This document shows positions 1 through 41,313 of a stretch of 41,313 nucleotides of DNA, piece by piece. Numbering within the stretch: position 1 is the first letter of the stretch; the number at the start of each line of letters is the position of its first letter. The stretch is taken from the NCBI GenBank assembly GCA_005893165.1, contig VBOR01000062.1:1-41313 (forward strand). The letters run 5' to 3'. Below the pieces are notes generated by a model. The model saw only the letters and a program-made list of their open reading frames with translations. It ran no database searches and had not been told where the DNA came from. This stretch comes from Candidatus Eiseniibacteriota bacterium. GTDB lineage: Bacteria; Eisenbacteria; RBG-16-71-46; SZUA-252. A program made the translations under genes and the position numbers.

Positions 1-994
1 GGACGGCTGGGCGGCCAGGCCGACGTGCACGGCGTCGCCGGGACGTGGCGCGACCTCACCGACAGCGTGAACTTCATGGCCAGCAACCTCACGGCCCAGG
101 TGCGGAACATCGCGGACGTGACCAAGGCGGTGGCCAACGGCGACCTCTCGCGCAAGATCACCGTGGACGTGAAGGGAGAGATCCTCGAATTAAAAGATAC
201 GGTGAACCGGATGGTGGACCAGCTGAGCTCCTTCGCCTCGGAGGTGACGCGCGTGGCGCGCGAGGTGGGGACGGAAGGGAAGCTGGGGGGCCAGGCGGAC
301 GTGAAGGACGTGGCCGGCACCTGGAAGGACCTCACCGACAGCGTGAACTTCATGGCCTCCAACCTCACGGCCCAGGTGCGAAACATCGCCGAGGTCACCA
401 CGGCCGTGGCGAATGGAAACCTCTCCAAGAAGATCACGGTGGACGTGCGCGGGGAAATTCTCGAATTGAAGGACACCGTGAACCGGATGGTGGATCAGCT
501 CCGCTCCTTCGCGGCCGAGGTGACGCGCGTGGCGCGCGAGGTGGGAACGGAAGGGAAGCTGGGCGGGCAGGCGGACGTGAAGGGCGCGGCTGGCACCTGG
601 AAGGACCTCACCGACAGCGTGAACTTCATGGCGTCGAACCTCACGGACCAGGTGCGGAACATCGCCGAGGTCACGACCGCGGTGGCGCACGGGGACCTCT
701 CGAAGAAGATCACGGTGGACGTGCGCGGGGAAATTCTCGAATTGAAGGACACCGTGAACCGGATGGTGGATCAGCTCCGCTCCTTCGCGGCCGAGGTGAC
801 GCGCGTGGCGCGCGAGGTGGGTACGGAGGGACGGCTGGGCGGCCAGGCCGACGTGCACGGCGTCGCCGGGACGTGGCGCGACCTCACCGACAGCGTGAAC
901 TTCATGGCCAGCAACCTCACGGCCCAGGTGCGGAACATCGCGGACGTGACCAAGGCGGTGGCCAACGGCGACCTCTCGCGCAAGATCACCGTGG
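1..994 (+). repeat. Tandem 276-bp HAMP-coding repeats, with a 166-bp exact duplication
   Basis: Three full 276-bp units (1-276, 277-552, 553-828) and part of a fourth (829-994) encode 92-residue HAMP modules. Bases 1-166 and 829-994 appear identical, exactly three units apart, while the units between them differ at many positions. Further, more diverged HAMP units continue to about 1480. Identity over 166 bp that ends at the frameshift point suggests either recent unequal recombination or an assembly fold in the repeat. Confidence 0.85.
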
Positions 995-1035
995 GGGAGT
1001 GTCGGGCGTGTGGAAGGATCTCACCGACAACGTGA
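1..1035 (+). CDS. HAMP-repeat sensor protein fragment (5' part of a hybrid kinase)
   Basis: The reading frame is open from the first base, so the true start lies outside the window. It encodes just over three HAMP-type units of 92 residues, each with the landmarks [44 protein letters not shown] and VAREVGTEG. Such tandem HAMP arrays occur in Nik1/group III-type hybrid kinases, where they relay osmotic or other stress signals to the kinase. After KITV (about 994) the frame leaves the repeat, gives about 14 unrelated residues and stops. The HAMP array resumes at once in another frame, in the next entry. The two pieces are almost certainly one gene split by a frameshift or by misassembly of the repeat. 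Confidence 0.8.
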
Positions 1036-1040
1036 ACTCC

Positions 1041-4000
1041 ATGGCCTCCAACCTCACCGGGCAGGTGCGGGGAATCGCGCGGGTCGTGACGGGGGTCGCG
1101 AACGGCGATCTCCGGCGGAAGCTCACCCTGGAGGCCAAGGGGGAGATCGCGCAGCTGGCGGACACGATCAACTCGATGATCGACACGCTCGCCACCTTCG
1201 CGGATCAGGTGACCTCGGTGGCGCGCGAGGTGGGCGTGGAAGGGAAGCTGGGCGGACAGGCGCGCGTGCCCGGCGCGGCGGGAACCTGGAAGGACCTCAC
1301 CGACAACGTGAACCAGCTCGCGGCCAACCTCACGACGCAGGTGCGCGCGATCGCCGACGTGGCGACCGCCGTGACCAAGGGGGATCTGACCCAGGAGATC
1401 AAGGTGGAGGCGCGCGGTGAGGTCGCCGTGCTCAAGGACACCACCAACGAGATGATCCGGAACCTGCGCGAGACCACGTCGAAGAACAGCGAGCAGGACT
1501 GGCTGAAGACGAACCTGGCCAAGTTCAGCCGCATGCTCCAGGGACAGAAGGACCTCCTCGCGGTGGGCCAGATGATCCTCTCGGAGCTGGCGCCGGTGGT
1601 GAACGCGCAGCGCGCGGCGTTCTATCTCATGGATCAGCCGGAGAAGGGGGAGCGGCTCACGCTGCTCGCGGGCTACGCGCTCGACGAGAAAACGAGCGCT
1701 TCGAAGGGCCTCAGGGTCGGGACCGGGCTCGTGGGGCAGTGCGCGCACGAGAAGCGGAAGATCCTCCTCGAGAAGGTGCCCGCCAAATACGGGAGGATCC
1801 GCTCGGGTCTGGTCGAGGCGAGCCCGCTCAGCGTGATCATCCTGCCCGTGGTCTTCGAGGGAGAGGTGCGCGGCGTGATCGAGCTCGCCTCCTTCGAGCG
1901 GTTCAGCCCGACGCACCAGGCCTTCCTGGATCAGCTCACCGAGACGATCGGGATCGTGATCAACACGATCGAGGCGAACACACGTACCGAGGACCTGCTG
2001 GCTCAGTCCCAGTCCCTGGCCGGCGAGCTCCAGCAGACGAACCAGGAATTACAAGAGAAGGCACGCCTCCTCGCGCATCAGAACGCCGAGGTGGAGCACA
2101 AGAACCGCGAGGTGGAACAGGCGCGTCAGGCGCTGGAAGAGAAAGCCTCGCAGCTCGCCCTGACGTCCAAATACAAGTCCGAGTTCCTCGCGAACATGTC
2201 GCACGAGCTCCGGACGCCGCTCAACAGCCTCTTGATCCTCTCGGATCAGCTTTCGAAGAACGCGACGGGGAACCTGAATCCACGGCAGATGGAATACGCC
2301 AAGACCATCCACGCTTCCGGGAACGACCTCCTGAACCTGATCAACGACATCCTCGATCTCTCGAAGATCGAATCGGGAACGGTGGCCGTGGATCTGAGCG
2401 ATCTGCGCTTCGCGGATCTCCACGGATTCGTCGAGCGAACCTTCAATCACGTGGCCGAGTCGAAGAATCTGGAATTCACCGTCAAGCCGTCGCCCGACCT
2501 GCCGCGCTCCATCCAGACGGACGCCAAGCGCCTGCAGCAGATTCTCAAGAACCTGCTCTCGAACGCCTTCAAGTTCACCCGGCAGGGAAGGGTCACGCTC
2601 GAGATCTATCCGGCGCGTTCCACGGTCCAGTTCGAGAATGCCACGCTGCGGGAGACGGACGCGGTCATCGCGTTCTCGGTCTCGGACACGGGGATCGGGA
2701 TTCCCCTGGAGAAGCAGCAGATCGTCTTCGAGGCGTTCCAGCAGGCGGACGGAAGCACCAGCCGCAAGTACGGCGGCACGGGGCTCGGGCTGGCCATCAG
2801 CCGCGAGCTGGGGTGGCTCCTGGGAGGAGAGATCCAGCTCGAGAGCTCGCCAGGCGAGGGGAGTCTGTTCACCCTCTACCTTCCGGCGAAGTTCGTCCCG
2901 GCGGCGCGCCGGCCGGCGCCCGACAACACGCCGGAGGGCAGGACTCGTCCGGCGATCACTCCCGGCGCGGTGGCGGTCGCGGAGCCCGTGGAGGAGCACG
3001 CGGCGGAGGACCCCGGGGACGACCGCGCCCAGATTGCCGCGGGGGACCGCGTCCTCCTGATTCTCGAGAACGACCGGGCCTTCGCGAAGATGCTCCTCGA
3101 CGTCGCCCACGACCATGGGTACAAGGCGCTGATCGCGGGATACGGCGCCACCGCGTTGAGCCTCACGGGAGAGTACGCCCCGCACGCGATCACCCTCGAC
3201 ATCTCCCTTCCGGACATCAACGGCTGGCGCGTGCTCGAGCGGCTCAAGAACTCCGCGGCCACGCGGCACATCCCCGTCTATGTCATCACCACGGACGAGG
3301 ACCGGGAACGCGCCCTTCGTGGGGGGGCGATCGGTATGGCCATGAAGCCGATCCAGACCCGGGATGCGCTCGATCAGATCCTGACCTCCCTGTTCCGCTA
3401 CGTGGACCGGAACGAGCGGGAGCTGCTCGTGGTCGAGGCGGATCCCGAGCGGCGCAAGAAACTGCGCCGGTTCCTTCCGAAGAACGGCGTCAAGCTCGTG
3501 GAGGTGGCCCCGGAGGAGGCGCTGGCCGAGCTGGCCAAGGGCTCGACCGACTGCGTGGTGCTGAATCCCGAGTTCCAGAACGGATCCGCCGAGATGATCG
3601 ACGAGGTCGTCAACGCCGGGAAGCTCTCCGGCGTGCCGGTGCTCATCCATCGTTCGGAGGAACTCTCGGAAGCGGCGGCCGAGACGGTGCGGCGCCTCGC
3701 GAAGACCGCCGTCGTTCGCGAGGTCCAGAGCCCCGAACGGCTCCTCGATCTGACCACGCTCGTCCTTCACCAGCGCCTGGAGGATCTGACGGAGCCGCAG
3801 CGTCAGGCGATCCTGGATCTCCGCAACGGAGACAAGACGCTGAACGGTCGCAAGGTGCTGATCGTGGACGACGACATCCGGAACATCTTCGCGCTGACCA
3901 GCACGCTCGAGCAGCACCACATGACGACGCTCGCGGCGGAAACCGGACGGGACGCGATCGCGATCTTGGAGGCGAACCCCGACGTGGACGTGGTCCTGAT

Positions 4001-4214
4001 GGACGTGATGATGCCCGAGATGGACGGACTGGACACGACGCGGGCGATTCGTCAGATCCGGCGGTTCCGGGATCTGCCCATCATCGCCGTGACGGCGAAG
4101 GCGATGAAGGGAGACCGGGAGAAATGCATCGACGCCGGGGCGTGGGATTACCTCGCGAAGCCGGTAGACCAGGACGAGCTGCTCGCCATGTTGCGGGCGT
4201 GGCTGGTCCGCTGA
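1041..4214 (+). CDS. Hybrid histidine kinase (HAMP-GAF-HisKA-HATPase-3xREC)
   Basis: HAMP coding in this frame already begins near 996 ([14 protein letters not shown]), so 1041 is only the first ATG after the break and not a natural start. From that ATG: two HAMP modules to about residue 150, a GAF domain (about 175-315), a coiled coil (about 320-380), HisKA with [10 protein letters not shown] (phospho-acceptor His about 388), and HATPase with DTGIGIP and GGTGLGLAI. Three receiver domains follow. The first (3045-3400) keeps LDISLPD. The second (3415-3780) is degenerate, with VLNPEF where the acceptor Asp belongs. The third (3850-4205) is intact with DVMMPEMDG. The layout matches cytoplasmic group III-type hybrid kinases, although any N-terminal membrane part would lie outside the window. 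A second kinase gene follows 10 bp downstream. Confidence 0.88.
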
Positions 4215-4224
4215 GGAGCACGAC

Positions 4225-6264
4225 GTGACGCGACCCGTGAACATCCTCGTCGTCGACGATCTTCCGACCCAGAGGCTGACGGTCGAGGCGGCGCTCGCGG
4301 ATCTCGGCGAGCGGATCGTCTCCGTCGGATCGGGACGGGACGCGCTGAAGTTCCTCCTGGAACACGAAGCGGCCGTCATCCTCCTGGACGTCAACATGCC
4401 GGAGATGGACGGCTTCGAGACCGCCACGCTCATCCGGCAGCGGAAGCGGAACGAGCACACGCCGATCATCTTCCTGACCGCGAACGCCGACGAGGTCCAG
4501 GCCGCGCGGGGCTATTCCGTGGGCGCCGTCGATTACCTGATCTGCCCGTTCGCTCCGGACGTCCTGCGCACGAAGGTGGGCGTGTTCGTCGCGCTCTCCC
4601 GCGCGAAGGACCAGGTGCGGCGCGAGGCGGAGCAGCGGGTGGCGCTCACGCGGGAGCAGGCGGCGCGGGCCGCGGCCGAAGAGCAGAGCAGCAGGTTGCG
4701 GGTGCTCGTGGAGATCGGCGGCGTGCTGACGCGGGCCGTGGACGGCTCTCCCTTCGAGAAGGAGCTCCTGGCACTCTTCGTCCCGCTCCTGGCGGACGAA
4801 GCCGGGATCGTCCTCAGCGCGACGGACGGGAGTCCCGGCAGCTCCACCTGGTTTCGCGCCGGAACGGGCGGCGACCGGAGCGGGCGTCTTCCCGGAGTGC
4901 CGCCGCCCGAGCTCGCGGACGCGGTGTCCGCGGTGCTCTCTTCCGGAAGGATCGAGAGGACCCGGGAGAGCTCGGGGGGCGTCACCGGAATCGCGCTCCC
5001 GCTCTCCGGAAGGTCCGGCATCTACGGCGCGCTCGGGATGTGCTCGGTCCGGCACTACTCGAACGCCGACCTCGAGCTGATCGAGATCATCGCGAGCCGC
5101 GCCGCGAGCGTTCTCGAGACCCGCAGGCTCTACCGCGAGCTTCAAGAACGGGACCGGCGCAAGGATGAGTTCCTCGCGATGCTCTCGCACGAGCTCCGGA
5201 ATCCGCTCGGCGCCATCACCTCGGCCGCCCAGGTGCTTCAGCTCGGCACGGCATCGACGGAGAAGGTGGAGCGGGCGGGCAGCGTCATCGCGCGGCAGTC
5301 CTTCCAGCTCTCGCGGATGCTGGACGACCTGCTCGAGGTCTCCCGCGTGACCACCGGACGCGTCCAGCTCACGGTCGAGCCGTTCGATCTTGGGGAGCTT
5401 GCGGCCAAGACGGTGGAGGCCCTGCGTGCCTCCGGCCGCATGAACGGACACGAGCTCGCCTTCAAGGCCGATCCCGTGATGGTCGAGGCGGACGTCGCGC
5501 GAACCGACCAGATCATCACGAACCTCCTCGTGAACGCGGCCAAGTACACGGATCCGGGGGGCAGGATCACGCTGCGGGTGAAGGCGGAAGGCTCCCAGGC
5601 GATCATCCGCGTATCCGACAACGGGATCGGGATCAGCGCGGAGCTCTTGCCGCGTCTCTTCGAGGTCTTCGTGCAGGGCCGGCAGGCGCTGGATCGGGCG
5701 CAGGGAGGGCTCGGGATCGGCCTGGCGCTCGTGCGCAAGCTCGCCCAGCTCATGGGAGGCACGGTAGACGCCAGGAGTCCGGGTCCGGGACAGGGAAGCA
5801 CCTTCGTCGTCCGATTGCCGCGCCTGATCGCGTCCCCGGTCAAGCTCAGCGAGAAGGCGCAGCCCCGCAACCTGCCGGGTGCCCTGCGTGTGCTCGTCGT
5901 GGACGACAACGCCGACGCGCGCGAGATGCTCCGCACCTTCCTCGATCTGGCTGGTCATCAAGTCCACGACGCGGTCAGCGGACCCGAAGCGGTCGAGAAG
6001 GCGGCGACGACCCTGCCCGATCTGGCGCTCGTGGACCTGGGCTTGCCAGGGTTCGACGGGCTGGAGGTGGCAAGACGCCTCCGAGCCGACGAGCGCACGC
6101 GGGGCATCCTGCTCTTCGCGATGACGGGCTACGGCCAGCCCGACGACAAGAGGAAGACCGCCGAAGTGGGATTCGACGGGCACATCGTGAAGCCGGTCAC
6201 GTCGGAGCAGCTCACGGAGGTGCTCACGATCAGCGCCGGGAGAGTCGCCCAGGCTCGCTCTTGA
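4225..6264 (+). CDS. Hybrid kinase with receivers at both ends (REC-GAF-HisKA-HATPase-REC)
   Basis: 679 residues from a GTG preceded by GAGGAG, which overlaps the stop of the upstream kinase. The tight spacing suggests one operon and translational coupling. The N-terminal receiver starts ILVVDD, with acceptor Asp about 55 in LLDVNMPEMDG. A coiled-coil linker leads to a GAF-like domain (about 155-300). HisKA has SHELRNPLGA with His about 322. HATPase has DNGIGI and a GLGIGLALV G-box. The C-terminal receiver starts LRVLVVDD, with Asp about 604 in LVDLGLPGFDG. No membrane segment is visible, so it is probably cytoplasmic. The N-terminal receiver may accept phosphate from the preceding kinase and control this one, making a branched phosphorelay. 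That partnership is inferred from adjacency. Confidence 0.88.
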   Translation: MTRPVNILVVDDLPTQRLTVEAALADLGERIVSVGSGRDALKFLLEHEAAVILLDVNMPEMDGFETATLIRQRKRNEHTPIIFLTANADEVQAARGYSVGAVDYLICPFAPDVLRTKVGVFVALSRAKDQVRREAEQRVALTREQAARAAAEEQSSRLRVLVEIGGVLTRAVDGSPFEKELLALFVPLLADEAGIVLSATDGSPGSSTWFRAGTGGDRSGRLPGVPPPELADAVSAVLSSGRIERTRESSGGVTGIALPLSGRSGIYGALGMCSVRHYSNADLELIEIIASRAASVLETRRLYRELQERDRRKDEFLAMLSHELRNPLGAITSAAQVLQLGTASTEKVERAGSVIARQSFQLSRMLDDLLEVSRVTTGRVQLTVEPFDLGELAAKTVEALRASGRMNGHELAFKADPVMVEADVARTDQIITNLLVNAAKYTDPGGRITLRVKAEGSQAIIRVSDNGIGISAELLPRLFEVFVQGRQALDRAQGGLGIGLALVRKLAQLMGGTVDARSPGPGQGSTFVVRLPRLIASPVKLSEKAQPRNLPGALRVLVVDDNADAREMLRTFLDLAGHQVHDAVSGPEAVEKAATTLPDLALVDLGLPGFDGLEVARRLRADERTRGILLFAMTGYGQPDDKRKTAEVGFDGHIVKPVTSEQLTEVLTISAGRVAQARS

Positions 6265-6314
6265 CGCAGCGTTTCCCCAATTCACCGTAGCCCAGAGAAA
6301 AGCCCGATTTGCCC

Positions 6315-6418
6315 AGCCAAACCCCCGACGATTGAGTCTCCGGCGCGCGACGCTCCTCTACGCGCATCTCATCGCCGCGAGCTTAGGCGCTCTACGACTC
6401 AATCGCGGGGGTTTGGCT
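6315..6418. repeat. Imperfect palindrome, unit 1 of an inverted pair
   Basis: The left arm at 6315-6338 begins AGCCAAACCCCCGACGATTG. It pairs with the right arm at 6396-6418 apart from one extra base, giving a stem of about 23 bp around a 57-base loop. The loop contains TCCGGCGCGCGACGCT and GCTTAGGCGCTCTA, which recur inverted in unit 2. A short sequence AGAGAAAAGCCCG at 6294-6306 flanks it and also recurs in unit 2. It lies between convergent genes. Confidence 0.8.
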
Positions 6419-6455
6419 TGCCGTCGTGGGCTCACGATGCGTTGTCGCGTAGGTA

Positions 6456-6566
6456 AGAGAAAAGCCCGGCGATTCAGCCATAGAGCGCCTAAGCCGCGTG
6501 CGTCGAGAAACGCGCACAGGCAAGCGTCGCGCGCCGGAGGCTGAATCGTCCGGGCTTTTCTCTGAG
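6456..6566. repeat. Imperfect palindrome, unit 2 (inverted relative of unit 1); possible two-way terminator
   Basis: The left arm AGAGAAAAGCCCGGCGATTC (from 6456) pairs with the right arm ending CCGGGCTTTTCTCT (to about 6563), again with one bulged base. The loop carries the reverse complement of the unit 1 loop landmarks (TAGAGCGCCTAAGC at about 6481, AGCGTCGCGCGCCGGA at about 6523). On both strands the long stem ends in CGGGCTTTTCTCT, so it could terminate transcription from the kinase operon on the plus strand and from lhr on the minus strand. The two-unit inverted design resembles REP doublets (REPINs) or a short MITE. Confidence 0.75.
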
Positions 6567-6587
6567 CTATGGGTTGAGGCTTCGTGC

Positions 6588-9500
6588 CTACGCGACGAGG
6601 ATGCGGCGGCGGGCCTGGGACGGGACCCGCGGCTGCGGCGTGAGGATGCCCTCGAGGTTCAGCGGATCTGCCGCGCTGAGCTTGAGTCCGCGTCCCGCGG
6701 CGCTCTTCGACCGCCGCAGGCGGCGCGTCAGCTCGATGGCCTCGGGTAGCGCGTACTGCTCTCCGGCGAACCGCTGCACGAACCGGCCCCCGCGCACGTC
6801 TCCGCGAAGCTCCCACAGCCGGTAGACCCGCACGAGATCCCGCCAGGGGATCGGAAGCCGCTCGCGGTCGACCACGCGACGGAACACGATCCCGTAGCGC
6901 GCGAGAAGGCGGCGCGCGGTGAATTCCACGAGACCTCCCGGCGCCGCGGCCGCAGTGTTCGTCCCGTCCCGAACGTCGGGCGTGCGCTCGAGATGCGGAG
7001 TCCGGAAGCGCGTCCATCGTCCCGCGGGCGCGAACGGCGCCCGCTTCATGACGCCTCGCCGGCGGCTCGGCGGCGTGATCAGGCGCCGCAGTCCGCTGAA
7101 CGAGTCGCACGTCACGATTCCGCGGCCGATGAGCTGCGCGAGCCCCATCTCCACATGCGAAGGGAGTAATCCGGATTCGCGCTGGAGCTCCTGCGTGAAC
7201 GAAGCCCCGCGCTTCTGAAGAAGGTCGAGCAGGATCGAGGCGTAGCTGGGAAGCGGCCCCGCTCCATTCCCGTTGGACCCGGTTTCGGAGGTATCGACCG
7301 GCGCCGCGAGCGCGAGCCAGGCGTCCAGATCCTCGCGCGGGAGAAGACAGACAGGCGTGGACCGGATCGGCGTGTTCCCGCCGCCCCAGAGGCGCCCCCA
7401 GACCAGCTCCCCCGAGAGGGTCACCTGGTCCAGCCACTCCTGCCGGTAGCCGCGGACACGGGCGGGCAGGATGCTCGATTCCCAGGCCGCCGCCGCGATC
7501 TCGAACCCGGCCAGCTGCCGCGCGACCTCGATCACGCCGCTCGGTCCCTCGAGAAGATATGCTTCGTCCGCGTGCTGCCAGCAGGCGAGGAAGCGCCAGA
7601 ATTCCGCTGCGGTGATCGGCTCGATCTCCCGGCGAAGCCGCTCGAGCGTGTCCCGGTGGATGCGCGCGAGAAGCCGCCGGTCGCACCAGGCCTGCCTGCC
7701 TCCGAGGCGGCAGCGGAGGACGACCCCCTCGCCCTCGAGCTCGAGGAGGAGCTGCTCCTCGGATCGCGGGACGCTGGGGCCCTCGCCGGATGGATCCCCC
7801 ACGAGGACCGGCCCGAGCGCCTCGAGCCTGCCGCGCAGGACCGTCTTGGGATCCAGGGATGCCTCGACGGCGCGCCACCGGATCGTGCCCTGCGGATCCT
7901 CGACTTCGAGCACGCGCCCCGCGGTCCGCAGCTCCTCGAGCCACGGCACCCAGTCCGAGGCCGCGGCTTCTTCCTGCGTGACGTATCCCATCCAGAGCAG
8001 CGCTTCGTGCATCTCCTCCACGTTCTGGGGCTCGGGCCAGGCCTGCTCGCGCACGCGATCGACCGCTTCCGCGTCCAGCGCCCCGAGGGTGTCTGCGATC
8101 TCGGGGTCGATGCGATGGCGGGCGGCCACGGCCTGCGTCCGCCGCTCTTCCAGCGGCGCGTCGTCCAGGAATCCATAGGGCATCACGTTCAGGATCCCGC
8201 GCGCGAACGCGGAAGGCTCGCGCGTGTCGATCGCGACCTTGCGGATGGTGCCGTCGCGGAGCCCGCGCAGCACGTCGAGGAATCCGTCCACGTCCATCGC
8301 CTCGTTCAAGCAGTCCTCGATGGTCTGCCGCACCATCGGATGCTCCCAGGGAATGGGCTGGTCCCCCGGGGGCAGCGTCTCGGGGCAGGCGAGCGCCTGA
8401 GGGAACGCCTTCACCAGCTCGTCCTCCGCGCGCATGCGGAGAAGGGGCGTGGGCACCCGCTTTCCGCCTCCCTGCGTGCGCGAGATCAGCAGCGAGCGCG
8501 CCAGATTCCACCTCCATCGCGTGCCGAACATCGGGGCGTCGAGGAGGGCCTGGACGAGGAGATCGCGCGCCACGTCCGGATGCAGGTACTGGAATACCTC
8601 CTCCAGAGGGAAGCTGTGCTGCGGCCCCAGCGAGAGCACGATGGCTTCGTCGTTGGCGGCCGCCTGGAGCTCGAAGCCGAATCCGCGGCAGAATCGCTTC
8701 CGGAGCGCCAGTCCCCACGCGCGGTTGATCCGTCCTCCGAAGGGAGCGTGCACCACGAGCTGCATCCCGCCCGATTCGTCGAAGAAGCGCTCGAGGACGA
8801 CGCACGTGGGCGTGGGCACCGCGCCGAGCCCCCGCGCGCCCTCGTTCAAAAACTCCGCCAGCTCCGAGGCCGCGGCACCCGAGAGCCCGACCTCGCGCCG
8901 CAGACGCTCCGGATCCCGCCCCTCTTCGCGCACGCGGCCGACCGCATCCGAGAGCTCGCGCGTTCGGGCGGGCGCCTCGCCGAGCCAGAAGGGAATGGTG
9001 GGGGGCGCGCCCTGGGCGTCCGCGACGCGCACGACGCCCGGCTCCACCCTGAGAATTCGCCAGGAGGCGTTTCCGAGCTGGAAGATGTCCCCGCCGTTCG
9101 CTTCCACCGCGAAGTCCTCGTCCAGCGATCCGACCAGCGTTCCCTCCGGCTCGATCAACACGCGATACTGTCCGGTGTCCGCGATCGCGCCTCCCGACGT
9201 GAGCGCTGTGATCGAGGCGCGCTTCGTACCGCGGAGCCTCCCGTGCACGCCGTCCCGGTGGAGGAGCGCCAGGCGGCCCTGCGTGTGCAGGCGGACCACG
9301 TCGTCGAATTCCTCGCGCTCGAGACCGCGATAGCTCCAGGCACGCCGGAACACCTCGAGGAGCTGCCGCTCCTCCCAGGTCTCCGGCACGCAGGCGGCCA
9401 CGATGTGCTGGGCGAGGATGTCGAGGGGACGACCGGGAGCAAGCGTGCGGTCCAGCACGCCGCGCCGGACCGAGTCCAGGAGCGCGGCCGCGGTCACCAG

Positions 9501-10634
9501 CTCGTCCTGAGTGAGGGGGAAGATCCGGCCCTTGGGAGTGCGTGCGAGCGCGTGGCCGCTCCGGCCCACGCGCTGGAGGAGGACCGAGATGGAGTAGGGC
9601 ACGCCCACCTGGATCACGAGGTCCACGTCCCCGATGTCGATCCCCAGCTCGAGCGAGGCGGTCGCGACCAGGGCGCGGAGGGACCCTTCCTTGAGTCTGC
9701 GTTCCGCATCGAGACGGCGCTCCCGCGCCAGGCTTCCGTGATGGCTCGTGACCTGCTCCTCGCCGAGGACTGTGGTCAGCCGGGCCGCGATCCGCTCGGC
9801 CAGCTTCCGGGTGTTCACGAACACGAGCGTCGTCCGGTGGGCCCGGATCAGGTCCGCCATCTTCTTGACGATCTCTTCCCAGGTTTCGTGGGAGCAGACG
9901 GTGCTCAGCGGGGAGTCGGGAAGCTCGACCGCGATGTCGAGGTCGCGGCGGTGCCCGATGTCCACGATCGCGCACTCGCGGCCCGCGCCGACGAGGAGAT
10001 GCGCGATCTCCTCCACCGGCTTCTGGGTCGCCGAAAGACCGATCCGCTGGAGCGGTCCCCGCACCAGCTCCTCCAGGCGCTCGAGCGAGAGCGCGAGGTG
10101 CGGGCCGCGCTTGTTTCCGGCGACCGCGTGGATCTCGTCCACGATCACCGTGCGCACCGTTTCGAGCATCTTCCGTCCCCCCGCGCTCGTGAGCAGGATG
10201 TAGAGGGACTCGGGCGTGGTGACCAGAATGTGCGGCGGCCGCTTGCCCATGGAGGTGCGCTGGCTCGAGGGCGTGTCCCCGGTGCGCACGAGCACGCGCA
10301 CCTTCGCGAGCTCGGGATCCCGTTCGCTCAGCTCCGCCAGCGGCCCTTGGAGATTCTTCTGGACGTCGTTTCCGAGCGCCTTCAGCGGCGAGACGTAGAG
10401 AACCTGCGTCTCGTCGGGCAGGTCCTTCCCCTGGCGGAGCAGCCCGTCGATCGCCCAGAGAAAGGCGGCCAGCGTCTTTCCGGTGCCGGTAGGGGCCGCG
10501 ATCAGGGTGTGCGCTCCGGACCGTATGTCCGGCCACCCCTCGCGCTGCGGGGGAGAGGGCGTGCCGATTCGCTCGGTGAACCAGCGCCGGACGGAGGGAT
10601 GAAACTGCTGCAGCGACATGCTCGGACCGTTCAT
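6588..10634 (-). CDS. lhr: Lhr-type ATP-dependent helicase
   Basis: 1348 residues. The helicase core starts with a Q-motif-like region and Walker A APTGTGKT. It continues with VDEIHAV (DEIH box), SATQKP (motif III) and QRVGRSGH (motif VI). A winged-helix and Lhr-core region follows, then a long C-terminal extension to the end. The length and extension match the large Lhr family (superfamily 2), 3'-to-5' translocases with roles in DNA repair and RNA:DNA unwinding. The ATG at 10634-10632 overlaps the purT stop as ATGA, so translation is probably coupled. An in-frame ATG five codons later (10619) is an alternative start. The gene converges on the kinase operon across the palindromic pair. Confidence 0.92.
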
Positions 10635-11854
10635 GGGACGGCTGGGTCGGGCACGCGCTCGAGGCTGACCGGCCGCACGAGCGCGGCACAGCGCTTCGCG
10701 CGCTGCCTCGCCTCGGCGACGTCCGGGCCGTACGCGAGCGCCACGCCCATCCTCCTCCGCGCGAATGCCTCGGGCTTTCCGAACAGGCGGACCTCGGTGC
10801 GCGGCAGGCGCAGCGCCTCCTCGAGGCCCTCGTACGCGATGCCCTTCGCGTCCACCCCTCCGTAGATCACCGCGCTCGCGCCCGGCGACAGGAGCTCCGT
10901 GCTCACCGGCAATCCGAGAATTGCCCGGGCGTGGAGCTCGAATTCGCTCTGGGCCTGCGTGACCATCGTGACCATTCCGGTGTCGTGGGGACGCGGGCTC
11001 ACCTCGCTGAACCAGACCCGGTCCTCCTGGACGAAGAGCTCGACGCCGAAGATGCCACGCCCTCCCAGGCCGTCGGTGACGCGCTTCGCGATGTCGCGCG
11101 CCCTCGCGAGCGCGACGTCAGTCATCGGCTGCGGCTGCCAGCTCTCGACGTAATCTCCCTTCACCTGCACGTGCCCAACGGGCTCGCAGAAGAGCGTCTG
11201 CCCCTCGCCCCCCTCCGCTCCGGCCCGCACGGTGAGGAGCGTGATCTCGTAGTCGAAGCGGATCCACTCCTCGACAATCACGCGCGTGCGGCGCACCCGG
11301 CCGGCGCTCATCGCGTATTCCCAGGCGCCCGCCACGTCCTCGGAGGTCCGGAGCAGCGACTGGCCCTTTCCCGAGGAGGACATGACCGGCTTCATCACGC
11401 AGGGATAGCCCACGGCGCCCGCCGCGCGATGCACCTCCACCACGCTCTCGGCGAACGCATAGCGGGAGGTGGGGAGCCCCAGCTCCTCGGCCACGAGACG
11501 GCGGATTCCCTCGCGGTTCATCGTGAGCTGCGTGGCCCTCGCGGTGGGAATGACGCGCGCCAGCCCGTCCTGCTCGATCCGCTGGAGCTCGTCGGTGGCG
11601 ATGGCCTCGATCTCCGGCACGACGAGATGCGGCCGTTCCAGCTCCACGACCGCGCGGAGCGCCTTGGGATCGGTCATGTCGATCACGTGCCAGCGATGCG
11701 CGAGGTGGTGGCCGGGAGCGTGGGGATAGCGGTCCACGGCGATCACCTCCACGCCGAGGCGCTGCAGAGCGATGATGACCTCCTTGCCCAGCTCCCCGGC
11801 GCCGAGGAGCATGACCTTGGTCGCGCCGGGAGAAAGGGGAGTGCCGATGCGCAC
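10631..11854 (-). CDS. purT: Formate-dependent phosphoribosylglycinamide formyltransferase (GAR transformylase 2)
   Basis: 407 residues from GTG at 11854, preceded by GGAGG seven bases upstream. A longer open frame upstream lacks family similarity. PurT makes formyl-GAR from GAR, formate and ATP in de novo purine synthesis, replacing folate-dependent PurN. The N-terminus has the nucleotide-fold motif [13 protein letters not shown]. The ATP-grasp domain follows, with [14 protein letters not shown] and [14 protein letters not shown]. The length is close to the usual 390-400. It is the first gene of a two-gene unit with lhr. The 226-bp region upstream is shared with the divergent ABC operon. Confidence 0.93.
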
Positions 11855-12080
11855 GGGATGTCCTCCAGGGTGAAGGTGGCGGGGAAGCACCGAGCCTAAT
11901 TCCGATCTTCGCCAGGCGCAAGGGCCCGCGCTCCGCCTGTAGAAACGTCGGGGGAGCCGCCGGGATCCGTCGTGGCGGTCGCGAGGCGGTGCTGCTAGGG
12001 TTGTCCGGCTGACTCCAGCACCCATTCCAATCCGAAACCCCGCGCGTCCGCCGCGCGTATGTGTTTCTGAGGAGGAGCCC

Positions 12081-13052
12081 ATGCTCGAAACGCGCGGTCT
12101 CGTCAAAGTCTATCCAGGGCCGGTGACGGCCCTGAACGGCATCGACCTGGACGTCCCCTCCGGCATGTTCGGCCTGCTCGGCGCGAACGGGGCGGGGAAG
12201 TCCACCTTCATGAAGATCCTCGCCGGTCTCCTGGAACCCACGTCGGGCACGGCCACGCTGGACGGCGAGAACATCCTCGAGAGCCCGGAAACGCTGTGGC
12301 CGCGGCTCGGCTATCTCCCTCAGGAGTTCGGGTTCTATCCGCACTTGAACGGCGAGACGATGCTCGACCACCTGCTCACCCTGAAGGGCGTTCATGCCCC
12401 GCAGGGCAGGAAGCGCCTCGTGGCGGAGCTTCTCGAGCGCGTGAACCTTTCGTTCGCCGCCAAGCGCTCGCTGAAGGGCTACTCCGGGGGGATGCGCCAG
12501 CGGCTCGGCATCGCGCAGGCCCTGGCGGGGAATCCTCGTCTCATCATCGTGGACGAGCCGACGGCGGGGCTGGATCCGGAAGAGCGCCTCCGGTTCTACC
12601 GGCTCCTCTCCGAGCTCGCCGTCGATCGCATCGTGCTTCTCTCCACGCACATCGTGGAAGACGTCGCGGTCCTCTGTCCCCGTTTCGCCGTGATCCGTGC
12701 CGGACGGCTCGTCACCGTGACCTCGCCCGGCGAAGCGCGCGCCTCGATCGCGGGGCACATCTACGAGGGCGTGGTGAACGTCGAGGACCTGCCGCGCCTC
12801 CGCGGCGAGCGCATCGTCACACAGGCGATCCTGGTCGAGGGAAAGGACCGGGCGAGGATCTACGACCCGTCCGGATCCCCTCCCGATGGATTCGCTCCCG
12901 CTCCGGTCACGCTCGAGGATGCCTATCTGGTGCTCATGCGCCTCGGAGCCCTTCCCGCGCGCGGGCGGCGCGGCGTCTCGCAGGTCCCGCCCGCGGGCGG
13001 CGCGGACGCGGCGCTCGCCTCGGCATCCACCGAGGCCGGGACGACGTCATGA
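12081..13052 (+). CDS. ABC transporter ATP-binding protein
   Basis: 323 residues; ATG preceded by AGGAGG at 12070-12075. It has Walker [10 protein letters not shown] (Lys about 40), a Q-loop at LPQEFG, signature [10 protein letters not shown], Walker [13 protein letters not shown] and switch His in STHIVED. A C-terminal extension of about 100 residues, with a low-complexity tail, follows the nucleotide-binding domain. The stop overlaps the next start (ATGA). It presumably forms the motor for the two following ABC-2 type membrane proteins. The substrate cannot be read from sequence. Confidence 0.92.
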
Positions 13053-13882
13053 GCTTTCGCCGCCTCGCCGCTTCCTTCGGCATCGAGTTCAAGCACACCT
13101 TCCGCCGTCCGCTCTTCTTCTTCCTCGCGGTGATCCTCATCCTGAGCGCGTGGGGGCTGTCGAGCGGCAAGATGTCGATCTCCTCCGGAGACAGCTCGGT
13201 CGGCGGCACGAAGGCCTGGATCACCTCCGAGTTCGCGCAGACCCAGATGATGACCTTCATCATCCTGCTCTATTACGCCTTCTTCATCGCCAAGGCCGCG
13301 GGACTGATGCTCTTGCGTGATCATGAGACCCAGGTCGACGTGCTCCTTCATTCCACGCCGCTCACGCCGCGAGAGTACGTGTGGGGGCGCTTTCTCGCCG
13401 TGACCGGCGGGTTCGTGGTGCTGATGCTCTTCCAGGTGGCGGTGAACGCCTTCTTCAACCACGTCGTTCCGAATCCTTCGGCGCAGGACATCCGAGGTCC
13501 GTTTCTGCTCCGGAGCTATCTCGTTCCGGTTCTGACGATCGGGCTTCCGTTTCTCGTCTTCTTCACGGGGCTCTCGATGGTTCTCGGGGAGCGGACCAGA
13601 AACGCCCTGATGGTCTTCGTGCTTCCCGTCGCGACCCTCCTGGTCTGCGGATTCTTCCTCTGGACCTGGTCCCCCTCGTGGCTCGACCTTCGCGTGAATA
13701 AACTGTTCCAAGTGATTGATCCGGCAGGGTATCGGTGGCTCAACGAGACGCTCCTCAAGGTGGATCGCGGCGTCGACTACTACAACAAGCACGCGGTGCC
13801 CTACGACGCGCTCTTCTGGCTGAACCGCGCGTGGCTTCTGATTCTGGGGATCGCGGGTGTCCTGCTCACGGAGCGGGAATGA
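13049..13882 (+). CDS. ABC-2 type permease subunit
   Basis: 277 residues from the ATG that overlaps the ATPase stop. Hydrophobic segments appear at residues about 20-40 (LFFFLAVILILSAWG), 70-90, 115-140, 165-190 and 195-215, with another near the C-terminus (WLLILGIAGVLL). Between the early segments lies a soluble stretch containing RDHETQVDVLLHSTPLTPREYV, the coupling region typical of ABC-2 permeases. It overlaps the next gene by four bases. It likely pairs with the membrane half of the downstream fusion to form the pore. Confidence 0.85.
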   Translation: MSFRRLAASFGIEFKHTFRRPLFFFLAVILILSAWGLSSGKMSISSGDSSVGGTKAWITSEFAQTQMMTFIILLYYAFFIAKAAGLMLLRDHETQVDVLLHSTPLTPREYVWGRFLAVTGGFVVLMLFQVAVNAFFNHVVPNPSAQDIRGPFLLRSYLVPVLTIGLPFLVFFTGLSMVLGERTRNALMVFVLPVATLLVCGFFLWTWSPSWLDLRVNKLFQVIDPAGYRWLNETLLKVDRGVDYYNKHAVPYDALFWLNRAWLLILGIAGVLLTERE

Positions 13883-16509
13883 CCGGGCGGCAACCCGGCT
13901 TCCTCTCCAGCGTGGCCACGGTCGCCCGGACGGAGCTCCGCGAGCTCCTGCGTCAGCCCGGCCTCTACATTTTCATCCCCCTCATCCTCGTACAGGTCCT
14001 GGGCAACTCCCTTCTCGCGGTGGGCGCGTTCGACACTCCCGTCCTCCTGACTCCCGGCACGAGCGCGGTCCAGATCGCGAACCAGGTCATCCTGCTCGTG
14101 CTCCTGCTCCTTCTCTTCTACACGGTGGAGTCCCTGGAGCGGGAGCGCACGACGGGACTCTCCCAGATCCTGTACGCGACCCCGTGCCGCACGGCCGCAT
14201 TCCTGGCGGGGAAGGCGGTCGCGAACAGCGTGGTCGCGCTCGTGGTCCTGGCGGCATCTCTCGTGGCGAGCTGGATCGCGCTCCTCGTGCAGCACACGGT
14301 GCCGTTCTCGTTCGCGCCCTACGCGCTGATCTGGGGGCTCCTCCTCATTCCCACGTTCCTGTTCTGGACCGCCTTTGTCACCGCGATCTATGCGGCCGTG
14401 GGGAACCGGTATGCCTCGTACGGCATCGCGCTGAGCGCGCTCATCTACACCGGCTTCCGGACCCTGACGAGGGAGATCAGCTGGGCCGGGAACTGGCCGC
14501 TCTGGGGACGCGCCCTGCGCTGGAGCGATCTTGGATTCTTCGAGACCGACCGCCTGGCGCTCGTCCTGAACCGCGTCATGGTGCTCGGCGGCGCCGTGTT
14601 CTTCGTGGCGCTCGCGGTGAAGCTCTTCGAGCGGCGAGGTGCGGACGCGGTGCGCACCATCCATCGGCTGGCGCCCCGGACGCTCGGCGCCGCGGCGCTG
14701 CGGCTGGGGGGCTTCGCGCTCGTGCCCCTCGCCGCCTGGACCGTGCTCGTCTTCCAGGTCACGAACGGGCTGGAGGGGGGCGTCTTCAAGAAGGAGACCA
14801 AGGACTACTGGGCGAAGAACCTCAAGACCTGGCTCGACGCTCCGCTGCCCGACATCGCGCGGGTGGACGTGGCCGTGACGGTCGATCCCAAGCGTCACGC
14901 GCTCCGGAGCGCGGGAACCTTCACGCTCGTGAACGGGCTCGACTCGACCCTCGCGCAGATTCCGCTCACGGGCGGTCTCGACTGGAACCACCTGAAATGG
15001 ACGATGGACGGGAAGGCCTATGAGCCCGAGGACCGGAAGCACCTCTTCGTGTTCACGCCGGAGCGCCCGCTCGCGAAGGGGGACAGCGTCGTGATCGGCT
15101 GGAAGTGGGACGGCTTCCTTCCCAGGGGAATCACCAAGAACGGCGGAAACACGGACGAGTTCGTTCTGCCTTCGGGGGTCGTGCTCACCGGATTCGAGCC
15201 GAGCTTCCTTCCGGTGATCGGATTCATGGAAGGGGTGGGGGAAACGAAGGACAACAAGACCGAGGCGCGCAAATATCCGCGCGACTACTGGAAGGGGATC
15301 ACGCGCGCGGGCTACGGCGCGACCGCGTGGTTCCCCGCGCGGGTCGCCATCACGGGACCCGCCGAGTACACCCTCAACGGGCCGGGCGTCTGCACCCGGA
15401 ACACGGTGAAGGGCGGGCTCCGGACGCAGGTATGGGAGACCGACCACCCCATCAAGATCCTGAACATCGTCTGCGGGAAGTGGAAGACCAAGCAGGGGCA
15501 CGGCACGACCATCTACTACGATCCCGCGCATCCCTACAACGTGGAGGAGATGTCCTCCACCCTGGACGCGGCCCGGCACTGGTACTCGGAGTGGTTCCTG
15601 CCGTACCCGTGGCGCGAGCTCAAGCTCTCGGAGTTCCCGGCGCTCGCCGGCTACGCGCAGGGCTTCGGAACGAACATCACGTTTTCGGAGAACATGGGCT
15701 TCCTGACGAAAAACGACGCCAAGACCGACGCGACCTTCCTCGTCACCGCGCACGAAGCCGCCCATCAATGGTGGGGGAACATCCTCACCCCTGCGAACGG
15801 CCCCAACGGGGATTTCCTGAGCGAAGGGATGGCGCACTTCTCGACGCTGCTTCTCTTCGAGAAGGTGAAGGGCGCGCGCGGGCGCATGGAATTCGCGAAG
15901 GGGATCGAGTCCCGCTACGGCGACCGCCGGCGCGTGGACGACGAGCGCCCCATGTACGACATCGACGGCAAGCGCGAATCCGACGAGACCGTGATGTACG
16001 ACCGCGGAGGATGGGTGTTCTGGATGCTCTACGACTTCATGGGGCACGACCGCGCGCTGGCGGGCCTGCAGCGCTTCATCCGGACGTGGAGCGAGAGCCG
16101 GGACCATCCGGCATTACAAGACTTCGTGGCCTCCATGCGCCCCTATGCCAGGGATCCGGTCGCGTACGACGCCTTCGTGAAGGAGTGGTTCGAGGATCGG
16201 GCCATGCCGGAGTACCGCGTGACCGGCGCGAAGAAGGAGAAGCGCGCCCAGGGTTACGACGTGACGCTCACGGTCAGGAATACGGGAACCGGACGGATGC
16301 CGGTGGAGATCGCCGCGACGTCGGGAGAGCGCTGGGCCAAACCTTCCAAGGAGCCCTCCTACCGGGAATCCCGGGAAGGGATCGTGCTCGGGGCGGGGGA
16401 ATCGAAGGCCCTGACCATTCACTGTTCCTTCTCGCCGGACAAGGTCGTCGTGGATCCGGACGTACGGGTGCTCCAGCTCAACCGAAAGCAAGCGACGGTC
16501 AGCCTCTAA
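13879..16509 (+). CDS. ABC-2 permease fused to an M1-family zinc aminopeptidase
   Basis: 876 residues. The first ~300 form a membrane domain with about six hydrophobic segments (for example LYIFIPLILVQVLGNSLLAV and VILLVLLLLLFYTV) plus an ERERTTGLSQILYATPC coupling region like that of the preceding permease. The rest is an M1 (gluzincin) peptidase with zinc motif HEAAHQWWGN (His 625, Glu 626, His 629) and third ligand Glu 649 in FLSEGMAHF. The membrane topology would place the peptidase outside the cytoplasm or at the membrane face. Such permease-M1 fusions occur next to ABC ATPases in several Gram-negative groups, but their substrate is unknown. A linked role in moving and trimming peptides is an inference. 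Confidence 0.88.
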   Translation: MTGRQPGFLSSVATVARTELRELLRQPGLYIFIPLILVQVLGNSLLAVGAFDTPVLLTPGTSAVQIANQVILLVLLLLLFYTVESLERERTTGLSQILYATPCRTAAFLAGKAVANSVVALVVLAASLVASWIALLVQHTVPFSFAPYALIWGLLLIPTFLFWTAFVTAIYAAVGNRYASYGIALSALIYTGFRTLTREISWAGNWPLWGRALRWSDLGFFETDRLALVLNRVMVLGGAVFFVALAVKLFERRGADAVRTIHRLAPRTLGAAALRLGGFALVPLAAWTVLVFQVTNGLEGGVFKKETKDYWAKNLKTWLDAPLPDIARVDVAVTVDPKRHALRSAGTFTLVNGLDSTLAQIPLTGGLDWNHLKWTMDGKAYEPEDRKHLFVFTPERPLAKGDSVVIGWKWDGFLPRGITKNGGNTDEFVLPSGVVLTGFEPSFLPVIGFMEGVGETKDNKTEARKYPRDYWKGITRAGYGATAWFPARVAITGPAEYTLNGPGVCTRNTVKGGLRTQVWETDHPIKILNIVCGKWKTKQGHGTTIYYDPAHPYNVEEMSSTLDAARHWYSEWFLPYPWRELKLSEFPALAGYAQGFGTNITFSENMGFLTKNDAKTDATFLVTAHEAAHQWWGNILTPANGPNGDFLSEGMAHFSTLLLFEKVKGARGRMEFAKGIESRYGDRRRVDDERPMYDIDGKRESDETVMYDRGGWVFWMLYDFMGHDRALAGLQRFIRTWSESRDHPALQDFVASMRPYARDPVAYDAFVKEWFEDRAMPEYRVTGAKKEKRAQGYDVTLTVRNTGTGRMPVEIAATSGERWAKPSKEPSYRESREGIVLGAGESKALTIHCSFSPDKVVVDPDVRVLQLNRKQATVSL

Positions 16510-16562
16510 GGCGGCGTCCGTGTTTGACACCCCTCCGTCCCCGAGCCTCCTGGCTCAGGAAA

Positions 16563-17219
<657 letters not shown>

Positions 17220-17285
17220 GGCAAACCTCCTGCGTCGGTGAAGATCGTCGGTGGGGCACGAGGAGCGCTCGTGTCAGGGGGGACG

Positions 17286-17314
17286 ACGTTAGCAAACGTG
17301 GCAACGTTTGGCAA
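17286..17314 (-). promoter_or_regulatory. Predicted sigma-70 promoter of the peroxiredoxin gene with internal palindrome
   Basis: Read on the minus strand: TTGCCA (17314-17309), a 17-base spacer, then TAACGT (17291-17286), about 67 bases before the coding start. The spacer and -35 contain an inverted repeat, CCAAACGTTGCCACGTTTG, with arms CAAACGT and ACGTTTG. A repressor bound there would block RNA polymerase. Confidence 0.6.
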
Positions 17315-17389
17315 TTCTCTGGCATGCCGGACCCGCAGCCCCGCTCTGCCTGGGCTTCGCCGCCCTCGCGCGCCGCGGCGCACGGTGCC

Positions 17390-18730
17390 TCAGGGGCTGA
17401 AGCTCTCGGGCCGGCACCCGAGCTTCTTCATCTTCTTGTAGAGGTGGCTTCGCTCGAGCCCGAGGCTCAGCGCGGCCTTGGTCATGCTGCCGCCGGCCCC
17501 GAGCAGCGCATCCTCGATCTGCTTCCGCTCGAATTCCTTCACCGCGTCTCCCAATCGCGCCGCCCGCCCCTCCGGGCGCTCCACCGGCGGCAGGACGGCG
17601 CGGACCTGCTCGGGACCGATGTACGTCCCCCGCGTCATGATCCAGAGACGCTCCACCAGATTCCTGAGCTCGCGCACGTTTCCGGGGAAGCTGTAGCGGC
17701 CGAGCAGATCGACCGCGGCCGGCGTGAAGCTCTTGGGCTTGCCGCCGGCCTCCTTCGCGACCGCTCCGGAAAAGTGCTCGACCAGGACGGGAATATCCTC
17801 GGTCCGTTCCCGAAGCGGAGGCACGGTGATCGGCACGACCGCGAGGCGGAAGTAGAGGTCCTCCCGGAACTGCCCCGTGCGCACCCTTCCCTCCAGATCC
17901 TGATTCGTGGCCGCGATCACCCTCACGTCCACCTTGATCGCGCGATTGCCTCCGACCCGGTGGATCTCGCTCTCTTGAAGGACGCGGAGGAGCTTCGTCT
18001 GGGAGCGGGCGCTCATGTCCCCGATCTCGTCGAGGAAGAGCGTGCCGTGGTGGGCCTCCTCGAAGGTGCCGCGCCGCGATTGCGTCGCCCCCGTGAACGC
18101 CCCCCGCTCGTGCCCGAAGAGCTCCGACTCGACCAGCTCCTCCGGGATGGCGGAGCAATTCACCGCGACGAACGGCTGGTCGTGCCGCGGACCCGCCGCG
18201 TGGAGCGCCCGGGCCACGAGCTCCTTCCCGGTGCCGTTCTCTCCCAGGATCAGAACGCGGGCGGCGCTCGGACCCGCGAGCTGGATCTCGCGCAGCAGCT
18301 TCACGACGGCCGGCGACTTGCCCACGATCCCGTGCGCCCACGGACTCGCGAGGCGCCGGTTCTCGGCCTTGAGCGCGAGCGTGGCGGACGCGTTCCGGAG
18401 GAGCACGAGGAGACGCTCCAACAAGATTGGCTTCTCGAGGAAATCGAAGGCGCCGAGCCGCGTCGCCTTCACCGCCGCATCGATGGTGGCGTGTCCCGAC
18501 ATCATGATCACGATGGTGTCCGGCGTGCTCGCCATGATCTCCGCGAGAAGGTCGAGGCCGCTTCCGTCCGGAAACCAGACGTCCAGCAGCACGAGATCGT
18601 AGGACTCGCGCAGCTTCCCGCGCGCTTCGGAGAGAGAGGCTGCCACGTCCACCTGGTAGCCCTCGCGCCCCAAGGCGCCCTGAAGGCTGGAGCGGATGTT
18701 GGCCTCGTCGTCCACGATGAGGAGGGTCAC
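17390..18730 (-). CDS. NtrC-family sigma-54-dependent response regulator
   Basis: 446 residues from GTG at 18730, which overlaps the stop of the upstream kinase (GTGA) and is preceded by GGAGGAG. The receiver has acceptor Asp about 50 in LLDVWFPDGSG. The AAA+ domain has Walker A GENGTGKE, the sigma-54 contact loop GAFTGA, Walker B-like GTLFLDEIGDM and the arginine region REDLYFRL. The C-terminal Fis-type helix-turn-helix is GGSMTKAALSLGLERSHLYK. All catalytic elements look intact, so it should activate sigma-54 promoters after phosphorylation by its partner kinase. Candidate targets in this window are the -24/-12-like sites at 20590, 21698 and 39884. Confidence 0.93.
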   Translation of the reverse strand: MTLLIVDDEANIRSSLQGALGREGYQVDVAASLSEARGKLRESYDLVLLDVWFPDGSGLDLLAEIMASTPDTIVIMMSGHATIDAAVKATRLGAFDFLEKPILLERLLVLLRNASATLALKAENRRLASPWAHGIVGKSPAVVKLLREIQLAGPSAARVLILGENGTGKELVARALHAAGPRHDQPFVAVNCSAIPEELVESELFGHERGAFTGATQSRRGTFEEAHHGTLFLDEIGDMSARSQTKLLRVLQESEIHRVGGNRAIKVDVRVIAATNQDLEGRVRTGQFREDLYFRLAVVPITVPPLRERTEDIPVLVEHFSGAVAKEAGGKPKSFTPAAVDLLGRYSFPGNVRELRNLVERLWIMTRGTYIGPEQVRAVLPPVERPEGRAARLGDAVKEFERKQIEDALLGAGGSMTKAALSLGLERSHLYKKMKKLGCRPESFSP

Positions 18731-20391
18731 GTGGCGCTCCTCCGGAGCGGGAGCCTCAGCCGGAAGGTCGTCCCGCCGCTCCGGCCGGCATCCACCGCGA
18801 TCGTGCCTTGATGATCGCTGACGATCCGCTGGACGATGGTGAGCCCCAGTCCGCTCCCATGCGATTTCGTGGTGAACCCGGGCACGAAGAGATTCGCGCG
18901 CTGCTCCTCGGTGAGCCCCGGGCCCGTATCGGCGACCGCGATCTCCACGACGTCGCCCTCCGCTCGGGCGGAGACGGTGACGCGCCCGGTTCCGTTCACT
19001 GCCTCGAGCCCGTTCTTGATGAGGTTGATGAGCGACTGCCTGATCTGACCCGAGTCCGCGAGGAACGTGATGTCCTCGGGAGGTTTCGTCATGACGAGAC
19101 GGCCCGCGGAGATGTCGCCCTGGTAGAGCGCCTCGAGGTCTCCCAGAAGATCCGGGAGCCGGCACGGGGCCAGCACCGGCGCCGGGATCCTTCCGAACTC
19201 CGAGAACTCTTGCAGGAGGCGCCGCAGCGTCTCCACCTCCTCGCCGATCGTGCGGACCGCCTGGTCCAGGATCACGGGGAAGTCGGGTCGCTTCTGCTCG
19301 TAGCTCCTCTTGAGATCCGCGATGGAGATCGCGATCGGGGTGAGCGGGTTCTTCACCTCATGCGCCACCTTGAGTGCCATCTGGCTCCACGCCGCCTGGC
19401 GCTCGCTGGTGACGAGCTTTGCCCGGTAGGTCTGGAGGTCGCGCCGCATGCGGTCGAGGGCCAGGACCAGGGTCTGGAGCTCGCCCACGCTCTCGAGCGT
19501 GAGGGGCTCCTGCCAGTTTCCACTCGCCAGCCTGTCGGAGAAGGCGGCGAGCCGCTCCACCGGGCGCGAGATCTGGGAAGACCAGAGGATCGCGAGCGGA
19601 ATCGCAATCGCGAGTCCCAGGAGGCCGAGAAGGAGCGCCGCCAGCTGCATCGAGGCGATCGTGCGGTCAGCGGCCTGAGTGGAGACCACCCCCGTGATCG
19701 TCGCGCCCACATCGAGCGAGACGGTCCGGGTCAGATTTGCGTGCCCGCTCGCGGCGGCCGGAGCCGGGGTGTTTTCGCCCGCGGAGGAGTCAGGAAGGGT
19801 CGACGCCGCGATCCTTCCCGCCCCATCGCGCAGGATCAAGCCCACCCCCGCCGCCTTTCCCAGCCTTCCCAGGAGTGCGGCGTCGAGCTGGAGCCCGCCC
19901 TGGATCGCTCCCACGGCCTGCCCCTGGTAACGGATGGGGGATCGGGCGATCAGCGCGAGCCCTTGCCCGCCGGGCGCCCCTCCGATACTCGGCACGTTCC
20001 AGGGAAGCGCGGTCCGCCCCGGCCCGGCGATCGGGCCGGGTCCGCTCGCGATCACGCCGCCGCTCGAATCCGTAACGCTCAGAAAATCCAGCCCGAGCAG
20101 GATCTGCCGCTCCGCGAGAAACTCGGAGAGATCCCTGCCCCCCAAAGGGCTGAGAAGGAACAGACGCTTGAGCTGCGCATCCCGTCCGAGGAACTCGAGC
20201 TTCCCGACGACCCCGCGCCCATCCTCCGCGACTTGGGTCTGCATCGTCTCGAGCGCAGTCTCAAGGCGCTCGTTGGCCTCCGTCCGCACCATCGACTCGA
20301 TGCGGCCCGTGAGGAAGATCATCCCCACACCGATCGGAATGATCGCCAGCAGCGAGAGGGCAACGATGAGCCTTGCACGGAGCGACCTCAT
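18727..20391 (-). CDS. Membrane sensor histidine kinase (NtrY/NtrB-like), partner of the NtrC-type regulator
   Basis: 554 residues from ATG at 20391 (MRSLRARLIVALSLL). The open frame extends further upstream, but this start places the first membrane helix (about 8-28) at the N-terminus. An extracytoplasmic sensor region (about 29-245) is followed by a second helix (MQLAALLLGLLGLAIAIPLA), HAMP, HisKA with AHEVKNPLTPIA (His about 344) and HATPase with NLIKNGLEAV, DTGPGL and GSGLGLTIV. The order and the coupled NtrC partner fit the NtrY/ZraS-like group that senses envelope or periplasmic conditions. The ligand is unknown. Confidence 0.92.
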   Translation of the reverse strand: MRSLRARLIVALSLLAIIPIGVGMIFLTGRIESMVRTEANERLETALETMQTQVAEDGRGVVGKLEFLGRDAQLKRLFLLSPLGGRDLSEFLAERQILLGLDFLSVTDSSGGVIASGPGPIAGPGRTALPWNVPSIGGAPGGQGLALIARSPIRYQGQAVGAIQGGLQLDAALLGRLGKAAGVGLILRDGAGRIAASTLPDSSAGENTPAPAAASGHANLTRTVSLDVGATITGVVSTQAADRTIASMQLAALLLGLLGLAIAIPLAILWSSQISRPVERLAAFSDRLASGNWQEPLTLESVGELQTLVLALDRMRRDLQTYRAKLVTSERQAAWSQMALKVAHEVKNPLTPIAISIADLKRSYEQKRPDFPVILDQAVRTIGEEVETLRRLLQEFSEFGRIPAPVLAPCRLPDLLGDLEALYQGDISAGRLVMTKPPEDITFLADSGQIRQSLINLIKNGLEAVNGTGRVTVSARAEGDVVEIAVADTGPGLTEEQRANLFVPGFTTKSHGSGLGLTIVQRIVSDHQGTIAVDAGRSGGTTFRLRLPLRRSAT

Positions 20392-20509
20392 GGGCTCGTC
20401 CCTCGCGCGTCCGTCGTCGTGTCCCCCATGCCACACTCCACCCGCCGGCCGAGTTCGTTACTTGGTTTGAAGATATCCTGTACGGACAGGGTGCGCTCCC
20501 TCGCATCCC

Positions 20510-20525
20510 GTGTCAAGCTTGACAC
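20510..20525. promoter_or_regulatory. Perfect 16-bp palindrome, candidate activator binding site
   Basis: GTGTCAAGCTTGACAC is an uninterrupted palindrome in the intergenic region between the kinase gene (minus) and the lipoprotein gene (plus). Its centre is about 97 bp upstream of the start predicted from the sigma-54-like site at 20590, a typical enhancer distance. An imperfect inverted repeat CCTGTACGGACAGG lies nearby at about 20477. It could equally be an operator for the kinase operon. Confidence 0.5.
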
Positions 20526-20589
20526 ATTCTCTCCTTTCTCCCGGACCGCCCGTACAGCTAACCCACACTCCCCGAGCCGCTTACTTCTG

Positions 20590-20605
20590 CGGCACGTACC
20601 TTGAT
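20590..20605 (+). promoter_or_regulatory. Sigma-54-like promoter upstream of the lipoprotein gene
   Basis: CGGCACGTACCTTGAT has GG at 20591-20592 and the -12 G at 20603 with correct spacing. It matches TGGCACG-N4-TTGCA apart from the first T and a C-to-A change in the -12 dinucleotide. The predicted start, about 20615, leaves a 130-base leader. Confidence 0.45.
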
Positions 20606-20747
20606 TTGGGCTCCATAGCAGAGCGGCGGCCAGACGGGCCCGCCGCCCTTGCACTGGCGCGGAGCGGGTGCTCATGCCAGGCGATCCGCGGAGGAGCCGG
20701 CGAATCGGCCGCAGATCGAACGACTCAGGCCGGTGGGGAGAATGGCA

Positions 20748-21287
20748 ATGAAGAGCACAAGCATGTGGGGCAGGACGGCGTGGGTCACGGCCGCGGCGGC
20801 AATGGCGGTTCTCGCGCTGGGATGTGGGGAGCAGAAGCAGCACGCTGCGGTCGAGACGGGAGCGGCACCTGTCGACCAGGCCGCGCAAACTCCGGCCGTG
20901 ATCGCGGCGGCGAGCACGACGACCCCGGAGGCTGGTGTGACGACCCTCGTGGGGGATGGAAAGACCACGGAAGACTCGCTGCCGCCGGATGTGACCGCGT
21001 TCGCTCCGGATTCCTCGATCGTCCCGGGCACCATCATCGAGATCACGGCCGATGCATCGACCGACGCGACTTCGCTGATCCTGACGGACCGGCTCGGGCA
21101 CAAGTATCCCTTCGCCTACGACGCGGAAGCCAAGGCGTGGAGAGTTCACTACCGCGTGCCGCTTGGGACCGGCGTGGACCGGCTGGGGCTCTCGGTCACG
21201 GCGACGACTGGGGCGAACCGGTTCAAGCGTGTGTGGGTGTTCTTGAAGATCCAGGGTGGGGTTCCGGCGGAATCGGACGGGTGCTGA
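20748..21287 (+). CDS. Exported lipoprotein of unknown function
   Basis: 179 residues. The start at 20748 has GGGGAG seven bases upstream; the in-frame ATG at 20742 would sit too close to it. The signal sequence MKSTSMWGRTAWVTAAAAMAVL ends in lipobox LALGC, so the mature protein should be lipid-anchored. An Ala/Thr-rich linker is followed by a compact C-terminal domain with two matching halves of beta character (TIIEITADASTDATSLILTD and GVDRLGLSVTATTG), resembling an Ig-like or IPT-like fold. No enzyme motif is visible. A sigma-54-like site lies upstream and a strong terminator downstream, so it is probably transcribed alone. Confidence 0.8.
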   Translation: MKSTSMWGRTAWVTAAAAMAVLALGCGEQKQHAAVETGAAPVDQAAQTPAVIAAASTTTPEAGVTTLVGDGKTTEDSLPPDVTAFAPDSSIVPGTIIEITADASTDATSLILTDRLGHKYPFAYDAEAKAWRVHYRVPLGTGVDRLGLSVTATTGANRFKRVWVFLKIQGGVPAESDGC

Positions 21288-21606
21288 GCGCGGTCCAAGG
21301 AGCCGCGTGCTGGACAGGGAGCCCTCGGGAAGGTCCCGGGGGCTCCTTCAATTTTCCAGAACCCGGATCCGGACCCGAGCCGTCCCCAACCCTCGTTCCG
21401 AAGGGAAGGGTGCGGTGCGCCGCGGTCATCGCCTGCTCGTCATAGCGCTCGCCGCTCGCGGTGCGTGCTCCGTGGAATCGCGAGGCGTAGTAGGAGGCAA
21501 AGCCGACTTCCACCTCCCGTTCCAGTGGAACGAGAGGCGGCCGGGTGCCGGCGCAGCCGATCGGCGCCAGCAGAGCGAACAGGAGAATCCAGCATCCTTT
21601 GCGCAT
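21223..21606 (-). pseudogene. Truncated RlpA-like lipoprotein
   Basis: The N-terminus is a lipoprotein signal, MRKGCWILLFALLAPIGCAG. It is followed by a clear start of the RlpA double-psi beta-barrel, GFASYYASRFHGARTASGER and TAAHRTLPFGTRV. RlpA is a septal or peptidoglycan-binding lipoprotein, a lytic transglycosylase in some species. After GTRV (about 21390) homology stops; the second half of the barrel, including the expected NGR and DRGPF motifs, is absent. The frame runs through the neighbour's terminator and ends inside its coding region. About 70 residues of the family remain, so the product is probably non-functional. Confidence 0.8.
21318..21355 (+). terminator. Intrinsic terminator after the lipoprotein gene
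   Basis: GGAGCCC (21318-21324) pairs with GGGCTCC (21340-21346). The inner TCGGGA/TCCCGG extends the stem to 13 bp with an AGG loop, followed by TTCAATTTT. It also lies inside the truncated rlpA frame on the other strand. Confidence 0.85.
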
Positions 21607-21697
21607 AGGGGCTGATCGAAAAGATCGGCCCGCCCCAGGAACCCTGTAGGCAAAACGATCCGGGTGAGGCTGGGGGTGGAGTTCCAGGGCGCGTCAT

Positions 21698-21713
21698 CGG
21701 TACACATCTTGCG
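21698..21713 (+). promoter_or_regulatory. Sigma-54-like promoter upstream of the small OMP gene
   Basis: CGGTACACATCTTGCG has GG (21699-21700), ten bases, then GC (21711-21712), matching the -24/-12 spacing and TTGC box. It is about 90 bases upstream of the ATG of the outer-membrane protein. Confidence 0.5.
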
Positions 21714-21802
21714 GTCACATTGTCCTCCGGAGGGGGAATCGCTCGGTTTCCAGGAGTCGTAGAAGCATGCGGTTGTGTCGCATGGCGACAACGGAGGGTC
21801 AG

Positions 21803-22408
21803 ATGTCGAAGCGCATGGTGTCGTGTGCCGTTCTCTTCATTTGCATGATCGCGTCGCAGAATGCATGGGCGGGGAGAGGTGTGGGCCTGAGGAGTCTCGG
21901 CGTGGACATGGGGTTCGTGGATCCCGACAACGTGCCGGGCACGCTTGGATTCGGGGCGTTCGCGAACATGGGGAACATCACCCCGGACATCCGTCTCATG
22001 CCGCACATCGGCTACTGGTCGAAGTCGGAGGAGCTCTTCGGAACGAAGACCCGCATCAACGACATCTCGTTTTCCACGCGCGGTCAGTACATGTTCCCGG
22101 TGAGCTCACCGAAGTTCCGCCCGTACGCCGGGCTGGGCGTGGGGATGCACATCGTGGGCGTGAAGGTGACGGACCCCGGTCCTCCCGCGATGGATGTCAG
22201 CGACAGCCGGACGAAGCTCGGCATGGATCTCGGCGGGGGCTTCGTGACGATGCTGAGCCAGAAGAACGATCTCTACGTGGATTTCTGGTACACGGCCGTC
22301 TCGGACGTGGCCCAGCTCTCGATGAAGGTGGGAATCTCGTTCGACGTGGGTGGAAACTCCTCGGATCACGCGACGCGACGCGCCCCGGCCCGCCGGACGA
22401 AGCGGTAA
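21803..22408 (+). CDS. Small outer-membrane beta-barrel protein
   Basis: 201 residues from the ATG at 21803, ten bases after GGAGGG (21793). Upstream in-frame codons lack a ribosome site. The signal peptide ends at NAWA-G. The mature part is an alternating beta pattern of about eight strands with Gly/aromatic turns (FRPYAGLGVGMHIVGV, TKLGMDLGGGFVTML, LYVDFWYTAV), as in OmpW/OprG or Opa-like porin-fold proteins. The C-terminus ends in a short basic tail (RRAPARRTKR) after the last strand, which is unusual. A sigma-54-like site precedes it and a terminator follows. The exact substrate or adhesin role is unknown. Confidence 0.82.
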   Translation: MSKRMVSCAVLFICMIASQNAWAGRGVGLRSLGVDMGFVDPDNVPGTLGFGAFANMGNITPDIRLMPHIGYWSKSEELFGTKTRINDISFSTRGQYMFPVSSPKFRPYAGLGVGMHIVGVKVTDPGPPAMDVSDSRTKLGMDLGGGFVTMLSQKNDLYVDFWYTAVSDVAQLSMKVGISFDVGGNSSDHATRRAPARRTKR

Positions 22409-22432
22409 CCGAAGCGAACACCTGAAATCACG

Positions 22433-22468
22433 AGGCGCCGCCCCCGCGAGGGGACGGCGCCTTCTTCT
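22433..22468 (+). terminator. Intrinsic terminator after the small OMP gene
   Basis: GGCGCCG (22434-22440) pairs with CGGCGCC (22455-22461), with an inner CCC/GGG pairing, followed by TTCTTCT. Confidence 0.8.
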
Positions 22469-22547
22469 ACCTGCTCCTACCTACTCCCCGGCCGTGGCAG
22501 AAATGTGACGACGCACCGACAATTTGCGGCGTACTCTCTCCCGTTCC

Positions 22548-23825
22548 ATGCGGAGCCTCGAACGTTACCCCTTGGAAGACATGGCGTCGCGTGTGGGAAC
22601 GCCGTTCTATTTCTACGACGGCGATTTCCTTCGCGCGTCCACGGCCCGATTCGCGAACGCGGCGCTGGGACCCGGCTCGGCCGCCCGCTACGCCATGAAG
22701 GCGAATTCGGGGCACAAGATTCTCGAGGTGATGCGCGATGCCGGCATGTGGATCGACGCGGTGAGCGGAAACGAGGTGTTGCGGGCGCGCCGCGCCGGAT
22801 TTCCCGGAGGGGCGGAGCCTCCCGTGATCCTCCTCACCTCCGATGTGTTCCGGGACAACGCCCTCGAGACCGTCCTGCGCGAGCGTGTCACGCCGAACGT
22901 CGGGTCGCCGGGCATGCTCGGGGAGCTGCGCGCGGCGGGGTACCGGGGCCCCGTGGCCGTCCGGGTGAATCCGGGGTTCGGGCAGGGGCGCGTGGAATCG
23001 ACCGACACGGGCGGGCCCTCCTCGAAGCACGGAATCTGGCCCGACCGTCTCGGCGAGGTGCGGAGGCAAGCGAAGGACGCGGGGCTTTCGATCACCCTTC
23101 TCCACGCCCATGTGGGCACCGGTCCCGCGCTTCTCGAATTCGACACCAACGTGAAGCGCCTCGTGGAATTCTTCCGCGCGTTTCTTCCCGAGTTTCCCGA
23201 GGCATCCGCCGTCAGTCTCGGCGGCGGAATTCCACATCCGTACCGTCCCGGCGAGGCGGCCTACGATCCGGGCTCGCTGCGTTCGCTCCTGGAGCGGGCC
23301 TCCCGCGACCTCACCGCGGCCGCGCGGCGGCCGGTCCGCGTCGAGATCGAGCCGGGGCGTTTCCTCGTGGCGGGAGGCGCCGTGCTCGTGACGCGCGTGA
23401 AGGACGTGAAGGAAACACGCGCGAACGAACGGGGGCCGGGACACACGTTCGTGATGGTGGATGCGGGATTCTGCGACCTTCTGCGCCCGGCGCTCTACGG
23501 CGCCTACCACGAGATCGAGGTCCTGGGCGCGCGCGCGGCGGGTCCTCCCGAGCCGCTCGTCGTGGCGGGGCCGCTCTGCGAGAGCGGCGACGTCTTCACG
23601 CGCGGAGAGCAGGAGCTGCTCGAGCCTCGCTCGATGCCGCGGCCCGAGCCCGGAGACCTGCTCGCCTTGCACGACGCGGGCGCCTACGGCGCGTCGATGA
23701 GCTCGAACTATCTCTCCATCGGCCGCGCCGCGGAGGTGTGGTGGGAACAGGGACGAGCCACGCTCGTGGCCCGGCGTGAGGCGCTGGAGGACGTTCTCGC
23801 CCCGGAGTGCGACGTGCCGGTCTGA
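22548..23825 (+). CDS. lysA: Diaminopimelate decarboxylase
   Basis: 425 residues, the normal LysA length. It decarboxylates meso-diaminopimelate to lysine with PLP. The alanine-racemase-fold barrel has the PLP lysine 51 in YAMKANSGHKIL. The phosphate-binding LGGGIPHPY, EIEPGRFLVA, and the C-terminal CESGDVF and HDAGAYGASMSSNY motifs are all present. The start is uncertain: neither ATG 22548 nor an in-frame TTG at 22524 has a good ribosome site. A -10-like TACTCT at 22531 would start transcription only a few bases before the ATG, suggesting a nearly leaderless message. No lysine-pathway neighbours are visible. The family also contains other carboxynorspermidine/amino-acid decarboxylases, but the DAP-type motifs fit best. 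Confidence 0.88.
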   Translation: MRSLERYPLEDMASRVGTPFYFYDGDFLRASTARFANAALGPGSAARYAMKANSGHKILEVMRDAGMWIDAVSGNEVLRARRAGFPGGAEPPVILLTSDVFRDNALETVLRERVTPNVGSPGMLGELRAAGYRGPVAVRVNPGFGQGRVESTDTGGPSSKHGIWPDRLGEVRRQAKDAGLSITLLHAHVGTGPALLEFDTNVKRLVEFFRAFLPEFPEASAVSLGGGIPHPYRPGEAAYDPGSLRSLLERASRDLTAAARRPVRVEIEPGRFLVAGGAVLVTRVKDVKETRANERGPGHTFVMVDAGFCDLLRPALYGAYHEIEVLGARAAGPPEPLVVAGPLCESGDVFTRGEQELLEPRSMPRPEPGDLLALHDAGAYGASMSSNYLSIGRAAEVWWEQGRATLVARREALEDVLAPECDVPV

Positions 23826-23849
23826 GGGCCCGCGGCGCGGCGGGGAAAC

Positions 23850-23887
23850 AAAAAGGCGGCGGAAGAGCCTTGGCCCTTCGCGCCGCC
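23850..23887 (-). terminator. Intrinsic terminator of the cold-shock gene
   Basis: On the minus strand GGCGGCG and CGCCGCC (23887-23881 and 23861-23855) close a stem followed by five T residues (23854-23850). It lies about 20 bases after the stop. Confidence 0.85.
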
Positions 23888-23906
23888 TGTCCTTTCGTGG
23901 TGACGG

Positions 23907-24107
23907 TTACATCTTGCGCACGTTCTTGGCCGAGAGCCCCTTCGGGCCGCTCGTGACCTCGAACTGCACACGGTCGCCGTCCGCGAGGCTCTTGAAGCCA
24001 TCGCCCTCGATCGCGGAGTAGTGGACGAACACGTCGTCCCCGTCACTCTGCGCGATGAAGCCGAAGCCCTTCGCCTCGTTGAACCACTTCACGGTGCCAG
24101 TAGTCAC
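23907..24107 (-). CDS. Cold-shock protein (CspA family)
   Basis: 66 residues, a single OB-fold cold-shock domain. RNA-binding motifs are [12 protein letters not shown] (RNP1-like) and DVFVHYSAI (RNP2-like). These small proteins bind single-stranded RNA/DNA and melt RNA structure. The start is GTG at 24107 with AAAGGA upstream. The gene is single, with a terminator and a hairpin-rich leader, described separately, that may make expression temperature-dependent. Confidence 0.95.
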
Positions 24108-24249
24108 TGGAATCCTTTCGTTCTGCCAAAACCTCCCGGTTCCGGTCGAATGCCGCCCAACGCGGCGGCTACGCCCCGGCCGAAAGGGCCGGGCATCGGT
24201 ACCGAGGGATTACGACCATACAAAAAGACCGTCAGCTCGTCGCTGGCGG
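24108..24249 (-). promoter_or_regulatory. Structured upstream leader region of the cold-shock gene
   Basis: Three hairpins can be drawn on the minus strand: 24249-24229 (CCGCCAGC/GCTGACGG, one mismatch, followed by TCTTTTT), 24194-24173 (GCCCGGCC with GGCCGGGG) and 24169-24152 (GCCGCC/GGCGGC). The first resembles a terminator or attenuator although no minus-strand gene lies above it. Long structured leaders are known for cspA-type genes. The transcript start is not identified. The rest of the interval to 24407 holds no gene I can support. Confidence 0.45.
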
Positions 24250-24407
24250 CCTTGGATTGCTTCTCGTATTTCCACCTGCTACCGAATCTGAAAAGTTGGA
24301 TGCCCCTGGGCGGAAAAGGATTCGGACCCCGGAGGAGCGCCCCCCACTCCACGGCGGGCGCATCAGGCTTGCCACGGCACGTCGCGGTTCGGTATCGTCC
24401 GGCCCTC

Positions 24408-25373
24408 ATGCGGGCACTCCTCCTCCTGGCGGCGCTCCTCTCGGCTCCCGCGGTCCATGCTGCACGGATCACGCCGGGGCTCGAGCCGGGCGCCCACCGC
24501 GTGACCGTCGCGGGCTCGGGGATTGCCTACCACGTGGCCGGCTCGGGACCGGTGGTCTTCGTGCATCCCGGCGGTCCGGGAATCGAGTGGACCTTCGTCC
24601 GCATGCCTCGTCTCGAGAAATTCGCCACCGTGGTCTACATCGAACCCATCGGGACCGGCGCCTCGGACCGGCTCTCCGACCCGCACGGATACACGTTCGA
24701 GCGCTACGTCGGAGACGTGGAGGGAATCCGCGCGCATCTGGGGATCGAGAAGTTCGTGCTTCTCGGGCACTCCCATGGAGGCTTCGTGGCCCAGGTCTAC
24801 GCGCTGGCCCACCCGGAGCATCTTCGCGGCCTGATTCTCTTCGACACGTCTCCCACGACCGGCATCGAGTGGCAGAAGGACGTGGCGTCGAATCTGGAGT
24901 GGTTCCGGAACGAGCCGTGGTTCCAGGAGGCGACGGACGCGCTCGCGCACGAGACCAGCGCCAAGACGGACGAGGAGATCACGGCCATCTTCAAGCGCGA
25001 GATGCCGCTCTATTTCGCGGAGTGGAGCCGGCGCGCGAAGGAATACGCGCCGTATCGCTCGAGCGTGCGTCTGACGATTGCTCCGAGCAAGACCTCCTCC
25101 GATTCGACCGCACCGGAGCAGGTGGGCGTGGCGCCGGTGTTCGAAGTTCGCGATCGTCTCCATTCGATCTCCACGCCGACCCTCGTCATCGTGGGGAAGC
25201 GGGACTTCGTCACGTCCGAGAAATTCGGGCGGATGCTTCACGAGGGCATCCAGGGCTCCCGGCTCCTCCTGCTCCAGCACAGCGGGCACATGGGGCATCT
25301 GGAAGAGCCTGAAGCCTTTTCCCAGGGGATCCATGACTTCCTGAAGACCCTGCCACCCCAAGTCCCGCGGTAG
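24408..25373 (+). CDS. Exported alpha/beta hydrolase (proline-iminopeptidase-like)
   Basis: 321 residues. The signal peptide MRALLLLAALLSAPAVHA would export it. The hydrolase core has the oxyanion motif HPGGPG (about 53-58), nucleophile Ser 122 in LLGHSHGGFVA, acid Asp 266 in VGKRDFVT and base His 294 in LQHSGHMGHLEEPE. The HPGGPG plus GHSxGG pattern is typical of prolyl aminopeptidase and related hydrolases, but the substrate is not determined. The start at 24408 is chosen because the signal peptide begins there. The -10-like TATCGT at 24392 suggests a short leader. Confidence 0.85.
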   Translation: MRALLLLAALLSAPAVHAARITPGLEPGAHRVTVAGSGIAYHVAGSGPVVFVHPGGPGIEWTFVRMPRLEKFATVVYIEPIGTGASDRLSDPHGYTFERYVGDVEGIRAHLGIEKFVLLGHSHGGFVAQVYALAHPEHLRGLILFDTSPTTGIEWQKDVASNLEWFRNEPWFQEATDALAHETSAKTDEEITAIFKREMPLYFAEWSRRAKEYAPYRSSVRLTIAPSKTSSDSTAPEQVGVAPVFEVRDRLHSISTPTLVIVGKRDFVTSEKFGRMLHEGIQGSRLLLLQHSGHMGHLEEPEAFSQGIHDFLKTLPPQVPR

Positions 25374-25409
25374 CGCGTTCGCCCGGGCACCGCCGGTCCC
25401 GCTGGAGCC

Positions 25410-25439
25410 TTGAATTCGGGCCCTCTTCTGCCGTACGCT
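25410..25439 (+). promoter_or_regulatory. Predicted sigma-70 promoter of the Crp/Fnr gene
   Basis: TTGAAT (25410-25415), an 18-base spacer and TACGCT (25434-25439), about 50 bases before the ATG. Confidence 0.5.
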
Positions 25440-25491
25440 ACGGGACTCCCATCGATCTCCAAATAGGCCGCAACTCCCCGGAGGCCCGGAT

Positions 25492-26205
25492 ATGACGCAC
25501 ACCGTCGCGACCGGCCGCGCTCCAGCCGGAACCAAGCGCGAAATCCTGAGCAAGATTCCGTTTTTCATCCAGGCACCTGCCGAGCTGCGCAAGGAGCTCC
25601 TCGATGCAGCTGCCGTGGTGCATCTCGAAGCGGGGGAGTACTTCCTGCGCGAGGGGGATACGTGCGCGCACTTCGCGATCGTCGTCTCGGGGAGATTGCG
25701 CGTGTTCAAGCTCGGAGAGGGGGGCCAGGAGATCACGCTGTATCACGTCGGGGCCGGTGAGGCCTGCCCGCTGAACGTGTCCTGCATCCTTTCCGATCGT
25801 CCCGTGCCCGCGATGGCTCGCGTGGAGGAGGCCGTGGAAGCGATCGTGGTCCCTGCCGCGACTTTCCGCGCCTGGATCGCGGACCATGAATCCCTGCGCA
25901 CCTTCGTGTTTCAGATGTTCTCGAGCCGCCTCACCGAGGTCATGTCGCTGGTCGAGGAAATCGCGTTCCGGCGCATGGACCGGCGTCTGGCACGCAGGCT
26001 CCTGGATCACCTGGACGATGAGTCCAATGGCTCGGTGGACCGGACCCACGCGGATATCGCCGCGGATCTGGGTACCGCGCGCGAAGTGGTGAGCAGGCTT
26101 CTCAAGGAGTTCGAGCGGCTGGGCGCGGTCCAGCTGACGCGCGGGCACATCCTGTTACAGAATCGGGCGACGTTGCGGGGGCTTGCGGCCGGCGGAACCC
26201 CATAA
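25492..26205 (+). CDS. Crp/Fnr-family transcription regulator
   Basis: 237 residues with GGAGG just upstream. The N-terminal cyclic-nucleotide-binding-type beta roll (about 20-140) includes LEAGEYFLREGD and VVSGRLRVFKLGEGGQEITLY. A long dimer helix follows, then a winged helix with recognition region THADIAADLGTAREVVSRLL. No Cys cluster for an iron-sulfur centre is seen at the N-terminus. Cys residues (for example DTCAHF, EACPLNVSC) lie within the roll and could sense redox state. The HTH with E/V-R matches the Fnr/Dnr-like subclass. A CRP-type operator lies about 160 bp downstream, before the FMN reductase gene. Confidence 0.9.
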   Translation: MTHTVATGRAPAGTKREILSKIPFFIQAPAELRKELLDAAAVVHLEAGEYFLREGDTCAHFAIVVSGRLRVFKLGEGGQEITLYHVGAGEACPLNVSCILSDRPVPAMARVEEAVEAIVVPAATFRAWIADHESLRTFVFQMFSSRLTEVMSLVEEIAFRRMDRRLARRLLDHLDDESNGSVDRTHADIAADLGTAREVVSRLLKEFERLGAVQLTRGHILLQNRATLRGLAAGGTP

Positions 26206-26365
26206 AAAGTCCGGCGGCACTGCGGCGCACCGGTGGAGAGTAGCTCGCCCCTCGAAGATTAGCGCGATGCCGAGTACACGAGGGCTGGGCTGCTGACGGT
26301 AAGACGCCGAGCACCGCCGGGTTTTCCTGGAGCACGCATCGTGCGCCCAAAGGCAAGGTGCATTC

Positions 26366-26381
26366 CGTGACTCAAGTCACG
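26366..26381. promoter_or_regulatory. CRP/FNR-type operator upstream of the FMN reductase
   Basis: CGTGACTCAAGTCACG is a two-fold symmetric GTGA-N6-TCAC site. A -10-like TAAATT lies at 26401-26406, so the centre falls near -40 of the implied start, the usual class II activator position. The remaining part of 26206-26560 shows no gene. A second -10-like TACCCT lies at 26536. Confidence 0.6.
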
Positions 26382-26560
26382 AAGACCGGGAATTTTGGAA
26401 TAAATTTGCCGCCCGCGATCCAGGAGGAACGAGCCTCCTCCGGATCCCACCTCCATCGGCCTACCGCTTCCACACTTGCGGCAACGAAGGGGGCTCCGCC
26501 CCGGCTCCTCACGGAGTCCCCGAATTTTTCTGTGGTACCCTCTGCGAAACAGGGGGGGTC

Positions 26561-27157
26561 ATGAGCCAGAGCCGGAACGTCGGTGTCCTCGTCGGAAGTC
26601 TTCGCAAGGAATCCTATACACGGAAGATCGCGCGCGGCTTGATCGCGCTGGCGCCGCCCACGCTGAGCCTCTCCTTCATCGAGATCGGCGAGCTGCCGCT
26701 GTACAACCCGGACCTCGATACCGAGTCGCCGCCGAAGCCGTGGACGGAGTTTCGTCAGCGGGTGCGCGAAACCGATGCGCTCCTCTTCTGCACCCCCGAG
26801 CACAACCGCGGGATGCCGGCCGCCATGAAGAACGCGATCGACGTCGGATCGCGGCCTCGCGGACAGAATGTCTGGAACGGAAAGCCCGCCGGGGTCATCA
26901 GCGTCACGCCCGGCAGTTTTGGCGCCATGGCATCGCACCACCAGCTCCGCCAAGCGCTCGCCGCGGTCGGAGTCCCCGCGATGCCGCTCCCGGAGGTGTT
27001 CATCGCCCACGTGGAGAGCGTGCTGGGCCCCGATGGCGCCGTGACGAACGAGAAGACCCGTGAAATCCTCGGAAAGTACCTCCAAGCGCTGGCCGTCTGG
27101 ATCGAGCGCTTTCCCGCGGCAGTAAAGGCGGGGGCCGGCGCCGGGGCAGGGCGGTAG
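26561..27157 (+). CDS. NADPH-dependent FMN reductase (quinone/chromate reductase-like)
   Basis: 198 residues, flavodoxin fold. The N-terminal GVLVGSLRKESYTRKIA phosphate loop, ELPLYNPDL, the CTPEHNRGMPAAMKNAID flavin-binding motif and GKPAGVISVTPGSFGA are family hallmarks (ChrR/YieF/SsuE-like). It reduces quinones, azo dyes or metals by two-electron transfer, protecting from redox cycling. A Gly/Ala-rich tail (KAGAGAGAG) extends the C-terminus. It is likely controlled by the neighbouring Crp/Fnr protein through the box at 26366. Confidence 0.9.
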   Translation: MSQSRNVGVLVGSLRKESYTRKIARGLIALAPPTLSLSFIEIGELPLYNPDLDTESPPKPWTEFRQRVRETDALLFCTPEHNRGMPAAMKNAIDVGSRPRGQNVWNGKPAGVISVTPGSFGAMASHHQLRQALAAVGVPAMPLPEVFIAHVESVLGPDGAVTNEKTREILGKYLQALAVWIERFPAAVKAGAGAGAGR

Positions 27158-27181
27158 GGAGACGCGAAGGCGGAGCGGCCG

Positions 27182-28564
27182 CTAGCTCGAGGCGGTGAGC
27201 CGGGCGAACCGGCGGCCGATCACGAAGGCGATCGCGAGCCACGCGGCGGCGAGCACGAGATTCAGGGCCGCGAAGCTCTTCGTCGTGAACGCCAGCCAGT
27301 GAATTCCCGCGAGCACCAGCCCCGCCGAGAGCACGTCCCCCAGCCTCCAGAAGATCGTGTCGGTCGCCTGCTTCGCCTTGTACTTCTCGGCCCGCGTCGT
27401 CGGAAGGAACAGGAGATTCCGGACGTTGCTGTTGAGGGAGTAGTCCGTGGCGTTCTCGGCGACCTTCACGAACCGCACGACGGCGAGGAAGGGAAAGACG
27501 GCGAGCAGCGCGTATCCTCCCAGCGCGAGGAGGGGAAGGATGAGGATCGCGTGCCTCACCCCGAAGAAGTGAATGATCCGTGACGCGAGAAGGGCCTGAA
27601 CCAGGAGCCCCACGACGTTCACGGTCGAGAAGAACCCGCCATAAAACGATCCGATGAAGGCGTCCGCGGCTGCCCCGGTCGCGTGCGCGTGGGCCGCCTC
27701 CGTGACCGTCCTTCGCAGCACGTACTCGCCGTTCGTGTTCACCCAGTTCAGGAAGAGAACGAGGAACGCGATCAGGAGGAGATAGCGGTTCTGAGCCAGC
27801 AGCCGGAAGGCGCTGCCCCCGCCGATGCGCTCCTCCTGAGCCCCCGGCCGCGCCGGCGTGTGCCTCAGTCGGCGCTCCCGTTCCCGGGCGTCCACGACCC
27901 GGGTCAGCGCGAGGCTCACGAGAAGGAGCGCTCCTGCCGTCAGGAACATCGCGTCCACGCCGAACGCGGAGATCAGCTTTCCCGTGGTCCAGGGGCCGAT
28001 CGCGGCTCCAGCCGAAGCGCCGAACGTCACGAGCGCCAGGAGGCGCTTTCCTTCTTCCGGCGTGTACACGTCGTTCGTGAACGCCCAGAACTGCGCGATG
28101 ATCATCACGCTGAAGATGCCGACCCAGATGAAGAAGGGCACGCCGACCGGGACACCCGCCCTCGAGAGGAAGTAGAAGGCGACGAGGCACGCCATGAAGA
28201 GCAGCGTCACGGCCGTGATGAGACGGCGCCGGTCCACGCGCCCCGCGAGCACCCCGTAGAGCGGAACGAGGAAGATCAGGAGCAACGCCTGACCCGCCGA
28301 GGAATAGCTCGCGGCCTCGGCGCCTCCGCTCCGGGCGATCAGCGGCTCGCGGATCGTCTTCAGCACGTAATACGCCGCCAGGATGAGGAACACGTTGAGC
28401 GTGAGCAGGATCGCGGTCGCGCCCTCGCCGGGCCGGATCTCCGTGAAGAGCCCCAGCAGGCGCTCGAGCGGATTCTTCTCGCGCGGCGGCTCAGGGGCCT
28501 GGGAAGCGCCTCGGAGGTCCGGAAGGACGACCGCGGTGCGAGGCGGGTCCGGGGGACCCGGCAT
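27182..28564 (-). CDS. NTT/Tlc-like (nucleotide translocase-related) membrane protein
   Basis: 460 residues from ATG at 28564, which shares one base with the stop of the upstream gene (TGATG). About twelve hydrophobic segments are visible. The first helix ends LAAYYVLKTIREPLIARSGG, the signature region of Npt1/Npt2 ADP/ATP translocase-like proteins, followed by AEAASYSSAGQALLLIFLVPLYG. These are related to the ATP/ADP exchangers of intracellular bacteria and plastids, but free-living members are of unknown substrate. It may alternatively be annotated as an MFS transporter. Coupling to the exported kinase-like gene suggests a shared task. Confidence 0.65.
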   Translation of the reverse strand: MPGPPDPPRTAVVLPDLRGASQAPEPPREKNPLERLLGLFTEIRPGEGATAILLTLNVFLILAAYYVLKTIREPLIARSGGAEAASYSSAGQALLLIFLVPLYGVLAGRVDRRRLITAVTLLFMACLVAFYFLSRAGVPVGVPFFIWVGIFSVMIIAQFWAFTNDVYTPEEGKRLLALVTFGASAGAAIGPWTTGKLISAFGVDAMFLTAGALLLVSLALTRVVDARERERRLRHTPARPGAQEERIGGGSAFRLLAQNRYLLLIAFLVLFLNWVNTNGEYVLRRTVTEAAHAHATGAAADAFIGSFYGGFFSTVNVVGLLVQALLASRIIHFFGVRHAILILPLLALGGYALLAVFPFLAVVRFVKVAENATDYSLNSNVRNLLFLPTTRAEKYKAKQATDTIFWRLGDVLSAGLVLAGIHWLAFTTKSFAALNLVLAAAWLAIAFVIGRRFARLTASS

Positions 28565-30324
28565 CAGCGCTCCACCGCGATCACCGCGCCCGAGGCGCGA
28601 GAGACGTAGGCGCGAACCGAGCGGCTCCACCCGTTCCCGCGCGATGCCTGCACGTCCATGGCGAGGAAGGGCCGGTTCGCATCCCCCGCGCCTTTCACCG
28701 CCTCGGCGGCGGGGCCCGAGGCGAGGGACACTTCGGTCTTCACGAGATCCGCCCACTCCGTCCATCGGGACGCGCTTCGATCGGAGTTGACCGCGGCACA
28801 GCGGACGCGGTAGCGGCTCGTCGCGCCGGGGTAGAGACGGCGCTCCGCGCCGAGGTCGTGGAAGAGGACGGCGTCCCCCCGCACCACGAAGAAATCGAGC
28901 GGCGGAAGGCGATCGAACCAGTAGCGGGCGATGGCGTCCCGCCGCGCCGCGAGGATGCGCGTCACGTACGCGGCGGCTTCCGGATTCCGGTACCGTCCCG
29001 TCGAGACGGCGGCACGGAGATGCTCGTCGGTGAATGCCGAGATGACCTTCGCGGCCCAGTAGCCGTCGTGCGAGTTCATGTTGGCGAAGGCCACGTTGGT
29101 CTGGAGCGGCTTCCACTCCATCGGCTGGAATCCGCGGCTCTCGAAGTAGCCGACCTCCGCCAATCCTTCCGGTCTATGGCTCCGCCGCCAGTCGTCCTCA
29201 TGAAAGCCCAGGGCGAGGAGACGTCCGCCGATGGCGGGGAAGTCCAGCGTGTGCTCCTTGCCGAAGCGGGGCTGCGCGCCGCCCCCTGCCGCCGCGCCCA
29301 GCGTGCTCGCGAAATCGATCAGATGGTGCCGGACGTACCGCCTTCCGCCCTCCTCCACGTACATGTCGAGGGAGTTCTGCTCCTTCATGTCCCAGTGATT
29401 GAGCCACGCGCAGAACATGCGCAGCGCGCGAAGCTCGCGGCGGTCCTCGTGGCGCAGATTGTCGTTGGGGTCGTCCCGGCGGATGCCCTTGTAGCTGAAG
29501 GGACCGAGCGGCGTTCCGTCGAGGAAGCGGCTCGCGATCGCGAGCCATCGCCCGTCGGGGAGGCGGTCCACGCGTCCGAGAATCGTATCCAGGTCCGCCT
29601 CCGTCATGGCCCGCTTCACACCGCGCGCGTCGCGGATCGTGGCCTTCCCGGCGACGGCAAGGCGGTCGCGCGTGAAGCTCACGACGCCGTCGTCCGGCAC
29701 GTTGTATCCGGCCGCGTGGAGGATCCGGCCTGTGATGGCCGCGGCGGCGCTCGTTGTCCCCAGCTCGCCCGGAGGATCGAACTTGATGAGGTAGACGTGC
29801 CCCTGCACGTCCCGGATATCGAACCCGGGCGTCACGCCCTGGGTCTTGGCCCGGATCACGGTCCACGACCCTTCTGTCGAAGGACCTTCACCGTCTCCGG
29901 GTCCGAGCCTCACGCGCTCCGGGGAGAGCGGGAAGAGGCCGATCCGGTTGGTGAACCACGTGGAGTTGGACACTTCGCCCAGCGCGTTCACGTCGGCTGC
30001 GTCGTGGACGTTCTCACCGCCGAAGAGCGTCCCGACCCTGCGACCGAGACGCACCGGGTTCACGAGGCGTCCGATCGGACGCAGGAGGGTCTCGTTCGTC
30101 GAGGTCCAGACGGCGTTCGGATCGCGCGCCGCCGGCGCGGCCGGGACGTCGCGGCGATCGTCCTCCTGCCAGAGAATTCGTTCACGAAGGGGTGCGCCGT
30201 AGGCACGCGGCGAGGCCGCCGCGAGAACGACCGCGCAGGCGAGCGGGCAGGCTCCCGCATGGAGCCACCGCCGGGCCGCGGCCCGCACGTCAGTTCGGAG
30301 CCGCGACATGAGCGTTCCCCGCAT
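28564..30324 (-). CDS. Exported protein with a protein-kinase-like catalytic signature
   Basis: 586 residues. ATG 30324 has GGGAGG five bases upstream; ATG 30309 is an alternative. The signal peptide has a hydrophobic core (ACAVVLAAASPRAYGA), so the protein should leave the cytoplasm. Visible motifs: VYLIKFDPP with Lys 181 (like the ATP-anchoring VAIK), HWDMKEQN at 310-317 (same spacing as HRDxKxxN, with Asp 312 and Asn 317) and LIDFAST with Asp 337 (DFG-like, Gly replaced by Ala). The spacings fit a kinase fold, possibly HipA- or FAM20-like. The remaining ~250 residues are not recognised. It overlaps the barrel gene by 35 bases and the transporter by one. Kinase activity is inferred from motifs only. 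Confidence 0.6.
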   Translation of the reverse strand: MRGTLMSRLRTDVRAAARRWLHAGACPLACAVVLAAASPRAYGAPLRERILWQEDDRRDVPAAPAARDPNAVWTSTNETLLRPIGRLVNPVRLGRRVGTLFGGENVHDAADVNALGEVSNSTWFTNRIGLFPLSPERVRLGPGDGEGPSTEGSWTVIRAKTQGVTPGFDIRDVQGHVYLIKFDPPGELGTTSAAAAITGRILHAAGYNVPDDGVVSFTRDRLAVAGKATIRDARGVKRAMTEADLDTILGRVDRLPDGRWLAIASRFLDGTPLGPFSYKGIRRDDPNDNLRHEDRRELRALRMFCAWLNHWDMKEQNSLDMYVEEGGRRYVRHHLIDFASTLGAAAGGGAQPRFGKEHTLDFPAIGGRLLALGFHEDDWRRSHRPEGLAEVGYFESRGFQPMEWKPLQTNVAFANMNSHDGYWAAKVISAFTDEHLRAAVSTGRYRNPEAAAYVTRILAARRDAIARYWFDRLPPLDFFVVRGDAVLFHDLGAERRLYPGATSRYRVRCAAVNSDRSASRWTEWADLVKTEVSLASGPAAEAVKGAGDANRPFLAMDVQASRGNGWSRSVRAYVSRASGAVIAVER

Positions 30325-31684
30325 ACAGGCCTCCCTTGAAGTCGAACATCTGGTCCGCGCGAAGCCGAATCTGCGTCGATTCCCTGCTCCTGGCGATCTC
30401 GATCCTTCCGCCGAAGCCCTGATCCGTGATCGCGCGGAAGCCGCCCCCCCAGGAGGTTTGCCAGAGGTGGGTCGTGATCTCGTGCCACTCGTTGAACACT
30501 TGTCCCGAGCTCAGGAACATGTACGCGTCGATCCCGACACTGTGGGCACGCTCCAGCGCCCAGGCCGGCCACCGGTACTCCGCGGAGACATCCAGGAGTC
30601 CGCGGTCCCTCCACCGGTAGTTGCTGAAGCCGCGCAGCTCCTCACCGGAATGATTGGTGGGAATCCGGGTGAAGGGGATCCGGTGCGTTTCCGGCGCCTC
30701 GGTCCAGTCGAGGGCGCTCCGGATCGCCAGGGTGCGATCCGTGAACCAGAGCGGCAGGAAGGCGCCCGCTTCGCCCCCGTAGCGCCAGAAGGTATCGCCA
30801 TAGGTTCCGGTCGGGCTGAAGTAGGACGCCTGGCCTTGCGTGATCACTCCCGGCTCGGGGCGGCCTGAGCTTTGGGTGGTATCGAGTCGAAGCAGCGCGG
30901 TCGAGAGGACGCCCTCGGAGCGCTTGTTGAATCCCTCCGGAATCGAGGAGGCGAACCGCTGTGCCAGCCCCGGCCCGTCTTCCGGCCGGGGTCCCCGCGT
31001 CGCGATCGAGGTGTAGATCGCTCTCCATTCCGAGGCGAGGGGTCCTCCCAGGGCGCGCCGGTAGCTCAGACCTGCCCAGGATTGCTCCTCGGTGTAAAAA
31101 GATTGGTCCGCCTTGGCGCTCGACGGACCGAGGCCGAAGAAGCGGGCGTTCCGTTCGAGCCGGTAGCCGGCCCCGGCCTCGACCTCGCCGCGCGCCCAGG
31201 GAAGGCGCAGGCCCGCGCCTCCCTGATGCAATCCCTTCACGGTCGTGATGTAGCGGAGCTTGATCCAGTCGGAACGCGCCGCCCTCCGGTCCACGAGGAT
31301 CGTTCCGCCCCCGCCGAATCCGGAGTGCCCGCCGTACGTGAAGCCGGGACCTGCCTGGACGCTTCCGATCCGGATGGGCAGCGTCGGCCCGAGTCTGGGC
31401 AGCACGCCGTGCTCGTCTCCGAAGATGAGTCCCGCCTTGATGCCGCGGGTCAGGAGGAAGACGGGATAGGTCACGACGTAGAAGGGCGCGAGCACCGCCT
31501 GCTCCACGGACCGGCTCGACCGGGTGAAGGCCGCCCGCGACGAAGTGTCGTCGGGGATGGACCCCCAGTAGCTTTCGGTGGAATCGGCGCCGGCGCCCGA
31601 AGGCGCTTCGCTCCGCGCGAGCGCGAAGGACGCGCAGCCAAGGCTCACGGCCAGCATCACGAGCACGAGCATGGGAGCGCGCAT
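30290..31684 (-). CDS. Omp85-like outer-membrane beta-barrel protein
   Basis: 464 residues from ATG at 31684, with GAGGAG upstream. The signal peptide (MRAPMLVLVMLAVSLGCASFALA) is followed by a short linker and a barrel of alternating strands. LRGFSNYRWRDRGLL carries the conserved RGF loop of Omp85/BamA/TamA-type barrels. Strands such as VGIDAYMFLSSGQVF and GGGFRAITDQGFGGRIEIARS are typical of the C-terminal barrel (surface antigen domain). No POTRA domains are present, as in short patatin-like or accessory Omp85 barrels. The open frame extends upstream but has no family similarity there. It sits 11 bp after the Ser/Thr kinase gene. Confidence 0.8.
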   Translation of the reverse strand: MRAPMLVLVMLAVSLGCASFALARSEAPSGAGADSTESYWGSIPDDTSSRAAFTRSSRSVEQAVLAPFYVVTYPVFLLTRGIKAGLIFGDEHGVLPRLGPTLPIRIGSVQAGPGFTYGGHSGFGGGGTILVDRRAARSDWIKLRYITTVKGLHQGGAGLRLPWARGEVEAGAGYRLERNARFFGLGPSSAKADQSFYTEEQSWAGLSYRRALGGPLASEWRAIYTSIATRGPRPEDGPGLAQRFASSIPEGFNKRSEGVLSTALLRLDTTQSSGRPEPGVITQGQASYFSPTGTYGDTFWRYGGEAGAFLPLWFTDRTLAIRSALDWTEAPETHRIPFTRIPTNHSGEELRGFSNYRWRDRGLLDVSAEYRWPAWALERAHSVGIDAYMFLSSGQVFNEWHEITTHLWQTSWGGGFRAITDQGFGGRIEIARSRESTQIRLRADQMFDFKGGLYAGNAHVAAPN

Positions 31685-31695
31685 CGGATCTCCTC

Positions 31696-34089
<2,394 letters not shown>

Positions 34090-34186
34090 TGGGGGTCCGC
34101 CTTCGAGGGGTGGCCTTCCGGGGCCCGACTAGGTGACCTTCAAGCGGTACTCTAATCCTACCCGGGGGGAAGCGTCCACCAAGGGT

Positions 34187-34201
34187 TATAGTGCCTCCGT
34201 G
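34187..34201 (+). promoter_or_regulatory. -10-like box placing the start of transcription on the GTG codon
   Basis: TATAGT (34187-34192) would place +1 at 34199, the first base of the predicted GTG start. No ribosome site precedes that codon. A leaderless message is therefore plausible. No clear -35 is seen. Confidence 0.4.
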
Positions 34202-36403
34202 GCCCCGGCTCCCACCGATACCCGCTCCGCCGTCCTCGCCGCGACCGTGGCGGCCGCGGCCGGCATCGCCTTTCAGGTCGGATCCAAGGCGACCCGGGAC
34301 GCATTGTTCCTCTTCAGCTTCGGCGCCCGGGCGCTCCCGGTGATGGTCATGGCCACGGCGCTCCTCGCGATCGCCTTCGCCTTCCTCTCGGCGCGCGCGC
34401 TCACCGCGTGGGGCCCGGGACGGGTCATCCCGGCCGCCTTCGCGGGAAGCGGCGTCCTCATCCTGATCGAGTGGGGGATCTCCTTCTGGTTCCCGCGCGC
34501 GGCGGCGGTGCTCGTCTATCTCCACTGCGGGTGCCTGGGAGGACTCCTCATCTCGGGCCTCTGGTCCATGGTCAACGAGCGGTTCGATCCGCGCACGGTG
34601 AAGCTCGACCTCGGGTCGCTCACGGTCTGGGGAACCCTGGGAGGAGCATTCGGCGGTCTCATCGCGGCGCGCGTGGGACAGACGCTGCCCGCGACGGCGA
34701 TGCTTCCCATTCTCGCCGCGTTCCATTTCGTGTCCGCGGCGGCCCTGTCGCGCCTGGGACAGAGCCCCGTGGCCACGCCGCGCTCCGCCGTGCCGCGACC
34801 TGCCGAACCGCCGGAGCGGAGCATGCGGACCGGCCTCAGGGCGCTCGCCGGCTCTTCCTACCTTCGCGGGCTCGTGGGCCTGATGGTGCTCGTGACGATC
34901 AGCGAAGGCTTCCTGGATCTGGCCCTGAAGAGCCGTACCGCATCCACGTTCGCGGAGCAGGGGGAGCTGCTTCGTTTCTTCGCGGTGTTCTACGCCGTGG
35001 TCTCCCTGTTCACGCTCCTCGTGCAGACGCTGGCGAGCCGATTCCTGATGCAAAAGGCGGGGCCCGCGAAGACCGCGGCGATGCTCCCCGCCGGGGTCAC
35101 CCTGGCATCGGCGGGGGCGCTTGCGGTTCCGGGCCTCGCGTCGGCGGCGATCGCCCGAGGGGTCGAGTCCATGCTCTCGAACTCCCTCTTCCGCGGCGGG
35201 TACGAGGTGCTCTTCACGCCGGTGTCCGCGCGGGAGAAACGCGCGGTGAAACCGCTCGCCGACGTCGGAGCGGCCAGGGTCGGAGATCTGATCGCCGCGG
35301 GCATCGCGCAGGCGGTGCTCGCGGGATCCATGCTCCACGCGCCGGTCATCCTCACCGCCCTGGCGGCCGGCGTTTCGATTGCCGCGGTCTGGGCGGCGCT
35401 CCGCCTTCAGGCGGGATACGTGAGCGTGCTGGAGCGAGGTCTGCGCTCCCGCGCGATCGAGTTCGATTTCTCGTCGGTCCAGGACGGGCTCACCCAGTCC
35501 ATCATGCTGAAGACCCTGAGCCCGGACGAGCAGAGCCGGATCCTGTCGCGGAGCGGGCTCGTCACCTTGCCCGCGGCGTGGTCCGAGTCCCCCCATGGCG
35601 AACGGATCGCGGACCTGAGATCGCGCGATCCGTCCCGGGTTCGGCGCTCCCTTCGCGGCGAGCCGGTCCCCGTGGAGATCGCGTTCGAGGTGATCTCCCT
35701 GCTCGCGAGAGACGACGTCGCTCGAGACGCGATCGAGAACTTGAGACGGGCGGGCCCCACGGTGATCGAGCCTCTGATCACCGGCCTCCTCAATCCGGGA
35801 GAAGAATTCGCGGTTCGGCGCAGGATCCCGCTCGTCCTCGCGACGTACAAGCTCCCGCGCGCCGTGGAAGGGCTGGGGCAGGGGCTCGAGGATCGTCGAT
35901 TCGAAGTCCGCTATCGATGCGGGCGCGGACTGAGCCACCTCATGGATCTGGACTCCGCCCTCCGCATCGCTCCCGCGCTCGCCTGCGAAGCGGTGCTGCG
36001 CGAGGTGGAGGCGGGGGCGGGCGTATGGGAAGGGCGCCGCCTGCTGGACCGGTTCGACGATGAGCCCTGGTCTCCGGTTCTGGATGACGCGATCCGGAGC
36101 CGCGCGGATCGAAGCCTCGAGCATGTGTTCACGTTGCTCGCCCTCGTGCTGCCGAAGGAGCCGTTGCGGATCGCCTTCCGGGGGCTTCACGCCGAGGACC
36201 CGTTCCTCCGCGGCACGTCGCTCGAGTATCTGGAGTCCTCGCTCCCACCCGAGATCCGGAAGCCTCTCTGGCCCTACCTGGAGGACCGCCGCCCGCGCCG
36301 CGCCGCGGCGGTCCGGCCCACCGAGGAAGCCCTCGCCAAGCTCATCGAGTCGAACGAATCGATGGTGATCCACCTGGACGAGCTGAGGCGAAAGGGCGAG
36401 TAG
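34199..36403 (+). CDS. NTT-like transporter fused to HEAT-like repeats
   Basis: 734 residues from GTG 34199; an alternative GTG at 34133 adds 22 residues. The N-terminal ~400 residues have about twelve hydrophobic segments and the motif GSKATRDALFLFSFG, which parallels the first-helix signature of NTT-like proteins. A large soluble C-terminus (about 420-734) has alpha-helical repeats with HEAT-like pattern (ARDDVARDAIENLRRAG, LPRAVEGLGQGLEDRRFEVRYRC, LGLHAEDPFLRG-type). NTT domains fused to HEAT or cyclic-nucleotide-binding domains are known from non-parasitic bacteria. It is divergent from the Ser/Thr kinase with 109 bp between starts, so both may share control. Confidence 0.65.
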   Translation: MAPAPTDTRSAVLAATVAAAAGIAFQVGSKATRDALFLFSFGARALPVMVMATALLAIAFAFLSARALTAWGPGRVIPAAFAGSGVLILIEWGISFWFPRAAAVLVYLHCGCLGGLLISGLWSMVNERFDPRTVKLDLGSLTVWGTLGGAFGGLIAARVGQTLPATAMLPILAAFHFVSAAALSRLGQSPVATPRSAVPRPAEPPERSMRTGLRALAGSSYLRGLVGLMVLVTISEGFLDLALKSRTASTFAEQGELLRFFAVFYAVVSLFTLLVQTLASRFLMQKAGPAKTAAMLPAGVTLASAGALAVPGLASAAIARGVESMLSNSLFRGGYEVLFTPVSAREKRAVKPLADVGAARVGDLIAAGIAQAVLAGSMLHAPVILTALAAGVSIAAVWAALRLQAGYVSVLERGLRSRAIEFDFSSVQDGLTQSIMLKTLSPDEQSRILSRSGLVTLPAAWSESPHGERIADLRSRDPSRVRRSLRGEPVPVEIAFEVISLLARDDVARDAIENLRRAGPTVIEPLITGLLNPGEEFAVRRRIPLVLATYKLPRAVEGLGQGLEDRRFEVRYRCGRGLSHLMDLDSALRIAPALACEAVLREVEAGAGVWEGRRLLDRFDDEPWSPVLDDAIRSRADRSLEHVFTLLALVLPKEPLRIAFRGLHAEDPFLRGTSLEYLESSLPPEIRKPLWPYLEDRRPRRAAAVRPTEEALAKLIESNESMVIHLDELRRKGE

Positions 36404-36522
36404 CTGGCCAGACGGTACTCGATTCGGATACGCTCAAGGGCCGTTTACCCCGCGACGGGAGCATCAGGCGGCTGGGGCAGCACCCGGTCGCGCGAGAGGG
36501 ATCTCATTGAAGGGAGCGGAAC

Positions 36523-38265
36523 ATGCGTAACGCGGTGCTTGCGATCTCTTGCCTCCTGCTGCTCTCGGGGTGCAGCGGCTCCGACAAGGTCGTCAATCCT
36601 CCACCCGGTGTCGGCGTATGGGCATCGCTGGAGTCGGGGATTCCGCTCTATGGCGTCTGGGGCGCCTCGGCGACCAACGTATTCGCGGTCGGCGAGGGGG
36701 GCACGGTCCGGCATTACGACGGCGCGGCGTGGACCGGAGTGGCGGTCCCGACGAGCGTTGACCTCTTTGGTGTCTGGGGGACCTCGGCGAGCAACATGTT
36801 CGTCGTGGGGAATGCCGGCACCATCCTGCGTTACAACGGCACCGCCTGGACCACGATGGTCAGCGGCAGCACCGCGGACTTCAATCGTGTCTGGGGTGCA
36901 TCCGGAACCAACGTGTTCGCGGTCGCTGGTGACGGCTCCATCGTGCACTACAACGGGACGTCCTGGAGCGCCATGACCAGCGGGGTCACGAGCCCGCTCA
37001 ACGGCCTCTGGGGAGCCAGCGGCACCGACGTGTTCGCCGTCGGGAGCACCGGCACCATCCTCCACTACAACGGCACCGCCTGGACCGCCATGACCAGTGG
37101 AACGACCGTGGTGCTCTACGGGATCTGGGGAAGCTCCGGGACCGACGTGTACGCGACGGGGAACACCGGCACGCTCCTGCACTACAACGGGACCTCCTGG
37201 AGCGCCGTGACCAGCGGAACCACGCAAGCCCTCTGGGGGATCTGGGGTACGTCGGCGAGCAACATCTTCGCCGCAGGGCTCAATGGCACCATCCTGCGCT
37301 ACGACGGGACTTCCTGGAGTCCCATGACGAGCGGGACGACCGAGACCTTCTACGACGTGTGGGGGGCTTCAGGCAGCGATGTCTTCGCGGTGGGAAGTGC
37401 CGGGGTCATCGGGCACTACAACGGGACGGCGTGGAGCGTCCAGACCCATGGGATCAGCGAGAACCTGAACCGCGTCTGGGGACCTTCGGCCAGCGACGTC
37501 TTCGTCGTCGGCGGTCCGGTCGCCGCAGGCGCCGGAACGATCCTTCACTACAACGGGACCGCGTGGAGCGCCATGACCAGTGGTTCCACACTCGTCCTCG
37601 ACGGCGTCTGGGGGACCTCGGGAAGCGACGTGTTCGCGGTCGGAGAGAGCGGGAGCATCCTGCACTACAATGGAACCGCGTGGGCCCCCATGGTGAGCGG
37701 AACGACGCAGAACCTCAACGACGTGTGGGGGACCTCGGGGAGCGATGTGTTCGCCGTGGGGGCCGCCGGCACCATCGTGCACTACAACGGGACCGCATGG
37801 AGCGCCATGACCAGCGGGACGACCCAGATCCTGTACGGGGCGTGGGGGACCTCGGCGAGCGACGCGTTCGCCGTGGGCGACGCCGGCACCATCCTGCACT
37901 ACAACGGCACCGCGTGGAGCGCCCAGACGAGCGGGGCGACGACGACCCTCTACGCGGTCTGGGGAGCCGCGGCGAACAACGTGTTCGCGGTTGGAGGCAG
38001 TGGCACCCTGTTGCGCTACAACGGCACTTCTTGGAGCGGCACGGCGAGCGGAACCACCCAGGATCTCTTCCACGTGTGGGGAACTTCGGGCAGCGACGTG
38101 TTCGCCGTGGGCGCCTCCGGCACGATCTTACATTCAGGCGGGGGCTCCTGGGTCGCCATGGCCAGCAGGACGATCCAGGATCTCTACGGTGTCTGGGGAA
38201 GCTCGGGAAGCAACGTGTACGCCGTGGGCGCGCCTACGCAGATTCTCCACTACACGGGACCGTGA
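36523..38265 (+). CDS. Lipoprotein of fourteen 39-residue propeller repeats
   Basis: 580 residues with GGGAG nine bases upstream. The lipobox LLSGC gives a lipid-anchored mature protein. Fourteen copies of a 39-residue unit follow, consensus VWGxSgsDVFAVGxxGTIxHYNGTxWsxMtSGTT. The eighth unit carries a seven-residue insertion (VGGPVAAGAGTIL) and the last two are the most diverged. The beta-rich unit with a conserved W-G and Y-N-G resembles BNR/YTV or WD40-like propeller blades, and fourteen blades would fit two seven-bladed propellers. It probably binds a ligand or protein at the cell surface. No catalytic residues are seen. A -10-like TACGCT lies at 36431. Confidence 0.85.
   Translation: MRNAVLAISCLLLLSGCSGSDKVVNPPPGVGVWASLESGIPLYGVWGASATNVFAVGEGGTVRHYDGAAWTGVAVPTSVDLFGVWGTSASNMFVVGNAGTILRYNGTAWTTMVSGSTADFNRVWGASGTNVFAVAGDGSIVHYNGTSWSAMTSGVTSPLNGLWGASGTDVFAVGSTGTILHYNGTAWTAMTSGTTVVLYGIWGSSGTDVYATGNTGTLLHYNGTSWSAVTSGTTQALWGIWGTSASNIFAAGLNGTILRYDGTSWSPMTSGTTETFYDVWGASGSDVFAVGSAGVIGHYNGTAWSVQTHGISENLNRVWGPSASDVFVVGGPVAAGAGTILHYNGTAWSAMTSGSTLVLDGVWGTSGSDVFAVGESGSILHYNGTAWAPMVSGTTQNLNDVWGTSGSDVFAVGAAGTIVHYNGTAWSAMTSGTTQILYGAWGTSASDAFAVGDAGTILHYNGTAWSAQTSGATTTLYAVWGAAANNVFAVGGSGTLLRYNGTSWSGTASGTTQDLFHVWGTSGSDVFAVGASGTILHSGGGSWVAMASRTIQDLYGVWGSSGSNVYAVGAPTQILHYTGP
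36652..38250 (+). repeat. Fourteen 117-bp tandem coding repeats
   Basis: The VWG codons recur every 117 bases (for example 36658 and 36775). The unit is kept in frame throughout, with one expanded copy near 37500-37560. Adjacent units are similar but not identical, so they are old or under selection and not fresh slippage copies. Confidence 0.88.
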
Positions 38266-38310
38266 GAACGGCCGTAGAAGGCGCGGTGTGCGCCCGGGGC
38301 GCGGGTGCGG

Positions 38311-38784
38311 TTATTCCAGATCCAGCGTGTAGAACCTTGCGGACGGATCGTGGACGACGTAGCCGAGCTCTTCGTAGAGGGACCACGCGGCCTCGTTCTC
38401 CGCGACCGTCTCGAGGGTGAGCCGCTTCGCTCCCGTCTCGACGGCGTGACGACGCGCCGCCTCCATGAGCGCGCGCCCCACTCCGGAGCGGCGCGCTCGT
38501 GACGCCACGAAGAGATCGTTCAGCACCCAGAGGCGAAACGCGGATACCGAGGAGAACGAGGGATAGAGCTGCACGAATCCCAGGGCCCCTTCCGCGTTTC
38601 CGTCTCCGGCGACCGCGATGAAGATCACGCTCTCGTTGGCTCTCAGACGATCGCGGACGAACGTCTCCGCCAGTTTCGGATCGGCCGGCTTGCCGTAGAA
38701 CTGGCGATAGAGGTCGAACATCGGCGCGATGAGGGCCACGTCGCGGTCACTTGCGGTCGCTCGCCGTATCTTGAAATTCTTCAT
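38311..38784 (-). CDS. GNAT-family N-acetyltransferase
   Basis: 157 residues from ATG 38784 (MKNFKIRRATASD). The fold order is visible: IRRAT first strand, LGFVQLYPSF, LNDLFVASRARRSGVGRALM (acetyl-CoA pyrophosphate loop, R-x-x-G-x-G/A) and NEAAWSLYEELGYV. It transfers acetyl from acetyl-CoA to an amine; the substrate is unknown. It sits 20 bp downstream of the FEN-type nuclease and is probably cotranscribed. It is convergent with the propeller lipoprotein. Confidence 0.9.
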   Translation of the reverse strand: MKNFKIRRATASDRDVALIAPMFDLYRQFYGKPADPKLAETFVRDRLRANESVIFIAVAGDGNAEGALGFVQLYPSFSSVSAFRLWVLNDLFVASRARRSGVGRALMEAARRHAVETGAKRLTLETVAENEAAWSLYEELGYVVHDPSARFYTLDLE

Positions 38785-38804
38785 TCGGACTCCCGCGGCG
38801 TGTC

Positions 38805-39632
38805 CTAGCTCAGCGCAGCCGCTGCCTTCGCAGTGCGCTCGATGAGCCTCTCGCCGAGCCGCTCTCGCCAGGACGCGAAGGCTTTCGTGGGCCCGCGCCA
38901 TTCCAGCTCGTCCACGTCGCGAAAGAGCGGCGCATCCGTTCGCAAGGTCGCGAGATCCTTGAAGAGGAGCGCCTCCTCGCGACGGGCTCCCAGCACCTCG
39001 GGCGGAAAGCTCTCGATAGGCCCGTACTGCTTCAGGAGCCGCACCGCGGTGACACGCCCAATTCCCGAGACTCCGGGATATCCATCCGCGGCGTCTCCCA
39101 CGAGCGCCAGCAAATCCGGGATCAATTCAGGACCCACGCCGTACTTCTCGCGGACGCCCTTCTCATCGAGGATCTTCTTTCCTCTGCGATCGACCTGCAC
39201 CACGCGTCCCCCGCGAACACATTGGGCAAGGTCCTTGTCGGGCGTCCAGATGCTGATCTTCTCCACGCGCTTGCTCTTTGATGCGAGGTGCGCGGCCGAG
39301 GCAAGCCCGTCGTCCGCCTCGAGGTCCGTCATGGGCCAGATCGCCACCCCCATGACCGCGAGCGCCTCCTCGAGGGGATGGAACTGCGCCCAGAGCGCGG
39401 GGTCGATGCCCTCTCCGGTCTTGTAGCCGGACCAGAGCTGATTGCGGAAGGATTCGATGACGTGATCGGTCGCCACGCCGATGTGCGTGGCTCCCCCCTC
39501 GATCGTCTGCAGCACCGTCCCGAGCACCCCGGCCACGGCGCCGAGCGGCGCGTCCTTGCCCTCGTTGAAGCGGCGGAGACCGTAGAAGTGACGGAAGAGC
39601 TCGTAGGTGCCGTCGATGAGATGAACGATCAC
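38805..39632 (-). CDS. 5'-3' exonuclease / flap endonuclease (Pol I N-terminal-like, stand-alone)
   Basis: 275 residues from GTG 39632 (MIVHLIDGTYELF as translated). Acidic metal-binding positions are LIDGT at the N-terminus, LEADDGLAS, TPDKDLAQ and LVGDAADGYPGVSGIG. The last is followed by a helix-hairpin-helix DNA-binding region (IGRVTAVRLLKQYGPIES). It is the size of T4 RNase H/ExoIX-type proteins, without a polymerase domain. It would remove 5' flaps or RNA primers. No polymerase gene is nearby. Confidence 0.92.
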   Translation of the reverse strand: MIVHLIDGTYELFRHFYGLRRFNEGKDAPLGAVAGVLGTVLQTIEGGATHIGVATDHVIESFRNQLWSGYKTGEGIDPALWAQFHPLEEALAVMGVAIWPMTDLEADDGLASAAHLASKSKRVEKISIWTPDKDLAQCVRGGRVVQVDRRGKKILDEKGVREKYGVGPELIPDLLALVGDAADGYPGVSGIGRVTAVRLLKQYGPIESFPPEVLGARREEALLFKDLATLRTDAPLFRDVDELEWRGPTKAFASWRERLGERLIERTAKAAAALS

Positions 39633-39711
39633 GGGGGCATGGTAATCGATCGCGCCTCAGGGAAAAGCCCCTCGCTTCGGCAACTCGCCACTCATCGTCC
39701 GGTCGCGTTTG

Positions 39712-39788
39712 TCGGACTCCGTAGAATCCCGAGCAAACCCGAGAAGTTCGCGAGCGAGAACGGACGCTATCGGGACCCTGTAGTCCGA
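39712..39788. other. Nested inverted repeat upstream of the FN3-like gene
   Basis: TCGGACT (39712-39718) pairs with AGTCCGA (39782-39788). Inside it TCCCGA (39727-39732) pairs with TCGGGA (39770-39775), and GTTC (39746-39749) pairs with GAAC (39758-39761), so a three-step stem-loop can form. It lies in the 341-bp region between the divergent nuclease and FN3-like genes. Two related G4-5/A5-6 runs (39807 and 39926) flank it. Role unknown. Confidence 0.45.
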
Positions 39789-39883
39789 TGACGTACACAT
39801 AATCCCGTAGGGGAAAAAGGTCCGACGCCGCAACTTGCCTTCCCGCAACCGCCCGCGGCGGAGAAGACCCGACAAGCGCGTCG

Positions 39884-39899
39884 TGGCACACCCCCTGCA
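39884..39899 (+). promoter_or_regulatory. Sigma-54-like promoter upstream of the FN3-like exported protein
   Basis: TGGCACACCCCCTGCA has the complete -24 element TGGCAC, GG at 39885-39886, ten bases, then GC at 39897-39898. It is the best match of the three in the window. The predicted start, about 39910, leaves a ~64-base leader. Confidence 0.6.
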
Positions 39900-39973
39900 T
39901 GACAGGCAGGAAACCCCTACGGCCGGGGGAAAAAATCCCGACAACCGATGCGCACGACAACCAAGGAGGTTCA

Positions 39974-40423
39974 ATGGGCCATCGCCACAGTCGGCTTTGT
40001 GTACCCCGTCTCACCGCATTCGCTGCCGTCGTCGTCACGCTCGTCTCTTTCATCACTCCATCCGCTCGGGCTCAGGTCGCATCGCTCGTCTGGACCGCTC
40101 CCGGTGACGACGCCAAATCGGGGCGGGCCACGAGCTACCAGATGCGGTATTCCCGGACCCCCGTGGGGTTAGACACCCTCGCCTGGTGGAACGCCACGGC
40201 GACGACCCTTCCTGTGCCGAACATGCCCGTTCCTTCTTTGGCGGGGGCGACAGACTCCGTGAAGGTGGCGCTCGGGGCTTGGAACATGACCTACTACTTT
40301 CTCCTCATGACCTGTGACGAGGTTCCGAACTGCTCGGGATGGAGCAATGTCGCTGTGAAAAATACGGGGCCGCCGACTGATATTCTGCCTCCGGGGACTA
40401 TCGCGGATCTGAGGGCGAAGTAG
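39974..40423 (+). CDS. Short exported FN3-like protein
   Basis: 149 residues with AAGGAGG just upstream. The signal peptide (LTAFAAVVVTLVSFITPSARA-Q) is followed by one beta-sandwich-like domain resembling fibronectin type III: VASLVWTAPGDDAKSGRATSYQMRYS, then LGAWNMTYYFLLMTCDEVPNCSGWSNVAVKN. Two Cys (in TCDEVPNC) could form a disulfide. It ends with PPGTIADLRAK. A full FN3 domain would be expected to be part of a larger surface protein, so this may be a secreted single module or the stub of a longer gene. Sigma-54-type control is suggested by the site at 39884. Confidence 0.75.
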   Translation: MGHRHSRLCVPRLTAFAAVVVTLVSFITPSARAQVASLVWTAPGDDAKSGRATSYQMRYSRTPVGLDTLAWWNATATTLPVPNMPVPSLAGATDSVKVALGAWNMTYYFLLMTCDEVPNCSGWSNVAVKNTGPPTDILPPGTIADLRAK

Positions 40424-40500
40424 AGTTTCTTCTTCCCGATGGCCACGCTTCTCGCGAGATTCACCAGGCTCGAGGAGGAGGCGTGACGCGGGAGAGGATC

Positions 40501-40606
40501 TCAGTACCGCGATCGTGGGGGAACGTACCCCGAGGGGCTCGAGGAGGCGTTTCGCGTTGCACCACGCCAGCCACTCGAGTGTGGCAAACACTCCGACTAG
40601 GGGGCG
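40501..40606 (-). pseudogene. Remnant of an IS3-family transposase C-terminus
   Basis: On the minus strand, ATLEWLAWCNAKRLLEPLG is followed, one base out of frame, by YVPPRSRY and a stop. This matches the end of IS3-type OrfB transposases (ATLEWVxWFNxRRLLEPxGxxPPAE). Only about 35 residues survive, with a frameshift after LEPLG and the usual FN changed to CN. The rest of the element and its ends are not visible. The surrounding 40424-40685 holds no intact gene. Confidence 0.65.
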
Positions 40607-40685
40607 CTGGGTGGGTCCTGATCGGTGACCTGCTCGGGGACCACCAAAAGCACGAATTTTCATTGGGACTCTAGACGGGGATCAA

Positions 40686-40914
40686 GTGAACGGGCCGGAA
40701 TTCAAGTGCCGGGGAGTGCATCGGGATATCCCAGAGGTGATCCGTCGCGGCGTGAGACAGGCGGCGAAGTTCGGGTGCTGCTGGTGTGGGTGCCCGATCA
40801 ATCCAGTACCACCACATCGAACCATTTAGCGAGTCGCAGAGCCACCTGTTCTCAAACATCGTCGCGCTCTGCCCGAACTGTCACGCGAGGAGCAGTTGCG
40901 GTTCGAATGATTGA
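40686..40914 (+). pseudogene. Frameshifted HNH endonuclease
   Basis: From GTG 40686 the frame reads IPEVIRRGVRQAAKFGCCWCGCPI. One extra base near 40800 then shifts it to IQYHHIEPFSESQSHLF, NIVALCPNCHARS and a stop at 40912. Joined, these give a small HNH nuclease with two CxxC zinc knuckles (CCWCGC and CPNC) and the catalytic HH. The arrangement matches bacterial HNH proteins starting I-P-x-x-I-R-R-x-V-R. At ~75 residues it is short, so the C-terminus may also be lost. Decay or a sequencing indel in GATCAATCC are both possible. Confidence 0.7.
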
Positions 40915-40987
40915 GTGAAACGGCGCAGTTGTCGCTCAATCATTCCCCCTCTCAACCCCTCTCTCACGCGTCTCTTAACCGTTTCAC
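40905..40987. other. Stem-loop with interlocking second pairing (pseudoknot-capable)
   Basis: GAATGATTGAG (40905-40915) and CTCAATCATTC (40935-40945) form an 11-bp perfect stem. Its loop contains TGAAACGG (40916-40923), which is complementary to CCGTTTCA (40979-40986). The first stem covers the HNH stop codon. No T run follows, so it is not a standard terminator. Confidence 0.5.
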
Positions 40988-41313
40988 CGTAGATAGAGTG
41001 GCGCCGCGTAAATTATTGTGATATCTTATATTACATACAGACGGGAGCTGGTCCCAGCGATCACGCATGGCTGGGTAGAGCCCCGAGGCCGGGCCCGAAC
41101 ACCGCAGGGGTCGGTCGATCCCCGTTGAGCGGAGATCCCGCGACTACGGGTCCAAACGGCAATAGGCCTGCGGTCCGGAGAACCTCCGGATCGCCCGCAA
41201 TCGCATCGGCCCGAGCCGCGTCCCCACCTCAACCGGTCCAATCGGCTCCGGGGCAACCCCCCGAAAGCATCCGCTCGCGCGGTGCGATGAACGGGTTCGC
41301 CCGTTCGATCTCA
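40988..41313. other. Apparently non-coding right end
   Basis: A short A/T-rich patch (about 41008-41038) is followed by ~270 bases of G+C-rich DNA rich in GATC and CCGG words. No open frame here has a credible start, a ribosome site or recognisable motifs, and I see no tRNA, tmRNA or RNase P signature. It may be an old insertion remnant. Confidence 0.4.

What the first reader, a model, noticed from the sequence alone, without database searches (positions are those of the whole stretch)
27182..36403. Candidate envelope phosphorylation or nucleotide system: NTT-like transporters, exported kinase-like protein, Omp85 barrel and Ser/Thr kinase
Seen: four minus-strand genes packed with an 11-bp gap, a 35-base overlap and a one-base TGATG overlap, plus a divergent second NTT-like gene. 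The exported member carries kinase catalytic motifs, and a periplasmic kinase would need nucleotide where none is normally available. Established: NTT-family proteins move nucleotides across membranes. Inference: the coupled NTT-like protein could supply ATP or another nucleotide to the exported kinase, with the barrel as substrate or export partner and the TPR kinase as controller.
Basis: partly seen in the sequence, partly recalled or inferred. Interest (0 to 1): 0.8.

Follow-up and report, generated by a model that had tools for sequence, protein, structure and literature searches.

The report
Transporter-fed kinase outside the cytoplasm
A cell-envelope gene cassette found in two bacterial phyla pairs a nucleotide-transporter-like membrane protein with an exported kinase-like protein (or, in some relatives, with an unrelated exported ATP-using enzyme), which suggests that some free-living bacteria send ATP out of the cytoplasm to phosphorylate parts of their envelope.

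Summary
The gene layout is exactly as described, and the cassette is conserved: Omp85-type barrel, exported kinase-like protein (EXK), NTT-like transporter (NTT1), often with an exported phosphoesterase. In the window's phylum the NTT1 clade occurs in exactly the 12 genomes with catalytically plausible EXK (12/12 against 0/35). In 284 Myxococcota genomes, 20 of 24 with active-type EXK carry NTT1; where NTT1 occurs without EXK it mostly sits beside a different exported ATP enzyme, a dikinase with signal peptide and intact ATP motifs (16 of 17 have NTT1). Together 36 of 42 NTT1 genomes have one of the two, against 5 of 242 others. EXK copies that lost catalytic residues keep the barrel and lack NTT1. 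EXK matches no Pfam family; profile comparison links its N-lobe to HipA-type kinases, above shuffled controls; structure predictions failed. NTT1 belongs to the TLC/NTT superfamily, but residues needed for ATP/ADP exchange in plant NTT1 are not conserved, so its substrate is unproven. The TPR Ser/Thr kinase is not a conserved partner. Best reading: NTT1 supplies nucleotide, most likely ATP, to an exported phosphotransferase. The association is strongly supported; the mechanism is inferred.

The parts
27182..28564 (-). NTT1: 460-aa TLC/NTT-superfamily transporter; proposed supplier of ATP (or another nucleotide) to the periplasm
   Evidence: TLC 60.2 bits (cut-off 21), MFS_1 63.5; family profile matches 9j3n/9j3j nearly full length, 4e-19 / 3.5e-13; clade co-distributed with EXK
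28564..30324 (-). EXK: exported kinase-like protein, 586 aa; proposed HipA-like phosphotransferase acting outside the cytoplasm
   Evidence: No Pfam/PDB hit; K..HxDxKxxN..D motifs conserved in active-type homologues; HipA profile comparison above shuffled null; N-terminal signal-like stretch
30290..31684 (-). OMP85: Omp85-type outer-membrane barrel with no POTRA hit, 464 aa; most constant neighbour of EXK, candidate substrate or partner
   Evidence: PF01103 27.5 bits; next to EXK in nearly all loci, pseudokinase loci included
31696..34089 (-). Ser/Thr kinase with TPRs, 797 aa; upstream gene, probably not a core member
   Evidence: Pkinase 4e-50, TPR families; not conserved next to the cassette in relatives
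34133..36403 (+). NTT2-HEAT: second NTT-like protein with C-terminal HEAT repeats, 756 aa, divergent; accessory partner in part of the relatives
   Evidence: HEAT_2 21.5 bits, TLC 14.6 bits below cut-off; homologues beside EXK/NTT1 in L027, L028, L082, L088; a related NTT-HEAT protein in L112 reaches TLC 38.6 bits

Best explanation
The cassette is an envelope phosphotransfer module. EXK is exported and has a HipA-like (protein-kinase-like) catalytic domain. NTT1, in the inner membrane, supplies the nucleotide it needs, most simply by exchanging cytoplasmic ATP for periplasmic ADP. The Omp85-type barrel encoded just upstream is the partner or substrate at the outer membrane, and in many relatives an exported lipoprotein phosphoesterase reverses or processes the product. 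In some Myxococcota the same transporter clade serves a different exported ATP enzyme, a dikinase. Shown: gene order, co-occurrence, partner swap, motif conservation and loss, superfamily membership of NTT1 and of the barrel. Inferred: the kinase fold of EXK, ATP as the NTT1 substrate, export direction, and the barrel as target.
For: (1) In 47 genomes of the phylum, NTT1-clade matches (best E<1e-60) occur in exactly the 12 genomes with active-type EXK, over three families whose other members lack both (Fisher 2e-11). (2) In 284 Myxococcota genomes, EXK with NTT1 20/24, dikinase with NTT1 16/17, either one in 36/42 NTT1 genomes against 5/242 others (p 6e-34, not corrected for relatedness). (3) Tight linkage: OMP85-EXK-(phosphoesterase)-NTT1, often with overlapping ORFs, in 11 of 12 genomes of the phylum, and NTT1 near EXK in 10 Myxococcota loci. 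(4) EXK copies that lost the catalytic Lys, Asp, Asn and DFG-Asp (G007-G011; G099, G168, G211, G245) keep the barrel where seen, and none of these nine genomes has NTT1. (5) The dikinase shows signal peptides by eye in 6 of 6 copies read and intact GPKGANLGEL, VRSDTNVED, DIEFAFKDGKLALLQ and SSLSH..ARNLGIPN motifs; its NTT1 relatives form one clade (support 100) nested among EXK-linked NTT1s. (6) EXK against HipA profile: score 42-46, block-shuffled null 21 +/- 3, maximum 30 of 60; unrelated families 11-20.
Against: AlphaFold2 failed twice, with only two sequences allowed (pLDDT 32 and 34), so the EXK fold is not shown. No Pfam family matches; HipA_2 appears once at E 0.14. The window EXK has DFA instead of DFG and Gly at the aligned alpha-C Glu position; in three relatives (L030, L031, L033) the catalytic-loop Asn is Gln. 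AtNTT1 E245 and K527 align to invariant Gly149 and Asp410, and K155 to Ser/Ala. The active/pseudo contrast rests on one or two deep splits. Four active-EXK genomes and one dikinase genome lack NTT1, and six NTT1 genomes have neither enzyme. Nothing here identifies the phosphorylated target.
Confidence: 0.55

Rival explanations
1. NTT1 carries a different phosphorylated metabolite (another nucleotide, a nucleotide sugar, NAD) that the exported enzymes use as donor or acceptor; the module modifies an envelope polymer, and ATP as such is not exported.
For: Residues that matter for ADP and ATP binding in plant NTT1 are not conserved in this clade. The only characterised bacterial NTT outside the ATP clade transports NAD (PMC5381601).
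Against: Two unrelated exported enzyme types with ATP-type catalytic motifs are tied to the same transporter clade; the dikinase belongs to an ATP-using superfamily.
Confidence: 0.2
2. NTT1 and NTT2 are scavenging importers: exported enzymes act on nucleotides released outside (for instance from lysed cells) and the transporters bring nucleotides in. Supply runs inward, not outward.
For: Known NTTs of parasites import host nucleotides (PMC5381601); Myxococcota include predators (general knowledge); exported phosphoesterases occur in many copies of the cassette.
Against: A kinase or dikinase consumes ATP and does not help uptake; the NTT1 clade is absent where EXK has lost its catalytic residues.
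Confidence: 0.12
3. EXK is not an active kinase but an exported kinase-fold (or other) adaptor of the barrel, and NTT1 is kept beside it for another shared envelope function.
For: Degenerate copies keep the barrel; the window copy departs from the consensus at two expected active-site positions (DFA; Gly at alpha-C Glu); no fold model.
Against: Lys, catalytic-loop Asp and DFG-Asp are kept in nearly all copies of the NTT1-associated group across two phyla; NTT1 is missing from the genomes with only degenerate copies.
Confidence: 0.1

Closest known systems
NTT / TLC ATP-ADP transporters (PF03219, TIGR00769; Chlamydia Npt1, plant NTT1)
   Same: Superfamily membership over the Pfam cut-off and nearly full-length profile match to solved structures 9j3n and 9j3j
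   Different: Far below the TIGR00769 cut-off (52 vs 387 bits); AtNTT1 residues K155, E245, K527 not conserved; tied to exported enzymes in bacteria not known to be intracellular
HipA-type kinases (PF07804, HipA_2 PF20613)
   Same: N-lobe profile similarity (KFD, helix, AAGY.VP) and D-x4-N catalytic-loop spacing
   Different: EXK looks exported, has no HipA domain hit over cut-off, no HipB-like neighbour was seen, and it has extra N- and C-terminal regions
FAM20 / Golgi secretory-pathway kinases (from general knowledge)
   Same: Works like: a kinase outside the cytosol that depends on a nucleotide transporter in the membrane
   Different: Eukaryotic; no sequence relation was tested; EXK is bacterial and linked to an Omp85 barrel
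NTT-HEAT fusion proteins (Major et al. 2017, PMC5381601)
   Same: NTT2-HEAT has this architecture, of unknown function in the literature
   Different: Here it lies divergently beside an NTT1-EXK cassette; the parts of the paper read report no such linkage
PEP synthase / pyruvate phosphate dikinase / water dikinase superfamily (PF01326)
   Same: The partner enzyme in EXK-lacking Myxococcota has the ATP domain and the phosphohistidine domain
   Different: It carries a signal peptide and an unassigned N-terminal region, with the ATP domain C-terminal

Membership tests
NTT/TLC transporter superfamily (NTT1) | Pfam TLC model over its curated cut-off | tested here: met
   60.2 bits against 21
NTT/TLC transporter superfamily (NTT1) | Full-length match to solved NTT structures | tested here: met
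   Profile A3 positions 7-430 of 435 to 9j3n, E 4e-19
ATP/ADP exchanger (narrow NTT sense) | Charged residues needed for ATP/ADP exchange in AtNTT1 (K155, E245, K527) | tested here: not met
   They align to Ser/Ala, invariant Gly149 and invariant Asp410 (function of the residues from PMC3306366)
ATP/ADP exchanger (narrow NTT sense) | NCBIfam TIGR00769 cut-off | tested here: not met
   52.3 bits against 387.2
ATP/ADP exchanger (narrow NTT sense) | Measured nucleotide transport | not testable with these tools
   Needs a transport assay
HipA-like / protein-kinase-like fold (EXK) | Curated family hit over cut-off | tested here: not met
   None among 20 members; best HipA_2 E 0.14
HipA-like / protein-kinase-like fold (EXK) | Profile similarity above chance | tested here: met
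   hhalign to HipA 42-46, block-shuffled null 21.3 +/- 3.2, maximum 29.8 of 60; weak for the Ser/Thr kinase profile (26-27; null 20.5 +/- 4.0)
HipA-like / protein-kinase-like fold (EXK) | Catalytic Lys, loop Asp/Asn and metal-binding Asp | tested here: met
   Present in the window copy and in the active-type group; lost in a separate group
HipA-like / protein-kinase-like fold (EXK) | Three-dimensional fold | tested here: inconclusive
   AlphaFold2 pLDDT 32 and 34 with two sequences
Exported protein (EXK) | Signal peptide | tested here: inconclusive
   Basic N-terminus, hydrophobic stretch and small residues in most homologues, lipobox in L026, read by eye; no predictor available
Omp85 superfamily | PF01103 barrel over cut-off | tested here: met
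   27.5 bits against 24
Omp85 superfamily (BamA/TamA type) | POTRA domains | tested here: not met
   No POTRA hit in the 464-aa protein

The most novel reading that the evidence does not exclude
Free-living bacteria run an ATP-dependent phosphorylation system outside the cytoplasm: a dedicated NTT-clade exchanger delivers ATP across the inner membrane to exported phosphotransferases of at least two unrelated kinds (HipA-like EXK and a dikinase) that modify the envelope.
Probability: 0.45. Interest if true: 0.93.

Novelty: categorically new. Interest (0 to 1): 0.8.

Why it matters
The periplasm is generally taken to lack ATP, and what NTT proteins do in free-living bacteria is an open question stated in the literature (PMC5381601). 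The cassette gives a concrete, testable answer to both: a transporter clade whose presence follows exported ATP-using enzymes across two phyla. If confirmed it would be a bacterial counterpart of secretory-pathway phosphorylation and would add a route for regulating outer-membrane barrels or envelope polymers. The label 'categorically new' applies to the system as a whole; its parts come from known superfamilies, and the mechanism is inferred.

Tried and rejected
Search of PDB sequences with EXK alone and with its profile: nothing, only spurious armadillo designs. Search of viral contigs for EXK: none. A scan of genome contigs with the single protein found one Myxococcales locus, which opened the second phylum. 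PF12769 was searched by mistake and means nothing here. The first hhalign runs used a wrong option and were redone. The STK-TPR as a core member: rejected, its homologues lie at varying distances or are absent. Homologues from the genome search were not given to the structure tool because its stated rule lists other sources. The idea that the active/pseudo contrast alone proves the link: rejected as proof, since it needs only one or two events on the tree. NTT2-HEAT as an obligate partner: rejected, other NTTs occur without EXK and many cassettes lack it. Literature searches for an already described periplasmic ATP-fed kinase or EXK-like family found none in the held library, which holds only part of the literature.

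Full report
OBSERVATION. NTT1 (27182-28564, -) scores over the Pfam cut-offs for MFS_1 and TLC; OMP85 (30290-31684, -) is an Omp85 barrel without POTRA hits; the upstream gene is a Ser/Thr kinase with TPRs; NTT2-HEAT (34133-36403, +) has HEAT repeats and a sub-threshold TLC match; EXK (28564-30324, -) matches no Pfam or NCBIfam model and no PDB sequence.

RECURRENCE IN THE WINDOW'S PHYLUM. EXK homologues are found in 17 of 47 genomes. Neighbourhoods show the order OMP85-EXK-NTT1 in 11 of the 12 genomes that have active-type EXK; in the twelfth (G002) NTT1 is on another contig. In seven genomes an exported calcineurin-like phosphoesterase lies between EXK and NTT1 with overlapping or touching ORFs (lipobox in several, read by eye); it is not found in the window's genome. 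Searching NTT1 over the same 47 genomes gives strong matches (E<1e-60) in exactly the 12 EXK genomes and no others, while weaker NTT relatives occur elsewhere. Both genes are patchy within families f1, f2 and f11, so the match is not simply one clade. One further genome (G009, 69% complete) has a contig-end fragment of an active-looking EXK besides a degenerate copy.

SECOND PHYLUM. One Myxococcales locus opened Myxococcota. Of 284 genomes, 29 have EXK homologues, 24 of them active-type (one more, G266, is ambiguous), and 42 have the NTT1 clade (counting fragmented matches by identity; the set is listed in the script). Twenty of the 24 have NTT1. Gene order is again OMP85-EXK, with NTT1 directly downstream in six loci and within a few kilobases in four more.

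PARTNER SWAP. In the Myxococcota genomes with NTT1 but no EXK, 16 of the 20 loci read share another neighbourhood (four of these are cut by contig ends before the dikinase): an exported protein of about 1000 aa with a PEP-utiliser His domain and a C-terminal PPDK_N ATP domain (4e-38), plus two exported SxxK beta-lactamase-like proteins. The dikinase has signal peptides in six of six copies read and intact ATP and His motifs in three of three. It occurs in 17 of 284 genomes, 16 of them with NTT1 and none with EXK. In the NTT1 tree the dikinase-linked transporters are one clade (100) nested among EXK-linked ones. Overall 36 of 42 NTT1 genomes carry one of the two exported enzymes, against 5 of 242 without NTT1 (p 6e-34, uncorrected for relatedness). 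The remaining NTT1 loci examined show no common exported enzyme.

WHAT EXK IS. Twenty aligned homologues show conserved K-F-D, a following helix with AAGY.VP, HxDx(K/R)xxN and a LIDFG-like motif. A profile-profile comparison with HipA proteins gives 42-46 against a block-shuffled null of 21.3 +/- 3.2 (maximum 29.8 of 60) and 11-20 for unrelated families; the aligned part is the N-lobe. The alignment to the Ser/Thr kinase profile is weak in score, but places the catalytic loop and the DFG motif correctly. AlphaFold2 with two sequences failed. A HipA-like kinase is therefore likely, not shown.

NATURAL CONTROL. A group of EXK homologues (family f5 of the phylum; G099, G168, G211, G245 in Myxococcota) has lost the catalytic Lys, Asp, Asn and DFG-Asp, keeps the barrel next to it where the locus was read, and none of these nine genomes has NTT1. 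Active 32/36 against degenerate 0/9 (p 8e-7), but the tree needs only one or two events, so this is consistent with the model rather than independent proof.

WHAT NTT1 CARRIES. The NTT1 profile matches Chlamydia and plant ATP/ADP carriers over nearly its full length, but the positions of AtNTT1 E245 and K527 are invariant Gly and Asp and K155 is Ser/Ala; in AtNTT1 K155 and K527 matter for ADP and ATP binding and E245 for translocation (PMC3306366). The residue mapping is read from the printed profile alignment; the K155 region aligns less surely than the other two. Filing it as an ATP/ADP exchanger is therefore not justified; it belongs to the wider NTT superfamily, whose members in free-living bacteria have no known function (PMC5381601).

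VERDICT. The Ser/Thr kinase should be dropped from the core. Substrate, direction and target remain to be measured.

Noticed in passing
L099, L101, L105-L108, L111, L113, L114, L116-L118 (Myxococcota): A second conserved cassette: NTT1-clade transporter, two exported SxxK beta-lactamase-like proteins and an exported PPDK_N/His-domain dikinase, in six loci with a further NTT-like gene in the stretch.
   Followed up: partly
L040, L042-L045, L097, L098: EXK homologues that lost all catalytic residues but keep the adjacent Omp85-type barrel: a pseudoenzyme group without NTT1.
   Followed up: partly
L030, L031, L032, L034-L037: Exported calcineurin-like phosphoesterase (lipoprotein in several) encoded between EXK and NTT1; candidate counter-enzyme.
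   Followed up: partly
L030, L031, L033: EXK subgroup with Gln in place of the catalytic-loop Asn and DV/DA instead of DF after the metal-binding Asp.
   Followed up: no
window 36523-38265 (+): Putative lipoprotein of a dozen or more repeats (GTILHYNGTAWSAMTSGTT...), no family over its cut-off.
   Followed up: no
window 25-4214 (+): Large protein with repeated near-identical segments ([21 protein letters not shown]...) followed by histidine-kinase and receiver-like parts; two overlapping frames share the start, suggesting a frameshift or assembly effect in the repeats.
   Followed up: no
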